Shown here: one piece after another, positions 1 to 64,000 of the stretch
How positions within the stretch are numbered: the stretch's first letter is position 1
How the letters are laid out: every line of letters begins with the position of its first letter
Assembly (NCBI RefSeq): GCF_001618005.1
Contig: NZ_LQXA01000047.1
Span: 1-64,000, forward strand
Source of the DNA: Clavibacter tessellarius
Lineage (GTDB): Bacteria > Actinomycetota > Actinomycetes > Actinomycetales > Microbacteriaceae
DNA: 64,000 nt
Reading direction: 5' to 3'
Made by a program: the position numbers and the translations under genes
The notes under the pieces: generated by a model
Seen by the model: the letters and a program-made list of their open reading frames with translations, nothing else
What the model was told of the DNA's origin: nothing
Database searches by the model: none

Positions 1-643
1 CCGCGAGCACCCGCCGGTGGTCCTCGCCCGTGTCCTCCAGGCCGAGCTTCGCGAAGATGCTCGTCACGTGCTTCTCGACCGCGCCCGTGCCGATGACGAG
101 CGCCCGCCCGATCGCCGGGTTGGTGCGGCCCTCGGCCATCAGCCCGAGCACCTCGAGCTCGCGCGGCGTGAGGGCGCTGAGGGGATCGCGTCGTCGGGCC
201 ATCAGCTGGGTCACCACCTCGGGGTCGAGCACGGTGCCGCCGGACGCGACGCGGCGCACGGCGTCGTCGATCTCCTCCAGGCGCGTCACCCGGTCCTTGA
301 GCAGGTAGCCGATCCCGGCGGTGCCGCTGCGGAACACCTCCTCGGCGTACGCGGCCTCCACGTACTGGGAGAGCAGCAGCACGCCGATCCCCGGCACGCG
401 GCGGCGGGCCTCGACCGTCGCGCGGATGCCCTCGTCGGTGTACGACGGCGGCATGCGGACGTCCATCACCACCACGTCGGGGACGTCGTCGGCGAGCGCG
501 GCGAGGAAGGCATCCGCGTCCTTGTACTGGGCGACCACGTCGATCCCGGCCTCCACGAGCACCCGCGCGAGCCCCTCCCGGAGCAGCACCGCGTCGTCGA
601 CCACGATGGCCCGGATGCGCGCTGCATCCGGGCCGTCGTCCAT
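1..643 (-). CDS. LuxR/NarL-family two-component response regulator (3' end beyond window)
   Basis: The gene reads leftward and runs off the window edge after 214 visible codons. An N-terminal receiver domain is seen: acidic pair D16-D17, phospho-acceptor D61 in VVVMDVRMP, then an LLKD segment near residue 110. A C-terminal LuxR-type HTH follows (LTPRELEVLGLMAEG ... IGTGAVEKHVTSIFAKLGL). It would be the DNA-binding output partner of the histidine kinase encoded 26 bp upstream on the same strand, presumably co-transcribed. The signal and target genes cannot be told from the sequence; the copper genes next door are only a guess. The start is the ATG at 643, shortly after the kinase stop. Confidence 0.93.
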   Translation of the reverse strand, partial: MDDGPDAARIRAIVVDDAVLLREGLARVLVEAGIDVVAQYKDADAFLAALADDVPDVVVMDVRMPPSYTDEGIRATVEARRRVPGIGVLLLSQYVEAAYAEEVFRSGTAGIGYLLKDRVTRLEEIDDAVRRVASGGTVLDPEVVTQLMARRRDPLSALTPRELEVLGLMAEGRTNPAIGRALVIGTGAVEKHVTSIFAKLGLEDTGEDHRRVLA

Positions 644-669
644 GGCCCCGATCGTATCGAGCGGGCGGG

Positions 670-2244
670 TCACGCGGCGGGCGGGGCGGCGATCGCGCCG
701 TCGGATCCCGTGCCGTCGGCGGCCGACCCGGCCGCGGCGGTGCGCGGGTCGGTCGGCACGCCGTTCAGCGCGACGAGCGGCACGCGCGCGGTGATGCGCG
801 TCGGTCCGCCGGCGGGGCTGGAGATGCTGACGTCGCCGTCGAGGGCGCCGAGCCGACCGAGGAGCCCCTCGAGCCCGTGGCCCTCCTGGACGGACGCGCC
901 GCCCTGCCCGTCATCCGTCACGCGGGCGGCCAGCACCCGGTCGCCGTCGAGGTCGCTCACGAGCGCCAGCGTCACGTCGGCCCGGGTCGCGCCCGAGTGC
1001 TTCGCGACGTTGGTGAGCAGCTCGCTGACGGTGAAGTACAGGTTCCGCTCGACCTCGGTCGGCAGCGCCAGGCTCTCGGGGAGCTGCACGTCGAGCGCCA
1101 CGGGGACCGTCGAGCGGGACGCGAGCGCCTCGAGGGCGGCCACCAGCCCGCGGTCGAGGAGGATCGGCGGGGCGAACCCGCGGGACAGCGCGCGCAGCTC
1201 CTCGAGCGTGTCGTGGGCGTGGGCGGACGCCTCGGCGATGAGCGTGCGGGCGCGCTCGGGATCCGCGTCCAGCGCGCGCTCGGCGGCCGCGAGGTCCATG
1301 CGGAGGCGCACGAGCCGCTGCTGCGGACCGTCGTGCAGGTCGCGCTCGATCTGGCGGAGCGTCTGCCCCTCGGCCGTGACGGCGCCGGCGCGGGACCGCT
1401 CGAGGCCCTGCACCCGGCGCTCGAGGGCGTCGGACCGGAAGCCGCCGAGGAGGGCGTGGTCGGTCCAGTAGTGGGCGAGCGTGGCGCCGCGGGTCCAGAG
1501 GGGCAGGAGCACGACGGACAGGATCATCGTCACGCCCGAGAGCACGAACGCCAGCGTCCAGGTGCGCGCGGGGTCGTAGCCGAAGCGCTCGAGGAGCAGG
1601 TTGATCTGCCAGCCCTGCGCCAGCACCGCGATCCCGCCGAGGGCCGGCGCGATGAACCCGAGCGCCAGGAGGACGCCCGCGCCGAGCGTGACGATGGCCA
1701 CGACCGGGTACACGACGACCGCGTGCAGCAGGTACAGCCAGTAGTGCGGATTCGCGACCGCCGAGAGGAGGCGCATGGCGCGGTTCTGCGTCCAGCGCGG
1801 GGTCCAGTCGACCGGCCGGATCGGCCGCGGCTCGGCCCACCCGATGCGGACCCGCTCCACCGCCCCCAGCCCGCGCGCCGCGAACAGCGACCCGAAGAGC
1901 ACGACGGAGAGCGCCAGGGCAGCGAACAGGCCGGACGCCGACCACAGGAGCTCGCTGATCAGGCTGAAGACGATGTTGGGGAGCGCGAGGTAGACCGTGG
2001 CGCACAGGATCCCGGTCAGGAGCATGTAGCCGATGTCGCGGGGGAAGCGCCGCCAGGCGGAGGAGTAGAGGGAGCGGCGGCGCGCGACGGGCGGGGCCGC
2101 GTCGTCCGGGTCCACGTCGTCGCTCCCGCCCGCGGCGTCGGACGGAGGACCGCCGGCGTCGGACGCGTCGGCGGCGTCGGGCAGGAGCTCTTCGGGTGGC
2201 ACGGGCGTCGATTCGGCCTCGGTGGTGGGCGGTGTCGTGTTCAT
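670..2244 (-). CDS. Sensor histidine kinase (NarL/DesK-type, HisKA_3)
   Basis: A 524-aa membrane histidine kinase. After an acidic, Pro/Asp-rich N terminus there are hydrophobic segments at about residues 72-95, 101-123, 168-208 and 230-251, resembling the actinobacterial 'putative sensor' region. The dimerisation/phospho-acceptor motif ERDLHDGPQQRL puts the reactive His at 304. The ATP-binding domain shows the N-box ELLTNVAKHSG (N412) and G-boxes (DDGQGG, GHGLEGLLGR). The start chosen is the ATG at 2244 (MNTTPPTT), behind a weak purine stretch; the open frame extends to 2448 but would then run into the divergent gene at 2397. It forms an operon with the response regulator downstream. Confidence 0.93.
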   Translation of the reverse strand: MNTTPPTTEAESTPVPPEELLPDAADASDAGGPPSDAAGGSDDVDPDDAAPPVARRRSLYSSAWRRFPRDIGYMLLTGILCATVYLALPNIVFSLISELLWSASGLFAALALSVVLFGSLFAARGLGAVERVRIGWAEPRPIRPVDWTPRWTQNRAMRLLSAVANPHYWLYLLHAVVVYPVVAIVTLGAGVLLALGFIAPALGGIAVLAQGWQINLLLERFGYDPARTWTLAFVLSGVTMILSVVLLPLWTRGATLAHYWTDHALLGGFRSDALERRVQGLERSRAGAVTAEGQTLRQIERDLHDGPQQRLVRLRMDLAAAERALDADPERARTLIAEASAHAHDTLEELRALSRGFAPPILLDRGLVAALEALASRSTVPVALDVQLPESLALPTEVERNLYFTVSELLTNVAKHSGATRADVTLALVSDLDGDRVLAARVTDDGQGGASVQEGHGLEGLLGRLGALDGDVSISSPAGGPTRITARVPLVALNGVPTDPRTAAAGSAADGTGSDGAIAAPPAA

Positions 2245-2396
2245 GATCCCAGCCTCGCGAGCGACGGGCACGTGGCCCATCCTGCTCGCTCCCGGATCGA
2301 GGTGGGGTATGCCCCCGTGCGGCGGGCGCGGGCGCGGGCCGCGGAGCCGACGTCGCCCATCGTCTCTCCGGGAGCCGCACCTAGGCTGTTCTGCAA

Positions 2397-3035
2397 ATGA
2401 GGGAACCGAGGACGCCGGCGATGGCCGGGCGGGGCACGCGCGTCGCACGCGGCGCCGTCACGGCCGCCTTCGCGATCCTCGTGTCGATGCTGTCGCACCT
2501 CGCCGGCGGCGGCCCCATCCCGGGAGCGGTCGGCCTCGTCGTCGCGGCGGCGCTCGCGCTGCCGACGTGCGTGCTGCTCGCCGGCCGCACCGTGTCGACC
2601 GCGCGGCTCGCGGTCGCCGTCGCGTGCAGCCAGGCGGTCCTGCACCTCCTCTTCACCGTCGGCGCCCCGACCACGACGACCCTGCAGGTCGTCGGCGGGC
2701 ACCACGGCATGGGCGGGCACGTCGTGAGCGCCGGCGGGGCCGCGGCCGGCGCCGGCGACATGGGCGGCATGCACCACGGATCCGCGATGTGGGTCGCGCA
2801 CCTGCTCGCCGCCGTCCTCACGATCGTGGCGCTCCGCTCCGGCGAGCGCGCCTTCTGGGACCTCGTCGCGCTCGCGCGCACGAGCCTCCGCGCGCTGATC
2901 CTCGTGGCCGCGCTCGACGTCGTGCCGCGCGCCGAGGTGCGCCACCGCGTCGCGCGCGCGATGCGCCCGGAGATCCGCGACCTCGGCGTCTGCGTCGCCG
3001 CGTCGCCCCACCGTGGGCCACCCGCCGCGGCCTGA
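2397..3035 (+). CDS. Histidine-rich integral membrane protein beside copper genes
   Basis: A 212-aa protein with about four hydrophobic segments (near residues 20-38, 42-62, 68-87 and 130-150). A His/Met/Gly-rich loop between the third and fourth (HHGMGGH, then MGGMHHG) looks like a soft-metal ligand cluster. The C terminus ends in HRGPPAAA. It is clearly related to the 215-aa protein at 57978-58625, which leads the YcnI-CopC block: both have an S/FH-x-AGGG element, a (C/V)SQ-x-x-(L/F)H-x-LFT segment and the HRGPP tail. A TAGGCT -10 element ends 9 nt before the ATG, so the mRNA is probably leaderless. A copper role is inferred from context only. Confidence 0.8.
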   Translation: MREPRTPAMAGRGTRVARGAVTAAFAILVSMLSHLAGGGPIPGAVGLVVAAALALPTCVLLAGRTVSTARLAVAVACSQAVLHLLFTVGAPTTTTLQVVGGHHGMGGHVVSAGGAAAGAGDMGGMHHGSAMWVAHLLAAVLTIVALRSGERAFWDLVALARTSLRALILVAALDVVPRAEVRHRVARAMRPEIRDLGVCVAASPHRGPPAAA

Positions 3036-3235
3036 TCCGGCCCCGGTCCGGCGCGCTCCCGCGCGCCCGGACGACGCACGACGCCTCCCGGCGCCGTGCC
3101 CTCGCGCGTCCTCGGACGCGCACCCCGACGCGCCCGCGCCCTCCGCGACCCGAGCCCATCCGACCCGCTCGGATCGCCCACCCGGAGAGCCGCCGTCCCG
3201 CCGCGCCCGATCCCGGCGCCCACCCAGGACACCCC

Positions 3236-5335
3236 ATGCCCCCACGCTCCGCCCTGCCCTCCCCCGATCCGGTCACCGACCACGACCGCCCCGATCCCGA
3301 CGACCCCGTCTTCGTGCCCCGCACGCTGGCCGTCCCGCGCATCCGCGCCCGCCCCGCGCTGCTCTGGGCGTGCCTCCCGCTCGCCGTCGCCGTGACGCTG
3401 GCCGCCGCCGCCTTCACGGGCGCCACCACGCGGACGCTGCTGGTGGATCCCGGCGACGTCGTCACCTACGGCCTGCCCGTCGCGCGCGTCATCCACGACG
3501 CCGCCGCCGCCGTGACCATCGGCCTGCTCGTGGTCGCCGCGTTCGCGCTGCCCGGGCAGCGGAAGCACCCCGGGATGGCGAGCTTCGCGCAGTGGCGGGC
3601 GACCCGCTGGGCGACCCGCGCCGCCGCCGTGTGGCTCGCCGCCAGCATCGCCGTGCTCGCCCTCTCGGGCGCGAACGTGATCGGCGTCCCGCTCACCTCC
3701 CCGACCTTCCGGGGCCAGCTCGGCTACTTCGCGTTCCAGCTCGAGCTCGGCCAGACCCTGCTCGCGTCGCTGGTGTGCGTGGCCGTCGCGTTCGGCATCA
3801 GCGCGTGGACGCGGAGCGTCTCCGGCATCGGCGTGGCCGCGGCCGTCGCCCTCGCCTCGCTGCTCCCGCTCTCGCTGTCGGGCCACGCCGCGGGCACGTA
3901 CGAGCACGCGAACGCGGTGGACAGCCTCGGGATCCACCTCGTCGGCGTCACCGTGTGGGCCGGCGGGCTGGTCGCGGTGATCCTCTGCCAGAAGCTCACG
4001 AAGGGCGCGCTGCCCGCGGTCGTCGCCCGCTACTCGACGCTCGCCGGATGGGCGTTCGTCGCGGTCGCGCTGTCGGGGATCGTCAACGCGTCGCTCCGCA
4101 TCGGCACGCCGCTCGACCTCATCACGACGCCGTACGGGCTCCTGCTCCTCGTGAAGACGGCGATCCTCGTGGCGCTCGGCGTCGCCGGGTTCGCGCACCG
4201 CCGGATCCTCATCCCGGGGCTCGTCCGCGACGCGACCCGGCGGACGGCGTTCCTCCGCCTCGCGGTCGGCGAGGTCGTCGTGATGTCCGTGGCGATGGGC
4301 GTCTCGGTGGCGCTCTCGCGCAGCGCCCCGCCCGTGCCGCAGACGACCATCGCCGACGTCGACCCGCTCGCGTCGCTCATCGGCTTCACCTTCCCCGACC
4401 CCGTGACGCCGCTCCGGATGCTGACCGCCGTCCACCCGGACTTCCTGTTCCTCGGGGTCGCCGCGGTCATGGCCGGGCTCTACCTCGTCGCGGTGCGGCG
4501 CCTCCGCCGGCGCGGCGACGCCTGGTCGGCCGCGCGCACGGTGCCGTGGCTGCTCGGCTGCGCGATGCTCGTCTACGCGACGAGCGGCGGGCCCGCCGTG
4601 TACGGGGCGGTGCACTTCAGCACCCACATGATCCAGCACATGATGCTGATGATGTACGTGCCGCCGCTGCTCGTGCTCGGCGCCCCCGTGCTCCTGCTGC
4701 TGCGCGCGCTGCCGGCCCGGAAGGACGCCAGCCGCGGCGTGCGCGAGTGGGTGCTCGCCGCGATACACTCCCGGTACTCGCGCCTGGTGACGAACCCGAT
4801 CGTCGCCGCGGTCGTCTTCGCCGGCAGCCTCGTGGCCTTCTACTACACGCCGTGGTTCGAGTGGTCGCTCGCCACCCACCAGGGCCACATGCTGATGACC
4901 GTCCACTTCCTGATCAGCGGGTACCTCTTCTTCTTCGTGCTCATCGGGGTGGATCCGGGCCCCACGCGCCCGCCGTACCCGATCCGGCTGATGCTCCTGC
5001 TCGCGACGATGGCGTTCCACGCGTTCTTCGGCCTCGCGATCATGTCGGGCACGCAGATCCTCGCGATCGACTGGTGGCACCAGCTCGGCCTCGCGACCGA
5101 CGCGCAGCTGCTCGCCGACCAGGCCGCGGGCGGCGGCATCGCGTGGGGCGCGGGCGAGCTGCCCGTCGTGCTCGTGGCGCTCATGGTCGTGCGGCAGTGG
5201 TCCGGATCCGAGCAGCGCGCCGCCACCCGCTACGACCGGGCGGCCGCCCGCGACGGCGACGCCGAGCTCCGCGCCTACAACGCGCGGCTGTCCGCGCTCG
5301 ACGAGCGCGCCGACGAGCGGCGGCCGACGCCGTGA
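3236..5335 (+). CDS. CopD - CtaG fusion: copper-resistance membrane protein / cytochrome c oxidase assembly protein
   Basis: A 699-aa polytopic membrane protein. The N-terminal half (about 40-350) has the multi-helix CopD layout, with SGHAAGTYEHANAVDSLGIH marking conserved histidines. The C-terminal half (about 380-670) matches the caa3-type CtaG family (HFSTHMIQHMMLMM, TVHFLISGYLFFFVLIGVDP). This fusion is common in actinobacteria and is thought to move copper across the membrane and supply cytochrome oxidase. The ATG at 3236 is preceded by AGGA; the longer open frame to 2222 overlaps the preceding gene and is rejected. It sits between the His-rich membrane protein and a membrane-anchored thioredoxin-like protein, consistent with copper handling and redox maturation. 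Confidence 0.92.
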   Translation: MPPRSALPSPDPVTDHDRPDPDDPVFVPRTLAVPRIRARPALLWACLPLAVAVTLAAAAFTGATTRTLLVDPGDVVTYGLPVARVIHDAAAAVTIGLLVVAAFALPGQRKHPGMASFAQWRATRWATRAAAVWLAASIAVLALSGANVIGVPLTSPTFRGQLGYFAFQLELGQTLLASLVCVAVAFGISAWTRSVSGIGVAAAVALASLLPLSLSGHAAGTYEHANAVDSLGIHLVGVTVWAGGLVAVILCQKLTKGALPAVVARYSTLAGWAFVAVALSGIVNASLRIGTPLDLITTPYGLLLLVKTAILVALGVAGFAHRRILIPGLVRDATRRTAFLRLAVGEVVVMSVAMGVSVALSRSAPPVPQTTIADVDPLASLIGFTFPDPVTPLRMLTAVHPDFLFLGVAAVMAGLYLVAVRRLRRRGDAWSAARTVPWLLGCAMLVYATSGGPAVYGAVHFSTHMIQHMMLMMYVPPLLVLGAPVLLLLRALPARKDASRGVREWVLAAIHSRYSRLVTNPIVAAVVFAGSLVAFYYTPWFEWSLATHQGHMLMTVHFLISGYLFFFVLIGVDPGPTRPPYPIRLMLLLATMAFHAFFGLAIMSGTQILAIDWWHQLGLATDAQLLADQAAGGGIAWGAGELPVVLVALMVVRQWSGSEQRAATRYDRAAARDGDAELRAYNARLSALDERADERRPTP

Positions 5336-5417
5336 GCCGCCACAGCGCGGGCGACCGTCGCCTGCCCTCCCCCCTCCACCCCGCAACCGTCCGAACCGAC
5401 GACAGGAGCACCGCATC

Positions 5418-6224
5418 ATGAGCAAGAAGTCCAGCGCCGACCGCGACCGCACCCGCGAGATCCGGGAGAAGGCGAACGCGCAGCGCCGCCTCGAGGAGGC
5501 GAAGCGGAAGCGCCGCCGCCTCCTCACCCAGCTCGGCGTCGCCGGCGCCGTCGTGATCCTCGTCGCCGGCATCTGGGGCGGCGCGAGCCTCCTCCGCCAG
5601 CAGGCGGAGGCCGGCAGCGTGGCGCCCACCGCGGACGCCACCGTGCAGCTGGCGAGCGCCGGCGAGGCGCACCTCGCGACCGAGCCGGATGCCGTGTCGG
5701 TCGGCGCCGCGGACGCGCCCGTGACGCTCGACATCTACGAGGACTACTCCTGCCCGCACTGTCAGGAGTACGAGGCCGCCACCGGCCCGCTCCTCGACCG
5801 GGTCGCCGCATCCGGGCAGGTGCGCGTCGTGTACCACCCCATCCGGATCGTCACGAACTACGGCCGCGTCGCCGGCAGCACGGCCGCGTGCGTCCTGCAG
5901 CACGACCCGTCCGCCTGGCCCGGCGTGCACTCCGCCCTCTTCGCGAACCACTCGGCCGCGACCGACTCGTGGACGGGGAAGGACTTCTCCTCCTGGCTCG
6001 GCTCGCAGGGGGTCACCGACCCCGAGGCCCTCACCTGCACGGAGAAGGGCGCGTACGCCGGCTGGATCACGGCCAACACCGACACGGCGACCGCCGCGGG
6101 CGTCACCGGCACCCCGACGCTGATGATCGGCGGGCAGAAGACCACCACGGTGAGCGGGCAGCAGCTCGTCGACGCGCTCACCGCGGCAGGAGCGACGCTG
6201 TCCGCGGGCATCGCGGAGGGGTGA
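5418..6224 (+). CDS. Membrane-anchored DsbA-family thioredoxin-like protein
   Basis: A 268-aa protein with a highly basic cytoplasmic N terminus, one membrane helix (about 38-56) and an extracytoplasmic DsbA-like thioredoxin fold. The redox motif CPHC lies at residues 112-115 in YEDYSCPHCQEYE, and the cis-Pro region TGTPTLMIGG is near the end. Two further Cys (TAACVLQ, LTCTEKG) are present. It should make or exchange disulfides, or reduce copper-binding cysteines, in exported proteins. AGGAG lies 12 nt before the ATG. It follows the CopD-CtaG gene by 82 bp in the same direction. A strong hairpin follows the stop codon. Confidence 0.9.
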   Translation: MSKKSSADRDRTREIREKANAQRRLEEAKRKRRRLLTQLGVAGAVVILVAGIWGGASLLRQQAEAGSVAPTADATVQLASAGEAHLATEPDAVSVGAADAPVTLDIYEDYSCPHCQEYEAATGPLLDRVAASGQVRVVYHPIRIVTNYGRVAGSTAACVLQHDPSAWPGVHSALFANHSAATDSWTGKDFSSWLGSQGVTDPEALTCTEKGAYAGWITANTDTATAAGVTGTPTLMIGGQKTTTVSGQQLVDALTAAGATLSAGIAEG

Positions 6225-6229
6225 CGATC

Positions 6230-6257
6230 GCGGCCCGCCCGGCACCGGGCGGGCCGC
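6230..6257. terminator. Bidirectional hairpin terminator between convergent genes
   Basis: A 13-bp perfect inverted repeat (GCGGCCCGCCCGG / CCGGGCGGGCCGC) with a minimal loop lies six bases after the DsbA-like stop and just before the stop of the convergent VOC gene. There is no T tract. Confidence 0.75.
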
Positions 6258-6264
6258 GGCGGCA

Positions 6265-6705
6265 TCAGCCCGCGGGAGCCTCCGCCGGTCGCCGCCCGAT
6301 GGACGACTGGAACCGCACCAGGTAGCCGTCGGGATCCCGCACGAGGAACTGGCGGACGCCCGTCTCCTCGTCGCCGATCCGGTACCAGGTCGTCTCCGGC
6401 TCGAGGAAGAGCGCGATGCCGGCCGCGGCGAGCGCCTCCGCCACCGCGTCGGCGTCCTCGACGGCGATCTGGAAGTTGATCCCCCGCCCGAACGGCCGCT
6501 CCAGCGGCCCCGTCACCCAGTTCCGGATGATGCCGGCCTGCTCGAGCATGAGGTGCGCCCCGCCGCGCGCGATGTACGCGAAGCCCTCGTCCGGGCGGTC
6601 GTACCGCACCTGGAAGCCGCACAGGTCGCGCCAGAACGCGAGGCTCGCGGCGAGGTCGGTGACCAGCAGCTCGGGGACCAGGTCGGGCTCGTCGTCGGGA
6701 TCCAT
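6265..6705 (-). CDS. VOC-family (glyoxalase/bleomycin-resistance-like) protein
   Basis: A 146-aa single-module vicinal-oxygen-chelate protein. It has the usual opening (ELLVTDLAASLAFWRDLCGFQV), a GGAHLMLEQ strand, and the closing pattern RQFLVRDPDGYLVRFQSS, where DPDGY is the typical end motif. Length and layout match the small bleomycin-binding/glyoxalase-like group that works as a dimer. The substrate cannot be predicted. It is a single gene read toward the copper operon, with its own terminator hairpin. A second in-frame ATG does not occur nearby; the start at 6705 has no clear Shine-Dalgarno. Confidence 0.87.
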   Translation of the reverse strand: MDPDDEPDLVPELLVTDLAASLAFWRDLCGFQVRYDRPDEGFAYIARGGAHLMLEQAGIIRNWVTGPLERPFGRGINFQIAVEDADAVAEALAAAGIALFLEPETTWYRIGDEETGVRQFLVRDPDGYLVRFQSSIGRRPAEAPAG

Positions 6706-6754
6706 GCGGCCATGCTCGCAGACGGGTCGCGGGCCGGACCGACACCGGCTGGCG

Positions 6755-7612
6755 TCACGCGACCAGGTGCTCGGCGATCGGCCATCCGTTCATGACGACG
6801 TGCGCGGCGATGATGGCGGGCAGGTTCCGGTGCCGCCACCACAGGATCCCGAGCAGGAGCCCGAACGACCCCTGCGCGACGACGACGCGGGCCACGTCGA
6901 GCACCGGGGCGCCGGTGCCGTGGGAGGCCAGGTGCATGAGCGCGAAGACCAGCGACGCGAGGGCGATGCCGGGCGCGGGGCCGAGCGACGCTTCGAGCCG
7001 CGTCTGCAGCCACCGCCGGTAGAAGAGCTCCTCGCCGATCCCGGCCGTCAGCGCCGTCGCCACCGCGGTGACGAGCAGCGTCGCGGGGTCGACGCCGTCG
7101 AGGTCCGGCCGCGGGTTCCACGGCGCGACCTGCGCCAGGAGCGCCCACACCACCACGACCACGATCGGCGCCCACCATCGCTGCGCATCGCGGACGCGGT
7201 CGATGCGGACGCCGCGCAGCACGCCGACCACGGCGGCGGGGAGGGCGATCAGCAGGAGGGCCTTCAGGAGCACGTAGCCCTCGCTCCGCGCCAGCCCGAG
7301 CGCTCCCACCGCGAGCGGGAAGGCCGCGGCGAGCGCCAGCAGGATCCACGTCGCCGCCCGGTGCCGCGCCGGCTCGGACACGATCGCGGGCTGCTCCAGC
7401 ACCCGGCGCGGCAGCGTCAGCGTGAGGGCGATGCCCACGGCTGCGGGGAGGAGCACCGCCCACCACGGGACCGAGGGCGCACCCGCATCTGACGACGTCG
7501 GCGCTCCGTCGGGCACGGCGACCAGGACGATCCCGAGAGCCAGGACGCCTAGGGCCGCGCAGAGCACGAGGACCGTCCGGCCGAGGATCCGGTGAGGCAC
7601 GCGCGCGCTCAT
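6755..7612 (-). CDS. CPBP-family intramembrane metalloprotease (CAAX-like/Abi)
   Basis: A 285-aa protein with about eight hydrophobic segments. The catalytic signature of the CPBP family is complete: EELFYRRW (Glu194-Glu195), FALMH (His227) and HVVMN (His271). Such enzymes are intramembrane endopeptidases; in bacteria some are linked to bacteriocin self-immunity. Its start overlaps the stop of the upstream 97-aa gene in an ATGA arrangement (7609-7612), so the two are translationally coupled. The longer open frame to 7867 reads through that upstream gene in another frame and is not used. Confidence 0.9.
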   Translation of the reverse strand: MSARVPHRILGRTVLVLCAALGVLALGIVLVAVPDGAPTSSDAGAPSVPWWAVLLPAAVGIALTLTLPRRVLEQPAIVSEPARHRAATWILLALAAAFPLAVGALGLARSEGYVLLKALLLIALPAAVVGVLRGVRIDRVRDAQRWWAPIVVVVVWALLAQVAPWNPRPDLDGVDPATLLVTAVATALTAGIGEELFYRRWLQTRLEASLGPAPGIALASLVFALMHLASHGTGAPVLDVARVVVAQGSFGLLLGILWWRHRNLPAIIAAHVVMNGWPIAEHLVA

Positions 7613-7902
7613 CCGCGCCCCGGCGCTGGCTGCCCGTCCGGCCCCTCGCCGCGGAAACGGGCCGGGACGAAGCCCGCGAAGTCCTCGCCGATGCCGCCGG
7701 GTTCGGAGAAGCCCTCCACGAGCGCGGTCGCCTCCGCGATCAGCTGCTCGCGCGTCAGCCGTCCTCCGCCGACCGTGAACCCGTACGTGCCGCCCGCCGG
7801 GCCGCTCAGCCAGTCGAGGTCGTAGGCCGGGGTCGCGCCCCGCGGCTCCCGCTCGGCGATGCGCCACCGCTCGCCGAGCACCGCGACCTCGGACGCCTCC
7901 AT
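7609..7902 (-). CDS. Small conserved-looking protein coupled to the CPBP protease
   Basis: I do not recognise this 97-aa soluble protein (MEASEVAVLGERWRIAERE ...). It has no signal peptide or membrane helix; the core contains a YDLDW motif and a GGTYGFTVGGGRLTREQL segment, and the end is Gly/Pro-rich. A TAGGCT element lies exactly 6 nt before the ATG, predicting a leaderless mRNA for this gene and the protease. The ATGA overlap with the protease gene suggests that the two products act together. Confidence 0.78.
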   Translation of the reverse strand: MEASEVAVLGERWRIAEREPRGATPAYDLDWLSGPAGGTYGFTVGGGRLTREQLIAEATALVEGFSEPGGIGEDFAGFVPARFRGEGPDGQPAPGRG

Positions 7903-8007
7903 GCCCCGAGCCTACGGACGCCGACCGGCCCCGTCCTCGCCCGGAGCCGGCTCCGGCTCCGGCTCCCGCCCGGCGGGCACCCGGCCGCCGTCCGTTACCG
8001 TCGACGG

Positions 8008-9009
8008 ATGATCTCCACGCTCCCGCCCACCGCCGAGCTGCACCTGCACGTGGAGGGCACCCTCGAACCGGAGCTGGTGTTCGAGCTGGCCGAGCGCAAC
8101 GGCGTCGAGCTGCCGTACGCCGGCATCGAGGACCTCCGCTCGCGCTACGCCTTCACCGACCTGCAGTCGTTCCTCGACCTCTACTACGCGTGCACGGCGG
8201 TCCTCCGCACGCGCCGCGACTTCCACGACCTCGCCGCCGCGTACCTGGAGCGGGCCGCGGCCGACGGGATCCGGCACGTCGAGATGTCGTTCGACCCGCA
8301 GGCGCACACGTCCCGCGGCGTGGCGATCGACGACGTGGTCGACGGCCTCCTCGACGCCCTCCGCGACGCGCGCGTGCGCCACGGCATCTCCGGCGGCCTG
8401 ATCCTCAGCTTCCTCCGCGACCGGCCGGTGGAGGAGGCGATGGCGACGCTGGAGTCGGTCGCCGGCCGCGCCCACGAGATCCTCGCCGTCGGGCTCGACT
8501 CGGCCGAGGTCGGCTACCCGCCGTCGCTCTTCGTCGACGTCTTCGCGCGCGCCCGCGAGCTCGGCCTGCACGCCGTCGCGCACGCCGGCGAGGAGGGCCC
8601 GCCCGCGTACGTCTGGGAGGCGCTCGACCTGCTGCACGTCGAGCGGGTGGACCACGGCGTGCGCTGCCTCGAGGATCCCGCGCTCGTCGACCGGCTCGTC
8701 GCCGACCGGATCCCGCTCACCGTCTGCCCGCTCTCGAACGTGCGCCTCGGCGTGAACGAGACGCTCGACGAGCACGCCCTGCCGGAGCTCCTCGCGCGCG
8801 GCGTGCTCGCCATGGTCAACAGCGACGACCCGGCCTACTTCGGCGGCTACCTCGGCGAGAACCTCCGACAGCTGCGTGTGGCGCACGCCTTCGACGACGA
8901 CGCGGTCGCGCTCCTCGCCCGCAACTCGTTCCACGCGGCGTTCCTGTCGGACGAGCGCCGCGCCGAGCTCCTCGCGGCGGTCGACGCCTGGCGCGCCTCC
9001 GCGCTCTGA
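8008..9009 (+). CDS. Adenosine/adenine deaminase (metal-dependent)
   Basis: A 333-aa cytosolic hydrolase of the adenosine deaminase family. Metal and catalytic residues are visible: His12 and His14 in AELHLHVEGT, His192 and Glu195 in AHAGEEGP, His216 in RVDHGVR, and the Asp pair 273-274 in NSDDPAYFGG. NSDDPAYFGGY is more typical of the adenine deaminase branch than of true adenosine deaminase, so the likely reaction is adenine to hypoxanthine plus ammonia in purine salvage; adenosine remains possible. TACCGT ends 6 nt before the ATG, predicting a leaderless mRNA. Confidence 0.92.
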   Translation: MISTLPPTAELHLHVEGTLEPELVFELAERNGVELPYAGIEDLRSRYAFTDLQSFLDLYYACTAVLRTRRDFHDLAAAYLERAAADGIRHVEMSFDPQAHTSRGVAIDDVVDGLLDALRDARVRHGISGGLILSFLRDRPVEEAMATLESVAGRAHEILAVGLDSAEVGYPPSLFVDVFARARELGLHAVAHAGEEGPPAYVWEALDLLHVERVDHGVRCLEDPALVDRLVADRIPLTVCPLSNVRLGVNETLDEHALPELLARGVLAMVNSDDPAYFGGYLGENLRQLRVAHAFDDDAVALLARNSFHAAFLSDERRAELLAAVDAWRASAL

Positions 9010-9072
9010 GCCCGACCTGATCTCGGCGGCCGGGTCGGCAGGTCGGTCGGTCGGGGACGGCGGCGACCGCCC

Positions 9073-9477
9073 TCAGTCGACGACGGCCGCGACCGCCTCG
9101 ACCTCCACGAGCTGGTCGTCGTACCCGAGCACGGTGACGCCGAGGAGCGTGCTCGGCGGATCGTGCGGGGCCAGTGCGTCGCGGACGACCTCCCACGCGG
9201 TCACGAGGTCGGCCTGCCTGCTGGAGGCCACGAGCACGCGCGTGCTCACGAGGTCGGCGGTCGTCGCGCCCGCCGCCTCCAGCGCGATGCGCAGGTTCGC
9301 GACGCACCGCGCCGCCTGCGCGGCGTGGTCGCCGACGCCGACGGTGCGGCCGTCCGCGTCGAGCGGGCACGATCCCGCGAGGAACACGAGCCGCGCGTCG
9401 GCGGGCGCGGTGGCGGCGTAGGCGTACTCGGCGGCGTCCGCGAGGGAGGCGGAGCGGATCAGGGTCACGGCGGTCAT
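9073..9477 (-). CDS. RidA/YjgF-family protein
   Basis: A 134-aa protein with the RidA trimer fold pattern: a VFLAGSCPLDADGRTVG strand-turn, a DHAAQAARCVANLRIALEAAG helix, then STRVLVASSRQADLVTAW and VEVEAVAAVVD. RidA enzymes hydrolyse reactive enamine/imine intermediates from PLP enzymes. The catalytic Arg of the main subfamily is expected near the STRV segment (STRVLV), so enamine hydrolase activity is plausible. The start is the ATG at 9477 with GGGAG just upstream; the upstream in-frame ATG at 9546 has no supporting features. It is convergent with the deaminase gene. Confidence 0.87.
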   Translation of the reverse strand: MTAVTLIRSASLADAAEYAYAATAPADARLVFLAGSCPLDADGRTVGVGDHAAQAARCVANLRIALEAAGATTADLVSTRVLVASSRQADLVTAWEVVRDALAPHDPPSTLLGVTVLGYDDQLVEVEAVAAVVD

Positions 9478-9655
9478 GGGTCTCCCGTCTCGCGCGCGGG
9501 CGGATCCGCGGCGCGTCCCAGCCTGCCAGCGCGTAGCCGCCCGCATGTCCGCGCGCGTGTCCGCCCGGCGCGTTCCGCATGTCCGCCCGGCGCCACCGCT
9601 ATCCGCTCCGCCCCCGCGCGGCCGGATCCGCAGGCCGCGTCCCTAGCATCACCGC

Positions 9656-10057
9656 GTGACCGACTACGTCCGCTTCCAGAGCGCCGTCCCCAACCGCCGC
9701 GGGACCTTCCCGGGGGTGTTCGCCCTCGCCGACGGGCTGCGCCAGAGCGGCCGGCTCTCGGCCGAGGAGGGCGAGTGGATGGACGCGGTGAACGCACGCG
9801 CGGCCGAGTCCTACGCGGATCCGCGCTCGGTCGACCCCGACTGCTACGACCGGGTGCGCAACCCCGGCGCCCGCGCCTGGTTCCTCGCCAGCGCCACGGA
9901 CCTCCTCGGGTTCACGGCCGACTACCTCGCCCTGCTCGACCGGCACGACGTGCCCTGGCAGGAGCTCCGCACGCGGACGCCCGGCCGCATCGTCTACGCC
10001 GACGACGTGCAGGTCATCGCGACCCCGCACACGATCGACGACTGGCCGTTCCGCTAG
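9656..10057 (+). CDS. Conserved 133-aa protein of unknown function (paralogue 1)
   Basis: Unrecognised soluble protein starting with GTG. It aligns without gaps over all 133 residues with the protein at 11195-11596, at roughly two thirds identity. Shared blocks are VRFQS, PNRRGTFPGVFALA, LLDRHDVPW, ELRTRTPGRI, DDVQV and WPF at the end. Many conserved polar residues (R, H, D, W) suggest an enzyme or binding protein rather than a structural one. TAGCAT ends 6 nt before the GTG, so translation is probably leaderless. The stop is followed at once by AGGAGGT and a 31-codon ORF. It flanks a secreted HIHIPPI-repeat protein. Confidence 0.85.
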   Translation: MTDYVRFQSAVPNRRGTFPGVFALADGLRQSGRLSAEEGEWMDAVNARAAESYADPRSVDPDCYDRVRNPGARAWFLASATDLLGFTADYLALLDRHDVPWQELRTRTPGRIVYADDVQVIATPHTIDDWPFR

Positions 10058-10065
10058 GAGGTCCG

Positions 10066-10161
10066 ATGCTCCCTTGGCCAGACGGCCGTCTGCCCTTCAT
10101 CTGCGCGACTGGGGACTGTCCGCACGGAGGCGCCCCGGCTCCTAGCTTCTCAGTGCGGTGA
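10066..10161 (+). CDS. Possible 31-aa peptide upstream of the secreted repeat protein
   Basis: The ORF MLPWPDGRLPFICATGDCPH... ends in SFSVR. It is preceded by AGGAGGT (10056-10062), which overlaps the TAG stop of the preceding gene with 4 nt to the ATG. The short spacing and its overlap with a plausible promoter (TAGCTT, 10143-10148) for the next gene leave its reality uncertain. It carries two Cys and no obvious signal peptide. Confidence 0.3.
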   Translation: MLPWPDGRLPFICATGDCPHGGAPAPSFSVR

Positions 10162-10192
10162 CCGACACCGCACCCAAGGAGGCACATCACCC

Positions 10193-11047
10193 ATGTCCAT
10201 CCGTTCGAGGGCCACCCGGCCCCTCATCCCGCGCAGGATGTTCGCGACCATCGCGCTCACCGCCGTCGCGACCCTCGGCTTCGTCATCGCCGCCCCCAGC
10301 AGCGGCGCATTCGCCATCGACCACGACTCTCCCCAGGCCCGCGTCGCCTTCTCCCTCGAGCACGGCCACTACCTCGACGACATCAGCGCCGGCCGGATCA
10401 CGGACGCCGACATCGACGCCGTCGGCAAGACGGGCCTGACCTTCTCCGGGCGCCACATCGACAAGTGGCTGGACCTCTCGCCCGAGGAGGAGGCCGCACG
10501 GCAGAAGGCCGCCACGGCACTGCGCTCGGCGGCCGCGGGCGACCCGGACGTGGCGGTGATGGCGCAGAAGATGCGATCCCTGCAGTCGCAGGTCTCCGCT
10601 GCCAAGGCCAGCAACTCCGCCGCCGCGGCCGACGCCTCCGCCGCCGCGGTCGAAGACTCCGCCACCGCGGCCAAGGACTCCGCCACCAGCTCCTACCGGC
10701 CGGCCCCCCTGTCCCCCAACGCGCCGGTGACGGAGAGCAAGTGGTGGAACCCCTTCCACATCCACATCCCGCCGATCCACATCCACATCCCGCCGATCCA
10801 CATCCCCATCCCCCACTGGAGCTTCTTCATCGGCAACGCCATCATCCGAGGGATCATCTCCGCCCTCGGCGGCTCGATCGCCGGCGTGATCTGCGTGCTG
10901 ATCCCCGACCTCACCAAGCTCACCTGCGTCTTGCTGGCCGCGGTCGCGGCCGGCTTCATCGAGTTCATCAAGACCAACGGGATCTGCGGCGGTCACGGCC
11001 TCACCTTCCGGCTCCCCATATTCTCGATCCACTGCGGGCGCGACTGA
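10193..11047 (+). CDS. Secreted protein with HIHIPPI tandem repeats and hydrophobic C-terminal domain
   Basis: I do not recognise this 284-aa exported protein. Residues 1-41 form a signal peptide (RR-containing n-region, hydrophobic core, cleavage near GAFA). Residues 42-110 are helical and charged; 125-165 are an Ala/Ser-rich low-complexity linker. From residue 189 the heptapeptide HIHIPPI is repeated (two perfect 21-bp units at 10757-10798 plus a divergent third) ahead of PIPHW. The last 75 residues are hydrophobic and glycine-rich with four Cys (VICVL, LTCVLL, GICGG, IHCGRD). AAGGAGG lies 12 nt before the ATG. It is bracketed by the two 133-aa paralogues. A metal-binding, cell-wall or bacteriocin-like role are all guesses. 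Confidence 0.88.
   Translation: MSIRSRATRPLIPRRMFATIALTAVATLGFVIAAPSSGAFAIDHDSPQARVAFSLEHGHYLDDISAGRITDADIDAVGKTGLTFSGRHIDKWLDLSPEEEAARQKAATALRSAAAGDPDVAVMAQKMRSLQSQVSAAKASNSAAAADASAAAVEDSATAAKDSATSSYRPAPLSPNAPVTESKWWNPFHIHIPPIHIHIPPIHIPIPHWSFFIGNAIIRGIISALGGSIAGVICVLIPDLTKLTCVLLAAVAAGFIEFIKTNGICGGHGLTFRLPIFSIHCGRD
10757..10815 (+). repeat. 21-bp in-frame tandem repeat (His-Ile/Pro heptads)
   Basis: The unit CACATCCACATCCCGCCGAT plus C occurs at 10757-10777 and 10778-10798 without a mismatch, followed by a diverged partial copy. It encodes HIHIPPI twice and then HIPIP. Confidence 0.9.
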
Positions 11048-11094
11048 CGGCACGCCCGACGGTGCGCTTCCGGCGCACGCACGACGACGGCCCG

Positions 11095-11125
11095 GGGCCG
11101 AGCGGGGATCCTCTCCGCTCGGCCC
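11095..11125 (+). terminator. Hairpin after the secreted repeat-protein gene
   Basis: An 11-bp perfect stem (GGGCCGAGCGG / CCGCTCGGCCC) with a 9-nt loop lies 48 bp past the stop. It is GC-rich and has no T tract. Confidence 0.6.
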
Positions 11126-11194
11126 TCGGTCGTCCCCCGCTCGGTGCGTGGACGCCGCCGGTCCCCTCCGCGCCCGCCGGGCTACCCTCGCCGG

Positions 11195-11596
11195 ATGCCC
11201 GACTTCGTGCGCTTCCAGAGCGCCGCCCCGAATCGCCGCGGCACCTTCCCCGGCGTCTTCGCCCTGGCGAACGGCCTCCGGGACGAAGGCCGCCTGTCCG
11301 CGGAGGAGATGGCGTGGATCGGGGCGTCCAACGCGCACATGAACGCGACGTACGCGGATCCGTCCACGGTCGTCCCGGGCTGCTACGACCGCACGCTCAA
11401 CCCCCGGGCGCGCGCCTGGTTCCGCGTCGGATCCGTCGACCTGCTCCGCGTCACGCGCGAGTACCTCGACCTGCTCGACCGGCATGACGTGCCCTGGCAC
11501 GAGCTGCGCACCCGCACGCCCGGGCGCATCACCTACGAGGACGACGTGCAGGTGGTCGCGGTGCCGCACACGCACGACGAGTGGCCGTTCGGCTAG
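11195..11596 (+). CDS. Conserved 133-aa protein of unknown function (paralogue 2)
   Basis: Same length as, and collinear with, the product at 9656-10057, sharing PNRRGTFPGVFALA, GRLSAEE, NP-x-ARAWF, LLDRHDVPW, ELRTRTPGRI and the WPF end. TACCCT ends 6 nt before the ATG (leaderless signature), so each copy has its own promoter. The longer open frame to 11144 is not used. Differences cluster in the middle helix (residues 40-58) and at 75-90. The position on the far side of the secreted repeat protein suggests that the three genes arose or moved as a unit. Confidence 0.85.
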   Translation: MPDFVRFQSAAPNRRGTFPGVFALANGLRDEGRLSAEEMAWIGASNAHMNATYADPSTVVPGCYDRTLNPRARAWFRVGSVDLLRVTREYLDLLDRHDVPWHELRTRTPGRITYEDDVQVVAVPHTHDEWPFG

Positions 11597-11606
11597 GTCC
11601 GCGGGC

Positions 11607-12014
11607 TCAGGCCGGGCGGGATGCGCGGGCCGCCCGCGCCGCCCGCGCTGCCCGCGCTCGGGCGAGGATCCCCTGGATCACCGCGGTCTTCGCGTCCGCG
11701 TAGGCGTCCATCGACTCCCACCGCCGGGTCATCAGCTCCCGCTTCGTGCGCGCGTAGAGGTCGCGGTCGGCCCGGTCGGCGCGCAGCCGGTCGCGGAGCA
11801 GCAGGTACGCCTCCACCGCGGGATCGCCCTCCTCGTAGACGTGCACGTGCGCGTCCCGCGCGGGCGTGCGCACCAGGCGGTGCCCGGGCTCCCGGACGCG
11901 CAGCTCGTACCCCGCGGCGACGAGCCGGGCGACGTGGTCCTCCTCGGCCGTGATGTCCGCCACCACGAGCACGACGTCCACGATGGGCTTCGCGGCGAGA
12001 CCCGGGACGAGCGA
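11607..12014 (-). pseudogene. GrpB/UPF0157-family remnant lacking its N-terminal third and start codon
   Basis: The frame ending at 11607 reads VPGLAAKPIVDVVLVV ... TPARDAHVHVY ... RDRLRADRADRDLYARTKREL and then the usual basic helix. This is the GrpB (UPF0157, nucleotidyltransferase-fold) family from its SVPGLAAKP motif onward. The preceding 40 or so residues of the family are absent. No ATG, GTG or TTG lies in this frame close to the motif; upstream the frame only shadows the transporter gene. The deletion appears to have joined this remnant directly to the 3' part of the EamA gene. Confidence 0.8.
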
Positions 12015-12874
12015 GACGGCGTCGTCCGGAGCGCGACCGCCACGGCGACGGACGCCAGCACCAGACCCATCCCGAGGACCTGGACGGCGGACAGCCTCTC
12101 GCCCGACCATCCGATCCCGATGCCGACGGCGACGAGGGGGCTGAGCAGCCCGAGGAAGGCGGGCACCCGGGCCGGGAGCGCACGCAGGCCGCGGAACCAG
12201 AGCGCGTACGCGAGCGCGGTGCCGACGAACGCCAGGTAGGCGTATCCCGCCACGTTGACGGCCGTGAGCGGCGCCACGGGCAGCGGCTCGGACACCGCGG
12301 TGGCCACGGCGAGGAGGATCCCACCCGCGAGCAACTGCCACGACGTGGTGAGGAGCGGCGGGTGATCCGTGCCCCACCGCTTGGCGAGCACCACACCCAC
12401 CGCCATGCAGGTCGCGCCGGCGAGCGCGGCGGCGACACCGACGGCATCGAGCCGGGCATCGGCCCGGAGGACGATGAGCGCCACGCCAGCCAGCCCGACC
12501 GTCCCGGCGACGATCACCCGGAGCGCCATCCGCTCGCCGAGGATCCGGGCGGCGAGCACCGAGACGAGCAGCGGCTGGATCCCGCCGATGACGGCCGCCA
12601 CCCCGCCCGGCAGACGGTCGGCCGCGACGAAGAGGAACGCGAAGAACGCCCCGATGTTGAGCGCCCCGAGCACGGCGGACCGCCACCACCACGAGCCGCG
12701 TGGGAGGCGACGTCCGATCGCGAGCAGCACCAGTCCGGCCGGCAGGGCGCGGAGCGTGGCCGTGAGCAGCGGATGCCCCGGCACCAGGAAGGCGGTCGAG
12801 GTCGCGTAGGTCGTCCCCCAGAGCGCGGGAGCGATGGCGGTCAGGAGGATGAGGCGGAGGCGGTAGCTAAGCAC
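11732..12874 (-). CDS. EamA/DMT-family transporter with lost 3' end, reading into the GrpB remnant
   Basis: The first ~285 residues are a normal ten-helix EamA (drug/metabolite) exporter with two repeats, ending in VLASVAVAVALRTTP. Beyond that the 380-aa frame continues through the GrpB remnant in a different frame, giving a Ser/Arg/Thr-rich nonsense tail of about 95 residues. A deletion near 12015-12030 that removed the stop codon explains both this tail and the headless GrpB. The transporter core seems complete and may work. The start is the GTG at 12874, 6 nt after TAGATT, inside a dyad shared with the divergent MarR gene. Confidence 0.85.
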   Translation of the reverse strand: MLSYRLRLILLTAIAPALWGTTYATSTAFLVPGHPLLTATLRALPAGLVLLAIGRRLPRGSWWWRSAVLGALNIGAFFAFLFVAADRLPGGVAAVIGGIQPLLVSVLAARILGERMALRVIVAGTVGLAGVALIVLRADARLDAVGVAAALAGATCMAVGVVLAKRWGTDHPPLLTTSWQLLAGGILLAVATAVSEPLPVAPLTAVNVAGYAYLAFVGTALAYALWFRGLRALPARVPAFLGLLSPLVAVGIGIGWSGERLSAVQVLGMGLVLASVAVAVALRTTPSRSSRVSPRSPSWTSCSWWRTSRPRRTTSPGSSPRGTSCASGSPGTAWCARPRGTRTCTSTRRAIPRWRRTCCSATGCAPTGPTATSTRARSGS

Positions 12875-12900
12875 TGAGTCAATCTAGCTCACCGCTTAGC
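12866..12900. promoter_or_regulatory. Imperfect 35-bp dyad between EamA and MarR genes (putative MarR operator)
   Basis: The left arm GCTAAGC-AC-TGAG and the right arm CTCA-CC-GCTTAGC match at 11 of 13 positions around a 9-bp centre. The dyad covers the transporter -10 (TAGATT) and GTG start, and ends 3 bp before the MarR -10, so one bound dimer could repress both genes. Confidence 0.6.
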
Positions 12901-12916
12901 GGGTATGGTCGAGAGC

Positions 12917-13399
12917 ATGGACCACGTCGACCGCATCCTCGAGCAGTGGCGCGCCGAGCGGCCCGACCTCGATCCCTCGCCCATGGCCGTCGTCGGCCGG
13001 CTCGCGCGGGCGTCGGCTGCCCTCGCGGCGGGGACAGACGCCACCTTCGCCCGGCACGGGATCGACGCATCGACCTTCGACGTGCTCGCCACGCTGCGGC
13101 GCCAGGGCGCGCCCCACCGACTGGCGCCGGCAGAGCTCGCGCGGGAGTCGATGATCACCACGAGCGCGGTCGCCCAGCGCCTCAACCGCCTGGAGGCGCT
13201 CGGCCTCGTGACGCGGCTCCCCCGCCCCGAGGACGGCCGGGGGAAGCTCGTCGAGCTCACCGCCGAGGGCCGGCAGCTCGTCGACCGCGTGCTCCCCGAC
13301 CACCTCGCGACCGAGGAGGAGCTGCTCTCCCCGCTCGATGCCCGGGAGCGGCGCACGCTCGCGGAGCTGCTCGGACGCCTCGACCCGACGAGCCGCTAG
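12917..13399 (+). CDS. MarR-family transcriptional regulator
   Basis: A 160-aa winged-helix regulator: dimerisation helices at both ends, HTH in LAPAELARESMITTSAVAQRLNRLEALGLV, wing RLPRPEDGRGKLVELTAEG. It is divergent from the EamA exporter, the usual layout for a local repressor of an efflux gene whose ligand is also the exported compound. The ATG at 12917 is chosen because TATGGT ends 7 nt upstream, matching the leaderless pattern of this genome. The ATG at 12905 would lie within that -10 element, so it is unlikely. Confidence 0.88.
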   Translation: MDHVDRILEQWRAERPDLDPSPMAVVGRLARASAALAAGTDATFARHGIDASTFDVLATLRRQGAPHRLAPAELARESMITTSAVAQRLNRLEALGLVTRLPRPEDGRGKLVELTAEGRQLVDRVLPDHLATEEELLSPLDARERRTLAELLGRLDPTSR

Positions 13400-13408
13400 C
13401 CCGGCGCG

Positions 13409-14176
13409 CTACTCCGGGAACGCCACGTGCTGCATCACCCACGCGTGCATCACGACCGCGGCCGCCGCCGACGCGTTGATGGAGCGGGTGGATCCGAACT
13501 GCGAGATCGCGACCGTCATGTCGGCCGCGGCCACCGCCTCGTCGCTGAGGCCCGGGCCCTCCTGGCCGAAGACGAGCACGCAGCGCTCGGGGAGGCGCGT
13601 GGTCTCCAGCAGCACGGATCCGTCGACGTTGTCGATCGCGACGATCGGCAGGCCCTCGCCGCGCGCCCACTCCACGAGGTCGGCGATGGTCGCGTGGTGC
13701 ACGACGTGCTGGTACCGGTCGGTGACCATCGCGCCGCGCTTGTTCCAGCGACGCCGGCCGACGATGTGCACCGTGTCAGCCGCGAACGCGTTGGCGCTCC
13801 GCACGATCGATCCGATGTTCATGTCGTGCTGCCAGTTCTCGATGGCCACGTGGAACGGGTGCCGGTGCTGGTCGAGGTCGGCGACGATCGCCTCCATGCG
13901 CCAGTAGCGGTAGCGGTCGATCACGTTGCGGGTGTCGCCGCGCTCCAGCAACTCGGGGTCGAGATGCGGCTCATCCGGCCACGCCTCGGGGCCGCCGGGC
14001 CAGGGGCCGACGCCGTGCGTGCTGTGCTCGTGGGTGGGCGCCGGCTCGGCGCTCGATGGCGGCTCGCCGCTCGATGCCGCCTCCACGCTCGATGCCGCCT
14101 CCACGCGGGGCGCCGCATCGATGCTCGGCTCCGCCTCGACGGCGGGCGTCGGCTCCTGGCCGTGGGGCTCGGGCAT
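13409..14176 (-). CDS. SpoU/TrmH-family RNA 2'-O-methyltransferase
   Basis: A 255-aa protein. Residues 1-60 are a low-complexity Ala/Ser/Pro/Glu tail with degenerate VEAASS units. The SPOUT domain follows with its three motifs: NIGSIVRSA (120-128), FGQEGPGLS (203-211) and QFGSTRSINASAAAAVVMH (226-244). It transfers a methyl group from S-adenosylmethionine to a ribose in tRNA or rRNA; the target nucleotide cannot be assigned. Its ATG overlaps the cysE stop (TGATG), so it is the last gene of the cysK-cysE operon. Confidence 0.92.
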   Translation of the reverse strand: MPEPHGQEPTPAVEAEPSIDAAPRVEAASSVEAASSGEPPSSAEPAPTHEHSTHGVGPWPGGPEAWPDEPHLDPELLERGDTRNVIDRYRYWRMEAIVADLDQHRHPFHVAIENWQHDMNIGSIVRSANAFAADTVHIVGRRRWNKRGAMVTDRYQHVVHHATIADLVEWARGEGLPIVAIDNVDGSVLLETTRLPERCVLVFGQEGPGLSDEAVAAADMTVAISQFGSTRSINASAAAAVVMHAWVMQHVAFPE

Positions 14177-14760
14177 CAGATGTAGATCGCCGGGTCGACG
14201 AAGAACGCCGGGTCGACGTGGGCGTCGGGCCCGCGCCCGGCGCGCTTCCCGGTCTCGACCGCCGGGATGCCGGTGAGCACGGATCCCGCGGGCGCGTCCT
14301 TCACGACCACGGCGTTCGCGCCGATGACGCTGCCCGCGCCGATGACGATGGGCCCGAGCAGCTTCGCGCCGGCGCCGATGGTGACGCCGTCGCCCACGGT
14401 CGGGTGCCGCTTGCCGCGCACGAGGCTCTTCCCACCGAGCGTGACGCCGTGGTACATCAGCACGTCGTCACCGATCTCGGCCGTCGCGCCGATCACCACG
14501 CCCATGCCGTGGTCGATGAACAGCCGCCGCCCGATGCGCGCCCCCGGGTGGATCTCCACCCCGGTCAGCGCCCGCCCGACTTGCGCGAGCAGCCGGGCGG
14601 CGAGCCGGATGCGCCGGCGCCAGAGCGCGTGCGACACCCGGTGCAGCCACACGGCGTGCAGCCCCGGGTAGCCGAGCATCATCTCCAGGTACCCGCGCGC
14701 GGCCGGATCGTGGGCGCGCGCCGAACGGAGGTCCTCGACGACGCGGGCGACGACTCCCAC
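14176..14760 (-). CDS. cysE: Serine O-acetyltransferase
   Basis: A 194-aa enzyme making O-acetylserine from serine and acetyl-CoA, the first step of cysteine synthesis. The short helical N-terminal domain (about 1-60) is followed by a left-handed beta-helix of hexapeptide repeats ([62 protein letters not shown]). Catalytic His candidates lie in IDHGMG and MYHGVTLGG. The start is the GTG at 14760, two bases after the cysK stop; the long open frame upstream runs through cysK and is not coding. It is about the length of the short actinobacterial/Bacillus forms. Confidence 0.94.
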
Positions 14761-14762
14761 GC

Positions 14763-15701
14763 CTAGTCGCGCAGGTCGTCGAACAGCACGGTCGAGAGGT
14801 ACCGCTCGCCGTAGTCGCAGACGATGGCGACGATGGTCTTCCCCGCGCTCTCGGGCCGCCTTGCGATCTCGAGCGCGGCCCACACGATGGATCCAGACGA
14901 GATGCCGCAGAGGATCCCCTCGTCGGTCGCGAGCGCGCGCGAGACGCGGATGGAATCCTCCAGCGAGACGTCGACGACCTCGTCGTAGACCTCGGTGTCG
15001 AGGATCTCGGGCACGAAGTTCGCCCCGATGCCCTGGATCTTGTGCGGGCCGGGCTTCCCGCCGTTGAGGATGGGCGAGTCGAGCGGCTCGACCGCGACGA
15101 TCTTCACGTCGGGCTTCCGCTCCTTGAGCACCTGGCCGACGCCCGTGATGGTGCCGCCCGTGCCGACGCCCGCGATGAACACGTCGACGGCGCCGTCGGT
15201 GTCCGCCCAGACCTCCTCGGCCGTGGTCTCGCGGTGCTTCTGCGGGTTGGCCGCGTTCGCGAACTGCTGCGCCCAGATGGCGTTCGGCGTCTCCGCGACG
15301 ATCTGCTGCGCGCGCTCGACGGCGCCGCGCATGCCCTCGGGCCCGGGCGTCAGCACGATCTGGGCGCCGTACGCGCGCAGCACCAGCCGGCGCTCGATGC
15401 TCATGGTCTCGGGCATCGTGAGGATGACCGTGTAGCCGCGCGCCGCGCCCACCATCGCGAGCGCGATGCCGGTGTTGCCGCTCGTGCCCTCGACGATCGT
15501 GCCGCCCGGCTCGAGCTGGCCCGATGCCTCGGCCGCGTCGATGATCGCCACGCCGATGCGGTCCTTCACGCTGGACGCCGGGTTGTGCGACTCGAGCTTC
15601 ACGAGCACGGTCGCGTCGAGCCCCTCCGTGAGCCGGTTGAGGCGCACGAGCGGCGTGCCGCCGACCAGCTGGGTGATGTCGTCGTAGACGCGACCTGCCA
15701 T
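14763..15701 (-). CDS. cysK: Cysteine synthase A (O-acetylserine sulfhydrylase)
   Basis: A 312-aa PLP enzyme converting O-acetylserine and sulfide into cysteine. It has [11 protein letters not shown] near the N terminus, the Schiff-base Lys46 in SSVKDRIG, the substrate loop GTSGNTG (72-78), the phosphate-binding [10 protein letters not shown] and SSGSIVWAA. The length is normal. AGGTGGA lies shortly upstream of the ATG at 15701. It is the first gene of a tightly packed cysK-cysE-SpoU methylase operon, so both terminal steps of cysteine synthesis are made together. Confidence 0.96.
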
Positions 15702-15961
15702 GGGTTCCACCTTCGTCGTGATCCTGATCGGTGCGGGGCCGAGCCGCGCGCACTTGCTCGTCGTCGAGCCTATGCGAGCGCAACCGCGCGGGTGGCGACG
15801 GCATTCCGGGCCGGGCGGACCGTCTGTCGGGAGGAGCTGTGGAGGGGGCCGTCGCCGCCTGCACCGAGCGGGTGAGGATGCGGCCGACCACCCCGAGGCG
15901 ATCCCGCTGCCGACGCGGTCCGCACCCGAACCGGGATCCCTCCTGCTCACGAAGGAGAGAC

Positions 15962-15994
15962 ATGCCCGTCCACCGCACCGCTCCGCATGCGTGA
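15962..15994 (+). CDS. Ten-codon upstream ORF overlapping the next start
   Basis: ATG at 15962 ([10 protein letters not shown], then stop) follows AAGGAGAG with normal spacing, the best ribosome site in this gap. Its last codons contain the ATG of the next gene (15987), and its TGA lies at 15992-15994, so translation of the membrane protein is probably coupled to this small ORF. No such site precedes 15987 itself. Whether the peptide has a function is unknown. Confidence 0.5.
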
Positions 15995-16679
15995 CGCACC
16001 CCGGCCGGAGCAGGGAGATGAGGTCCGGCGGAACCCTCCCGACTGGACGCCGCCCGGCTTGTGGGCGCCGCTGTCCGGGCACCTCACGGTGGCTCTGCTC
16101 AAGGCGCCTCTGGTGGTGCTGGCATGCCAGGCCCTCCTGCTCGTCCCCGCCTGGGGCCCCGGTTCCCTCGACCGGACGATCGGAGGGGTGACCGCCATGA
16201 CCCTGGTCTTCTGCACCGTCGAGGTCGTGGTCGAGCGTCCCTTCGTCGTCCGCGGTCGGCTGGTGTCCCCGGGCGGATGGGGCTTCGCGGTCCTCCCGTG
16301 GCTCGCCGGGTCCACGGCCGCCGCCGCGGTGGTCATCGTGTGGCTCGGCATCCCGACCGGTGCCGTGCTCGCCTCAGTGATGGCCGGCGTCGAAGGACTC
16401 GAGACGCTGTGGAGACGAGCCTGGCGACCCGGCCAGACCGACGCCGAGTTCCACGAGAAGTGGATCGCGTTCCGGGAGCTGACGAAGGAGACCTTCGCGC
16501 CCGACGTCGCCGAGATCCGCCACCGCCTGGACGAGCGGGCGATGGACGGGTACCGACGGAAGATCGCCGAGCGCGACGCGCAGCGGGCGCGGGACGAGGA
16601 TCAGGAGCGAGAGGCGCAGCGGGCGCGGGACGAGGAGCGGCAGCGCGACGACGGGGACCGACCGCCGCGCGACGCGTGA
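15987..16679 (+). CDS. Membrane protein with charged C-terminal coiled coil, function unknown
   Basis: A 230-aa protein. A polar N terminus is followed by about four hydrophobic segments (residues 33-54, 62-82, 95-115 and 118-135), then a soluble region. The last 50 residues are an Arg/Asp/Glu-rich coiled-coil-like stretch with the repeat AQRARDE occurring twice. It matches no family that I recognise. The start overlaps a 10-codon ORF with a strong ribosome site, which suggests translational coupling. It is divergent from cysK, but nothing else links it to cysteine synthesis. Confidence 0.75.
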
Positions 16680-16711
16680 CCTGGGGCCCTCGGACCCGGC
16701 AGGCTGGACCC

Positions 16712-17677
16712 ATGAGCGCGCGCATCGAGGTGGAGGGGCCGGGCGGCCCCGAGGTCATGACCCTGACGGACGGCCCGGTGCCGGATCCCGGGCCCGGCGA
16801 GGTGCGGATCCGCGTGCACGCCGCGGGCGTCAACTTCATCGACACCTACCGCCGCAGCGGCGTCTACCCGATGGCGCACCCGTACGTGCCGGGATCCGAG
16901 GCCGCGGGCGTGATCGAGGCGCTCGGCGACGGCGTGGCCGGCGTGCACGTGGGCGACCGCGTCGCGACCGCCGAGGCCGAGGGCACGTACGCGCAGCACG
17001 CGCTCATCCGCGCGGAGACGCTGCTGCCCGTGCCCGACGGCGTGGGCATGGAGGTCGCCGCGGCGCTCCCGCTCCAGGGCCTCACCGCGCACTACCTCGC
17101 GACGAGCTCGTACCCGGCCGGTCCCGGCGATCGCGCGCTCGTGCACGCGGGCGCCGGCGGCGTGGGCCTCCTCCTCACCCAGCTGCTCGCGGATCGCGGG
17201 GTCGAGGTGATCACGACCGTCTCCACCGAGGAGAAGGCGGCGCTCTCGCGCGCAGCCGGCGCCACGCACGTGCTCGGCTACGACGACGTGCCCGTGCGCG
17301 TCCGCGAGCTCACCGACGGGCGCGGCGTCGACGTGGTCTACGACGGCGTGGGCCGCGACACGTTCGACGGGTCGCTCGCCTCCCTGCGCATCCGCGGGAC
17401 GCTCGTGCTCTTCGGCGGCGCGAGCGGGCAGGTGCCGCCCTTCGACCTGCAGCGGCTCAACTCGGGCGGATCCCTCTCCGTCACCCGCCCCACGCTCGCG
17501 CACTTCCTGCTCGACGCGGAGGAGCGGCGGTGGCGCGCGGGCGAGCTGTTCGAGGCGGTGCTCGACGGATCCCTCGACGTGCGGGTCGGCGCGACGTACG
17601 CGCTCGCCGACGCGGCCCGTGCGCACGAGGACCTCGAGGCCCGGCGCACGACGGGGTCGATCGTCCTGATCCCCTGA
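16712..17677 (+). CDS. Quinone oxidoreductase-like zinc-independent MDR protein
   Basis: A 321-aa medium-chain dehydrogenase/reductase of the QOR type: GroES-like N-terminal domain (HAAGVNFIDTYRRSGVYP, VPGSEAAGVIEALG, VGDRVA), NADPH-binding Rossmann domain with HAGAGGVGLLLTQL, and the C-terminal SLSVTRPTLAHFL typical of quinone reductases. Zinc-ligand cysteines are absent, as expected. It should reduce quinones or enones with NADPH. The start at 16712 (MSARIEVEG) is the natural domain start; the longer open frame upstream overlaps the membrane-protein gene in another frame. Confidence 0.92.
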   Translation: MSARIEVEGPGGPEVMTLTDGPVPDPGPGEVRIRVHAAGVNFIDTYRRSGVYPMAHPYVPGSEAAGVIEALGDGVAGVHVGDRVATAEAEGTYAQHALIRAETLLPVPDGVGMEVAAALPLQGLTAHYLATSSYPAGPGDRALVHAGAGGVGLLLTQLLADRGVEVITTVSTEEKAALSRAAGATHVLGYDDVPVRVRELTDGRGVDVVYDGVGRDTFDGSLASLRIRGTLVLFGGASGQVPPFDLQRLNSGGSLSVTRPTLAHFLLDAEERRWRAGELFEAVLDGSLDVRVGATYALADAARAHEDLEARRTTGSIVLIP

Positions 17678-17721
17678 GGCCGGATCGGCGGGCTCGCACC
17701 GGCACCGCCTAGCCTCGTCGC

Positions 17722-18792
17722 ATGCCCGCATCCGGATCCGCGCCGACGCGCCTCGGCTTCCTCACCACCGGCCCGTTCGACCCGGCCGACCCCGCGACCG
17801 GCCTCGAGGAGGCGCTCCGGCTCGTGGAGCTCGGCGACGCGCTCGGCCTCGACACCGCCTGGCTCCGCCCCGACCACCTCCGGCACGCCATCTCCTCCCC
17901 CGTCGCGATGCTCGCCGCCGCCTCGCAGCGCGCGCGCCGCATCGGCCTCGGCACCGCGTCCATCCCCGTGCGCGCCGAGAACCCGCTCCGCCTCGCCGAG
18001 GACCTCGCGACCGTCGACCTCCTCTCCGGCGGCCGCCTCCGCCCCGGCCTCTCGGTCGGCAGCCCGAAGCGCGTCGCCGCGGTCGACCGGGCCGTGCATC
18101 CGACGACGGCCGAGCACGAGGAGCCGGGGCGCGAGCGCCTCCTGCGCTTCCGCGACCTGCTGCGCGGCGGCCGGGTGCCGGGCGCGGACGACCGGCCCGA
18201 CGGATCGCACGACGCGCACGACGCGCACGACGAGGAGGCCCTCACCCCCACGGTGCAGCCGGCGTCCCCCGGCCTCGCCGACCGCTTGGGGTACGGCGCC
18301 GCGACCCTCCGCACGGCGGCGTGGGCCGGATCCAACGGCTTCCGCCTGCTCTCCTCGGACGTGACCGAGCGCGGGTCGGGCGCCGCCGGCTTCGCGGCCG
18401 ACCAGCGCGGCCTCATCGACGCCTACCGGGCGGCGCACCCGGATCCGGCCGCCGCGCACGTCACGCTCGCACTCGTGGTGGTGCCCACCGACGGCGCGAC
18501 GGCCGAGCAGATCGCCCGGTACCGGGCCGACGCCGCGTCGCGCGCCGAGCGGGCCCGGCGCGCCGACCAGTCGGAGGATCCCGGGGCCGCCTCGAGCATG
18601 GTCCGCGCGCCGGACCTGGTGGGCCCGTCCGACGAGCTCGCCGCCGCGCTCCTGGCGCACCCGGCTGTGCAGGCCGCCGACGAGCTCGCGATCGCGCTGC
18701 CCGCCGGACTGCCCGCGGCCGATCTCGCGCGGATCCTCACCGACGTCGCCGAGCGCCTCGGCCCCGCGCTCGGCTGGTCGCCCGCGGCCTGA
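17722..18792 (+). CDS. Luciferase-like (LLM) flavin monooxygenase family protein
   Basis: A 356-aa protein with the bacterial-luciferase TIM-barrel pattern: LGFLTTGPFDP, GLDTAWLRPDHL, RIGLGTASIPVRAENPLRLAEDLATVDLLSGGRL, then SNGFRLLSSDV and a C-terminal helical region. These enzymes use reduced flavin (FMNH2 or F420); the substrate is unknown. A His/Asp-rich insert (SHDAHDAHDEEA, about residues 168-180) is unusual for the family. TAGCCT ends exactly 6 nt before the ATG, a leaderless promoter. A perfect long hairpin follows. Confidence 0.88.
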   Translation: MPASGSAPTRLGFLTTGPFDPADPATGLEEALRLVELGDALGLDTAWLRPDHLRHAISSPVAMLAAASQRARRIGLGTASIPVRAENPLRLAEDLATVDLLSGGRLRPGLSVGSPKRVAAVDRAVHPTTAEHEEPGRERLLRFRDLLRGGRVPGADDRPDGSHDAHDAHDEEALTPTVQPASPGLADRLGYGAATLRTAAWAGSNGFRLLSSDVTERGSGAAGFAADQRGLIDAYRAAHPDPAAAHVTLALVVVPTDGATAEQIARYRADAASRAERARRADQSEDPGAASSMVRAPDLVGPSDELAAALLAHPAVQAADELAIALPAGLPAADLARILTDVAERLGPALGWSPAA

Positions 18793-18805
18793 CCCGCTGC
18801 ACGCA

Positions 18806-18846
18806 CGACGACGCCCCTCCCGCGCACGGCGGGAGGGGCGTCGTCG
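18806..18846. terminator. Bidirectional terminator, 18-bp perfect stem
   Basis: Arms 18806-18823 and 18829-18846 are perfectly complementary with a 5-nt loop (GCACG). The hairpin lies between the LLM gene and the convergent MFS gene. No T tract. Confidence 0.85.
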
Positions 18847-18859
18847 ATCCGGGCGGGGA

Positions 18860-20443
18860 TCAGTGCATGCTCACGGCCTCGGTCGAGGCGCCCTCGCGGA
18901 AGCGCTCGATCGGGACGCGCACCATCGACCAGGAGATGATCGAGGCGCAGGCCACGCCGATCGCCGCCGCCAGGAACACCACGTGGTACCCGTCGACCTG
19001 CTGCTGGAGCCGGTCCTGGACGCCGTCGGTCGTCGCCGCCGTGACCGCGGACGCGAACAGCGCCGTGAAGACGGCCGTGCCGATGGATCCGCCGATCTGC
19101 TGCGTGCCCGTGAGCGCCGCGCCCGCGACGCCCGCGTCCCGCGGCTCGATGCCGGAGAGCGCCACGTTCTGCATCGGCACGAACACGCATGCGAGCCCGA
19201 TGCCGAGGAGGATCTGGCCGGGCAGCACCTGCACGACGTACGCGCCGTCGACCGTGATCCGGCTGAACCAGAGGAGCCCGGCGGCAGCGATCAGCGGCCC
19301 GACCGTCATGAGGATGCGCGGGCCCACCCTCGGCAGGAGCCGCGCGACCTGCGGCGCCGTGAGCATGATGGTCGCGGCCATCGGCAGCGACGCGAGGCCC
19401 GAGATCAGCGGCGACATGCCGAGCACGATCTGGAAGTGCAGCGTGAGGTAGAGCAGCCCGCCGAGGAGCGCCGCGCCCACCATCACCGACGTGAGGTAGG
19501 CGCCGCCGCGCGTGCGGTCGGCCACGACGCGGAGCGGCAGCAGCGGGTTGCGCGCCTTCGACTCCCACCAGACGAACGCGACCATGATGCCCACGCCTAG
19601 CGCGAGGAAGCCGATGGTGTCGAGCTGGCCCCAGCCGTTCTCGGCGCGGGAGAAGCCGTAGACGATGGAGGCGAGGCCGACCGTGACGAGCAGCGCGCCG
19701 GGCACGTCGTAGCTGCGGTCGCCGTCGGCGCGGCTCTCCTTCACGAGCGGGATGCCCGCGACGATCGCCACGATCGCGATGGGCACGTTGACGAGCAGGC
19801 ACCAGTGCCAGCTGAGGTACTCCGTGAGCACCCCGCCGAGCAGCAGGCCGACGGCCGCGCCGGATCCGGCGATCGTGCCGTAGACCGCGAACGCCTTGAC
19901 GCGGTCGGGCCCGGACGGGAACGTCACCGACAGCAGCGCGAGCGCGGCGGGCGCGAGGAGCGCCGCGAAGACGCCCTGCAGTCCGCGGGCGATGAGGAGC
20001 ATCTCGCTCGAGACGGCGAATCCGCCGAGCGCGCTGGCCGCAGCGAAGCCCACCATGCCGAGGAGGAAGGAGCGCTTGCGACCCCAGTAGTCGGCGACGC
20101 GGCCGCCGAGCAGGAGGAGCGAGCCGAACGCGAGCGCGTAGACGGTGACGACCCAGGTGCGGTCGGCGTCGGTCATGCCGAGGTCGCGCTGCGCGGCGGG
20201 CAGGGCGATGTTCACGATGGTGCCGTCGAGCACGACCATGAGCTGGGCGAGCGCGACGACGGCGAGGAGGATCCACTTGCTGCGGGCGGAGGTCGCGTCC
20301 GGGGCGGCGGGGGCGGCGGCCTCGGCGGAGGCGGCCGGACCGGCGGGAGAGGTGGAGGGCGTTGCGTGCTCAGGGGTGCGTGCGTGCGAGATCTGATGCT
20401 CCTGGATGGTCGTGCGGCGCCCGGGCGGGCGAGGACGGTCCAA
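18860..20443 (-). CDS. MFS drug exporter, DHA2 (14-helix, EmrB/QacA) family
   Basis: A 14-TM proton-coupled exporter. Helix 1 carries LAQLMVVLDGTIVNIALP (the DHA2 motif), loop 2-3 GGRVADYWGRKR, helix 5 GSGAAVGLLLGGVL (motif C). Likely substrates are toxic small molecules. The only conventional start in frame before helix 1 is the TTG at 20443, but it overlaps the apparent -10 (TAGATT, 20447-20442), so it probably is not on the mRNA. The best ribosome site, AGGAG, sits 6 nt before an ATC codon at 20392, giving 510 aa. Divergent TetR gene with a 24-bp palindromic operator. Confidence 0.92.
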   Translation of the reverse strand: MDRPRPPGRRTTIQEHQISHARTPEHATPSTSPAGPAASAEAAAPAAPDATSARSKWILLAVVALAQLMVVLDGTIVNIALPAAQRDLGMTDADRTWVVTVYALAFGSLLLLGGRVADYWGRKRSFLLGMVGFAAASALGGFAVSSEMLLIARGLQGVFAALLAPAALALLSVTFPSGPDRVKAFAVYGTIAGSGAAVGLLLGGVLTEYLSWHWCLLVNVPIAIVAIVAGIPLVKESRADGDRSYDVPGALLVTVGLASIVYGFSRAENGWGQLDTIGFLALGVGIMVAFVWWESKARNPLLPLRVVADRTRGGAYLTSVMVGAALLGGLLYLTLHFQIVLGMSPLISGLASLPMAATIMLTAPQVARLLPRVGPRILMTVGPLIAAAGLLWFSRITVDGAYVVQVLPGQILLGIGLACVFVPMQNVALSGIEPRDAGVAGAALTGTQQIGGSIGTAVFTALFASAVTAATTDGVQDRLQQQVDGYHVVFLAAAIGVACASIISWSMVRVPIERFREGASTEAVSMH

Positions 20444-20466
20444 TCTAGGGCCGCCCTGAGCACAGA

Positions 20467-20490
20467 GTCAAACGAACCGGTTCGTTTGAC
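20467..20490. promoter_or_regulatory. Perfect 24-bp palindrome, TetR operator
   Basis: Half site GTCAAACGAACC followed by its exact reverse complement. It lies directly upstream of the tetR -10 (TACGCT, 20492-20497). On the other strand its last bases form the -35 (TTGACT) of the MFS promoter, 18 bp from TAGATT. Repressor binding would block both divergent promoters. Confidence 0.88.
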
Positions 20491-20503
20491 ATACGCTGTT
20501 CAC

Positions 20504-21109
20504 ATGGCAGCGACGACGGGGTCCGCCCGATCCACCACCGACGAGAAGCAGGACGACGTCCGGCACCGCATCCTCCTGGCCGCACGCGAGGAGTTCGCCG
20601 CGCACGGGCTGGCGGGCGCGCGGGTCGACCGCATCGCCCGCTCGGGCCGCGCGAGCAAGGAGCGGCTCTACGCGCACTTCACCGACAAGGAGTCGCTGTT
20701 CCACGCGGTGCTGAAGCTCAACGGCGTCGAGTTCTTCTCCGCCGTGACGCTGGATCCCGCCGACCTCCCCGGCTTCGTCGGCCAGCTCTTCGACCACGCG
20801 TACGAGCACCCGCAGCACCGCCGCATGCTCGCGTGGGCCCGGCTCGACGGCCTGGAGCTCGACGTGCCGCACAGCGCGACGTCGCCGTCGGCCAAGGTGC
20901 AGGCGGTCCGTCGCGGGCAGGAGGAGGGGCACATCGACCCGTCGTGGGATCCGCAGCGCCTCCTCACGATGCTGTTCGCGCTCGCGCAGGCGTGGGTGCA
21001 GTCGCCGTACCCGGCCATGCACGCGGACGGCCCGAAGGCGCGCGCCGCCGACCGGGCGGCCGTCGTGGAGGCCGCCCGACGGATCATCACGGCGCCACCC
21101 GCGCGGTAG
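20504..21109 (+). CDS. TetR/AcrR-family repressor
   Basis: A 201-aa regulator. The N-terminal HTH is RHRILLAAREEFAAHGLAGARVDRIARSGRASKERLYAHFTDKESLF (about 20-67), followed by a helical ligand/dimer domain. It is divergent from the MFS exporter, with a perfect palindrome in between, so it very likely represses the exporter and itself until a toxic ligand binds. TACGCT ends 6 nt before the ATG, a leaderless mRNA; the longer open frame upstream is an artefact. Confidence 0.93.
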   Translation: MAATTGSARSTTDEKQDDVRHRILLAAREEFAAHGLAGARVDRIARSGRASKERLYAHFTDKESLFHAVLKLNGVEFFSAVTLDPADLPGFVGQLFDHAYEHPQHRRMLAWARLDGLELDVPHSATSPSAKVQAVRRGQEEGHIDPSWDPQRLLTMLFALAQAWVQSPYPAMHADGPKARAADRAAVVEAARRIITAPPAR

Positions 21110-21199
21110 GCGTCCGGCCGGCGGCGCATCCGTCACGGCACCCTGCGGATTCGCCGGATGAGGGAGACGCCTCCCAGGACCCGCCCGTAGCGTTGGGGC

Positions 21200-21556
21200 A
21201 TGTCCGACACCCTGACCCGCGAGTTCGAGGCGGGGTCCAGCCACTCCCACCCCCTCCGCCGGTTCCTGCGTCGCTGCCGGGCCTGGATCGAGCTGCACCC
21301 GAAGGCGCGCTGGCTCTACCGGATCCTGGTCGGCCTGCTCGGCGTGGGCATCGTGCTCGTCGGCATCGTGCTCATCCCGCTGCCCGGTCCCGGCTGGCTC
21401 ATCGTCTTCCTCGGCATCGCGGTGCTCGGCACCGAGTTCCCCGCCGCGCACCGCGTGAACGTCTTCCTCAAGCGCCAGCTCCACCGCTTCTGGGACGCGT
21501 GGCGCCGCTGGCGCGCTTCCCGCGCCGCCCGCAAGGCGGAGCGCGTCCGCCGCTGA
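21200..21556 (+). CDS. PGPGW-motif transmembrane protein (TIGR02611-like)
   Basis: A 118-aa membrane protein with basic ends and two helices (about 41-60 and 65-80). Between them lies PLPGPGWLIVFLG, the signature of the PGPGW / TIGR02611 family common in actinobacteria and of unknown role. TAGCGT ends 6 nt before the ATG (leaderless). A 19-bp hairpin follows the stop. Confidence 0.87.
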   Translation: MSDTLTREFEAGSSHSHPLRRFLRRCRAWIELHPKARWLYRILVGLLGVGIVLVGIVLIPLPGPGWLIVFLGIAVLGTEFPAAHRVNVFLKRQLHRFWDAWRRWRASRAARKAERVRR

Positions 21557-21564
21557 CCACCGCG

Positions 21565-21604
21565 CGACGAGAGCGGCCGCCCCTCGGGGCGGCCGCTCTC
21601 GTCG
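21565..21604. terminator. Bidirectional terminator, 19-bp perfect stem
   Basis: Arms 21565-21583 and 21586-21604 (CGACGAGAGCGGCCGCCCC and complement) with a 2-nt formal loop lie between the PGPGW gene and the convergent oxidoreductase gene. Confidence 0.85.
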
Positions 21605-21623
21605 TGTGAGGCGTCGCGGCGGA

Positions 21624-22697
21624 TCAGCTCGCGAGCGCCGGGTAGTCGGTGTAGCCCTCGGCGCCAGGGCCGTAGAACGTGGCCGGGTTCGGCTCGTTCG
21701 TGGGGGCGCCGGACTCCCAGCGCTCGACGAGGTCGGGGTTCGCGATGACCATGCGGCCCACGGCCACGACGTCGGCCGTGCCCTCGTCGACGAGCTGGAC
21801 AGCCTCGTCGTACTCGGTCTGCACGCCGAAGCCGCTGTTGATCATGAGCGGTCCGCCGAACGTCTTCCGCAGGCCCTGCACGAGCTCGCCCGCGGGCTCC
21901 GCGTGCAGGATGCTCACGTACGCCATGCCGAGGGGCGCGATGCCGGACAGCAGCGCCTCGTAGGTGGCGCGCGTCTCGTCGGCGTCCTCCTCGAGCACGT
22001 CCTGGATGTTGTGCGACGGCGAGATGCGGATGCCGACGCGGTCCGCGCCGATCTCGCGCGCGACCGCGTGGGCCACGTCGATGCCGAGCTTGGCGCGGGC
22101 CGCGGGCGATCCGCCGTACGCGTCCGTGCGCACGTTCGACACGGGCGACAGGAACTCGTGCAGCAGGTAGCCGTTGGCGGAGTGGATCTCGACGCCGTCG
22201 AACCCGGCGTCGACCGCGTTGCGCGCGGCGACCGTGAGCTCGTCGACGATGAGCGGGACCTCGTCGGTCTCCGGCTCGCTCGGCACGGGGTAGGGCTTCT
22301 TGCCGGTGGGCACGTGCACCTCGCCCTGGATCGCGATGGCGCTCGGAGCGAGCAGCGGGAGGCCGCCCGTGATGTCCTCGTGCGAGACGCGGCCGCCGTG
22401 CATGAGCTGCATGACGAGGCGGCCGCCCGCGGCGTGCACCGCCTCGGTGACCCGGCGCCAGCCGGCGATCTGCTCGTCCGTCACGATGCCGGGCTGTCCC
22501 GGGTACGCCTTGCTGCGCTCGCTGGTGAACACGCCCTCGGTGACGATGAGGCCGGTGGATGCGCGCTGGCGGTAGTGCTCGACGATCAGGTCGCCGGGGA
22601 CGCCGTGCTCGTCGGCCCGCATGCGGGTCAGGGGCGCCATGGCGACGCGGTTGGGGAGCTCGAGGGCGCCCAGGGTGACGGGGGAGAAGAGCTTCAC
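21624..22697 (-). CDS. Old yellow enzyme family NADH:flavin oxidoreductase (NemA-like)
   Basis: A 357-aa FMN-binding TIM barrel: MKLFSPVTLGALELPNRVAMAPLTRMRA at the N terminus, the catalytic pair region DGVEIHSANGYLLHEFLSPVSNVRTDAYGG, and a C-terminal GRMVIANPDLVERW. It reduces activated C=C bonds (N-ethylmaleimide, nitroesters, enones) with NAD(P)H. The start is the GTG at 22697 with AAGGAT upstream; the longer frame to 22736 has no ribosome site. Monocistronic between the RDD gene and a strong terminator. Confidence 0.94.
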   Translation of the reverse strand: MKLFSPVTLGALELPNRVAMAPLTRMRADEHGVPGDLIVEHYRQRASTGLIVTEGVFTSERSKAYPGQPGIVTDEQIAGWRRVTEAVHAAGGRLVMQLMHGGRVSHEDITGGLPLLAPSAIAIQGEVHVPTGKKPYPVPSEPETDEVPLIVDELTVAARNAVDAGFDGVEIHSANGYLLHEFLSPVSNVRTDAYGGSPAARAKLGIDVAHAVAREIGADRVGIRISPSHNIQDVLEEDADETRATYEALLSGIAPLGMAYVSILHAEPAGELVQGLRKTFGGPLMINSGFGVQTEYDEAVQLVDEGTADVVAVGRMVIANPDLVERWESGAPTNEPNPATFYGPGAEGYTDYPALAS

Positions 22698-22851
22698 GTG
22701 GTGGATCCTTCGTCTCGCGGGTGGCCCGGCGCGCACGGCGACGGATCACGTCGGGATGCGGGCGGGGACCAGCGGCCCGGGCGGACCGCCTTCCGGGAAC
22801 ACGGACGGGCACGGACGCCATTCCTCGCCCGCTGCTTCTCCCAGGCGCTCG

Positions 22852-23523
22852 TCAGGGTCGACGGCGGCCGGGCGCGTCGGCGCGGCGGGGCGACGTCCAC
22901 GAGCGGTGCACGAGCACGATGTCGTCCGCGGCCAGATCGTGCCAGCCGCGCAGGAGGCGACGGGAGTCCCAGGCCACGGAGGCGTAGGGCAGCCACTCGA
23001 GGATGACCGGGCCGAAGGCGAAGCCGTTCTTCACGACGCCGCGGAGGAGGGCGCGCCGGAACCCCAGCGTGCCGGGCTCGGAGAAGCGCTGCACGCGGAT
23101 CCCGACCATGGCCTTGCCCGGCGTGGCACCCGTGCGGCCGAGCCACCACGCGGAGATGAGCAGGTAGGCGACCACGCTGATGGCGGCAGCCACCAGGGCC
23201 CCGCTGAAGTACGTGCGGAACACGTCCCGGGCGGCGGTGCTGCCGAGCCCCTCTGCATCGATGCGCTGGAGCGCCAGGGCGCGGAGCGAGAGGATCCACG
23301 CGAGCAGGCAGACGAAGACGACGACCAGGGCCACCGCGCGGTCCAGCATCACCCCCACCGCGCGTCGGCCGACACCGGCCAGGCGCCACTCCGGAGCGAT
23401 GTGCGGGGGCAACGGCCGCTGGTGGTACGGGAGGAGGCCGATGTCGAAGCCGGGCTGCGGGCCGACCGCACCCGCCGCCGTGCGGTCGTGTCGTGCGTGC
23501 TCCTGGTCGTGCGCGTCGCTCAT
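22852..23523 (-). CDS. RDD-family membrane protein
   Basis: A 223-aa protein: cytoplasmic His/Asp-rich N terminus (about 1-50), then the RDD domain with R-x-VGVMLDRAVALVVVF, helices at about 62-85 and 110-135, and GATPGKAMVGIRV, the family's conserved turn. RDD proteins are small membrane proteins, some of them cation/proton antiporters; the role here is open. AGGGGA lies just before the ATG at 23523. The C terminus is Arg/Pro-rich. Confidence 0.87.
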   Translation of the reverse strand: MSDAHDQEHARHDRTAAGAVGPQPGFDIGLLPYHQRPLPPHIAPEWRLAGVGRRAVGVMLDRAVALVVVFVCLLAWILSLRALALQRIDAEGLGSTAARDVFRTYFSGALVAAAISVVAYLLISAWWLGRTGATPGKAMVGIRVQRFSEPGTLGFRRALLRGVVKNGFAFGPVILEWLPYASVAWDSRRLLRGWHDLAADDIVLVHRSWTSPRRADAPGRRRP

Positions 23524-23691
23524 CGTGTCCCCTCGCGTCGGTGGCGCGCCCCTCCGACGCGGCGCAAGGGTACCGATTCCGAGCACGCCGGCAGGCCCGC
23601 GGCCCGCAAGGGTGACGTGCGCGCCGGGACGTGCTATGCGAGGGGCTCCTCCGCCTCTGCGCGCGCCGCGGCGCGGCCTGCAGCACGCAGC

Positions 23692-23725
23692 GAGGGCCCG
23701 GCACCCTCGCGGATGCCGGGCCCTC
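23692..23725 (-). terminator. Hairpin terminator of the SRPBCC operon
   Basis: A 12-bp perfect stem (GAGGGCCCGGCA / TGCCGGGCCCTC, 10-nt loop) lies just after the stop at 23758. The rest of the 23524-23757 gap shows nothing gene-like. Confidence 0.75.
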
Positions 23726-23757
23726 CCGGTCGTGCTGGACGTGCGGTGACGCTCGCG

Positions 23758-23994
23758 TCAGCCCTGGATCTCGCCGCGGGACACGGCCTCGGCGTACTTG
23801 CGGAGGTCTGGTCCGGGCTCGAAGTCGATGAACCGGCCCTTCAGCTGCTCGAAGAGGCGCTGGTACACGGTCTCCCAGTCCTTCCCCTCGAGCTCCTTCG
23901 CCGCCTGCTGCACGGCCTCCTGGAGCACGCGGTCGCTGTCGTCGAGGATCTTGTCGCGCGCCTCCTGGTTCCAGACGATCTCGGAGGTCTCCAT
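23758..23994 (-). CDS. Small helical protein coupled to the SRPBCC gene
   Basis: A 78-aa, acidic, helix-rich soluble protein (METSEIVWNQEARDKIL ... RFIDFEPGPDLRKYAEAV). I do not recognise the family. It begins two bases after the stop of the SRPBCC gene, so the pair is surely co-transcribed. The in-frame extension upstream shadows that gene in another frame. The lack of a Cys or signal peptide suggests a cytosolic partner. Confidence 0.8.
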   Translation of the reverse strand: METSEIVWNQEARDKILDDSDRVLQEAVQQAAKELEGKDWETVYQRLFEQLKGRFIDFEPGPDLRKYAEAVSRGEIQG

Positions 23995-23996
23995 GA

Positions 23997-24452
23997 TCAG
24001 GCCTGGACGTCCCCGCGCCAGGCGCCCTCTTCGGAGCCGCGCTTCTCGATGAACTCCTTGAAGTTCTTGAGGTCGCCCTTGATGACGTGGTCGTCGACGC
24101 CGATGACGGCGCCGACCTTCTCCACGAGGCCCTTCGCGGCCCAGTCCAGCTGGACGGTGACGCGGGTCTCGGTGTCGCTCAGCTTGTGGAAGGTGACGAC
24201 GCCAGCGTGGTCCTCGTCGCCGCCCGTGGAGTTCCAGGCGACGCGCTCGTCGGGGTGCTGCTCCGTGATGTTCGCCTCGAACGTGCGCTCGACGCCGCCG
24301 ATCTTGACCTTCCACTCGGTGAGCGTGTCGGTGACCTGCGTGATCGACTCCACGTAGCTGAGGAAGTTCGGGAACGACTCGAACTGGGTCCACTGGTTGT
24401 AGGCGGTGCTGACGGGGACGTTGACGTCGACGGTCTCGATTACCTGGGGCAT
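23997..24452 (-). CDS. SRPBCC-family (polyketide cyclase/dehydrase-like) protein
   Basis: A 151-aa START/SRPBCC fold: MPQVIETVDVNVPVSTAYNQWTQFESFPNFLSYVES, then strands with RVTVQLDWAAKG and a long C-terminal helix (HVIKGDLKNFKEFIEKRG). This subgroup has a deep hydrophobic pocket, but no catalytic role can be assigned. GAGGAGAAGCA precedes the ATG. It is the first gene of a two-gene operon. Confidence 0.9.
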   Translation of the reverse strand: MPQVIETVDVNVPVSTAYNQWTQFESFPNFLSYVESITQVTDTLTEWKVKIGGVERTFEANITEQHPDERVAWNSTGGDEDHAGVVTFHKLSDTETRVTVQLDWAAKGLVEKVGAVIGVDDHVIKGDLKNFKEFIEKRGSEEGAWRGDVQA

Positions 24453-24615
24453 TGCTTCTCCTCGTTCGATCTCGGTGCGTGGGGTCGGGTCGCGATGCGA
24501 CCCGGGAGCCCGGGCTCCGGTGAGGACACCGGGGTGGGCACGCGTCCGACGCTACGCCCGGCCCGCGACGGGAATCCTGCACCCGGGGAATGCACAGGCA
24601 ACGATCACGCGGCGG

Positions 24616-25365
24616 TCACGCCTCGCGCGGGGACGGGGTCGCCGGGCCCAGCATCCGGGTGAGGAAGGCGCGCGCCCACGTCGCGTAGACGCGCGACGCC
24701 TGGGCGGAGTCCGGGTCGCCGAGGTCGATGACGCTCTCGCTGGGGAACGGGACGGATACGACCGCGGGCCGCGACGCGATCACCTCGGCCGTGACCCGGT
24801 TGAGCAGGCGACCGTGCCGGGCGGCGATGGTGCGCCAGGGGCCGGGGAGGCCCGCGCTGTCGTTCAGCGGCGGCACCTCGGAGACGAACACGTGCGCCCC
24901 CGCGGGGAGGCCTCGGATGAGATCGTCGATGGTGGCGCACAGGAGCCGTCGCCAGGTGCGCTGCGGCGTGAGCCGGATGCTGTCGCCGACGCCCAGCATG
25001 AGCAGCACCACGTCGACGCCCTCCAGGAGCTCGGGATCGCGGACGGTGCCGGCCGCCGTGTGGATCGTGAGGTCGGAGAAGGGGCGCGTCGACCACTCGA
25101 CACCGCGGGCGGTGCGCCGGGACAGCTGGCGAGCGAAGTGGCCGGCCATGCCGAGCTCGTGCGAGAGGACGCCGAAGCCGACGGCGGTGGCCTCGCCCAT
25201 GACGAGGATGCGCTGCGGGGCGTCGCCCGGGACGGTGCCGGAGCCGGCGTCACGCGGGAAGACGTTGCTCTGCAGACCGGCGCGGAGGGCCAGGTACTGC
25301 ACGAAGATCACGGGTCGGACGACGCCCTGCACGACACGCCTCAGCCGACCTGCCACGCGCCGCAC
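24616..25365 (-). CDS. SGNH/GDSL-like hydrolase with an atypical block I
   Basis: A 249-aa protein with a basic, partly hydrophobic N terminus (QGVVRPVIFVQYLALRAGL) that may be a membrane anchor. Block I reads ILVMGEATAVGFGV, where canonical SGNH enzymes have GDS; here the position is GEA, so the nucleophile Ser is missing from its normal place. Later blocks are VVLLMLGVGDSIRLTP and VPPLNDSAGLPGP. It may be a non-catalytic or altered esterase-like protein. The start is the GTG at 25365; TAGCCT at 25392-25387 (minus strand) is a likely -10. Confidence 0.75.
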   Translation of the reverse strand: MRRVAGRLRRVVQGVVRPVIFVQYLALRAGLQSNVFPRDAGSGTVPGDAPQRILVMGEATAVGFGVLSHELGMAGHFARQLSRRTARGVEWSTRPFSDLTIHTAAGTVRDPELLEGVDVVLLMLGVGDSIRLTPQRTWRRLLCATIDDLIRGLPAGAHVFVSEVPPLNDSAGLPGPWRTIAARHGRLLNRVTAEVIASRPAVVSVPFPSESVIDLGDPDSAQASRVYATWARAFLTRMLGPATPSPREA

Positions 25366-25402
25366 CCCCCGGTGATCGTCGGATCCAGGCTACTCCCCCG
25401 GG

Positions 25403-26812
25403 TCAGACGCCGCGCCCGCGCAGGAAGGGCATGGGGGACGTGGCCACTCCGCCCTGGCGGATCTCGAAGTGGAGGTGGCATCCGGTGCTGTAGCCGTCGT
25501 TCCCGACCGCGCCGATCTGCTGGCCCGCCTGCACGGTCTGGCCCGTGCGCACCATGACGCCGTAGGAGTACATGTGGCCGTAGACGCTGGTGACGCCGCC
25601 GCCGTGGTTCAGGGTGATCGCGTTGCCGAACCCGCTGGATCCGCCCGCGAACTGCACCGTGCCGGCCGCCGTCGCGTAGATGGGCGTGCCGCAACCCGCG
25701 CCGAAGTCGTCGCCCGCGTGCAGGCGCCAGACCTTGGCGATGGGATGCAGGCGCATCCCGAAGGACTGGTAGGAGCCGTAGCTGCGGATGGGCATGGTCC
25801 AGCCGGAGGCCGAGGGCGCGCCGCCGGCCGACGGCGGACGGGGTGCGTTGGCCGGCGGTCGCGCGGCGGCGTTCGCCGCGGCGGCAGCGGCTGCGGCCGC
25901 GGCACGGGCCTCGGCCTGGCGGCGCGCCTCGGCGGCGGCCTCCTCCTGGCGCTTCCGCTCGCCGATCGCGAAGCCCTCCTCGACCGAGATGCGCGAGTCG
26001 CGGAGCGTCGTGAGCTGGGCCTGGAGCTCGGAGCTGCGGGCCTCCTGCTCGGCGAGCGCCTGATCCGCCCGGGCCTGGGCCGCGGACGCCTCCTGCAGCT
26101 TCGCCTCCGCGTCGGCGGCGAGCGCCGCGAGGGCGTCCTTCGCGACGGCGGCCTGCTTGCCGAGCGACTCAGCGGTGCGCGCCGCGGTGACCGCGTTCGT
26201 GAACGCGGTGTCCTGCCGGTCGGCGAGCTTCGTGGCGGTGCCCATGCGGGCGAGGAGCGCGTCGGCGTCCTCGCCGCTCGCGAAGAGGCGGAGGGAGACG
26301 TCGCCGCCGCCGCGCCGCGCGAGCTGCGCGACGAGCTGGCCGACCTGGCGCTTGGCGTCGTCGGCCTCCGTCCGGGCCTTGTCGGCCTTTGTCTCGAGCG
26401 CCTGCGCCTTCCCGGTCGCCTCGTCGAGCGCGTCGACCGCGGCCGCGTGCTCGTCGGCGCGCTGCAGGGCGAGGGCGGTGGCGGCCTCGACCTCGCCGGC
26501 GAGGCCGGAGATGAGGGAGGTGATGCGCGTGACCTGGTCGGCGGTGCCCTGCTCGCTCGAGCGCGCGGCCTGCACCTCGGACCAGGTGGGGTACTCCTCC
26601 GCCGCCTGCGCCGACGGCACGCCGAGGCCGATCAGCAGGCCGCTCGCGGCGAGCACGGCGGCCGTCCGGATGCGCGGCGCGGTGCGGGCCCGCGGGCGCG
26701 ATGCGGCGCGGCGGGAGGGGCGGGCGATGCGGGAGATGGCGGGCCTCGTCGGTGTCGGTGGAGCGCGGTTCTTTCGACGGTAACCGAAATACGCAGGAAC
26801 ACCATCATCCAC
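25403..26812 (-). CDS. Secreted M23-family peptidoglycan endopeptidase with coiled-coil domain
   Basis: A protein of about 469 aa. A long Arg-rich n-region precedes the signal helix AAVLAASGLLIGLGVPSAQA. Residues of about 60-320 form an Ala/Glu-rich coiled coil like that of EnvC/NlpD-type regulators. The C-terminal LytM/M23 domain has zinc ligands in RLHAGDDFG (HxxxD) and GCHLHFEIR (HxH), so it should be an active D,D-endopeptidase for cell separation. The GTG at 26812 is the only usable start in frame; it lies in one copy of an ATCCACTT direct repeat, and the ribosome site is weak, so the start is uncertain. Confidence 0.92.
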   Translation of the reverse strand: MDDGVPAYFGYRRKNRAPPTPTRPAISRIARPSRRAASRPRARTAPRIRTAAVLAASGLLIGLGVPSAQAAEEYPTWSEVQAARSSEQGTADQVTRITSLISGLAGEVEAATALALQRADEHAAAVDALDEATGKAQALETKADKARTEADDAKRQVGQLVAQLARRGGGDVSLRLFASGEDADALLARMGTATKLADRQDTAFTNAVTAARTAESLGKQAAVAKDALAALAADAEAKLQEASAAQARADQALAEQEARSSELQAQLTTLRDSRISVEEGFAIGERKRQEEAAAEARRQAEARAAAAAAAAAANAAARPPANAPRPPSAGGAPSASGWTMPIRSYGSYQSFGMRLHPIAKVWRLHAGDDFGAGCGTPIYATAAGTVQFAGGSSGFGNAITLNHGGGVTSVYGHMYSYGVMVRTGQTVQAGQQIGAVGNDGYSTGCHLHFEIRQGGVATSPMPFLRGRGV

Positions 26813-26949
26813 TTTCGTTTCCGCAGTTGAGGAAATCCACTTCGCGGCACGGGAGGGGACGCGGTCCGGCGAGGCGGGTGCACCTCCGCGCTCCGGACAC
26901 CGGCGACCCCGCGTGGCAGACTCGATCGACACGAGGAGCGCGACGCCGC

Positions 26950-27375
26950 ATGAGCCACGACACCACCCCCGCATCGCCCGGAGCCGGAGCCGGAGCGGAC
27001 CCCGACGTCACCGCGCCGCGCGACACCGAGCTGCAGAGCACGACCTGGACCCTGGTCCTCGCGCTCAGCGCCGAGCAGGTCTCGGGCGACGGCACCCGGT
27101 CCGCCCGCCTGGCCGAGGCGCAGGCCGCGTTCGAGCGCCTGCTGCCCGCCGACCACGTCGTCGTCCGCTGGACCCGCGCGGTCGGCCGCATGATGACCGA
27201 GGAGGCGCGCCTCTGGACCCGGTGGGAGCTGTTCACGCCCACCGTCGCGACCCCGCTGAAGCTGTGGTCGGAGGGCTACGTCGACGAGGCCTGGTTCGCC
27301 GAGCGGCTCGAGGACGACCCGTTCGTGCCCGTCGTGATGAAGGCGCCCGAGGGCCAGGCGGGGGTCGGCGCGTGA
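26950..27375 (+). CDS. Conserved-looking protein coupled to a SDR epimerase
   Basis: A 141-aa soluble protein with a Gly/Ala-rich N terminus (ASPGAGAGADP). Its core (TWTLVLALSAEQ, AFERLLPADHVVVRWTRAVG, LWTRWELFTPTVATPLKLWSEGYVDEAWFAERL) is rich in Trp and resembles no family that I know. Its stop overlaps the start of the downstream epimerase (GTGA), so the two are translated together and probably act in one pathway. The start is the ATG at 26950; the earlier open frame runs through the promoter region. Confidence 0.75.
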   Translation: MSHDTTPASPGAGAGADPDVTAPRDTELQSTTWTLVLALSAEQVSGDGTRSARLAEAQAAFERLLPADHVVVRWTRAVGRMMTEEARLWTRWELFTPTVATPLKLWSEGYVDEAWFAERLEDDPFVPVVMKAPEGQAGVGA

Positions 27376-28256
27376 AGGTCCTCGTCACCGGATCCCGCGG
27401 CAAGGTCGGCCGCGCCGCCGTCGAGGCGCTCGTCGCCGCCGGGCACGACGTGACGGGCGTCGACCTCGTGCGGCCCGTCTTCGACGCGGGCGTCGTGGTC
27501 CCCGGCCGCTACGTGATGGCCGACCTCACCGACCAGGGATCCGCGTTCGCGCTCGTCGCCGGCATGGACGCCGTCGTGCACGTCGCCGCGATCCCGCAGC
27601 CCACCGGGCACCCCGCCCACGTGGTGCTGCAGACGAACCTCATGTCGACGTTCCACCTCATCGAGGCCGCCGTGCGCTTCGGGGTGCCGCGCTTCGTCAA
27701 CATCTCGAGCGAGAGCATCGTGGGCAACTTCTTCCCCGAGCGGCCGTTCCTGCCGGACTACGCGCCCGTCGACGAGGACCACCCGCTGCACCCGCAGGAT
27801 CCGTACGCGCTCTCGAAGGCGTTCGGCGAGCAGCTGATGGACGCGGCCGTGCGCCGGTCCGACATCCGCGTGATCTCGCTCCGCCCGAGCACCGTGCACA
27901 ACGAGGACAACTACGCGTCGAACCTCGGGAAGCAGGTGCGCGACGCGTCCGTGCTCACGGCGAACCTGTGGAGCTACATCGACGCGGACGACCTGGCGGA
28001 CGCGATCGTGCTGTCCGTCGCGTCCGACCTGCCGGGCCACGAGGTGTTCTACATCGCGGCGGCCGACAACGCGGGCGGTCACGACTTCGCCGCGGAGCTG
28101 CGCCGCCACTACGGCGACGCCATCGAGCTGCGGTCGCTCGAGCGCGTGGACTCCTCGGGCATCTCGACCGCGAAGGCCCGCCGCCTGCTCGGCTGGGAGC
28201 CGAAGCGGAGCTGGCGCGACCACCTCGACGCCGACGGGGACGCGCTGCCCCGCTAG
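27372..28256 (+). CDS. NAD(P)-dependent epimerase/dehydratase family oxidoreductase
   Basis: A 294-aa extended short-chain dehydrogenase. The N terminus has the nucleotide-binding glycine motif VLVTGSRGKVGRAAVEAL, then DAVVHVAAIPQP, the Ser of VNISSES, and the catalytic Tyr/Lys in YALSKAFGEQ. C-terminal residues resemble NAD-sugar epimerases and uronate dehydrogenases; the substrate is open. The start is the GTG overlapping the upstream stop (GTGA). The stop codon overlaps that of the convergent LacI gene (CTAG). Confidence 0.91.
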   Translation: MKVLVTGSRGKVGRAAVEALVAAGHDVTGVDLVRPVFDAGVVVPGRYVMADLTDQGSAFALVAGMDAVVHVAAIPQPTGHPAHVVLQTNLMSTFHLIEAAVRFGVPRFVNISSESIVGNFFPERPFLPDYAPVDEDHPLHPQDPYALSKAFGEQLMDAAVRRSDIRVISLRPSTVHNEDNYASNLGKQVRDASVLTANLWSYIDADDLADAIVLSVASDLPGHEVFYIAAADNAGGHDFAAELRRHYGDAIELRSLERVDSSGISTAKARRLLGWEPKRSWRDHLDADGDALPR

Positions 28257-29293
28257 GCGGATCCGCCGGCGGGCGCCGGTCCCGTCGAGGCGCGGGCGAC
28301 GAGCGACGTCGACACGACCGTGGTGCCGGCATCGCCGCCGTCGAGCCGCTCGATGAGCCGGCGCGCGGCCGCGGCGCCGAGCGCGGCCCGGTCGACGGCG
28401 ATCGTGGTGAGCGCCGGCGCGAGGAAGCGGCTGGTGCCGAGGTCGTCGTGGCCGACGACGCTGACATCGACCCCGATGCGGAGGCCGGCCGTCTCGGCGG
28501 CCGAGTAGACGGCGGTCGCGAGGTAGTCGCTGCTCGTCACGATCGCCGTGGGGCGCGTGGCGGCGGGCTCGGCGAGCGTGCGGGTGAGCGCTTGCACGGC
28601 GGCGTCGTGCTGCATGGCCGTCTCGATGACGCGCGGAGCGAGACCGCGCTCGGCGCAGATCCGGTGGAAGGCCGCCACGCGCTCGTCGTCGGCGCTGCGG
28701 TCGCGGGGCGCCGCGACGATGGCGATGCGCCGGTGCCCGAGGCCGGCCAGGTGCGCCATGGCCTGCGCGACCGCCGCCTCGCCGTCGACGTGCACGCGGC
28801 TCGCGTCGATCCCGGTCGCGTGGCGCGCGCCGTTGATGAGCACGACGGGCTTGCCGGTGGATCCGTCCCAGTCGGCCGCCGCGCTCCCCCCGCCGATGGG
28901 CGCGAGCGCGAGCCCGTCCACCCCGCGCGCCGCGAAGGTCGCGACGAGCTCGGCCTCGCGCGCGGGCGAGTAGTCGGCGGATCCGATGACGACGCCGAGA
29001 CCGGCCGCCGCGCATGTGGCGTCGAAGCCGTCGATCACGTCGAGGAAGAAGGGGTTCCGCATGTTGCGGATGAGGAGGCCGACCGCGCCCGAGCGGCCGG
29101 TGCGCAGCGCGACCGCGGAGGTGGACGGAACGTAGCCGAGGCGCGCGGCGGCCTCCTTGACGCGCGCCCGCACGACCTCGCCGACGCCCGACCGGCCGTT
29201 GAGCGCGAAGCTCGCCGCGGTCGCCGAGACGCCGGCCTCGCGGGCCACGTCGGTGAGCGAGACCCGGCGGCGCGGGGCGGGGTCTCGGGTCAT
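28253..29293 (-). CDS. LacI-family transcriptional regulator
   Basis: A 346-aa repressor: N-terminal HTH and hinge (VSLTDVAREAGVSATAASFALNGRSGVGEVVRARVKEAAARLGYVPS), followed by a periplasmic-binding-like ligand domain (RNPFFLDVIDGFD, VVGHDDLGTSRFLAPALTTI). It is divergent from an ABC importer operon, with a LacI-type dyad with an AACGTT centre at 29408-29425. It very likely controls that operon in response to the imported compound or a derivative. A TAGGAA element lies 6 nt before the ATG. Confidence 0.93.
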   Translation of the reverse strand: MTRDPAPRRRVSLTDVAREAGVSATAASFALNGRSGVGEVVRARVKEAAARLGYVPSTSAVALRTGRSGAVGLLIRNMRNPFFLDVIDGFDATCAAAGLGVVIGSADYSPAREAELVATFAARGVDGLALAPIGGGSAAADWDGSTGKPVVLINGARHATGIDASRVHVDGEAAVAQAMAHLAGLGHRRIAIVAAPRDRSADDERVAAFHRICAERGLAPRVIETAMQHDAAVQALTRTLAEPAATRPTAIVTSSDYLATAVYSAAETAGLRIGVDVSVVGHDDLGTSRFLAPALTTIAVDRAALGAAAARRLIERLDGGDAGTTVVSTSLVARASTGPAPAGGSA

Positions 29294-29407
29294 CCGTCAT
29301 TCCTAGCGCCTGGGGGCCCGCGCGCCGGCCGGGGCCGGGCCGAGGACCGGTTCGACCGCCGGCGTTAAGGCGGCGTTCACGTGGCGGACCGGAGCGGGCC
29401 GCTCCTC

Positions 29408-29425
29408 GACTTTAACGTTTTAGTC
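29408..29425. promoter_or_regulatory. LacI-type operator in the ABC operon promoter
   Basis: GACTTTAACGTTTTAGTC: outer GACT/AGTC arms and a central AACGTT are symmetric (14 of 18 bases). The AT-rich element stands out in a very GC-rich region, 25 bp upstream of the binding-protein ATG. Confidence 0.65.
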
Positions 29426-29449
29426 ATCCCCGACGAAAGGCCCACCCGC

Positions 29450-30514
29450 ATGTCCCTGCTCCGCACCCGCGTCGCCGCCACGGCCATCGCCGCCGTCGCC
29501 GCGCTCACCCTGGCCGGCTGCACCTCGGCCAGCACCGGCACCGGATCCACCGCCGCGGCGGGCTCCGGCGACACCTCGGCCGGCACGCTCATCACCTACA
29601 ACTCCCCCACCTCCTTCGCGAACTTCGGCGCGCTGCTCACGCAGTTCGGCTCCGAGCAGTCGGTCGCCGCGCCCAGCGACACCAAGAACTCCGGCCAGGC
29701 GCTCGCCGCGCTCGTCGCCGAGCAGGCCGCACCCCAGGCCGACGCCGTCTACCTCGGCATAGCCTTCGGGCCGAAGGCCGTCGCGGCCGGCGTCACCGAG
29801 CCCTACGAGCCGGCCGGCTTCGACGCGATCCCCGACGGCCTCAAGGACCCCGAGGGCCGCTGGTTCGCCGTGCACACGGGCGCCATCGCCTTCATCTGCA
29901 ACAACGAGGCGCTCCACGGCCTCCCCTGCCCCACCAGCTGGGCGGATCTGCTGAAGCCCGAGTACAAGGGGATGACCGGCTACCTCGATCCGTCGCAGGC
30001 CGCCGTCGGCTACTCGGTCGCCGCCGCCGTGAACCTCGCGATGGGCGGGACGATCGACGACTTCGGCCCCGGCATCGACTACCTGAAGCAGCTCAAGGCG
30101 AACGGCGCGGTCACGCCCGCGCAGACCGCCACGGCCAAGGTCGTGCAGGGCGAGATCCCGATCCTCATCGACGCCGACTTCAACGGCTACGCGGCGAAGT
30201 ACAACGACGGCGCCCCGCTCGACGTCGTGATCCCCGCCGAGGGCTCCCTCCAGGTGCCCTACGTCGCGGCGCTCGTGAAGGACGCCCCGCACCCGGAGCT
30301 CGGGAAGGAGTGGCTCGACTACCTGCTCTCCGCGGAGGGCCAGTCGACGCTCGCGGGCGGCTACGTGCGCCCGATCTCGGGCGAGGTTCCCGCGGAGATC
30401 GCCGACAAGGTCGAGAGCGCGGAGGACTTCGCGCGCGCCCAGGTCGTCGACTACGCCGCCCTCGCCGACGCGCAGGCGGCCTTCGTCACGCGCTACCAGG
30501 CCGAGGTCCGCTAG
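29450..30514 (+). CDS. ABC importer substrate-binding lipoprotein
   Basis: A 354-aa lipoprotein: signal peptide with lipobox LAGC (Cys24) and a mature family-1/6-type solute-binding domain (LITYNSPTSFANFGALLTQF, GAIAFICNNEALHGLPCPTSWADLLKPEYKGM). The class includes iron, thiamine, polyamine and phosphonate binders; the ligand cannot be fixed from sequence. GAAAGG precedes the ATG. It is the first gene of a five-gene operon with two permeases, an ATPase and an MBL-fold hydrolase, behind a LacI-type operator. Confidence 0.93.
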   Translation: MSLLRTRVAATAIAAVAALTLAGCTSASTGTGSTAAAGSGDTSAGTLITYNSPTSFANFGALLTQFGSEQSVAAPSDTKNSGQALAALVAEQAAPQADAVYLGIAFGPKAVAAGVTEPYEPAGFDAIPDGLKDPEGRWFAVHTGAIAFICNNEALHGLPCPTSWADLLKPEYKGMTGYLDPSQAAVGYSVAAAVNLAMGGTIDDFGPGIDYLKQLKANGAVTPAQTATAKVVQGEIPILIDADFNGYAAKYNDGAPLDVVIPAEGSLQVPYVAALVKDAPHPELGKEWLDYLLSAEGQSTLAGGYVRPISGEVPAEIADKVESAEDFARAQVVDYAALADAQAAFVTRYQAEVR

Positions 30515-30517
30515 ACC

Positions 30518-31510
30518 GTGCCCACGCGCCCCCTCCGGGTCGGCTGGGGCGGCCTCGTCGTCGCCCTCCCCGCCCTCGCGCTCCTCGTCTGGTTCCTGCT
30601 GCGGCCCCTCGCGGGTCTCGTGATCGACTCGCTGCACCGCACGGTCCTCGGCGTGCGCGAGGGCGGGCTCACGCTCGACAACTACGCGGCGCTCGTGGCC
30701 GACGACCGGCTCCGCGCCTCCCTCGTCACCACGGTGCTGCTGTCCGCGGGCGTCACGCTCGTGACGCTCGCCATCTGCACGCCCGCCGCCATCACGCTCG
30801 CCCGCTCCGGGCCGCGCACGTCCGCGCTGGTGGACGCCGTGCTCGTCTTCCCGCTCGCGTTCCCGGGCATCGTCATCGGCTTCTTCGTGATCGTCATGCT
30901 CGGCCGCAACGGGCTGCTCTCGCAGGCGATCGAGGCCGTCACGGGCGATCCCGGCGGGCGCTGGGCCTACACGGCCGGCGGGCTCGCGGCGGCGTACGTC
31001 TACTTCTGCATCCCGCGCGTGATCGGCACGCTGCGCGGCGCCGCGTCCGGGCTCGACCCCGAGCTCACCGCCGTCGCCGCGTCGCTCGGCGCGTTCCCCG
31101 CCCGCGTCGCGTGGTCGGTGACAATGCCGCTGCTGCGCGGCCCGCTGCTCGCGGCGGCCGGCGTCTGCATGGCGACCTCGCTCGGGGCGTACGGGACGGC
31201 CGCGACGCTGTCCGAGGGGATCCGCGTGCTGCCGCTGGATGTGGCCGACGCCCTCTACAACCAGGGCGACCAGGGCCTCGCGGCCGCGCTCTCCGTGGTG
31301 CTCGCGCTGCTCGCGGTGCTGTCGCTCGTGCTGTGCGCGGTCGGGGCGCGGATCGTCGACGGGCGGGGGGCCCGCTCGGGCGGGGCGTCGGATGCGCTGG
31401 TCGCATCGGTCGCGCCGGTCGCCGTGCCGCCCGCGCACGCCGCACCCGCGGCCGCTGCTGCCCCCGACCCCGCCGCGGCGCCCCTCGCCGCAGGCCGGGG
31501 CATCCGATGA
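30518..31510 (+). CDS. ABC importer permease 1
   Basis: A 330-aa BPD-type permease with about six helices. The ATPase-docking EAA-like loop is visible as DPELTAVAASLGAFPARVAWSVTMP. The GTG start is 3 nt after the binding-protein stop. The C-terminal 45 residues are an Ala/Pro-rich extension not needed for transport. It pairs with the next permease; two separate permeases is the usual layout for this importer class. Confidence 0.92.
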   Translation: MPTRPLRVGWGGLVVALPALALLVWFLLRPLAGLVIDSLHRTVLGVREGGLTLDNYAALVADDRLRASLVTTVLLSAGVTLVTLAICTPAAITLARSGPRTSALVDAVLVFPLAFPGIVIGFFVIVMLGRNGLLSQAIEAVTGDPGGRWAYTAGGLAAAYVYFCIPRVIGTLRGAASGLDPELTAVAASLGAFPARVAWSVTMPLLRGPLLAAAGVCMATSLGAYGTAATLSEGIRVLPLDVADALYNQGDQGLAAALSVVLALLAVLSLVLCAVGARIVDGRGARSGGASDALVASVAPVAVPPAHAAPAAAAAPDPAAAPLAAGRGIR

Positions 31511-32304
31511 GCCGCCGGCCCGGGCACCGCGATCGCGTCGGCCCCGCCGCCCTCGCGCTGTGCGTCGCGTTCGTGCTCGTCCCGATCCTCGGCACCCTCG
31601 CCGTCTCCGTGTCGCCCGACGCCTCCCGCGGGCCGCTCGTCGGCGGGATCACCGCGGACTGGTACGCGATGGCGTGGGAGCTGCTGCGCCCGCGCGTCGG
31701 CCCGACGCTCGCCGTGACCGCGGTCGTGCTGGTGCTCGCGCTCGTCGTCGTGCTGCCGCTCTGCCACGCGCTCGCCCGCCGGCTGGTGCCGGGCGGGTCG
31801 GCCGTGCGGCAGATCACGATGCTCCCGCTCGCGGTGCCGGGCGTCGCGCTCGGCCTCGCCCTCGCGGCGTCGGATCCCGCGCTCCGCTCCAGCGGCACCC
31901 TCCTCGTGGTGGGCCAGCTCCTCATCGCGCTGCCGTTCCTGGTGGCCGGGCTCGTGCCGTCGCTCGCGGCGGTGGAGCTCGTCGAGGCGGAGCGCGTGGC
32001 CGCGACCCTCGGCGCGGGACCCGTGCGGCGGCTCGTCACGATCACGCTGCCGGCGATCCGCCTCCCGCTCGCGGCCGCGCTGCTCATGGCCGCGGCGCTG
32101 TCCATCGGCGAGTTCAACCTCAGCTTCTTCGTGGTGCCGCCCGCCAACCAGACCGCGCCGTTCGCGCTCTACTCCGCCTTCACCACCCAGCGGCTCGAGC
32201 TCGGCGCCGCGGGATCCCTGCTCTTCGGCGTGGCCCTCGTGCCCGCCGCCGTCGCCGCCGCCCTGCTGGCGCGCAACGCCCTCTCCCGGAAGGAGAACGC
32301 ATGA
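31507..32304 (+). CDS. ABC importer permease 2
   Basis: A 265-aa permease with six helices and the docking loop VELVEAERVAATLGAGPVRRLVTITLP. Its ATG overlaps the upstream stop (ATGA, 31507-31510), and its own stop overlaps the ATPase start in the same way. The longer open frame to 30310 is the shadow of the upstream permease. Confidence 0.92.
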   Translation: MSRRPGHRDRVGPAALALCVAFVLVPILGTLAVSVSPDASRGPLVGGITADWYAMAWELLRPRVGPTLAVTAVVLVLALVVVLPLCHALARRLVPGGSAVRQITMLPLAVPGVALGLALAASDPALRSSGTLLVVGQLLIALPFLVAGLVPSLAAVELVEAERVAATLGAGPVRRLVTITLPAIRLPLAAALLMAAALSIGEFNLSFFVVPPANQTAPFALYSAFTTQRLELGAAGSLLFGVALVPAAVAAALLARNALSRKENA

Positions 32305-33500
32305 CCGTCATCGACGCCCCAGCCGTCCCCGCGACCGCCGCCGTCCCCGCGCTGCGGCTGGAGGGGATCGGGCACCGCTACGGATCCACCCAGGCGGTCG
32401 CCGACGTGAGCCTCGAGGTCGCGCCGGGCCGCGTGCTCGCGCTCGTCGGCCCCAGCGGCTGCGGGAAGTCCACGCTGCTGCGCCTCATCGCGGGCCTCCT
32501 CACCCCGTCGAGCGGATCCCTCCACCTCGACGGCGAGGACGCCACCCGCCTCCGCGCCGAGCGGCGCCGCATCGGCTACGTGCCGCAGTCGTACGCGCTG
32601 TTCCCGCACCTGAGCGTGCGCGACAACGTGGCGTACGGCCTCCGCGCGCAGAGGGTGCCGCGCGCCGAGCGCGACGAGCGGGTGGACCACGCGCTCGAGC
32701 TCACCCGCATGACCGCGTACGCCGACCGCTCCCCCGCCCAGCTCTCCGGCGGGCAGCGCCAGCGGGTCGCGCTCGCCCGCGCCCTCGCGATCCGTCCCCG
32801 CGTGCTCCTGCTCGACGAGCCGCTCTCCGCGCTCGACCCGCAGCTGCGCGACGGCATGCGCCGCGACCTCCGGCGCCTGCTCGCCGAGGCGGACTGCTGC
32901 ACCATCATCGTCACGCACGACCAGGCCGAGGCGCTCGCGCTGGCCGACGAGGTCGCGGTGATGCGCGACGGGCGCCTCGTCCAGCGCGACTCCGTCGACG
33001 GGGTGTGGAGCAGGCCCCTGGATCCGTTCGTGGCGGAGTTCGTCGCGGGCGCCGCGGCCCTGCCCGCCATGGCGGCCGACGGCGAGCTCGTCGTCGCCGA
33101 GGGCTGGCGCATGCCGCTCGCGCCGTTCCTCGCGGACGGCGCGGCCCCGGTCGACGGCGCGTGCTTCGCGGTGGTCCGGCCGGTCGACGGCGCGAGCCTG
33201 CACGAGCGGCCGGTCGACGGATCCCGCGCCGCCGTGATCGTCGACGTCGAGCCGCGCGGATCCAGCTGGTCGCTCCGGCTGCGGCTCGTGGGCGACGGAT
33301 CCAGCGCGGTCGACGGCACCGAGCTCACGGTCTCGAGCGCCACCCCGCGCCTGCCGGGCCACGCCGTGCACCTGCGCCTCGACGCATCGGGCACGACCGT
33401 GCACGCCTCCCCCGCCGCCTCCCCGGACGCGGCACCCCCGACCCCCGGCCCGGACGCGCGACGCCGCGACCGCGCCCGCACGAGAGGACGACGCGCATGA
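32301..33500 (+). CDS. ABC importer ATP-binding protein with regulatory C-terminal domain
   Basis: A 399-aa ATPase: Walker A GPSGCGKST, Q-loop YVPQSYALFPH, signature LSGGQRQR, Walker B VLLLDEP and switch His in VTHDQAEA. The C-terminal ~120 residues form a TOBE-like domain with repeated RPVDG elements, as in CysA/PotA/FbpC-type proteins. GGAAGGAG precedes the ATG, which overlaps the previous stop. It energises the two permeases. Confidence 0.94.
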   Translation: MTVIDAPAVPATAAVPALRLEGIGHRYGSTQAVADVSLEVAPGRVLALVGPSGCGKSTLLRLIAGLLTPSSGSLHLDGEDATRLRAERRRIGYVPQSYALFPHLSVRDNVAYGLRAQRVPRAERDERVDHALELTRMTAYADRSPAQLSGGQRQRVALARALAIRPRVLLLDEPLSALDPQLRDGMRRDLRRLLAEADCCTIIVTHDQAEALALADEVAVMRDGRLVQRDSVDGVWSRPLDPFVAEFVAGAAALPAMAADGELVVAEGWRMPLAPFLADGAAPVDGACFAVVRPVDGASLHERPVDGSRAAVIVDVEPRGSSWSLRLRLVGDGSSAVDGTELTVSSATPRLPGHAVHLRLDASGTTVHASPAASPDAAPPTPGPDARRRDRARTRGRRA

Positions 33501-34336
33501 CCTGGACCCTCGACATCCTGGGCGTCGCGGCCACCGCGCCCGTCGCCGGATCCGCCGCCAGCGGCTACCTGCTCCGCGGCCCGCACGGCTCGGTGCTCGT
33601 GGACTGCGGCCCCGGCATCGTGCGCGAGCTGGCCGAGCGCGGCGCCCTCGACGACCTGGTCGCCGTGGTCGTCACGCACCGGCACGCCGACCACGCGCTG
33701 GACCTCGGCGCCCTCGCGTTCCGCCTGCAGTTCCCGCGGCCGCGCGAGAGCCGCGTGCCCCTCCACCTGCCCGCCGAGAGCCTCGACTACGTGGAGTCCT
33801 TCGACGAGCTCATCGGGATCCCGACCGTGCCGACGCTGCAGGCCCCCCTCGCGCAGGCCTTCGACGTGCGCGGGCTCGACCTCGCGACGCCGACCCCGTT
33901 CGAGGTCGCGCCGGGCCTCCGCCTCACCGCCTTCGCCGCGCACCACGCGGTGCCGAGCGCGTCGCTGCGCTTCGAGGACGCGGATACCGGCGCGACGATC
34001 GCCTTCTCGAGCGACACGTCCGACTGCCCCGGCCTCCGCGCCGCCGCGCACGAGGCGGACCTGTTCGTCTGCGAGGCGACCTACCTCTCGGCCACGCCGC
34101 AGGAGCTCGAGGGCCACGGGCACCTCACCGGGCAGGGCGCGGGCCGCGTCGCCGCGGGATCCCGGGTCGGCACGCTGCTCGTCAGCCACATCGCGGACCA
34201 GGCCATCGCCCCGCGGATCCTCGCGGACGCCGCGGGAGCGGCCGGCACCCCGGTGTCCACGCTGCTCGCCCGCCCGGGCGCGCGGTTCCCGCTCGAGCGG
34301 CGGACCCCGGCGCGGGAGCGGGCCGCGGGCCGCTGA
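33497..34336 (+). CDS. MBL-fold metallohydrolase (RNase Z-like) of the ABC operon
   Basis: A 279-aa metallo-beta-lactamase-fold enzyme with THRHADH (His61, His63, Asp65, His66), a second His in FAAHHAVPSAS, Asp in FSSDTSD, and a late GHLTGQGAG / SHIADQA pair. This pattern fits the RNase Z/PhnP-like branch, whose members cleave phosphodiesters. The ATGA overlap with the ATPase gene makes it part of the importer operon, so it probably acts on the imported compound; a cyclic or diester phosphate is a reasonable guess. Confidence 0.88.
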   Translation: MTWTLDILGVAATAPVAGSAASGYLLRGPHGSVLVDCGPGIVRELAERGALDDLVAVVVTHRHADHALDLGALAFRLQFPRPRESRVPLHLPAESLDYVESFDELIGIPTVPTLQAPLAQAFDVRGLDLATPTPFEVAPGLRLTAFAAHHAVPSASLRFEDADTGATIAFSSDTSDCPGLRAAAHEADLFVCEATYLSATPQELEGHGHLTGQGAGRVAAGSRVGTLLVSHIADQAIAPRILADAAGAAGTPVSTLLARPGARFPLERRTPARERAAGR

Positions 34337-34401
34337 CCGGCGGGGCGGGAGACGGACCCGAGTAGCGCGACCGCCCGTCCCCGCATCGGTACGCTCGCGA
34401 G

Positions 34402-35403
34402 GTGACCAGCCCCGGGGACGCCGCCGACGCCGCGGGCGCGCACCCGGGATCCGCGCCCGGCACCACCCCGGCCGGCGTCGAGGCCGCGGTCGCCGACGTG
34501 GCGGACGCGACGGACCCGACGGACGCGGCGAGCGCAGGGCACGCCTCGAGCCCCGGGGACGCCGCCGCGGGCGCCGCGCTCCAGGTCGGCACCATCGTGA
34601 GCGTCAGCCTCGGGTCGTCGCTCGCCGGCCTCGCGATCCCCGCGGTCGGCCCCGTGCTCGTCGTCGCCGCCCGGCAGGTGATGATGGCGGCGCTCGTGCT
34701 GCCGGTCGCGCGGCCGCGGATCCACCGCATGACGCGCGCACAGCTCGTGCCGGCCGTGCTGCTCGGCCTCTCGCTCTCGCTGATGAACCTGTCGTACTAC
34801 GCCGCCGTCGACCGCCTGGGCCTCGGCATCGCGGCGACCATCGAGTTCCTCGGGCCGCTGTCCATCGCGCTGCTCGCCTCGCGCCGCCTGCTCGACGCGG
34901 CGTGCGCGCTCGTCGCGGCCGCGGGCGTCGTCGTGCTCACCGGGCTCGAGGGGCGGATCGACGCGTTCGGCCTGGTCTGCGGCGCGACGGCGGCCGTGAC
35001 CTGGGCCGCCTACATCGTCTTCACACGGCGGGTGGCGGAGCGGCTGCCGGGCTTCCAGGGGATCGCGGTCGCCAGCGTCGTGAGCCTCGTCGTGCTGGTG
35101 CCGTGGGCGCTCCTCACGCTCGACGTCGCGGCGCTCGACGGGCGGATCCTCGGCCTGCTCGTGGCGATCGGCCTGCTCTCGTCCGCGGTGCCCTACTCGC
35201 TCGACACCGTGATCCTCCGCCGCATCACCCCGCGCCTGTTCGCCGTGCTCACGAGCCTCAGCCCGGTGGTCGCGGCGATCCTCGGCGTGATCGTGCTGCA
35301 CGAGACGCTCACGCCGGTGCAGCTCGGCGCGATCGTGGTGGTGTGCGGCGCGGCGGGCGTCGCCATCGCGACGCGCCCGCCGGCCGCTCGGCCGCCCTCC
35401 TGA
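34402..35403 (+). CDS. EamA/RhtA-like DMT-family exporter
   Basis: A 333-aa protein with a 65-residue Ala/Asp/Gly-rich cytoplasmic N terminus, then ten hydrophobic helices in two EamA repeats (SLGSSLAGLAIPAVGPVLVV ... MNLSYYAAVDRLGLGIAATIEFLGPLSIALLASRR; RRITPRLFAVLTSLSPVVAAILGVIVLHETLTP). The family exports amino acids such as threonine and homoserine or their analogues. The start is GTG at 34402, 6 nt after TACGCT, so the mRNA is leaderless. Confidence 0.9.
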   Translation: MTSPGDAADAAGAHPGSAPGTTPAGVEAAVADVADATDPTDAASAGHASSPGDAAAGAALQVGTIVSVSLGSSLAGLAIPAVGPVLVVAARQVMMAALVLPVARPRIHRMTRAQLVPAVLLGLSLSLMNLSYYAAVDRLGLGIAATIEFLGPLSIALLASRRLLDAACALVAAAGVVVLTGLEGRIDAFGLVCGATAAVTWAAYIVFTRRVAERLPGFQGIAVASVVSLVVLVPWALLTLDVAALDGRILGLLVAIGLLSSAVPYSLDTVILRRITPRLFAVLTSLSPVVAAILGVIVLHETLTPVQLGAIVVVCGAAGVAIATRPPAARPPS

Positions 35404-35424
35404 GGGCGGGGCCGACCTCGACTC

Positions 35425-35894
35425 CTAGCTGTGCCCGAAGGGGGTGCACTGCCCGGCCGGGCCACCACGGTAGGTGACGCAGCGCGGGGAGTCGTTCGTG
35501 ACGTGCCAGTGCTCGCCCGGTCGGACGTTGACCCGGTAGGTGTTCAGTCCGCCGATGTCGCTGCAGGACCGCGAGGCATTGAGCTGTGCCCCGTACCGGC
35601 CCCCGGCCGGCGCCTCGACGGGGACGGCGTTCCATCCCGGGGACAGCGGGACGCAGTACACGTGCCCGTGCGAGAACGTCCGGACGTTCATCCCGTGGAG
35701 CTGGCCTCCCGATACGTAGACGTCGACGCCGTTCCACGGCGCCGTGTGCGGGCCCGCCTCCGGGGAGGCGCTCGCCGACTGGGCGGCGAGGGGCAGGACG
35801 CTGACGACGCCCGCGAGGGCCAGCGCGCAGGCGAACAGCCGCATGCCGCGGCGGGGGGGGCGCGGAGGGACAGGGAGGAGGGAGCGGTGGGCAT
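35425..35894 (-). CDS. Secreted four-cysteine protein, paralogue 1, with start region frameshifted in a C8 tract
   Basis: The mature part (about 110 aa) matches the paralogue at 36047-36517: PEAGPH, PWNGVDVY, LSPGWNAVP, HWHVTNDSPRC, GGPAGQCTP and four conserved Cys. The start equivalent to the paralogue's is the ATG at 35894 (MPTAPSS), but this frame leaves the signal peptide at a run of eight C on the coding strand (35853-35860). One extra C would restore a continuous frame. Without it, translation could begin at the internal ATG at 35844 (MRLFACALALAGVVSVL), which still encodes a short signal peptide and 139 aa. So the gene may be altered, phase-variable or simply start later. Function unknown. 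Confidence 0.75.
35853..35860 (-). repeat. Poly-C(8) homopolymer at the frameshift site
   Basis: Eight G on the plus strand (C on the coding strand) lie exactly where the two paralogous reading frames lose register. In the paralogue the corresponding sequence is broken up (GCCCCGCGCCGCC). Confidence 0.9.
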
Positions 35895-36046
35895 GGTGGT
35901 GAGCTTTCTGGAAAGGGGTGGGATCCGGTGCGTGCGCACCGGCCGATGCACCGTATCCGCGGCCGCCCCGCGTACGCGCTCACTCTCCCCACCGCCCGTC
36001 GCGCCCGGCCGCGGCGAGCGGCCGAGCGCGAGATCGGGCTCGCCGT

Positions 36047-36517
36047 CTACGAGCGCCGGTACGGGGTGCACTGCCCTGCGGGGCCGCCGTGGAACGGCAC
36101 GCAGCGGGGGCTGTCGTTCGTGACGTGCCAGCGCTCGCCGGCTCGGACGTGGATGATGTAGGTGTTCGTGCCGCCGAAGTCGGTGCAGGACTTCGAGGGC
36201 GCCAGCTCGGCGCCCGACCGGCCCGCGACCGGCGCCTCGATGGGGACGGCGTTCCACCCCGGGGACAGCTCGACGCAGTACTGGTGCCCGTTGGAGAAGG
36301 TGCGGACCGCCATCCCGAACAGCTTGCTGTGCGTGATGTAGACGTCGACCCCGTTCCAGGGCCCCGAGTGCGGGCCCGCTTCCGGCTGGGCGCTCGCGGA
36401 CTGCGCGGCGAACGGGAGGACGCTGACGGCGCCCGCGAGGGCCAGCGCGCAGGCGAGCATCCGCATGCGGCGGCGCGGGGCGCGGACGGACGGGGAGGAG
36501 GGAGCGGTCGGCATCAT
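36047..36517 (-). CDS. Secreted four-cysteine protein, paralogue 2
   Basis: A 156-aa exported protein of unknown function: signal peptide MMPTAPSS...MRMLACALALAGAVSVLPFAAQSASA, then a 110-aa mature domain with four Cys (QYCVEL, KSCTDF, PRCVPF, GQCTPY) that could form two disulfides. The beta-rich, Trp/His-containing sequence resembles small secreted domains of plant- or host-associated actinobacteria, but I recognise no family. AGAAGG precedes the ATG pair at 36517. It is a tandem duplicate of the gene at 35425; the upstream regions of both also match (TACGGTGCA on the coding strand). Confidence 0.85.
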   Translation of the reverse strand: MMPTAPSSPSVRAPRRRMRMLACALALAGAVSVLPFAAQSASAQPEAGPHSGPWNGVDVYITHSKLFGMAVRTFSNGHQYCVELSPGWNAVPIEAPVAGRSGAELAPSKSCTDFGGTNTYIIHVRAGERWHVTNDSPRCVPFHGGPAGQCTPYRRS

Positions 36518-36676
36518 GGTCGGCCTTCTGAGAGGAGGGGGTCCGACGCGTACGCGCCGGCGGCTGCACCGTACCGGCCGGCCCCCCGGCGGGGTGCCGG
36601 CTCTCCCCACCGCCGCGCGGGACGACGACGCCCGCCCGCCCTCACGGGCGGACGGGCGCGACGAGTGGGCGACGGA

Positions 36677-37921
36677 TCAGCGCGCCCCGAGCTCCGTCAG
36701 CACGTCGGCGAGCTGCTCCACGGCCCAGACGAGGTCCTCCTCCTCCACCACGATGGGCGGCGCGAGCCGGATCGTGGAGCCGTGCGTGTCCTTGGCGAGC
36801 ACGCCGCGCTCGGCGAGCCGCTCGCAGACCGCGCGGCCCGTGGCGAGATCCGGGTCGATGTCGATGCCGGCCCACAGCCCGCGACCGCGCACCTCGAGCA
36901 CGCCGTGGCCCACGAGATCCGCCAGCCGCGCGTGCAGCACGCCGCCGAGCCGACGCGCGCGCTCCTGCGGCTCGCCGGTCGCGAGCATGTCGACCACCGC
37001 GTGGCCGACCGCCGCGGCCAGCGGGTTGCCGCCGAACGTGGATCCGTGCTGCCCCGGCTGGATGACGCCCAGCACGTCCGCGTCGCCGACGACCGCGGAG
37101 ACGGGCACGATGCCGCCGCCGAGCGCCTTGCCGAGGAGGTACAGGTCGGGCACCACCCCGGCGTTGTCGCACTCGAAGGTCGCGCCCGTGCGGCCGAGGC
37201 CCGACTGGATCTCGTCCGCGATCATCAGCACCCGCTCGCGCGTGCAGATCCGCCGCACGTCCGCGAGGAACGTGGCGGGCGGCACGACGATGCCGGCCTC
37301 GCCCTGGATCGGCTCGACGAGCACGGCGACCGTGTCCCCGTCGATCGCGGCCTCGAGCGCCGCGGCGTCGCCGTACGGCACGGTCACGAACCCGGGCGTG
37401 AACGGCCCGAAGTCGGCGCGCGCCTCCTCGTCGTCGCTGAAGCTCACGATGGTGGTGGTGCGGCCGTGGAAGTTGCCGGCCATCACGATGATCTTCGCGC
37501 GGCCCGCGGCCACGCCCTTCACCCGGTAGCCCCAGGCGCGCGCGACCTTGATCCCGGACTCCACGGCCTCGGCGCCCGTGTTCATCGGCAGGACCATGTC
37601 CTTGCCCGCGAGCTCGGCGAGCGCGGTCACGAACGGGCCGAGCTTGTCGTTGTGGAACGCGCGGCTCGTGAGCGTGATCCGGCCGAGCTGCTCGGTCGCG
37701 ACCCGCACGAGCTCCGGGTGCGAGTGCCCGAAGTTCACGGCCGAGTAGGCCGCGAGGCAGTCGAGCAGGCGCCGGCCGTCGAGGTCGGTGACCCACGCGC
37801 CCTGGCCGGACGCGACCACGACGGGCAGCGGGTGGTAGTTGTGCGCGGCGTGGGCCTCCTCGGCGTGGATGGCCAGGGCGCCGGCCTCGGAGGCGGCGGG
37901 GCGGTCGATGGTGTCGGTCAT
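36677..37921 (-). CDS. rocD: Ornithine aminotransferase
   Basis: A 414-aa class-III PLP aminotransferase that turns ornithine and 2-oxoglutarate into glutamate semialdehyde and glutamate. Seen: AAYSAVNFGHSHPELV, the cofactor segment NTGAEAVESGIKVAR, FHGRTTTIVSFS, the Asp of LMIADEIQSGLGRTG and the Schiff-base Lys in LLGKALGGGIVPVSA. It lies 20 bp downstream of the DDAH gene in one operon: arginine derivatives to citrulline or ornithine to glutamate semialdehyde, which PutA (51394-55044) can oxidise. The start is the ATG at 37921. Confidence 0.95.
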   Translation of the reverse strand: MTDTIDRPAASEAGALAIHAEEAHAAHNYHPLPVVVASGQGAWVTDLDGRRLLDCLAAYSAVNFGHSHPELVRVATEQLGRITLTSRAFHNDKLGPFVTALAELAGKDMVLPMNTGAEAVESGIKVARAWGYRVKGVAAGRAKIIVMAGNFHGRTTTIVSFSDDEEARADFGPFTPGFVTVPYGDAAALEAAIDGDTVAVLVEPIQGEAGIVVPPATFLADVRRICTRERVLMIADEIQSGLGRTGATFECDNAGVVPDLYLLGKALGGGIVPVSAVVGDADVLGVIQPGQHGSTFGGNPLAAAVGHAVVDMLATGEPQERARRLGGVLHARLADLVGHGVLEVRGRGLWAGIDIDPDLATGRAVCERLAERGVLAKDTHGSTIRLAPPIVVEEEDLVWAVEQLADVLTELGAR

Positions 37922-37941
37922 GTCCTCGTCCGTCCTGATCG

Positions 37942-38784
37942 TCACTGTCGCAGCTCGAGCGTGCAGCACTTCACGCCGCCGCCGCCGAGCAGCAGCTCGG
38001 ACAGGTCGACGCCGATGGGCTCGTAGCCGCGCTCGCGCAGCGACGCCTCGAAGCCCACGGCCTTCTCGGCGATCACGACGTGGAGGCCGTCGCTGTAGGA
38101 GTTGAGGCCGAGGATCGACGCGTCCTGCTCGCTGACCTCGATCGCGTCCGGGTAGCGGCGCTCGAGCTCGTCGAGGCTCGCGGCGTCGAAGGCGCTCGGC
38201 AGGTAGGCGATGTTGCTGTCGTCGAGCACCGCGATCGCGGTGTCCAGGTGGTAGAACGACGGGTTCACGAGGCGGAGGGTCACGACCTCGCGGTCGAAGA
38301 TCCGGGCCACCTCGGCGTGGCTGGTGCTGTCGCTGCGGAAGCCGGTGCCCGCGAGGATCGTGTCGCCGACGAGGAGGATGTCGCCCTCACCCTCATTGAC
38401 CTGCTCGGGCACGCGCACGTCGAAGCCCGCCTCGCGGAACCAGTCCATGTACGCGGGGCCCTCGGGCTGGCGCTCGGGAAACTGGAACGCGGCGCCGTAC
38501 GCGATGCCGTCGAGCGTGAAGCCGCCGTTGGCCGCGTAGACCATGTCCGGCAGGCCCGCGATGCCGTCGATCAGCTCGACCTGGATGCCGAGGCCCACGT
38601 ACGCGTCGTGCAGGGTCTGCCACTGGCGCACCGCGAGCGAGGTGTCGGTCGGGACGGCCGGGTCCATCCAGGGGTTGATCTTGTAGACCACGTCGAAGTG
38701 GTCGGGCCGGCACATCAGCACGCGCTTCGCGACAGGGGTGCGGCCGGATGCGGTGTCCGCGGGCCGGGAGAGGGTGGAGGGCAT
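37942..38784 (-). CDS. Dimethylargininase-family (DDAH/arginine deiminase-like) hydrolase
   Basis: A 280-aa guanidino-modifying enzyme of the pentein fold: MCRPDHFDVVYKINPWM, EGEGDILLVGD, the catalytic His179 in SFYHLDT and nucleophile Cys273/274 in GGGGVKCCTLEL. It probably hydrolyses dimethylarginine or arginine-like substrates to citrulline plus an amine; closely related enzymes act on arginine directly. The operon with ornithine aminotransferase and the divergent Lrp regulator argues for arginine/ornithine catabolism. Confidence 0.92.
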   Translation of the reverse strand: MPSTLSRPADTASGRTPVAKRVLMCRPDHFDVVYKINPWMDPAVPTDTSLAVRQWQTLHDAYVGLGIQVELIDGIAGLPDMVYAANGGFTLDGIAYGAAFQFPERQPEGPAYMDWFREAGFDVRVPEQVNEGEGDILLVGDTILAGTGFRSDSTSHAEVARIFDREVVTLRLVNPSFYHLDTAIAVLDDSNIAYLPSAFDAASLDELERRYPDAIEVSEQDASILGLNSYSDGLHVVIAEKAVGFEASLRERGYEPIGVDLSELLLGGGGVKCCTLELRQ

Positions 38785-38967
38785 GGTGCTCCTGCTTCGT
38801 GCGGCGCGCCTCGCGGCGCGGTCGTGGAGGCGGACGATGTCCCAGAGCCCCGAGGGGACGCCTTCCCGTCAGCCTGGCAGGCGCATCACGCCCGTTCGAG
38901 AGGGTGCCGCGCGGATTCCGCGCGTCCGACCCCCGTCCCACGCAGGATCCCGCCATAGGCTCGGAGC

Positions 38968-39405
38968 ATGGACAACCTCGACCACCGGATCATCGACCTC
39001 CTCCGCCAGAACGGACGCGCCGGCTACGGCGACATCGGCGGCACCGTCGGCCTCTCGGCCAGCGCGGTGAAGCGGCGGGTAGACCGACTGGTGGCCGACG
39101 GCGTGATCCGCGGCTTCACGATCCAGGTCGACCCCGCGGTCGACGGCCTCAGCACCGAGGCCTACGTGGAGCTGTTCTGCCGCGGGACGGTCGCGCCCGA
39201 CGAGCTGCGCCGGATCCTCCAGGGCGTCCCCGAGGTCGTCGACGCGGGCACCGTCACGGGCGACGCCGACGCCATCGTGCGCATCCGCTCCCGCGACATC
39301 CCGAGCCTCGAGGACGCGCTCGAGAAGGTGCGCCTCGCCCCGAACGTCGACCACACCCGCAGCGCGATCGTGCTCTCGCGGCTGGTGAACCGGACGCTGG
39401 AGTAG
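38968..39405 (+). CDS. Lrp/AsnC-family transcriptional regulator
   Basis: A 145-aa regulator: N-terminal HTH (LDHRIIDLLRQNGRAGYGDIGGTVGLSASAVKRRVDRLVADGVI) and a C-terminal RAM-type ligand domain (VVDAGTVTGDADAIVRIRSRD). It is divergent from the ddaH-like/rocD operon, which it presumably controls with arginine or a related amino acid as effector. TAGGCT ends 6 nt before the ATG (leaderless). Confidence 0.93.
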   Translation: MDNLDHRIIDLLRQNGRAGYGDIGGTVGLSASAVKRRVDRLVADGVIRGFTIQVDPAVDGLSTEAYVELFCRGTVAPDELRRILQGVPEVVDAGTVTGDADAIVRIRSRDIPSLEDALEKVRLAPNVDHTRSAIVLSRLVNRTLE

Positions 39406-39597
39406 GGCTGGCCGATCCGCCTGCTCCGCGGACCAGTGCGCCATGTAGCATCCGGTCCCCACCATCGACGACTCGGAACAAGAGTGCCCTCTCGCTCATG
39501 GCAACGCCCCTCGTCGTTGGACACGCGTCCTCGCTTCCGCGCGTCTGCAGTTCGTGGTGACATCCGCTTCATGCGGAGATGATCGAAAGGATATGAA

Positions 39598-40536
39598 GTG
39601 GGCGTGGATTGGGCGGAGGTTGCCGATCGAGCCGTCGTTGCCTTCCTGTTGGTCGCCGTACTCGAGGGCGCCGTATTGGCCGGGTTCCTCGTGTGGGTCG
39701 GAACAGGTGCTTTCTCATCGAGGAACGCGGCCCTCCGACAGGCATCTGAGCGCATCAGCGAGTTGAACGGAGGGAGGGGCATCTCCTTCGTGCAATCCGC
39801 TGCGGGCATCATCGGGCACAGCTTCTCCACCCTCTTCCGCCCCGTCGCCGGACTGCGTCGCGCAGATGCGAGCTGGGCGCGCGACGTGCAGAAGCGCGCA
39901 AAGAATGCGCTCACTGCAGAGGACGAAGTCACTCTCTTGGCGATGCTCACTTCTGTATGCGCTGGAGTGGGCATCGCTGCTGAGGCCGTCGGCGACGCCC
40001 GCAGCCAGGATCCTGCGGCGTCCTCAAGGCGCCCTTCGCCGTCGGAGACGAGGACCCGCATGCAGGTGCTCCGGGAGCGCACGCGCGAGGACCTCGAGGA
40101 TGCCCGGAACCTGAGCGACGTGCGTAGCCGACTGAAAGCAGCGCGATGGGGCCTTCTCGTCGCCGGAATCCGCTCTCTGAAAGAGGAACGACACCGGGCA
40201 CACTGGCAACGGCTGGGGGCGACATGTGCTGACTACATCGGTCGCGGAGCGGCCTTCAACCTCGTCGTGACGATGTTGATCGCCAGACGGGTGGCGGACA
40301 TCGAGACCCTCCTCAGCATCACTTCGTTGCTCGGAGGAGCCATCGGAGCCATCGCGTTCGCGGCGATGCTACTGAAGAAATGCCAGGGCGCCACCACGCC
40401 CGAATCGTCGAGATTCCTCTCGCGCTTGACGCAGCGACCACTCGTGATCGCGCTCTCGGCTCCTACCTGGACCGCGGGATTTACAGCCGGCGCATACGCC
40501 TTCATGCAGTGGCTGCCGACTGTGCTGCCGGCTTGA
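39598..40536 (+). CDS. Orphan membrane protein, function unknown
   Basis: A 312-aa protein with one helix near the N terminus (about 12-35), a long soluble middle with charged helices (RTREDLEDARNLSDVRSRLKAARWGL) and three hydrophobic stretches near the C terminus (about 218-235, 240-262 and 285-305). No family recognised. The GTG at 39598 is preceded by GAAAGGAT, with a stop codon just upstream in frame. Base composition is less extreme than in neighbours (more A/T at third positions), and together with the next two genes it forms a patch of orphans between Lrp and GntR genes. Confidence 0.75.
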   Translation: MGVDWAEVADRAVVAFLLVAVLEGAVLAGFLVWVGTGAFSSRNAALRQASERISELNGGRGISFVQSAAGIIGHSFSTLFRPVAGLRRADASWARDVQKRAKNALTAEDEVTLLAMLTSVCAGVGIAAEAVGDARSQDPAASSRRPSPSETRTRMQVLRERTREDLEDARNLSDVRSRLKAARWGLLVAGIRSLKEERHRAHWQRLGATCADYIGRGAAFNLVVTMLIARRVADIETLLSITSLLGGAIGAIAFAAMLLKKCQGATTPESSRFLSRLTQRPLVIALSAPTWTAGFTAGAYAFMQWLPTVLPA

Positions 40537-40545
40537 CGGAATCGA

Positions 40546-40917
40546 TCAGGCGAACAGCGCCACCAGGATCACGACGTAGATGACGACGAAGAGCGCCGGG
40601 ATCGCGTAGCGGATCAGGTTCGTGAGGCCCTCGGCGGCGATGACCGTGCGCGCCGCGTGCGAGGTGGCGCCGGACTCGCGGAGGTCGCGGGCGATCGCGA
40701 TGGCCTGCGAGTTGATGGAGAACTGCACGGCGGCGCCGAGGGCGCCGGTGGCGAGCAGGATCAGGGCGGCGGCGAGGCGCGTGCCGAGGTCGGCGTCGGC
40801 GAGGCCGGTGCGCAGCAGGAACACCGTGGCGGTGAGCAGGAAGATGGGGCCGAGCTGGCTCGTGATCATCTGCTTGCGGGCGCGCGACCACATCGTGATC
40901 AGCTCGAGCTCGGACAT
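40546..40917 (-). CDS. Small three-helix membrane protein
   Basis: A 123-aa protein with helices at about 23-40, 48-66 and 100-121. The loop ATSHAARTVIAAEGLTNLIRY lies before the last helix. No family recognised. AGGAGGT, a strong ribosome site, precedes the ATG at 40917. Its base composition is like that of the chromosome, unlike the gene upstream. It converges on the orphan membrane gene with a 9-bp gap. Confidence 0.78.
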   Translation of the reverse strand: MSELELITMWSRARKQMITSQLGPIFLLTATVFLLRTGLADADLGTRLAAALILLATGALGAAVQFSINSQAIAIARDLRESGATSHAARTVIAAEGLTNLIRYAIPALFVVIYVVILVALFA

Positions 40918-41039
40918 GCGGGACCTCCTGTCGGCGGCCGTGCGTGCCGCAGGTACATTCTGCCTCGCCGAAGACCTCTGCGCACTTAGATCGTCAGGCC
41001 ATCCGCCTGAGAAGCGGGAAGCTCAACAGCCTCCGCAAA

Positions 41040-41975
41040 TTAGACCTTCCGCATCATTGCGGATAAGAAATCGATCATCTGCGCGAGGGGCATCTCTGAA
41101 CCTTCGCTCGGGCCAGCTTTTAGATCCGGCGGGGAACCCAAAATGCGCCCTGCAAAGGCAGCGTAGATAGCATCGCGTTGACTATCACCTTGAATTGCAT
41201 CCACGAAAGCAGGTAAAGACTGTAGCTGAACTTCAAGGGCCCGAGCCCAGTCGGCAATACGTCGATGGCCAGTCGCCTGCCTTCCACAGTAGGCAGCCAG
41301 CCCCACTATCGCCGCAATTGAAGTCAACCGAACCACAAGTGCCGGCCATTCCGCCACAGTAGGATGAGGCAGCGCGAAGGATGAAACACCGGCGGCAACT
41401 ATGAGCACAATAGTCGCCCCTCTGAATATATTTGCTGACTTATGCTGAGCGTTTGCATAAGCTTGAAAATAGGAATAGAGCTTTAATCCCCCAACCTCAC
41501 CAGACGCGCTTTTCACAACGCGGGCCGTGTTCTCGATGCTTTCGACGGCAACCTTGGCCCTCTCCTCCATTTCTTCGGAAGTTTTTGAGGAAGCAATGTC
41601 CTGTAAGTCGCCGGTGAGCAAGTCCTGAATCTCGAACGCAATTTGCCTTTCTGCCCGGGTTCCGTCGTCAATATCGATAAACGTCTCAACGTGCTGAAGA
41701 AGTTTTTGAATTAGCTCGCGCGCCCAGTCATGCAAAGCACCGGCTTTATCGCGCGGAACGCTGGGCAGGGCCCCGAGGACATCTTCAACATCAGTCCAGA
41801 ACGCACTTCGCACGTCAGAGCCATCTAGAATATCTGGACTGGTGGCTGCCGCTTGCCTCACCCGCCGAACCGCTACGTCCGCCAGTCGCTGCCCTTCTGC
41901 ACTAACCCCGTCCATTTCAGCGATGGCCATAAGAAGCGCATCGAGACGGCGAAGGAATGGATCATTTAGGGGCAC
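41040..41975 (-). CDS. Low-GC orphan: two-TM protein with long cytosolic helical domain
   Basis: A 311-aa protein. Residues 1-165 are soluble and helical (EDVLGALPSVPRDKAGALHDWARELIQKLL), then two helices (about 184-203 and 211-230) separated by a short loop, then a C-terminal helical tail (RRIADWARALEVQLQSLPAFVDAI). The layout recalls SLATT-like 2-TM proteins linked to nucleotide-signalling defence, but this is only a resemblance. GC is much lower than around it (28 of 60 bases at 41461-41520), a sign of recent transfer. The start is the GTG at 41975, 7 nt after TATTGT; GTG at 41984 is possible. Confidence 0.75.
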   Translation of the reverse strand: MPLNDPFLRRLDALLMAIAEMDGVSAEGQRLADVAVRRVRQAAATSPDILDGSDVRSAFWTDVEDVLGALPSVPRDKAGALHDWARELIQKLLQHVETFIDIDDGTRAERQIAFEIQDLLTGDLQDIASSKTSEEMEERAKVAVESIENTARVVKSASGEVGGLKLYSYFQAYANAQHKSANIFRGATIVLIVAAGVSSFALPHPTVAEWPALVVRLTSIAAIVGLAAYCGRQATGHRRIADWARALEVQLQSLPAFVDAIQGDSQRDAIYAAFAGRILGSPPDLKAGPSEGSEMPLAQMIDFLSAMMRKV

Positions 41976-42104
41976 ATGCCACACAATACAGTGAATACGT
42001 ACCCTGTGGCTAGAAATACTTAAATGAGAGAAGCAGCGTTGAGCCGGTGCCACGGACGTGCATGTCGCGCCCGTCGGCGGCCCGCGGCTCGCTAGCCTCG
42101 GCGC

Positions 42105-42473
42105 ATGGATCCCGCGCCCGGCTACCGCATCGACCCGGGCTCCGCGACCCCTCCCTTCGAGCAGCTCCGCGCCGAGGTCGCGCGCCGGGCCGTCGACGGC
42201 GAGCTGCCGGCTGGCGCGCGGCTGCCGACCGTGCGGGCGCTCGCCGAGCAGGCGGGCGTCGCCGTCAACACGGTCGCGCGGGCCTACAAGGAGCTCGAGG
42301 CCGACGGCGTGATCGAGACGCGCGGACGCGCCGGGTCGTTCGTCGCCGCGCGGGACGACGTGCCACAGGCGCTCCGGGCATCCGCCGCCGCGTACGCGCA
42401 GCTCGCCCGGCGGCTCGACGCCTCCGACGCCGACGCGCGACGGCTGGTGGACGAGGCGCTCGCGGCCGGCTGA
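42105..42473 (+). CDS. GntR-family regulator (YtrA-like, short)
   Basis: A 122-aa protein with the GntR winged helix (PPFEQLRAEVARRAVDGELPAGARLPTVRALAEQAGVAVNTVARAYKELEADGVIETRGRAGSFV) and a short 40-residue helical tail in place of a large effector domain, as in the YtrA subfamily. TAGCCT ends 6 nt before the ATG (leaderless). It sits 103 bp upstream of the NRPS-like gene in the same direction and may control it. Confidence 0.92.
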   Translation: MDPAPGYRIDPGSATPPFEQLRAEVARRAVDGELPAGARLPTVRALAEQAGVAVNTVARAYKELEADGVIETRGRAGSFVAARDDVPQALRASAAAYAQLARRLDASDADARRLVDEALAAG

Positions 42474-42576
42474 TCCGCCGCCGCGGGCTCCGGAGCCCCG
42501 GGGTCGCCGCGATTCCACCTCCCGTTCACCCGGAGGCCCGACAGTACGCACGCCGCCCGTCCCGATCGGAGATCAC

Positions 42577-45500
42577 ATGCCCGAGTCCTCCCCGGAGGCG
42601 GCGACGCCGCACGACGACGCGCAGGCCGTGAGCGCACCGGCTCCGGCTCCCGCTCCCGCTCCCGCTCCCGCTCCCGCTCCCGCTCCCGCTCCCGCTCCCG
42701 CTCCCCCCGTGGCGACCACCGGACCCGGGACCGAGACCGACGCCGATGCCGCCGTCGCCGCGTCAGCCTCCCGCGCGCAGCGCGTCCTCGACGGGGCCGA
42801 CGCCGTCACTCCCCCGCGCACGCTCGTCGACGTGCTCCGCGCGACCGTCGCCGCGCACCCCGACGCGTCCGCCATCGAGGACGGCGACGGCGCGCTCAGC
42901 TACCGCGAGCTCATGGCGCGCGTCGTGCAGGTCGCCGCATCGCTGCGGGAGGCGGGCGTGGAGAAGGGCGACCGGGTCGGGATCCGCATGCCGTCCGGAT
43001 CCCGCGACCTCTACGTCACCGTGCTCGGCGTGCTCGCGGCCGGCGCCGCCTACGTGCCGGTCGACGCGGACGACCCCGAGGAGCGCGCGCGTCTGGTGTT
43101 CGGCGAGGCGCGCGTCGCGGGCGTCGTGACGGGCACGGGCGAGTTCACGCCGCGAGCTGGGGACGCGGACGCCGACGACAACGCCGACGCCGCCGCCGCC
43201 CGGGTCACGGCCGCCGCGCTCCGCATCCTCCCCGCCGCCGCCGCGCACGCCTCCACCTCCGCGCTGCCGCTGGTCGCGCCGCCCGCGCCCGAGGACGACG
43301 CGTGGATCATCTTCACCTCCGGGTCCACCGGCACCCCCAAGGGCGTCGCGGTCTCGCACCGCTCGGCCGCGGCCTTCGTCGACGCCGAGGCGCGCCTCTT
43401 CCTCCAGGACGAGCCGATCGGCCCCGGCGACCGCGTGCTCGCCGGCCTCTCGGTCGCGTTCGACGCGTCGTGCGAGGAGATGTGGCTCGCCTGGCGGCAC
43501 GGCGCGTGCCTCGTGCCGGCGCCGCGCAGCCTCGTCCGCAGCGGCATGGACCTCGGGCCGTGGCTCACGACGCACGGCGTGACCATCGTGTCCACCGTGC
43601 CGACGCTCGCGGCGCTATGGCCCGCGGAGTCGCTCGAGAACGTGCGGCTGCTCATCTTCGGCGGCGAGGCCTGCCCGCCCGAGCTCGGCCAGCGCCTCGC
43701 GACCGACGGGCGCGAGGTCTGGAACACCTACGGCCCCACGGAGGCGACCGTCGTCGCGTGCGCCGCGCCGCTCGGCGGCCCCGGTCCCGTGCGCATCGGC
43801 CTGCCGCTCGACGGCTGGACCCTCGCGGTCGTCGACGCCGACGGCACCCGCGTGCCCGAGGGCGGCGTGGGCGAGCTGATCATCGGGGGCGTCGGGCTCG
43901 CGCGGTACCTCGATCCCGCCAAGGACGCCGAGAAGTACGCCCCGTTCCCCGCGCTCGGCTGGGACCGCGCCTACCGCTCGGGCGACCTCGTGCGCTTCGA
44001 GGCGGAGGGCCTCGTGTTCCAGGGTCGCGCCGACGACCAGGTGAAGGTCGGCGGTCGGCGCATCGAGCTGGGCGAGATCGAGGCGGCGCTGCAGGGCCTC
44101 GACGACGTGCAGGGCGCGGCCGTCGCCGTGCAGACCACGGGCGCGGGGAACCAGGTGCTCGTCGGCTACCTCGTGCCGCGGGATCCCGCGACCTTCTCGC
44201 GCGAGGACGCCGTGCAGCGCCTCCGCGTCGCGCTGCCGGCGGCGCTCGTGCCGCTCATCGGCGTGGTCGAGTCGCTGCCCACGCGCACCTCCGGCAAGGT
44301 CGACCGGGCCGCGCTCCCCTGGCCGCTGCCCGGCGCCGCGGGCGACGAGGGCGCCGACCTCGACGCCGAGCTGCGTCCGCTCGCCGAGATGTGGTCCGCC
44401 GCGCTGGGCACGCCCGTCGCGAGCGCCGACGCGAACTTCTTCGACCTCGGCGGCGGATCCCTGTCGGCGGCGCAGCTCGTGGCCCGGATCCGCTCGGTCG
44501 ACCCCGAGTTCACGGTCGCCGACGTCTACGCCCACCCGCGCCTCGGCGCCATGCACGCGGCCATGGCCGGACGCGCGCCGCGGGCCGTGCGCACCGGGCC
44601 GCAGGTGGACGTGACGCCGACGCCGCGCCGCACCCAGTGGATCCAGACCCTCCTCGGCGCACCCCTGCTCGCCCTGCAGAGCCTCCGCTGGCTCGCGCTG
44701 CTGCTCACGGCGAGCGCGCTGCTGCGGCCGCTCGGCGGCTTCGACGCGCTGCCGGACGTGTCGTGGTGGCTGCTGATCCCCGGCCTCCTCCTCTTCGCGA
44801 CGCCGTTCGGCCGCATGGCGATCTCCGCCGCCTCCGCGCGCCTGCTGCTCCGCGGCCTGACGCCCGGCGACCACCCGCGCGGCGGGAAGTGGCACCTGCG
44901 GCTCTGGCTGGCCGAGCAGATCGCGCAGCAGATCGGCGCGGTCGGGCTCGCGGGCGCGCCCTGGATCACCTACTACGCGCGGGCGCTCGGCGCGCGCATC
45001 GCCGACGACGTCGACCTGCACACGCTGCCGCCCGTCACGGGCATGCTCCGCATCGGCCGCGGCGCCTCCGTCGAGCCCGAGGTCGACCTCTCCGGGTACT
45101 GGATCGACGGCGACACCGTGCGCATCGGCGCGGTGCGCATCGGCGCGGGGTCCACGGTCGGCACGCGCTCGACGCTGCTGCCGGGCACGCGCATCGGCAA
45201 GGGCGCGGAGATCGCGCCGGGATCCGCCGTCTTCGGGCGCGTGCCGTCGGGCCAGCGCTGGGCCGGGTCGCCCGCCGCGCGCGAGGGCAAGGCGCGCGTC
45301 TGGTGGCCCGACCACCGGCCGCCGCGGAACACGCGCTGGGTCGCGGCGTACGGCGCCGCGTCGGTCGCGACCGCGCTCGTGCCGGTGGTGGCGTTCGTCG
45401 CGGGCGGCGGGATCCTCGCGACGGCGATCCGCGGATCCGCCGACCTCGGCGACACGTGGTGGCGCGGCCTCGGCGCGCTCGTGCCCGCCGTGCTCGTGAC

Positions 45501-46818
45501 CGGGCTCGTGCTCGCGCTGCTCGTGGTGGGATCCGTGCGCCTCCTCGGCCTCGGCGTCACGGAGGGCATCCACGCCGTGCGCAGCCGCGTCGGCTGGCAG
45601 CTCTGGACCACCGAGCGCCTCCTCGACCTCGCGCGCACCGTGCTCTTCCCGCTCTACGCCGGCCTCTTCACGCCCGTGTGGCTGCGCCTCCTCGGCGCGC
45701 GCGTGGGCAAGGACGTCGAGGCGTCGACCGTGCTCCTCATCCCCGCGATGACGACGATCCGCGACGGCGCGTTCCTCGCCGACGACACGCTCGTCGCCGG
45801 CTACGAGCTCGGCGGCGGGTGGATGCGCGTCGCCCGCGCCGAGATCGGCCAGCGCGCGTTCCTCGGCAACTCCGGCATGGCGGGGCCCGGCCACAAGGTG
45901 CCGAAGGACGGCCTCGTCGCCGTGCTCTCGGCGGCGCCGACCAAGTCGAAGGCCGGATCCTCGTGGCTCGGCTCCCCGCCCGTCCGGCTCCGGCGCACGG
46001 TCGCCGCCGCCGACGACTCCCGCACGTTCCGGCCGCCGACGCGACTGCGCGTCGCGCGCATCCTCTGGGAGCTGCTGCGCGTCGTGCCCGTCTTCGTGAC
46101 CTGCGCCATCGGCCTGGCCGTGCTCGTGACGCTCGCGGCGATCACCGAGGCGTGGGGTCCGCTCGTCGCGTTCCTGCTCGGCGGCGTGGTGCTGCTGGTG
46201 GCGGGCGCGGTGGCGGCGGCGGTCTCGACGGCGGCGAAGTGGATCCTCATCGGCCGCATCCGCGCGGAGGAGCACCCGCTGTGGTCGTCGTTCGTGTGGC
46301 GCAGCGAGGTGTCGGACGTGTTCACCGAGATGGTGGCCGCGCCCTGGTTCGCGTCCTCGGCCGCCGGCACGCCCGCGCTCGTCTGGTGGCTGCGGAGCCT
46401 CGGCGCGCGCATCGGATCCGGGGTGTGGTGCGACTCGCACTGGCTGCCCGAGGCCGACCTCGTGACCCTCGGCGACGCGTCCACGATCAACCGCGGCTGT
46501 GTCGTGCAGACGCATCTGTTCCATGATCGGATCATGAGCATGGACACCGTCACCCTCGACGCCGGTGCGACCCTCGGGCCGCACAGCGTCATCCTGCCCG
46601 CCGCGCGCATCGGCCCGCAGGCCACCGTGGGCCCCGCGAGCCTCGTGATGCGCGGGGAGCTCGTGCCCGAGGCGAGCCGCTGGAGCGGCAACCCGATCGG
46701 CCCGTGGCGCGAGGTGAAGACGGGTCGGTACCTGCCCGCCGAGGCCGCGCCCGCCGCCGGCGACGCCGCCCCGGCCTCCGCCGAACCCGCCGCTCCCGCG
46801 ACCGCCGGTCCCCGGTGA
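42577..46818 (+). CDS. Pls-type NRPS: adenylation - carrier - membrane/left-handed-helix terminal domain
   Basis: A 1413-aa single-module synthetase. After an Ala-Pro repeat (residues 24-43): adenylation domain of about 70-560 with IIFTSGSTGTPKGVAVSHRS, Asp in SVAFDASCEEMW (amino-acid-type pocket), NTYGPTEATVV, YRSGDLVRFEAEGL and the A10 Lys in PTRTSGKVDRAAL; carrier domain of about 590-660 with FFDLGGGSLSAAQL. The rest alternates transmembrane helices with left-handed beta-helix (hexapeptide) blocks, the terminal domain of epsilon-poly-lysine synthetase-like NRPSs. It probably polymerises or conjugates a single amino acid at the membrane. GGAG precedes the ATG. It overlaps the M1 peptidase gene (GTGA). 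Confidence 0.93.
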   Translation: MPESSPEAATPHDDAQAVSAPAPAPAPAPAPAPAPAPAPAPAPPVATTGPGTETDADAAVAASASRAQRVLDGADAVTPPRTLVDVLRATVAAHPDASAIEDGDGALSYRELMARVVQVAASLREAGVEKGDRVGIRMPSGSRDLYVTVLGVLAAGAAYVPVDADDPEERARLVFGEARVAGVVTGTGEFTPRAGDADADDNADAAAARVTAAALRILPAAAAHASTSALPLVAPPAPEDDAWIIFTSGSTGTPKGVAVSHRSAAAFVDAEARLFLQDEPIGPGDRVLAGLSVAFDASCEEMWLAWRHGACLVPAPRSLVRSGMDLGPWLTTHGVTIVSTVPTLAALWPAESLENVRLLIFGGEACPPELGQRLATDGREVWNTYGPTEATVVACAAPLGGPGPVRIGLPLDGWTLAVVDADGTRVPEGGVGELIIGGVGLARYLDPAKDAEKYAPFPALGWDRAYRSGDLVRFEAEGLVFQGRADDQVKVGGRRIELGEIEAALQGLDDVQGAAVAVQTTGAGNQVLVGYLVPRDPATFSREDAVQRLRVALPAALVPLIGVVESLPTRTSGKVDRAALPWPLPGAAGDEGADLDAELRPLAEMWSAALGTPVASADANFFDLGGGSLSAAQLVARIRSVDPEFTVADVYAHPRLGAMHAAMAGRAPRAVRTGPQVDVTPTPRRTQWIQTLLGAPLLALQSLRWLALLLTASALLRPLGGFDALPDVSWWLLIPGLLLFATPFGRMAISAASARLLLRGLTPGDHPRGGKWHLRLWLAEQIAQQIGAVGLAGAPWITYYARALGARIADDVDLHTLPPVTGMLRIGRGASVEPEVDLSGYWIDGDTVRIGAVRIGAGSTVGTRSTLLPGTRIGKGAEIAPGSAVFGRVPSGQRWAGSPAAREGKARVWWPDHRPPRNTRWVAAYGAASVATALVPVVAFVAGGGILATAIRGSADLGDTWWRGLGALVPAVLVTGLVLALLVVGSVRLLGLGVTEGIHAVRSRVGWQLWTTERLLDLARTVLFPLYAGLFTPVWLRLLGARVGKDVEASTVLLIPAMTTIRDGAFLADDTLVAGYELGGGWMRVARAEIGQRAFLGNSGMAGPGHKVPKDGLVAVLSAAPTKSKAGSSWLGSPPVRLRRTVAAADDSRTFRPPTRLRVARILWELLRVVPVFVTCAIGLAVLVTLAAITEAWGPLVAFLLGGVVLLVAGAVAAAVSTAAKWILIGRIRAEEHPLWSSFVWRSEVSDVFTEMVAAPWFASSAAGTPALVWWLRSLGARIGSGVWCDSHWLPEADLVTLGDASTINRGCVVQTHLFHDRIMSMDTVTLDAGATLGPHSVILPAARIGPQATVGPASLVMRGELVPEASRWSGNPIGPWREVKTGRYLPAEAAPAAGDAAPASAEPAAPATAGPR
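42646..42705 (+). repeat. (GCTCCC)10 hexanucleotide microsatellite coding for Ala-Pro repeats
   Basis: Ten perfect copies of GCTCCC, with one imperfect copy just before. In frame they code an Ala-Pro linker ahead of the adenylation domain. A four-copy run of the same hexamer occurs at 56459-56482 on the opposite coding strand in the CopC-like gene. Confidence 0.95.
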
Positions 46819-48128
46819 GGACCGCCGCGGGTCCCGAGGCCGGCGACGGCTACACCCCCGAGGTCGGCTCCACCGCGTACTCCGTGGAGCGCTACGACCT
46901 CGACCTCGACTACCGCGTGGCCCGCAACCGCCTGAAGGCCCGGGCCGTGATCACCGCCACGGCCCGCGAGACCCTCCCCCGGTTCGAGCTCGACCTCACG
47001 GGCCTCCGCGTGGGCGCCGTGCGCGTCGACGGCCGGCGCGAGACCCGGCACGTGCAGCGGGGCGGGCGCCTCGTGGTCACCCCGGCCGCGCCGATCCCCG
47101 CGGGCGCGTCCTTCACGGTCGACGTCGCCTACTCCGGCGAGCCCGGCCCCCGCCGCACCGTCTGGGGCGAGCTCGGCTGGGAGGAGCTCGGCGACGGCGT
47201 GCTCGTCGCGTCGCAGCCGAGCGGCGCGTCGACGTGGTTCCCCTGCAACGACCGGCCGGACGTGCGGGCCGCGTTCCGGATCCGCGTCGCGTGCGAGGTC
47301 GACTACACGGTGGTCGCGAGCGGCCGCCTCGTCTCCCGGCTCGAGCGCTCGGGCCGCGCCACCTGGACGTACGAGCAGGACGCGCCCACCGCGCCGTACT
47401 TGGCGACCGTGCAGATCGGCCGGTACGCGGAGCGGCGCGTGCCCGCCGGATCCACCGAGGCGGTCTTCGCGTACCCGAAGCCGCGCGAGGCGCGCGTGCT
47501 GCAGGACCTCGCGCTCGTGCCGCGCATGATGGCGTTCTTCGAGACGCTGTTCGGGCCCTACCCCTTCGGCGAGTACCGCGTCGTGGTGACGGACGACGAG
47601 CTGGAGATCCCGCTCGAGGCGCAGGCGATGGCCGTGCTCGGCTCCAACCACGCCGACGGCACCGGCGGATCCGAGCGGCTCGTCGCGCACGAGCTCGCGC
47701 ACCAGTGGTTCGGCAACTCGGTGGGCCTCGCGTCGTGGCAGCACATCTGGCTCAACGAGGGCTTCGCCTGCTACGCCGAGTGGCTGTGGTCGGAGGAGTC
47801 CGGCGGGCCGACCGCGGATCAGCTCGCCCGCCAGCACCACGCGCGCCTCGACCGCTACGGCACGCAGGTCGGCATCGGCGACCCCGGCCCGGAGGCGATG
47901 TTCGACGACGTCGTCTACAAGCGCGGCGCCCTCGCGGTGCACGCGCTCCGGCTGACGCTCGGCGACGCCGCGTGGCGCGCGCTGCTGCTTCGCTGGACGG
48001 ATCCGGCGTGGACGGCTCCCCGCACCACCGCCGACCTCGTCGGCGCGGCCGGGGACGCGGGCGCGCTCCTGCGGGCGTGGCTCGCGGACGTGCCGCTGCC
48101 GCAGCTGCCGAAGGTCGGGCGGCGCTGA
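46815..48128 (+). CDS. M1-family zinc metallopeptidase coupled to the NRPS-like gene
   Basis: A 437-aa aminopeptidase-type protein: N-terminal beta domain of about 20-210 and catalytic domain with HELAHQWFGN (His292, Glu293, His296) and Glu315 in LNEGFACYAEWLW. The usual GAMEN substrate motif is replaced by EAQAMAVLG, and the long C-terminal helical domain of PepN is missing. No signal peptide is seen. The GTG start overlaps the NRPS stop (GTGA, 46815-46818), so it is made together with that synthetase. It may trim, release or resist the product; this is inference. Confidence 0.92.
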   Translation: MRTAAGPEAGDGYTPEVGSTAYSVERYDLDLDYRVARNRLKARAVITATARETLPRFELDLTGLRVGAVRVDGRRETRHVQRGGRLVVTPAAPIPAGASFTVDVAYSGEPGPRRTVWGELGWEELGDGVLVASQPSGASTWFPCNDRPDVRAAFRIRVACEVDYTVVASGRLVSRLERSGRATWTYEQDAPTAPYLATVQIGRYAERRVPAGSTEAVFAYPKPREARVLQDLALVPRMMAFFETLFGPYPFGEYRVVVTDDELEIPLEAQAMAVLGSNHADGTGGSERLVAHELAHQWFGNSVGLASWQHIWLNEGFACYAEWLWSEESGGPTADQLARQHHARLDRYGTQVGIGDPGPEAMFDDVVYKRGALAVHALRLTLGDAAWRALLLRWTDPAWTAPRTTADLVGAAGDAGALLRAWLADVPLPQLPKVGRR

Positions 48129-48160
48129 GGGGCCGCTGGCGACACCTCGGGGTCTGTGCC

Positions 48161-48197
48161 ATCGTCGTTATACTTCGGGTCGATGTATAACAACGAT
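48161..48197. promoter_or_regulatory. 13-bp-arm dyad spanning -10 and start codon of the AAA ATPase gene
   Basis: ATCGTCGTTATAC (48161-48173) and GTATAACAACGAT (48185-48197) are complementary at 12 of 13 positions around an 11-bp centre that contains the ATG. The -10 TATACT lies at 48169-48174. It could be an autoregulatory operator or, in the mRNA, a structure covering the start. Confidence 0.7.
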
Positions 48198-49403
48198 AGA
48201 CGTCATCCGAGCGAGTCGCTGAGCCCCTACACACCGGGATCCGTGCCGACGAGCCTCCCCGGCCGAGCGGACAAGCTGCAGCAGTTCCGCGAGGCCGCCC
48301 AGCGCATGGCATCCGACGGGCTGTTCATCCCTCGAGTGCACGTCGACCACGGACCCCGTGGGATCGGCAAGACGTCGTTGCTCCGGGAGGCGCAACGCAT
48401 CTTCGGCGGGTACCGCATCCGGACCGTGCTGATCACGGCGGATCCCGACGAGGATCTGGTGCGATCCCTGCTCGGTGAGCTCCGGCAGGTGGTGGGAACC
48501 GGCACGCGTCTGCGGAAGGCCGCACTCGAGGCGATCGACTCGGCGACGGTCACATTGGGGGCGCCCGGCATCGTGCAGGTCGGCGTCTCGCTGACCCCGG
48601 AGCGCACGCCGACGGCCGCGTCGGCGAAGCAGATCCAGCAGGCGATCCGCGCCGCGATCGACGCGGTGATCCATGACGGGGACGCGGGGATCGCACTGCT
48701 CATCGACGAGATCCAGGAGGCGGACCCCGAGAGCCTGCGCACGCTCGCCTACGCATGGCAGGAGATGGCCCCGCTTCGCGCCTTCGAACCCGGGCAGCCG
48801 CGGACCGCGCTCTTCGCCGTCGGGCTGCCCGGCGCCCCGACGAAGATCAACAAGGCGGTGACGTTCAGCGAGCGCTTCAGCTTCCAGCCCCTGCACGGCC
48901 TGTCCGACGCCGGCGCGCGGGAGGCGCTCCAGGCCACGGCTGCGACCGTCGCCGTCGCCTGGGACGTAGCGGCCCTCGATCGGGCCGTATCGGAATCGAG
49001 CGGCTATCCCTACAAGGTCCAGCTGATCGGCGATGCGTCTTGGAGGGCGGCCTGCAGGCGACTCGCCCGAGAGGGCTTGCGACCGGATGACGCCATCGCG
49101 CTCGACGATGTCGTGGCCGCGCTGCCGTCCGTCGATGCGGAGATGGAGACGCTCTTCACCGCACGCTGGAGGTCGGCCAGCCCAAGCCAGCAGGACATGC
49201 TCGTCGCGGTCGCGCGGCTGGGCGGAACGGACGTGAAGCGCGCCGACCTCGCCGATGCCCTGGCGACTACCACTCGAGCCATCTCGGTCGCCCGCCAGAA
49301 GCTGCTGGACAAGGGGCTCCTCGACGCGAACAAGCACGGGCACCTGTCGTTCACCGTGCCGGGGTTCACGGAGTTCGTGCTGGACCAGGCGGAGAACGAG
49401 TGA
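48183..49403 (+). CDS. AAA ATPase (Orc1/Cdc6-like or STAND-type P-loop protein)
   Basis: A 406-aa protein: Walker A GPRGIGKTSL (about 57-66), Walker B ALLIDEIQE, then sensor-like regions and a C-terminal winged-helix-like segment (SPSQQDMLVAVARLGG ... TTTRAISVARQKLLDKGLLDANKHGHLSFTVPGF). The layout resembles archaeal Orc/Cdc6-type ATPases and AAA_16 proteins; in bacteria these often occur as orphan or mobile genes. TATACT ends 8 nt before the ATG, and a long dyad covers the start. It is less GC-rich at third positions than neighbours. No partner gene is next to it. Confidence 0.85.
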   Translation: MYNNDRRHPSESLSPYTPGSVPTSLPGRADKLQQFREAAQRMASDGLFIPRVHVDHGPRGIGKTSLLREAQRIFGGYRIRTVLITADPDEDLVRSLLGELRQVVGTGTRLRKAALEAIDSATVTLGAPGIVQVGVSLTPERTPTAASAKQIQQAIRAAIDAVIHDGDAGIALLIDEIQEADPESLRTLAYAWQEMAPLRAFEPGQPRTALFAVGLPGAPTKINKAVTFSERFSFQPLHGLSDAGAREALQATAATVAVAWDVAALDRAVSESSGYPYKVQLIGDASWRAACRRLAREGLRPDDAIALDDVVAALPSVDAEMETLFTARWRSASPSQQDMLVAVARLGGTDVKRADLADALATTTRAISVARQKLLDKGLLDANKHGHLSFTVPGFTEFVLDQAENE

Positions 49404-49430
49404 ACCCGCGTCTCCCCTGCCGCGTCCCGT

Positions 49431-50018
49431 TCAGCGGTCGAGCGCGCGGATCTCGACCCTGAGCGACTCCTCACCGGCGCGCCGCACACGGCGGGCGATG
49501 GCGACCACGAGGTCGGGCGCGAGCGCGACCTCCATGAGGCGGTAGCGCGCGGGCTCGCCGTCGATCCAGGCGAGCAGGCCGCGCGCGTCGTCCGCGTCGT
49601 CGGCGAACCGCACGCGCTCCGGGTCGACGCGGAGCCCGCGGCCGTCGGCCTTCAGCACCGCCTCGATCCGCACCCATCGCCCGAGCGTCATCCCGGGCGG
49701 CGTCGCGCGACCGCGCGGCTCGGCGTCGATCCCGATCGGGCCGTCGGCGCTGACCGCGACGACCACGGCGTCGCCCGCGTGCGCGACGCTGGCGTGCAGG
49801 CCGTCGAGCGCGCGGGATCCGCCGAGCACCGGGCGACCGTGCGGCCTCCCGCAGTCCGGGCATCGGGCGCGCACGGTGACGTCGGCGGGATCCGCGCCCA
49901 CGATCTCCGCGGCGAGCGCCCGCAGCGCGTCGCGCCCGGCGGTGGTGCGGGCGGCGCGATCGGCGGATGCGTCGACCGGCACCACCGACACGTGCACGGC
50001 GGCGGGAGCGGGGGTCAC
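49431..50018 (-). CDS. 4'-phosphopantetheinyl transferase
   Basis: A 195-aa Sfp-like protein: LHASVAHAGDAVVVAVS, the Mg-binding GIDAEPRG and WVRIEAVLKADGRGL, a variant of the WxxKEAxxK motif in which the usual Lys is Ile. It would load coenzyme A's phosphopantetheine onto carrier domains; the only carrier domain in this window is in the NRPS-like protein 3 kb upstream, a likely partner. A CPDCGRPHGRP segment may be a small metal site. The GTG start is 6 nt after TAGGGT (leaderless). Confidence 0.85.
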   Translation of the reverse strand: MTPAPAAVHVSVVPVDASADRAARTTAGRDALRALAAEIVGADPADVTVRARCPDCGRPHGRPVLGGSRALDGLHASVAHAGDAVVVAVSADGPIGIDAEPRGRATPPGMTLGRWVRIEAVLKADGRGLRVDPERVRFADDADDARGLLAWIDGEPARYRLMEVALAPDLVVAIARRVRRAGEESLRVEIRALDR

Positions 50019-50038
50019 GTGACGACCCTAGGCGGCGC

Positions 50039-50701
50039 TCAGAGCGCCATGCGGGCGAGCGCCACGGCGGCCGCCACCAGGGCGACCGCGGAGATCACGG
50101 CCGACGGGCCGACCCACCACCAGCCGCGGCGGGCCCGCGTGCCCTCCACGACCGCGGCCACGGCGAGCAGGAGGAGCCCCAGGGCGACGCCGCCGCGCGC
50201 GGGGGATGTGGCGTCCTCGCCGGCCAGCGCCACGAGGCCGGACATCATCAGGGCTCCCGCGAGCAGCACCCAGCCGAGCACGTGGACGGCGTGCGCGATC
50301 CGGCTCCGCAGGTCCCGCGGCCGCAGCGGCTTCGCGCCGCGCCAGCCGTCGGGGGCGCGGAGGCCGCCGACGATCGTCATGACCTCGGCGAGCTCGGCGG
50401 GCCGCTCACCCGCGGGCAGCGCGAGGAAGCGGCCGAGGTGCTCGTCGCGCACGCCGGAGGACGCGATCAGGCGCGCCAGCAGCTCGCGCTCCCGCGCGGT
50501 GGTCCACCCGGGGAACGCGATGCCCCAGCGGGCGGCCTGGTCCGGGGCGCGGACCTCGCGGTACCAGGACGCCAGCAGCAGGCGCGCGACCGCGTCTCCC
50601 GGTTCCCGCCGCACGCGGGTGCGGAGCTCGACGATCGCCTCGCGCCGCCGGCCGTCGTCCCACAGCGTCCGGGCGCGGTCGACGGTCTCGGAGCGCTGCA
50701 T
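50039..50701 (-). CDS. DUF6584-like protein with C-terminal membrane helices
   Basis: A 220-aa protein. The N-terminal half is a TPR-like helical region (SETVDRARTLWDDGRRREAIVELRTRVRREPGDAVARLLLASWYREV, then DQAARWGIAFP) resembling DUF6584 proteins. Three hydrophobic helices follow (about 142-162, 172-187 and 198-218). Role unknown. The ATG at 50701 (MQRSETV) is the natural start; the upstream frame is not supported. A decayed relative seems to lie just upstream (50796-50898). Confidence 0.8.
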   Translation of the reverse strand: MQRSETVDRARTLWDDGRRREAIVELRTRVRREPGDAVARLLLASWYREVRAPDQAARWGIAFPGWTTARERELLARLIASSGVRDEHLGRFLALPAGERPAELAEVMTIVGGLRAPDGWRGAKPLRPRDLRSRIAHAVHVLGWVLLAGALMMSGLVALAGEDATSPARGGVALGLLLLAVAAVVEGTRARRGWWWVGPSAVISAVALVAAAVALARMAL

Positions 50702-50795
50702 CCGTCCAGGGTCGCGGATCCGGGCGGGCCGCGCGCGGATCATCCCCGGTGCCGGCTGTGGAGACGGGCGCCGCCGGTGCACGAGGATCGCGGCC

Positions 50796-50898
50796 CTAGG
50801 CGATCCTCGCCAGGCTCCAGTACGCGGCGATCAGCGCCACGGCGACGACCCGCATCCCACATCGCCCGGGCGCGGGCGATGGCCTCCCTCTCGCGCAT
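50796..50898 (-). pseudogene. Possible remnant of a second DUF6584-like gene
   Basis: From the ATG at 50898 the reading MREREAIARARAMWDAGRR resembles the start of the intact gene next to it (TVDRARTLWDDGRRR). In another frame the sequence then gives RVVAVALIAAYWSLARIA and a stop at 50796, similar in character to a terminal membrane helix. An internal deletion of a paralogue would explain both. Confidence 0.4.
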
Positions 50899-50934
50899 GC
50901 GCTCATCGTGGCAGGTCGGCGAGGCCGACCGGGC

Positions 50935-51393
50935 TCAGCCCAGGTCGCGCGCCAGCGTCTCGTCCGTCTCCGTGGCCTGCCGGGTGACGCCGTCGTCGTC
51001 GACGTAGGCGTACGTGGTGGTCGTGACCTCGCCCGTGCCGCGGTAGCCGAGCCGCTCGTACAGCGCGCGGGCCCGCGGGTTGTCGAGGCCGACGCCGACC
51101 GTGAGGCGGCCCGGCGCGACGCGTTCCTCGGCCGCGCGGATGATCGCCGTGCCGACGCCGCGCCCGCGCTCCGCCGCGTCGACCCGCAGGTTCCGCAGCT
51201 CCGGCGCGGCGCCGCGGAGGTCGAGCTGGCCGGAGCCCACGGGACGGTCGCCGTCCCACGCGACGAGCAGCGTGCATCCGCCCGCCTGCTGGAGCGCCCA
51301 CATCGCGCGCGCGAACCCGCGGCCGGGCGGCTCCCCCTGCTCGAGCCGCCCGACCTCCGAGGCCCGGAGCGCGCGGACCTCGATCGCGGTCAC
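50935..51393 (-). CDS. GNAT-family N-acetyltransferase
   Basis: A 152-aa GNAT fold: LLVAWDGDRPVGSGQLDL, LRNLRVDAAERGRGVGTAIIRAAEE (acetyl-CoA-binding motif RGRGVGTA) and NPRARALYERLGYRGTGEV. It acetylates an unknown amine. The GTG start abuts the putA stop without a gap, so it is co-transcribed with putA. The final ~20 residues (VDDDGVTRQATETDETLARDLG) are an acidic tail. Confidence 0.9.
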   Translation of the reverse strand: MTAIEVRALRASEVGRLEQGEPPGRGFARAMWALQQAGGCTLLVAWDGDRPVGSGQLDLRGAAPELRNLRVDAAERGRGVGTAIIRAAEERVAPGRLTVGVGLDNPRARALYERLGYRGTGEVTTTTYAYVDDDGVTRQATETDETLARDLG

Positions 51394-54300
51394 CTAGATG
51401 ACCGCCTCGCTCCAGTCGTCCGGGTTGCCGAAGCGGTGGGCCGTGATGCTGATGGCCTGCTCGCGCAGGAACGTGAGCATCTCGACGCGGCCGGCCGCCG
51501 TGACCTCGTCGGCGTACACGGCCACGTCGGGCGTGCCGCGGAGCGCGTCCGACAGGGCGCGCGCCTCCACGAGCCGCGCGTCGCGCGCGGCGACGAGGCG
51601 CACGCGCTCGGTCGCGATGCCGTCGGTCGCGACGCGGGCGAGCCACGCGTCGTCCGTCTCGATGATCACGTGCACGCTCGGCAGGTCCTCGAGCACCTGG
51701 CCGAGGCCGGCCGGGAGGATCCCCGGGACCGACACGTGCATCTCCGCGCGGGCGAGGCGCCCGGCCGCGAGCACGCGCAGCAGGTCGGCGAGCGCGCCCG
51801 ACTCCGTGAGCCGCACCGTGACGGGCAGCGGCCGGTAGCGGAACAGGTTCCGCTCCACGCCGAGGCCGCTCGGGTCCTTCACCTGGCCGAACTCGTCGTG
51901 CCAGGCGACGGCGTCGCTGAGGGCGGAGCGGCGGACGAGATCGAAGTCCTCGTAGCGGATCGCGGGCTGCGCCGACTCGATGAGCTCCGTGACCCGCGGC
52001 GACAGCCCGCGCAGGTGCAGCGAGCTGGAGTGCCGGCCCTCGTCCGCGACCCAGGAGCCGAGGCCCATGAGGTAGTTCGGCCCGCCGGCCTTGGTGCCGG
52101 ATCCGACCGAGGAGCGCTTCCAGCCGCCGAACGGCTGACGCTGCACGATCGCGCCCGTGATCCCGCGGTTCACGTAGAGGTTGCCCGCCTCGACGGTGTC
52201 GAGCCACTGCTCGAGCTCGCGCGCGTCGAGGCTGTGCAGGCCCGCGGTGAGGCCGTAGGGGATGGCGTTCTGGAAGCGGATGGCCTCCTCGAGGTTCCGC
52301 GCGCGCATCACGCCGAGCACGGGGCCGAAGAACTCGGTGAGGTGGAAGTACGACCCGGGCTTCACGCCGTCGCGGACGCCCGGCGACCAGAGGCGGCCGG
52401 TCTCGTCCTTCGCCAGCGGCTCCACGAGCCACTTCTCGCCGACGCCGAGCTGCGTGAGCGCGTGCTTGAGCTTGCCGGCGGCCGGCTCGATGATCGGGCC
52501 CATCTGCGTGGTCGGATCCGACGGGTAGCCCACGCGCAGCGACGACACCGCGTCGACGAGCTGGGTGAGGAAGCGGCGCGACTTCCCGACCGAGCCCACG
52601 AGGATCACGAGGCTCGCGGCCGAGCACTTCTGGCCGGCGTGGCCGAACGCGCTCTTCACGACGTCGGCCGCGGCCAGGTCGAGGTCGGCGCTGGGGGTCA
52701 CGATGATGGCGTTCTTGCCGCTGGTCTCCGCGAGGAGCGGCAGATCCGAGCGCCAGGAACGGAAGACCTCGGCGGTCTCGTAGCCGCCCGTGAGGATCAC
52801 GCGGTCGACCGCCGGGTGCGCGATGAGGTGCTCGCCGAACTCGGCCTCGCCCGCGTCGACGAGCGCGAGGAGCTCCCGCGGCACGCCGGCCTCGCGGAGC
52901 GCCTCGACCAGCACGGCGCCGGAGCGGCGGGCCTGGCCGGCGGGCTTGACGACCACGCCGCTGCCGGAGGCGAGGGCCGCGAGCATGCTGCCCGCGGGGA
53001 TCGCGACGGGGAAGTTCCACGGCGGCGCCACGACGGTGACGCGCGACGGCACGAACCGGGCGCCCTGCACGCGGTCGAGGTCGCGGGCGCGCTCGGCGTA
53101 GTAGTGCGCGAAGTCCACGGCCTCGCTGACCTCGGGGTCGGCCTCCGCGATGGTCTTGCCGGTCTCGGACGCCATCACCTCGATGAGGCGCGCGCGGTTG
53201 CGCTCGATGGCCACGCCCACGCGGTGCAGCAGGGCCGCGCGCTGGTCGCCGGGTCGGGCCCCCCACGCCGCGGCGGCCGTGCGCACGCCGTCGATGATGT
53301 CGTCCAGCTGGTCGGTGGAGTCGATGCGCGCGGCGTCGATGGTGGCGACGCCGAGCCGCGAGGCCTCCACGCGCGCCAGGATCTCGCGGCCCCAGGCGCG
53401 GTTCGTCGGCAGCGCCGGATCCGTGTCCGCCGCGTTGTGGAACGGCGTGGTGGAGGCCCCGGGGTCGACGAGCGCGTCGGGCGTCAGCAGCGAGCCGCGT
53501 GTGAAGCCCTGGACCACGTTCGTGAGCTGCGGGTCGATCTCGTCCGCCGGCTCCGCGGCCGGCTCGGGCTCGGCGAGCGGATCCACGTCGTCGAGCTCCG
53601 GCGGGAAGCGGCGGTCCTGCGTGCGGTTCGGCGCCGGGATCGTGTCGTCCACGCCGGCGAGCGACGAGCGGAACCGCGACTCCTCCCGCGCGAACAGCTC
53701 GGACGACGTGCTCAGCTCGAACACCGCCGACATGAAGTTCTCCTGGCTCGCGTTCTCCTCCAGGCGGCGGATGAGGTACGAGATGGCCACGTCGAACTCG
53801 GTCGGGTGCACGACGGGCGTGTAGAGCAGCAGCCCGCCGACCGTGCGCTTCACGGCCTCGGCCTGGCCGGTGGCCATGCCGAGCAGCATCTCGAACTCGA
53901 TCCGGTCGGTGACGCCGCGCTCCTCGGCGAGCAGCCACGCGTACGCGACGTCGAAGAGGTTGTGGCCGGCGACGCCGACCTTCACGGCGTCGGCCGCGGC
54001 GGGCTGGAGCGCGTGCTCGAGCATCCGCTTGTAGTGCGTGTCGGTCTGCTCCTTGGTGGCCCAGGTGGCGACGGGCCAGTCGTGCATCCGGCCGTCGACC
54101 TGCTCCATGGCGAGGTTCGCGCCCTTGACGATGCGGACCTTGATAGGCGCCCCGCCCGCCGCGCGGCGCTCCTGCGCCCACGCGGTGAGCCGCTGGAGCC
54201 CGGCGAGCGCGTCGGGCAGGTACGCCTGGAGCACGATGCCGGCCTCGAGGTCCTTCAGCTGCGGCTGGTCGAGCACGCGCGTGAACACCTCGATGGTGAG

Positions 54301-55044
54301 GTCGAGGTCCTTGTACTCCTCCATGTCGAGGTTGATGAACTTCGGGGTCGCGGCCCCCGATGCCAGCTCGTACAGCGGGGTGAGCCGCTCGACGACCTTC
54401 TCCACGGCCTCGTCGAACGCCCACATCGACAGCTGCGAGACGACGCTCGACACCTTGATGGAGACGTAGTCCACGTCGTCGCGGGCGAGGAGCTCGCGCG
54501 TGCCGGCCAGGCGCCGCGCGGCCTCCTGCTCGCCGAGCACGGCCTCGCCCAGCAGGTTGAGGTTGAGGCGGGATCCGCCGGCGCGCAGCTTCTCGATGGC
54601 CGGGCCGAGCTTGTCGCTCGTGGCGTCGACGATGAGGTGGCCGACCATCTCGCGCAGCACACGACGCGCGACGGGCACGACGACCTGCGGGAGGACCGGG
54701 CCGAGGATGCCGCCCGCGCGGATCGCGCCCTGCATGTACCAGGGCAGGAAGCCGGGGGTCTTGGCGGTGAGCGCGGCGAGGCTGTTGCCCGCGACCGGCA
54801 GGTCCTCCGGGCGCACGACGCGGTCGACGAAGCCGATGGTGAAGTCGAGGCCGTTCTCGTCCTTGAGGACGCCGGCGAGGCGCTCGGCGGACGGGTCGGC
54901 CGGGTGCTCGGCCGCCTCCGCGAGCCAGGTGCGCACGAGCGCGACGGACCGGTCGGCGAGGTCGTCGCGGTCCGGGGCGGGAACGACCCCGGCGAGCGTC
55001 GGGATCGCGGCGGTCTCGGGGGCGGATGCGGTCTCGGCGGTCAT
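51394..55044 (-). CDS. putA: Bifunctional proline dehydrogenase / L-glutamate gamma-semialdehyde dehydrogenase
   Basis: A 1216-aa enzyme oxidising proline to glutamate. The FAD-binding proline dehydrogenase barrel spans about 90-470 (LNLNLLGEAVLGE, KFINLDMEEYKDLDLT, GVAGHNLFDVAYAW, EFEMLLGMA). The aldehyde dehydrogenase domain spans about 570-1010, with VVAPPWNFPVAIPAG, the active-site Cys in GHAGQKCSAAS and EFFGPVLGVMRA. No DNA-binding RHH domain is present, so it is not self-regulating; the divergent LysR gene is the likely regulator. AAGAGG precedes the ATG at 55044. Confidence 0.96.
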   Translation of the reverse strand: MTAETASAPETAAIPTLAGVVPAPDRDDLADRSVALVRTWLAEAAEHPADPSAERLAGVLKDENGLDFTIGFVDRVVRPEDLPVAGNSLAALTAKTPGFLPWYMQGAIRAGGILGPVLPQVVVPVARRVLREMVGHLIVDATSDKLGPAIEKLRAGGSRLNLNLLGEAVLGEQEAARRLAGTRELLARDDVDYVSIKVSSVVSQLSMWAFDEAVEKVVERLTPLYELASGAATPKFINLDMEEYKDLDLTIEVFTRVLDQPQLKDLEAGIVLQAYLPDALAGLQRLTAWAQERRAAGGAPIKVRIVKGANLAMEQVDGRMHDWPVATWATKEQTDTHYKRMLEHALQPAAADAVKVGVAGHNLFDVAYAWLLAEERGVTDRIEFEMLLGMATGQAEAVKRTVGGLLLYTPVVHPTEFDVAISYLIRRLEENASQENFMSAVFELSTSSELFAREESRFRSSLAGVDDTIPAPNRTQDRRFPPELDDVDPLAEPEPAAEPADEIDPQLTNVVQGFTRGSLLTPDALVDPGASTTPFHNAADTDPALPTNRAWGREILARVEASRLGVATIDAARIDSTDQLDDIIDGVRTAAAAWGARPGDQRAALLHRVGVAIERNRARLIEVMASETGKTIAEADPEVSEAVDFAHYYAERARDLDRVQGARFVPSRVTVVAPPWNFPVAIPAGSMLAALASGSGVVVKPAGQARRSGAVLVEALREAGVPRELLALVDAGEAEFGEHLIAHPAVDRVILTGGYETAEVFRSWRSDLPLLAETSGKNAIIVTPSADLDLAAADVVKSAFGHAGQKCSAASLVILVGSVGKSRRFLTQLVDAVSSLRVGYPSDPTTQMGPIIEPAAGKLKHALTQLGVGEKWLVEPLAKDETGRLWSPGVRDGVKPGSYFHLTEFFGPVLGVMRARNLEEAIRFQNAIPYGLTAGLHSLDARELEQWLDTVEAGNLYVNRGITGAIVQRQPFGGWKRSSVGSGTKAGGPNYLMGLGSWVADEGRHSSSLHLRGLSPRVTELIESAQPAIRYEDFDLVRRSALSDAVAWHDEFGQVKDPSGLGVERNLFRYRPLPVTVRLTESGALADLLRVLAAGRLARAEMHVSVPGILPAGLGQVLEDLPSVHVIIETDDAWLARVATDGIATERVRLVAARDARLVEARALSDALRGTPDVAVYADEVTAAGRVEMLTFLREQAISITAHRFGNPDDWSEAVI

Positions 55045-55155
55045 GCGGGAACCTCTTCGTCTCGTGTGGGCCTTCGGCCCCGTCGTCGTCGGCCGCGCGG
55101 CGAGCGCGTCCACCCAGTGTGCGACCATGCTCTCGTCGGATGCGCTGAACGTTTC

Positions 55156-55167
55156 CGATGATCATCG
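55156..55167. promoter_or_regulatory. Palindrome in the putA-LysR intergenic region
   Basis: CGATGATCATCG is a perfect 12-bp palindrome; CCGATGAT recurs at 55178-55185. It lies in the 175-bp gap between the divergent genes and may be the LysR-type binding site. Confidence 0.45.
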
Positions 55168-55219
55168 TGCGGCCCTGCCGATGATTCCATGCTCGCCTGG
55201 GTTCCCGCGGGAGGCGCAC

Positions 55220-56122
55220 GTGCTCGAGATGCGACGGCTCCGGCTCCTGCGCGAGCTCAAGCTCCGCGGCACGATCGGCGCGGTCGCCGACGCCCTGTCG
55301 TTCAGCCCGTCGTCGGTGTCGCAGCAGCTGTCGCAGCTGGAGCGCGAGGCGGGCGTCACGCTGCTGCGCCGCGTCGGGCGGCGGGTCGTGCTCACGCCGC
55401 AGGCCGAGATCCTCGTCGAGCACACGACGGCCCTGCTCGAGCGGCTGGAGCGCGCCGAGACCGAGGTGAACGCGTCGCTCGCGAACGTGTCCGGCACGAT
55501 CCGCATCGCCGCGTTCCAGTCGGCGCTGCTCGCGCTCGTGCCGCCCGCGCTCACGATCCTCCGCGACGACTACCCCGACCTCCGGGTCGAGATCACGATG
55601 CGCGAGCCCGAGTCGGGCCTGCACGACGTGTGGGCGCGCGACCACGACCTCGTCATCGCCGAGCAGTACCCGGCGCACGCGGCGCCGCGGCCGGCCGACC
55701 TCGACCGCGAGGAGCTGTGCGTGGATCCGCTCCGCCTCGGCCTGCCGCCCGGCCACGACGACGTCCGCTCCATCTCGGACGCGCGCCGCCTGCCGTGGGT
55801 GATGGAACCCGCGGGCACCGCGTCGCGCCACTTCGCCGAGCAGGTGTGCCGCGTCGCGGGCTTCGAGCCGGACGTGCGCTACGTGACGGCTGACCTGCAG
55901 GCGCACATCGACCTGGTGCGCGGCGGGCACGCGGCCTCGGTGCTGCCGGACCTGGTCTGGGCCGGCCGCGAGCCCGACGTGCGGCTCGTCGGCCTGCCGG
56001 GGTCGCCGCGGCGCACGGTGTTCACGTCGTCGCGCGTCGGGAGCCTCGACCGGCCGGGCATCCGCGCCTGCCGCGACGCCCTGGCGCGCGCGGTCGAGCT
56101 GATGGGACCGGCCGCGGGCTGA
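55220..56122 (+). CDS. LysR-family regulator (ArgP-like), divergent from putA
   Basis: A 300-aa LTTR: N-terminal HTH (MRRLRLLRELKLRGTIGAVADALSFSPSSVSQQLSQLEREAGVTLLRRVGRRVVLT) and a substrate-binding domain with FQSALLALVPPALTIL and MREPESGLHDVWARDHDLVI. It probably activates putA with proline or its product as signal. The start is GTG at 55220 with GGGAGG 5 nt upstream; the ATG three codons later (55229) is an alternative. The longer open frame is putA antisense. Confidence 0.92.
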   Translation: MLEMRRLRLLRELKLRGTIGAVADALSFSPSSVSQQLSQLEREAGVTLLRRVGRRVVLTPQAEILVEHTTALLERLERAETEVNASLANVSGTIRIAAFQSALLALVPPALTILRDDYPDLRVEITMREPESGLHDVWARDHDLVIAEQYPAHAAPRPADLDREELCVDPLRLGLPPGHDDVRSISDARRLPWVMEPAGTASRHFAEQVCRVAGFEPDVRYVTADLQAHIDLVRGGHAASVLPDLVWAGREPDVRLVGLPGSPRRTVFTSSRVGSLDRPGIRACRDALARAVELMGPAAG

Positions 56123-56151
56123 CCCGTCGCCTGCTCCGCTGGGCCGTGCGA

Positions 56152-56188
56152 CGACGGGCCAGGATCCCTGGGGGATCCGGGCCCGTCG
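56152..56188. terminator. Bidirectional terminator between LysR and CopC-like genes
   Basis: CGACGGGCC-A-GGATCC pairs with GGATCC-G-GGCCCGTCG (15 pairs, one mismatch, 5-nt loop). Confidence 0.8.
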
Positions 56189-56205
56189 CGGTCCGTGGCG
56201 CGGGG

Positions 56206-57075
56206 TCAGGCGGTCGGCGGCCCGTCGCCGTCCGCGTCGCTCGTGCCGGGCGTGCCGGGCGTGCCGCCGGCGGGCGCACCCGCGCCGGCCGGCTTCCGCC
56301 GCCCGGTCACCACGATGAGCACGACCGCGGCGGCCGCGAGCACGACGATGCCGATGCCCACGCCGACGATGACGCCGAGGTACGGCGCGACGCCCTGCTC
56401 CTGGCCTGCCGCGGTGCCTGCCTCGCCGGTCGCGGATCCGCCCGCGGAGCCGGAGCCCGCTCCCGCTCCCGCTCCCGCTCCCGCAGCGCCCTCCTGGGCC
56501 GCCGCGCAGGCGGGCCCGGACGCGGATCCCGCCGCCGTCGCCGCGCCCGCGGGCGCCTGGTACGTGAACGTGATCGAGTCGGACACCGGATGCCCGTCCG
56601 CGGAGACCACCCGCCACGTGACGGTGTACTGGCCGCTCCCGCCGAGCGCGACCGGCACGGAGACCGTGCGGCCGGCGTTCACGGCGCAGCCGGTCTCGAA
56701 GTGCGTGCCCTGGCCGTCGGGGCCGGTGACCTGCACGATCGAGGATCCGCCCGCCCCGGCCGACGCTCCGCCGGCGTCGCCGCCGCCGGACGCGCCGAGG
56801 TCGAGGATCACGTCGTTGAAGGTCAGCGAGACCTCCGACGGCGGCGCGTCGATGGTGGATCCGGCTGCGGGTGAGCTCGACACGAGGTAGTCGTGCGCCG
56901 AGGCGGGGAGCGCGGCGTCCGGCCCGCTCCCCTGTCCGATGCCGACGAGCGCGAGGGCGGCCGTCGCGAGGGCCGCGCCGGAGAGCGCGGCGGCGACCCG
57001 CACGAGGCGGCGGCGCGGAGCCGCGGGCGCTCCCGCGGGACGGGGGCCGCGGCGGATCCGGTGTCCGGGCGTCAC
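56206..57075 (-). CDS. CopC-domain copper-binding membrane-anchored protein
   Basis: A 289-aa exported protein: Arg-rich n-region, signal helix (VRVAAALSGAALATAALALVGIG), then the CopC domain beginning ASAHDYLVSSSPAAGSTIDAPPSEVSLTF and ending VVSADGHPVSDSITFTY. The conserved His of AHDYL and DGHPVSD are the expected Cu(II) ligands. A Gly/Ala repeat linker coded by GGGAGC repeats and one C-terminal helix (YLGVIVGVGIGIVVLAAAAVVLIVV) follow. The start is GTG at 57075, overlapping the YcnI stop (GTGA). It works with YcnI in extracytoplasmic copper handling. Confidence 0.92.
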   Translation of the reverse strand: MTPGHRIRRGPRPAGAPAAPRRRLVRVAAALSGAALATAALALVGIGQGSGPDAALPASAHDYLVSSSPAAGSTIDAPPSEVSLTFNDVILDLGASGGGDAGGASAGAGGSSIVQVTGPDGQGTHFETGCAVNAGRTVSVPVALGGSGQYTVTWRVVSADGHPVSDSITFTYQAPAGAATAAGSASGPACAAAQEGAAGAGAGAGAGSGSAGGSATGEAGTAAGQEQGVAPYLGVIVGVGIGIVVLAAAAVVLIVVTGRRKPAGAGAPAGGTPGTPGTSDADGDGPPTA

Positions 57076-57836
57076 GCCTGTCCGCCGCCCTCGCGGCGCA
57101 CGCGGGTCAGCGCGAAGACCGCGACGACGAGCGCGACCGCGCCGAGCGCGAGGCCGCCCACGCCGAGGCCCACCGCGACCGCGCTGCCCGCGGCGTCCGA
57201 GGAGGATGCCGTGGTCGTCGCGGCGGCGGCGTCGGGCGCCGGGGAGCTCATGGCGCTCATCGCGTCGGCGGGCGGCGCGTCCTGCACGTAGAGCGTGGGC
57301 GCGGGGTGCTCCGGCTCCTCGCCGGACGCGGGCGTCGCCTCGTCCCAGTCGACGACCGACCCGTCCGAGTAGCCCTGGTGCGCGGGCAGCATGATGCTCC
57401 CCTCCGCGGGCACGGGCCCCACCGAGACCGTGAAGCGCTGGAACTCGCCCGCCTTGATGCCCACGCCGTCGTCCGCGGTCCAGGTCACCTCGATGGGCGC
57501 GTCGGTGATGGTCGCGTCGTCGGTCTTCACGGGGGTGTCGAGCTTCTCGGTGGTGACCTTGGCGGTCCAACCGGGGACGGGCTCGGTGGAGAGGCTGGAG
57601 AAGGGGGTGTCCTTCGGCAGGTCGACCGTGACGCTCGTGGTGGTCGCGGTCGCGGACTCGGTCGGGACCTTGAACGTCAGCGTGCTGTAGCTGCCTGCCG
57701 CGGCCTGGTCGGGCGAGACGCGCACGTGCGCCGAGGCGGCGAGCGGGAGGGCGACGGCGAGCGCGACGCCGCCGACGAGCGCGGTGGCCGAGCGGAGGAT
57801 CCGACGGCGGGGAGCGGGGGTGGATGAGGTGGTCAT
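57072..57836 (-). CDS. YcnI-like (DUF1775) copper-associated protein
   Basis: A 254-aa exported protein: signal peptide ending LPLAASA-HVRVSPDQAAAG, so the mature N terminus is His, the copper ligand of YcnI proteins. The YcnI domain (about 36-180) has Trp-containing strands (VPGWTAKVTT, VTWTADDG), followed by a Thr/Ala/Ser-rich linker and one membrane helix (VAVGLGVGGLALGAVALVVAVFAL). Its stop overlaps the CopC-like start. Second gene of the block membrane protein - YcnI - CopC. Confidence 0.93.
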   Translation of the reverse strand: MTTSSTPAPRRRILRSATALVGGVALAVALPLAASAHVRVSPDQAAAGSYSTLTFKVPTESATATTTSVTVDLPKDTPFSSLSTEPVPGWTAKVTTEKLDTPVKTDDATITDAPIEVTWTADDGVGIKAGEFQRFTVSVGPVPAEGSIMLPAHQGYSDGSVVDWDEATPASGEEPEHPAPTLYVQDAPPADAMSAMSSPAPDAAAATTTASSSDAAGSAVAVGLGVGGLALGAVALVVAVFALTRVRREGGGQA

Positions 57837-57977
57837 GGCTGGTGTCCTGTTCCGGGCCGCGCGGTGGCGGCCCCGGGAGCGGGCGCGGCCGTGGCGGCGT
57901 CCGGAGGGAGGAAGAGAGGGAGGGGTGAGGGCGGCGCAGGCGCGGGCATGCGGCCCCGGTGCGACGACGGTCGCGGG

Positions 57978-58625
57978 TCAGGCGGCGACGAGCACGCGCG
58001 GCGGACCGCGGTGGCGCAGCCGTCCGATCCGGGCGACGAGGTCGCGCAGCGGTCGGGGCGAACGGGCGATGCGGGCGAGCGCGTCGGCCGGCCGCCCGTC
58101 GGGGCGCAGGAACGGGATCGCGAGGGCGAGCAGCACGCGCAGGCCGGATGCCCGGACGAGCGCGCGGAGGGCCGCCTCGCCGTGCCGGAGCGCGAGCACG
58201 GTGACCGCGAGCGCGGCGCCGTGCGACAGGAGCATGCCGGCGTCGAGCGCGGACGCGGTGCCGACGGGCACGCCGTCGAGGCCGGGGACGGCGAGCGGCA
58301 GGGCGCCGTGCCCCGCCATGCCCGCGTGCGGATCCGCGGCGGTGAGCGTCCCGGAGGCGTCGCCCGCCGCCGTGAAGAGCCCGTGGAAGAGGAGCTGGCT
58401 GACGCCGACCGCGGCGGTGAGCCGCCAGAGCGACGCGCGCGTGCCGGCGAGCGCGATGGCCACCAGCGACGCGAGCGCGAGGCCGAACGCGACGACGGCC
58501 CACGAGGGGGCGGCCCCGCCGCCGGCCTCGTGGAACAGCGCGGCCACGAACGTGGCGGTGGTGGATGCGGCGAGCCCCCGGATCACGCGCTGGACGCGCG
58601 GGGCGATCGAGGGCGGGACAGGCAT
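57978..58625 (-). CDS. Integral membrane protein paralogous to the one at 2397
   Basis: A 215-aa protein with about four to five helices. It shares with the 212-aa protein at 2397-3035 the FHEAGGG element, GVSQLLFHGLFT, a His/Met loop (DPHAGMAGHG), MLLSHGAALAVTVLALRHGEAAL and the C-terminal HRGPP. Both copies neighbour copper genes. TACACT ends 7 nt before the ATG, so this gene should head a leaderless operon with YcnI and CopC, though a 141-bp gap separates it from YcnI. Confidence 0.82.
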   Translation of the reverse strand: MPVPPSIAPRVQRVIRGLAASTTATFVAALFHEAGGGAAPSWAVVAFGLALASLVAIALAGTRASLWRLTAAVGVSQLLFHGLFTAAGDASGTLTAADPHAGMAGHGALPLAVPGLDGVPVGTASALDAGMLLSHGAALAVTVLALRHGEAALRALVRASGLRVLLALAIPFLRPDGRPADALARIARSPRPLRDLVARIGRLRHRGPPRVLVAA

Positions 58626-58654
58626 CGAGTGGAGTGTAGATGACGGGGCAGGGA

Positions 58655-58693
58655 GCGCGCGGCGACGACGGGGAGCCCGCCGTCGCCGCGCGC
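58655..58693 (-). terminator. Levansucrase terminator hairpin
   Basis: GCGCGCGGCGACG-A-CGGG pairs with CCCG-C-CGTCGCCGCGCGC (17 pairs, one mismatch, 3-nt loop), directly after the levansucrase stop and upstream of the TACACT promoter of the next gene. Confidence 0.8.
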
Positions 58694-58697
58694 GGTC

Positions 58698-60263
58698 CTA
58701 CTGCGGCGGGTGCGCCGGGTCGTAGGCCTTCGTGGTCGGGATGTCGGCGTACGCGCCGAGCCCTCCCTCGCCGTAGCCCCGGTCGAGCTTCGACGTGTCG
58801 CCCGTGATGTCGAGCTTCACGGTCGGCCCGAGCGTGCCTCCGCGGCGGAAGGAGTCCTTCGAGCCGACGGCGTCGATGAACGACTCCACCAGCCCGCCCG
58901 GGAGGATGTAGCTCGAGTACGCCTGGAACGCGCCCGGCGTCTGGTTGTAGTCGGGCCCGTACGCGGTGCCGCCCGCGTAGTTCAGGTTCGTCGGGTTGCC
59001 GAGCACGAGGCCGAATCCGCTGTTCATCGGCTTGTAGTCGCTGCGGAGGCCGTTGCCCACGAAGCCGTACACGCCCTCCGGGCCGTCGATCCCCTTCGCG
59101 AAGGTCGACCGGTGGCTGATCGTGAACAGGTAGTACTTGCCACCCTGGATCACGACCTCCGGCCGCTCCGTCTGGTCGGTGACGCACCCCGACTCGAGCA
59201 GCGGATCGAGGAAGTGCCACTTGGTGAGGTCGTCGTCGTCCGCGACCGCCAGGCCGATGGACGCCATCTGGTAGTTCGCGCCCGAGGCGGTCACCTCCTT
59301 CGGGTCCTCCGCCGCGGGGTCGCCCTTCCGGTAGCCGAGGTCGGTCGCGTCGCACTGCTGCTCGCCGCGCTTCCCGGCCACGTTGGCCTCGAACACCATG
59401 TAGGTCTTGCCCGGGTGCTTCGGGTCCTTGAACGTCGACGGGTCGCGGAAGTTGACGCCCGCGTTCTGCTCCTTCGTCTGGTACTTCTGGCCGTCGGGGC
59501 GCAGGAGCGGGGTCACCGTCTCGAAGCCGGCGACCTTGACCGCGCCGTCCGTCTTCTCGATGCGCCCCTGGCTGAGCGAGATGACGGGGTCGGCCGCCTT
59601 CACGTCCTGCCCCTTCGCGTCACGGTAGAAGGCCACGTCGGTGAAGAACATCTTGATCGTGCCGTCCGGCATGATCCGCGTCGATCCCGACCACTCGGCC
59701 TGCTGCGAGAACGACTGGTCGGGGAAGACCCCGTCCGTCACGCCGTCCTCGAAGACGTTGCCCTGGTAGGTCCAGCCGCCGTTCTCAGGCCGCTGCTCCG
59801 CCGGGATCCCCGTGGGCCGCGTGAAGTAGCCGATCTTGGCCGCCGTGTGACGGTCGTCGAAGGACAGCGTGCGCGGGGCCGTGAGCGCGAAGATCACGTC
59901 GTAGCCGTCGACGCTGTAGGTCTGGCCGGACGCGTCCGTGAGGGGCCAGGTGTCCCAGACGTACGCCTTGTCCGTCATGGTCGGGAAGTCCTTCGGCACC
60001 TGCGGCATGGTCTGGGCCGCGGGCATGGAGTTCTGGCGGGGCGCAGCCGTGGGGTCGGACAGCTTCGCGATCTGCTTCGCGTCGGCCCGGGTCCAGTGGG
60101 CCGTGAAGTCGTCCTCCGGCGCGTACGCCTTCTGGGTGTGGACGGTGGGCCGCGGCGGGGTCGAGCCCGCAGCCTGGGCGGATCCGCCGGCGATCAGCGC
60201 GGACGCCACCACCAGGGTCGCCACAGCGGACGCGGACAACCCGCGCCTGATTCTCTTGGTCAC
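58698..60263 (-). CDS. Levansucrase (GH68), secreted
   Basis: A 521-aa exported fructosyltransferase. Signal peptide MTKRIRRGLSASAVATLVV...AQA; catalytic triad of GH68 visible: nucleophile Asp104 in WDTWPLTD, transition-state stabiliser Asp274 in FRDPSTF, acid/base Glu366 in TERPEV. It makes levan from sucrose outside the cell. The length is usual for Gram-positive enzymes without anchor domains. The GTG start at 60263 has a poor ribosome site. It is divergent from the levanase gene: one builds, the other degrades the same polymer. Confidence 0.95.
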   Translation of the reverse strand: MTKRIRRGLSASAVATLVVASALIAGGSAQAAGSTPPRPTVHTQKAYAPEDDFTAHWTRADAKQIAKLSDPTAAPRQNSMPAAQTMPQVPKDFPTMTDKAYVWDTWPLTDASGQTYSVDGYDVIFALTAPRTLSFDDRHTAAKIGYFTRPTGIPAEQRPENGGWTYQGNVFEDGVTDGVFPDQSFSQQAEWSGSTRIMPDGTIKMFFTDVAFYRDAKGQDVKAADPVISLSQGRIEKTDGAVKVAGFETVTPLLRPDGQKYQTKEQNAGVNFRDPSTFKDPKHPGKTYMVFEANVAGKRGEQQCDATDLGYRKGDPAAEDPKEVTASGANYQMASIGLAVADDDDLTKWHFLDPLLESGCVTDQTERPEVVIQGGKYYLFTISHRSTFAKGIDGPEGVYGFVGNGLRSDYKPMNSGFGLVLGNPTNLNYAGGTAYGPDYNQTPGAFQAYSSYILPGGLVESFIDAVGSKDSFRRGGTLGPTVKLDITGDTSKLDRGYGEGGLGAYADIPTTKAYDPAHPPQ

Positions 60264-60528
60264 CTGTTCTCACTCTCGTTCTCGTATCGATGAGTCCGAT
60301 CGCGTCGCGCGGTGCACGCTCCCCCGGTCGGGGAGCCTAGGGGGTGTCGGGGCCCGAGCGCGCCCCGGACGGGGTCGGCGGCGGATCCCGGGCGTGTCCC
60401 CCGAACGGGGTGGACGCGACCGATCCGAACCGGTACGGTCGCAGCTCGGTCGTGCGGCGGTGCATGCTCTCCCGCTCCGTCCCGCCACCCGTCTGCCCCC
60501 CGATCGACCACGCGAGGAGCTCGACGAC
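60264..60528. promoter_or_regulatory. Divergent promoter region of levansucrase and levanase, with dyad
   Basis: No gene is seen in these 265 bp. GCGACCG (60416-60422) and CGGTCGC (60436-60442) form a 27-bp dyad that could be an operator; TACGGT (60434-60439) within it resembles a -10 for the levanase gene. Confidence 0.45.
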
Positions 60529-62217
60529 ATGACCTCCATCCCGCCGCGCCCGGAGCACGCTCAGCCCGCGACCGCATCACCCGCTCCATCCGCGCCGCCC
60601 GCCGCCGGCCTCGCGCTCCGCATCCGCGACCGCGTCCGCCCCCTCGCCCGCCGCCACCGGCGCGCGCTCGTCACGGTCGTCGCGATCCTCCTGGTCGCCG
60701 CCCTCGTCGTCGCCGTCCGCGGCATCACGGGCGCCGACCGCGGTCCCGTCGCGCCCCCGCCTCCCGCGCCGCGGTCCGCGCCCGACGGCATCCGCATCGC
60801 CCCGTCCGACGAGTTCATGAACGACCCGCAGCGGCCGTTCCAGCTCGACGGCGTGTGGCACGCCTACGCGCTCGTCAACGGCGACCACCCCGGCGGGAAC
60901 GGATCCTCGTGGCGGCACTTCACGTCGCCGGACATGGTGACGTGGCACGACGAGGGCATCGCGATCGACAAGTACGACACCCCGCTCGGCGACGCCGAGA
61001 CCGGCAGCGTCGTGGTCGACACCGCGAACACCTCCGGGCTCGGCGCCGGCACGGTCGTCGCGATCCTCACGCAGCAGTCGGACGGCGTGCAGCGCCAGTC
61101 CCTCTACTACTCCACCGACGGCGGATACCGGTTCGCGGCGTACACGGGGAACCCCGTGATGGAGAACCCGGGCGGCCCCGACTTCCGCGACCCGAAGGTC
61201 GTGTGGGACGCCGCGCACGGCCGCTGGAGCATGGCGCTCGCGGAGGGCCGACGGATCGGCTTCTACACGTCGCCCGACCTGCTGCGCTGGACCTACCGCT
61301 CCGACTTCGCCCGCGACGACCTCGGGACGCTCGAGACGCCGGACGTGTTCCCCCTCACGAGCCCGGACGACCCCGGCCGCGTCCGCTGGGTCCTCGCCGC
61401 CGGCGCGGACGGCGCCGCCCAGGGCCGCGGCACGGGCACCGCGTACTGGGTCGGTGACTTCGACGGCGAGCGCTTCACGCCCGATGACGACGCCCCGCGC
61501 TGGCTCGACCGGGGAGCGGACCTCTACGCGGCCGTGACGTGGGCGGATCCCGCCGGCGACGCCGCGGCCCCCACCCGCCGGTACGCGATGGGCTGGGCAA
61601 GCAGCTGGGCCTACGCGGGCCGGCTGCCGCTGCGCGACGGCGGTTCCGGCGGCGCCCAGTCGATCGTGCGGGAGCTCCGCCTCGTGCGCGACGGCGCCGG
61701 ATGGGCGCTGCGGTCCGCGCCCCTCGACGCCCTGGCCGGACGCGAGGGCGAGGCCCGGCCCATCGCCGACGCCCGGGCGTCCGGCACGATCCCGCTGGCC
61801 GAGGCGCCGCGCGGCCCGTCGCGTCTCCGCCTCACCCTCGTGCCCGACCCGGCGGATCCGGCGCGCGAGACCCGCGTGCGCCTCTCCTCCCCCGAGGGCG
61901 GCACGGTCACCGTCGGCTACGACGCGGAGCGGCGGCAGGCGTTCGTCGTGCGCGACGACGACCCCGACGGGATCATGCCGGACGCCTACGATCGGCCCGC
62001 GACGGCGCCGCTCCCCGACTCCGCGCCGGGGGATCCGGTGACGCTCGACCTCGTCGTGGACGACCGGGTCGTCGAGGCCTTCGTCGACGGCGACACGGCC
62101 GTGCTCACGACCGCCACGGTCGGCTCGCTCGACGCGGCCGCCCTCTCCGTGGAGGCCGTGGACGGCACGACGCGCGTGACCGACGCGAGCTGGACGCCCT
62201 TCGACCCGGCCGGCTGA
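60529..62217 (+). CDS. GH32 levanase/fructosidase with N-terminal membrane anchor
   Basis: A 562-aa enzyme. Residues 1-45 are a basic cytoplasmic tail; one helix (about 46-65) is an uncleaved signal anchor. The five-bladed propeller has the nucleophile Asp99 in FMNDPQRP, Asp221 in FRDPKVVWD and acid/base Glu269 in LETPDVFPL (the usual ECPD motif with Thr for Cys). A C-terminal beta-sandwich follows, including RVVEAFVDGD. It hydrolyses beta-fructosyl bonds of levan, inulin or sucrose at the cell surface. GAGGAG lies 9 nt before the ATG. Confidence 0.94.
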   Translation: MTSIPPRPEHAQPATASPAPSAPPAAGLALRIRDRVRPLARRHRRALVTVVAILLVAALVVAVRGITGADRGPVAPPPPAPRSAPDGIRIAPSDEFMNDPQRPFQLDGVWHAYALVNGDHPGGNGSSWRHFTSPDMVTWHDEGIAIDKYDTPLGDAETGSVVVDTANTSGLGAGTVVAILTQQSDGVQRQSLYYSTDGGYRFAAYTGNPVMENPGGPDFRDPKVVWDAAHGRWSMALAEGRRIGFYTSPDLLRWTYRSDFARDDLGTLETPDVFPLTSPDDPGRVRWVLAAGADGAAQGRGTGTAYWVGDFDGERFTPDDDAPRWLDRGADLYAAVTWADPAGDAAAPTRRYAMGWASSWAYAGRLPLRDGGSGGAQSIVRELRLVRDGAGWALRSAPLDALAGREGEARPIADARASGTIPLAEAPRGPSRLRLTLVPDPADPARETRVRLSSPEGGTVTVGYDAERRQAFVVRDDDPDGIMPDAYDRPATAPLPDSAPGDPVTLDLVVDDRVVEAFVDGDTAVLTTATVGSLDAAALSVEAVDGTTRVTDASWTPFDPAG

Positions 62218-62242
62218 CCCGCCCCGCGGTACCGCACCGGGG

Positions 62243-62746
62243 TCAGGCCGCCCGGTCGTCCTCGCCGCCCGCGCCGTCGCCCCGCCCGCATCCCGCGTCG
62301 GCCTCGGCCGCCGCGCCGTTCAGGCGGCCGACCACGTCGTCGAGCGCGTCGCGCAGCGCCTCGAGCTCCGCGATGGAGAGCCCCGTGCGCGCCGCCGCCT
62401 GGGCGGGCACGTGCACGGCGCGCCCGCGCAGCTCGCGTCCGGCGTCGGTCAGCGAGACCACGACCACGCGCTCGTCGACCGTGCTGCGCGCGCGGCCGAC
62501 GAACCCCGCGCCCTGCAGGCGCTTGAGCAGCGGGGTCAGCGTCGCCGGCTCCAGCTGGAGCGCGGCCCCGAGGTCGGAGATCGAGCGGTCGTTGCGCTCC
62601 CAGAGCGCGAGCATCACGAGGTACTGCGGATGCGTCAGCCCGAGCGGCTCGAGGATGGGCCGGTACACGGCCACCACGGACCGCGCGGCGACCACCGCCT
62701 GGAAGCACACCTGGCTCTCGAGCGCCAGCGGATCCGTCGTCGTCAT
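62243..62746 (-). CDS. MarR-family regulator, OhrR-like
   Basis: A 167-aa winged-helix protein: ALESQVCFQAVVAARSVVAVYRPILEPLGLTHPQYLVMLALWE carries a single N-terminal Cys at the place of the peroxide-sensing Cys of OhrR. HTH: SISDLGAALQLEPATLTPLLKRLQGAGFV; wing: RARSTVDERVVVVSLTDAG. The acidic/Gly-rich tail is unusual. It is probably a redox or organic-peroxide-responsive repressor, though no ohr gene is adjacent. AGGAG precedes the ATG at 62746; an ATG at 62767 is possible. Confidence 0.88.
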   Translation of the reverse strand: MTTTDPLALESQVCFQAVVAARSVVAVYRPILEPLGLTHPQYLVMLALWERNDRSISDLGAALQLEPATLTPLLKRLQGAGFVGRARSTVDERVVVVSLTDAGRELRGRAVHVPAQAAARTGLSIAELEALRDALDDVVGRLNGAAAEADAGCGRGDGAGGEDDRAA

Positions 62747-62795
62747 CGCGTTCTCCTCGACCGCCATCCCGTGGACTGCTACGTACACTGGGTAG

Positions 62796-63041
62796 ATGTT
62801 ACGCAAGCGGGGAAATGCCGATGGCCCGGAGGGCGGGAGCCGCGCCGGCGGCTTCGGCCGCGCCGTCGAGCGCTTCAACCAGCGCCTGCGTCCCTACCTC
62901 GGCGCGCCGCCCCTCGGCCCGTACGACGACGAGCCCGTGCAGGAGCCGATGAGCCGCCTCTGCCCGATGTGCGGCGAGCCGATGCCCGATCACGTCATCG
63001 ACCGGTCCGGCCCCCGCACGCAGGTCCGCTGCCCGGTCTGA
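62796..63041 (+). CDS. Small protein with CxxC zinc-ribbon-like C terminus
   Basis: An 81-aa basic protein: Gly/Arg-rich N terminus, FGRAVERFNQRLRPYLG helix, then RLCPMCGEPMPDHVIDRSGPRTQVRCPV. Three Cys and one His in the tail could bind zinc. Unrecognised, but short actinobacterial proteins with such tails are common. TACACT ends 6 nt before the ATG (leaderless), and the promoter overlaps the start region of the divergent OhrR-like gene, which may control it. Confidence 0.75.
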   Translation: MLRKRGNADGPEGGSRAGGFGRAVERFNQRLRPYLGAPPLGPYDDEPVQEPMSRLCPMCGEPMPDHVIDRSGPRTQVRCPV

Positions 63042-63090
63042 GCCGGAGCGCCGACGCACGCGCGGCGGAGCGGATCCGCGGCGAGCGGGC

Positions 63091-63543
63091 TCAGCCGGCG
63101 ACGACGAGCTCGACGTTGATGTCGTCCGGGTCCTGCACGGACAGGATCGACATGCCCGTCGGGAAGTCGACGACCTCGCCGTGGGAGATGCCGCGCTCCG
63201 TGAAGAGCGCGGCCGCGCGCACGAGGTCGTCGCGCGAGCCGACCTGCAGGCTCACGTGGTCGAGGCCGCGTGCCTCGGGGTCGAACGCGGCGTCGTCGCC
63301 CGCGATCGGACGGAGGCCGAGCAGCTGCGAGCCGATGCCGTAGATGACGCCGCCGAAGTACTGCGCCGGATCCTCGCGCACGGCGGGGTCGCTCGGGTCG
63401 CCCTCGCTCTCGATGGCGGGGGTGAGCCCCAGGACGCCCTCGTAGAAGGCGCGCGACCGGGCGAGGTCGGTGACGGAGAGGCGCACGTGGTGCACCCCGG
63501 TGATGGCGTCGAGGGGAGCGGTGGTCGCGGTGTCGTCGGTCAT
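63091..63543 (-). CDS. VOC-family dioxygenase-like protein
   Basis: A 150-aa glyoxalase-fold protein: GVHHVRLSVTDLARSRAFYEGVLGLTP, then GLDHVSLQVGSRDDLVRAAALFTERGI and VQDPDDINVELVV. The paired His/Glu positions (HHV, DHV, VEL) are compatible with a metal site. It is a different subgroup from the VOC protein at 6265. Substrate unknown. Convergent with the small zinc-ribbon gene. Confidence 0.88.
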   Translation of the reverse strand: MTDDTATTAPLDAITGVHHVRLSVTDLARSRAFYEGVLGLTPAIESEGDPSDPAVREDPAQYFGGVIYGIGSQLLGLRPIAGDDAAFDPEARGLDHVSLQVGSRDDLVRAAALFTERGISHGEVVDFPTGMSILSVQDPDDINVELVVAG

Positions 63544-63607
63544 GCTCCGACGCTAGGACGGTCGTCCGCGCCCGTCGCCCGCGCGTTCGGTTTCCGACCA
63601 GCGCGGA

Positions 63608-64000
63608 TCAGTCGTGCAGGTCGATGCCCCAGGTGCCGGTCCACTCTGATCCGGGTTCCAGGGTGATGAGGCCGTCGCCCGAGTTGAACGCGTCGGCGGG
63701 CGCCGTCATCGGCTCGACCGCGACCGCCCACACGTGGCCGTCCGCGACCGGGTACCACGGCGTCACGAAGACCTGCCAGTAGGTGAACTCGCCGTCGGCC
63801 CAGATCTCGGTGCGGCGGCCGTCGGGCGCCTGGACGCCGTGCCGGGTGACGCCGTCGACCACGCGGGCGTCGGCCCACGCGTCGTCGAGCTGGGCGTCGC
63901 GCACGCGCACGCCCTGGCGCAGGTCGAACCGGGTGCCCGCGACCGGGGTCTGGACGCCCGTGGGGTTGAGGCGCACCGGGTCCACCTCGATGTGGGTGGG
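63608..64000 (-). CDS. Aldose 1-epimerase family protein (5' end beyond window)
   Basis: Only the C-terminal ~130 residues are inside the window. The frame is open to the right edge and reads PTHIEVDPVRLNPTGVQTPVAGTRFDLRQ, then EFTYWQVFVTPWYPVADGHVWAVAVEPMTAPADAFNSGDGL and GSEWTGTWGIDLHD. The conserved Glu of VEPMT is the likely catalytic base of mutarotase-like enzymes; the protein may be a galactose mutarotase or a related sugar epimerase. The GTG at 63985 is not the true start. Confidence 0.87.
   Translation of the reverse strand, partial: PTHIEVDPVRLNPTGVQTPVAGTRFDLRQGVRVRDAQLDDAWADARVVDGVTRHGVQAPDGRRTEIWADGEFTYWQVFVTPWYPVADGHVWAVAVEPMTAPADAFNSGDGLITLEPGSEWTGTWGIDLHD

What the first reader, a model, noticed from the sequence alone, without database searches (positions are those of the whole stretch)
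42577..50018. Pls-type single-module NRPS, coupled M1 metallopeptidase, and a nearby phosphopantetheinyl transferase
Seen: an A-T-membrane/hexapeptide synthetase (1413 aa) whose stop overlaps the start of an M1 peptidase that lacks the GAMEN motif and the PepN C-terminal domain; a GntR gene just upstream; a PPTase 3 kb downstream. Known: this NRPS architecture is that of epsilon-poly-lysine synthetases. Inferred: the locus makes an amino-acid homopolymer or conjugate at the membrane, and the peptidase processes the product or gives self-resistance. Fixed translational coupling of the two is the unusual part.
Basis: partly seen in the sequence, partly recalled or inferred. Interest (0 to 1): 0.72.

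Follow-up and report, generated by a model that had tools for sequence, protein, structure and literature searches.

The report
Polylysine synthetase with coupled peptidase
This is a known kind of bacterial gene pair, an enzyme that strings lysines into an antimicrobial polymer and a metal peptidase made together with it, but here, as in most relatives examined, the peptidase appears to stay inside the cell rather than on its surface as in the version studied at the bench.

Summary
A 1413-aa single-module NRPS (42577-46818) of the curated Pls/PosA family overlaps an M1 metallopeptidase gene by the four bases GTGA; a phosphopantetheinyl transferase-like gene follows on the other strand. The adenylation pocket, DAESIGTVVK, equals that of the solved Streptomyces epsilon-poly-L-lysine synthetase, so epsilon-polylysine is the predicted product. 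The "unusual" coupling is in print: S. albulus pldII, a polylysine-degrading peptidase, is translationally coupled to pls, and Corynebacterium variabile pls sits in an operon with a peptidase. The pairing is almost fixed: 116 of 118 Microbacteriaceae genomes with the synthetase have the peptidase directly downstream; the other two end at contig edges. In a phylum-wide draw the peptidase goes with lysine pockets (18 of 19) and not with others (0 of 5). The 65 synthetase-linked M1 sampled fall on one branch. What I found nowhere in print: only the S. albulus-type Streptomyces branch (9 of 9) has a twin-arginine-like signal; 0 of 118 other linked M1 genes, this one included, has a hydrophobic N-terminal segment. 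So the surface self-protection model does not transfer; here the peptidase most likely destroys polylysine inside the cell (inferred). A new variant of a known system, of moderate interest.

The parts
42577..46818 (+). Single-module NRPS of the Pls/PosA family (1413 aa): A domain, carrier domain, membrane terminal domain; predicted epsilon-poly-L-lysine synthetase
   Evidence: ORF; TIGR02353 724 bits, cut-off 423; best PDB match 7wew, epsilon-poly-L-lysine synthase A domain
42838..44316 (+). Adenylation domain (aa 88-580); ten-residue pocket DAESIGTVVK at aa 296, 297, 300, 339, 360, 362, 384, 392, 393, 574
   Evidence: pocket identical to 7wew; code positions placed by conserved core motifs, GrsA numbering recalled
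44380..44553 (+). Peptidyl carrier (T) domain with DLGGGS motif
   Evidence: PF00550, 41.5 bits
44641..46698 (+). Membrane terminal domain with hexapeptide (acetyltransferase-like) stretches
   Evidence: TIGR02353 positions 2-695 of 695; PF00132; five hydropathy peaks over 1.6 in this domain
46815..46818 (+). GTGA overlap: M1 start GTG and NRPS stop TGA (translational coupling)
   Evidence: 4-nt overlap in 61 of 120 distinct relatives, 1-nt in 17
46815..48128 (+). M1 metallopeptidase, 437 aa, no signal peptide, no PepN C-terminal domain; PldII-like
   Evidence: on one branch with the Streptomyces PldII-type M1; no hydrophobic N-terminal segment
47607..47624 (+). IPLEAQ in place of GAMEN (aa 265-270); Glu268 kept
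   Evidence: Glu in 159 of 159 aligned rows (some genomes occur twice)
47688..47759 (+). Zinc site HELAH-18-E (aa 292-315)
   Evidence: HEXXH-18-E in 158 of 158 M1 hits (some genomes occur twice)
49431..50018 (-). Phosphopantetheinyl transferase-like gene (195 aa), convergent to M1
   Evidence: relatives within 3 kb downstream of M1 and convergent in 66 Microbacteriaceae genomes
42105..42473 (+). Small GntR-family regulator upstream; possible local regulator, not a conserved part
   Evidence: upstream in 6 of 6 other genus regions

Best explanation
The locus is an epsilon-poly-L-lysine operon. The A domain activates L-lysine, the carrier domain (armed by a PPTase, probably the neighbouring one) holds it, and the membrane domain joins lysines through alpha-carboxyl to epsilon-amino bonds and passes the chain outward. 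The translationally coupled M1 peptidase is a PldII-type polylysine hydrolase that stays in the cytoplasm and breaks polymer that ends up inside the cell, protecting the cell and returning lysine. In epsilon-polylysine every residue has a free alpha-amine next to the bond to be cut, so the kept alpha-amine-binding Glu of an aminopeptidase can engage any residue, and the missing PepN lid leaves the site open to a long chain. Shown: architecture, lysine pocket, coupling, co-occurrence, common branch, absence of a hydrophobic N-terminal segment. Inferred: product, substrate of the peptidase, cytoplasmic site of action, role of the neighbouring PPTase.
For: TIGR02353 well over cut-off. Pocket identical to 7wew, and the same in 91 of 93 readable loci; a second-position Ala is the Pls residue, against Met in PosA and Phe in PDAP/PDAB (PMC10522769, passages). 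A C. variabile Pls made epsilon-polylysine of 26-35 residues in S. coelicolor (PMC8117764, passages). PldII reported as translationally coupled, endo-type and needed for self-protection (PMC9223678, passages). M1 immediately downstream in 116 of 118 synthetase-bearing genomes, and the strong M1 in only 1 of the other 181. In the phylum draw, M1 next to 18 of 19 lysine-pocket synthetases and 0 of 5 others. The 65 linked M1 in the tree form one branch, support 98. The M1 of Streptomyces sp. MspMP-M5 (A domain 93% identical to 7wew) is 1404 nt, the length reported for pldII. Signal: 9 of 9 in the S. albulus-type branch, 0 of 118 in the rest, 25 of 30 in unlinked M1. PPTase neighbour.
Against: No product or activity is shown for this locus or for any relative lacking the signal. 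The window M1 and the PldII-type M1 are only 43% identical. Lysine-pocket synthetases without a nearby M1 exist: six named Streptomyces/Kitasatospora loci (L068, L070, L072, L075, L076, L098) and L160, and two with pocket DAESIGTVIK (L114, L131); the genome of L075 has an M1 of linked strength elsewhere, that of L068 has not. The absence of a signal rests on a hydropathy rule whose 1.45 threshold I set after seeing the values (a first rule, 1.9 anywhere in the first 60 residues, caught none of the nine); it is no signal predictor and no localisation. Two other PPTase candidates in the genome score over the Pfam cut-off.
Confidence: 0.6

Rival explanations
1. The peptidase is a maturation enzyme: it trims the growing or finished polymer to set chain length rather than to destroy it.
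For: Co-translation would keep synthetase and trimmer in step; repression of pldII in S. albulus is reported to change chain lengths (PMC9223678, passages).
Against: [quoted passage not shown] a cytoplasmic enzyme cannot trim exported polymer.
Confidence: 0.15
2. The peptidase hydrolyses ordinary peptides and is coupled for regulatory reasons only, unrelated to polylysine.
For: Sequence alone does not show substrate; the nearest solved relative is a putative zinc metalloprotease, 6a8z.
Against: Tracks lysine-pocket synthetases and not other pockets in the phylum draw, nearly absent without the synthetase (1 of 181 genomes), and on one branch with the S. albulus-type M1.
Confidence: 0.12
3. The synthetase makes another cationic polymer (ornithine, diaminobutyrate, diaminopropionate or beta-lysine).
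For: The Pls/PosA family has members for each of these (PMC10522769, passages).
Against: Pocket identical to 7wew at all ten positions. Neighbouring ORFs other than those named here were not family-searched, so a precursor gene is not excluded.
Confidence: 0.08

Closest known systems
Streptomyces albulus pls-pldII (epsilon-poly-L-lysine synthetase and type II degrading enzyme)
   Same: Same synthetase architecture and ten-residue pocket; peptidase gene next to and translationally coupled with pls; the linked M1 sampled fall on one branch.
   Different: The S. albulus-type M1 has a twin-arginine-like signal, and PVENQ in the GAMEN place in the two rows printed, and PldII activity is reported on the cell surface (PMC9205021, passages); the window M1 has no signal and IPLEAQ. 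The S. albulus sequence itself was not in my set; a close relative stood in for it.
Corynebacterium variabile pls-peptidase operon
   Same: Lysine Pls in an operon with a peptidase; product confirmed as epsilon-polylysine by expression in Streptomyces coelicolor (PMC8117764, passages).
   Different: I saw no characterisation of its peptidase in the passages; its sequence was not in my set, so its signal is untested.
PosA of Acinetobacter baumannii (delta-poly-L-ornithine synthetase)
   Same: A-T-membrane terminal domain layout (PMC10522769, passages).
   Different: Pocket DMEHNGTVSK, described as a single-gene operon (passages).
Putative zinc metalloprotease 6a8z (Deinococcus M1, organism recalled)
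   Same: Nearest solved structure by sequence: M1 of 474 residues, matched over residues 8-433 of the window M1.
   Different: Tie to a polylysine synthetase not tested.

Membership tests
Pls/PosA family NRPS (TIGR02353) | Terminal domain over the curated cut-off | tested here: met
   724.2 bits against 423.1, positions 2-695 of 695
Pls/PosA family NRPS (TIGR02353) | One A and one T domain, no condensation or thioesterase domain | tested here: met
   Pfam finds AMP-binding, AMP-binding_C, PP-binding and Hexapep only
Pls/PosA family NRPS (TIGR02353) | Six transmembrane helices in three pairs | tested here: inconclusive
   Five hydropathy peaks over 1.6 in the terminal domain (692-710, 933-951, 966-984, 1169-1187, 1196-1214); a sixth was not over threshold
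epsilon-poly-L-lysine synthetase (Pls) | Lysine pocket as in 7wew | tested here: met
   DAESIGTVVK in both
epsilon-poly-L-lysine synthetase (Pls) | Makes epsilon-poly-L-lysine | not testable with these tools
   Needs expression and mass spectrometry
PldII epsilon-polylysine-degrading enzyme | Zinc peptidase gene translationally coupled to pls | tested here: met
   GTGA overlap; HELAH-18-E
PldII epsilon-polylysine-degrading enzyme | Same phylogenetic group as the S. albulus-type enzyme | tested here: met
   65 of 65 linked M1 rows in one branch, support 98, 30 unlinked rows outside; one unlinked orphan (G293) falls inside (quick method)
PldII epsilon-polylysine-degrading enzyme | Exported to the outside of the membrane | tested here: not met
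   No hydrophobic N-terminal segment from the GTG or in the open frame upstream of it; hydropathy rule only
PldII epsilon-polylysine-degrading enzyme | Hydrolyses epsilon-polylysine | not testable with these tools
   Needs enzyme assay
Classical M1 aminopeptidase (PepN type) | GAMEN motif | tested here: not met
   IPLEAQ; only the Glu is kept
Sfp-type phosphopantetheinyl transferase (P0003) | GxDxE and WxxKEAxxK motifs (recalled), ACPS domain | tested here: inconclusive
   Motifs present with K replaced by I in WVRIEAVLK; Pfam 20 bits, below 25; a relative in L085 is over the cut-off

The most novel reading that the evidence does not exclude
In most actinobacteria that carry a lysine Pls, epsilon-polylysine is not mainly a secreted antibiotic but a polymer that is turned over inside the cell: the synthetase and a signal-less hydrolase are made in lockstep, so the polymer is held at a low, dynamic level (for instance as a binder of polyanions, a lysine or charge buffer). 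The surface-exposed PldII of S. albulus and its kin would then be the special case. It would fit that no product was seen in C. variabile cultures or in C. glutamicum expressing the C. variabile synthetase; but the authors put the former down to regulation, and the synthetase protein was not detected in C. variabile (PMC8117764, passages).
Probability: 0.12. Interest if true: 0.65.

Novelty: new variant of a known kind. Interest (0 to 1): 0.4.

Why it matters
epsilon-Polylysine is a commercial food preservative, and the self-protection of its producers is called largely unknown in a review (PMC9205021, passages). The studied peptidase works on the cell surface; if most relatives keep theirs inside, the surface model holds for one Streptomyces branch only, and the silence of some pls genes might in part be due to internal breakdown, which one gene removal would test.

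Tried and rejected
Rejected: that the NRPS-M1 overlap is new. Rejected: that GntR is a general part of the system. Rejected: that the M1 is found apart from the synthetase in most relatives. Considered and rejected: that S. albulus-type PldII and the signal-less M1 were recruited independently; the tree puts the 65 linked M1 sampled on one branch against 30 unlinked M1 (quick method, SH-aLRT support, some long branches). Considered: the neighbouring PPTase as the only one in the genome; not so, four ACPS-like matches, two over the cut-off and two below, P0003 being one of the latter.

Weak points of the counts. The 117 strong M1 rows are the rows down to E 1.9e-98; the next row is 4.0e-75. One search counts 117 of 123 synthetase places, in which one split gene (G076) counts twice; per genome this is 116 of 118. 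The six places without are three second copies, two genes cut by contig ends and one fragment of a split gene (G250). In one search, 17 loci could not be read, I think because the script read one strand only. In one search the 40 regions are not one sample: 25 come from the phylum draw, the rest I chose, three of them because they had no adjacent M1 and nine because they had one; over all 40 the counts are 27 of 30 lysine pockets with M1 and 0 of 8 others, two unread. Junction classes take the start codon nearest the synthetase stop; 21 of 120 are 'other', of which the large negative values look like the script running past the stop and were not resolved. In one search the 118 include the window itself and six same-genome duplicates. 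The unlinked M1 are ten that I chose and twenty given as loci. The 80 named loci were chosen by likeness to the S. albulus A domain and are biased to lysine pockets. The tree took every second signal-less linked M1.
Full report
What is there. One search lists the ORF 42577-46818 (1413 aa). One search shows its stop TGA at 46816-46818 inside GTGA; the frame of the M1 peptidase starts with that GTG and runs to 48128 (437 aa). Pfam and NCBIfam give A domain, carrier domain and the Pls/PosA terminal domain for the first, and the two M1 domains without a PepN C-terminal domain for the second. A GntR-type gene lies 103 bp upstream, and a phosphopantetheinyl transferase-like gene (49431-50018, minus strand) lies beyond an AAA ATPase gene (48156-49403).

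Substrate. The best solved match of the A domain is 7wew, epsilon-poly-L-lysine synthase. The ten pocket residues, placed by conserved core motifs (GrsA numbering recalled), are DAESIGTVVK in the window and in 7wew. The PosA paper proposes that the second residue sets substrate length: Phe for PDAP/PDAB, Met for PosA, Ala for Pls, and that Glu at the third binds the side-chain amine (PMC10522769, passages). The window has Ala and Glu, so lysine is the expected substrate. Of the 93 loci that the script could read (17 more could not be read), 91 have the same ten residues and two have DAESIGTVIK.

Is the pairing real and general? In 299 Microbacteriaceae genomes (a draw of the same size and tallies) 118 have the synthetase domain at E 1e-50 or better and 117 have a strong M1 relative. 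In 117 of 123 synthetase places an M1 lies directly downstream on the same strand; by genome 116 of 118, since one split gene counts twice. The two remaining genomes have the synthetase running into a contig end. Three of the other places are second, different copies in one genus, and one is a fragment of a split gene. One genome of the 181 without synthetase has an M1 of this kind (G293). Among 80 named loci, from Streptomyces to Mycobacterium, Nocardia, Rhodococcus, Arthrobacter and Microbacterium, 70 have an M1 match in the locus, one of them (L139) 2.1 kb away; of the ten without, two (L064, L120) end at a contig edge. Of 120 distinct junctions 61 overlap by four bases and 17 by one, 21 more lie within about 20 bases and 21 are other or unresolved. 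The six other genus members examined all have the four-base overlap.

The peptidase goes with the lysine pocket. The phylum draw (396 genomes, 25 with a match) gave 25 places outside the family, all fetched: 19 have DAESIGTVVK and 18 of these have the M1; 5 have other pockets (DIWQSTAEVK-like, DFEYNGTVTK) and none has it; one was unreadable. Three second copies in one genus (DFECLSVVTK), which I picked because they had no adjacent M1, agree. Against this, six named Streptomyces/Kitasatospora loci with the lysine pocket lack the M1, as do L160 in the draw and two loci with DAESIGTVIK. The genome of one of the six (L075) has an M1 of linked strength in another place, that of another (L068) has not.

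What is already known. The introduction of a 2022 paper states that pldII of S. albulus is translationally coupled to pls, lies on the exterior of the membrane and is considered an endo-type aminopeptidase; the paper gives its ORF as 1404 bp (PMC9223678, passages). A 2021 paper reports a C. variabile pls in an operon with a peptidase, a different context from the other three synthetases, shows by expression in S. coelicolor that its product is epsilon-polylysine, and finds homologues in Microbacterium among others (PMC8117764, passages). The original PldII paper is not held.

What differs. An M1 from Streptomyces sp. MspMP-M5, whose A domain is 93% identical to 7wew, is 1404 nt long and begins TRCSRRALLRGAALLPLAATAADG after its start codon, a twin-arginine-like signal. 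A first rule (mean hydropathy over 1.9 in any 13 residues of the first 60) caught none of the nine such M1 and flagged L090 for a strand inside the domain. I then looked only at the stretch before the first conserved strand (back to the upstream stop, at most 70 codons) and, after seeing the values, used 1.45: 9 of 9 M1 of this Streptomyces branch reach it, 0 of 118 other linked M1, window included, do so (highest 1.30), and 25 of 30 unlinked M1 do. The window M1 scores below zero even with the open frame upstream of the GTG counted. A tree of 96 M1 proteins puts the 65 linked M1 sampled on one branch (support 98), divided into the signal-bearing Streptomyces branch (99) and the signal-less rest (97); the G293 orphan falls among the latter. 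Some Streptomyces carry the signal-less type (L084, L110, L133). Since the unlinked relatives are mostly exported, loss of the signal in the larger branch is the simpler reading (inference). [quoted passage not shown] I found no paper on the location of the peptidase in other pls operons: searches gave no paper; one search gave three, of which I looked only at passages of PMC9205021. Searches gave no paper on Clavibacter polylysine or on the PPTase neighbour. The library holds open-licence papers only.

The active site. HEXXH-18-E is present in 158 of 158 hits, the catalytic Tyr and the Glu of the GAMEN place in 159 of 159 rows, some genomes occurring twice. The GAMEN place reads mostly [IVD]P[LIV]EA[QH], and PVENQ in the two S. 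albulus-type rows printed. Residues shared by both linked branches and rare in unlinked M1 include Gln134, Cys144, Pro221, Asp231, Pro266 and Asn301; these may shape the polylysine site (inference).

The PPTase. Relatives of P0003 occur in 17 of 18 genomes of the genus and, at E 1e-7, in 78 of 299 family genomes; in 66 of these 78 one lies within 3 kb downstream of the M1 and convergent to it, in 8 elsewhere, and 4 have no strong M1 in my table. In four of the eight (G035, G110, G260, G298) the coordinates put it 2.1-2.2 kb before the terminal domain on the same strand, that is, about at the start of the synthetase gene. In five of the six other genus regions the PPTase abuts the M1; in the window and G166 an AAA ATPase gene lies between.

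Mechanism. Lysine is loaded, polymerised through the epsilon-amine and passed through the membrane domain; the coupled peptidase, lacking a signal, meets polymer only inside the cell. Each residue of epsilon-polylysine has a free alpha-amine beside the scissile carbonyl, so an enzyme that binds an alpha-amine with a conserved Glu can cut anywhere along the chain; this fits the reported endo-type action of an aminopeptidase family member and needs no lid domain (inference from the chemistry). The likely role is clearance of internal polymer. No product or activity has been shown for this locus.

The host. A genome told to be of the same family (G071) has a contig of 414,928 bases, the length of the Planctomonas psychrotolerans record of L090, which the tree tool lists under Microbacteriaceae; so the family is inferred from a length match. 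One genus member has a contig of 3,063,596 bases, which I recall as Clavibacter nebraskensis; the genus name is recalled, not computed. Bench tests are proposed only in laboratory strains and harmless relatives.

Noticed in passing
window 48156-49403 (+): A 415-aa AAA_16 ATPase gene sits between the M1 and the PPTase in the window's genome and G166 (93% identical) and in no other locus searched; in the five other genus regions the PPTase abuts the M1. Looks like a lineage-specific insertion.
   Followed up: partly
L131:9491-11674 and L114:9566-10786: Synthetases with pocket DAESIGTVIK (Arthrobacter hankyongi, Kocuria polaris) have no M1; downstream are a dihydrodipicolinate synthase-family gene (lysine supply, L131) and a heparan-alpha-glucosaminide N-acetyltransferase-like gene (both). 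Possibly a polylysine-acetylating variant.
   Followed up: partly
L172, L173, L174: Three genomes of one genus (probably Planctomonas, by a contig-length match) carry a second Pls-like synthetase with pocket DFECLSVVTK and no M1, alongside one with M1.
   Followed up: partly
L068, L070, L072, L075, L076, L098: Streptomyces/Kitasatospora lysine-pocket synthetases without the peptidase downstream (six loci, five genomes); how these cells deal with the polymer is open.
   Followed up: no
G035, G110, G260, G298: In one family genus (g35) the PPTase relative appears to lie just upstream of the synthetase on the same strand instead of downstream (coordinates).
   Followed up: no
L177 (G293:C16:12626-13939): An orphan M1 of the linked branch in a genome without the synthetase; long branch.
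   Followed up: no
window 42577-42720 region: The N-terminus of the synthetase holds a run of about a dozen Ala-Pro repeats.
   Followed up: no
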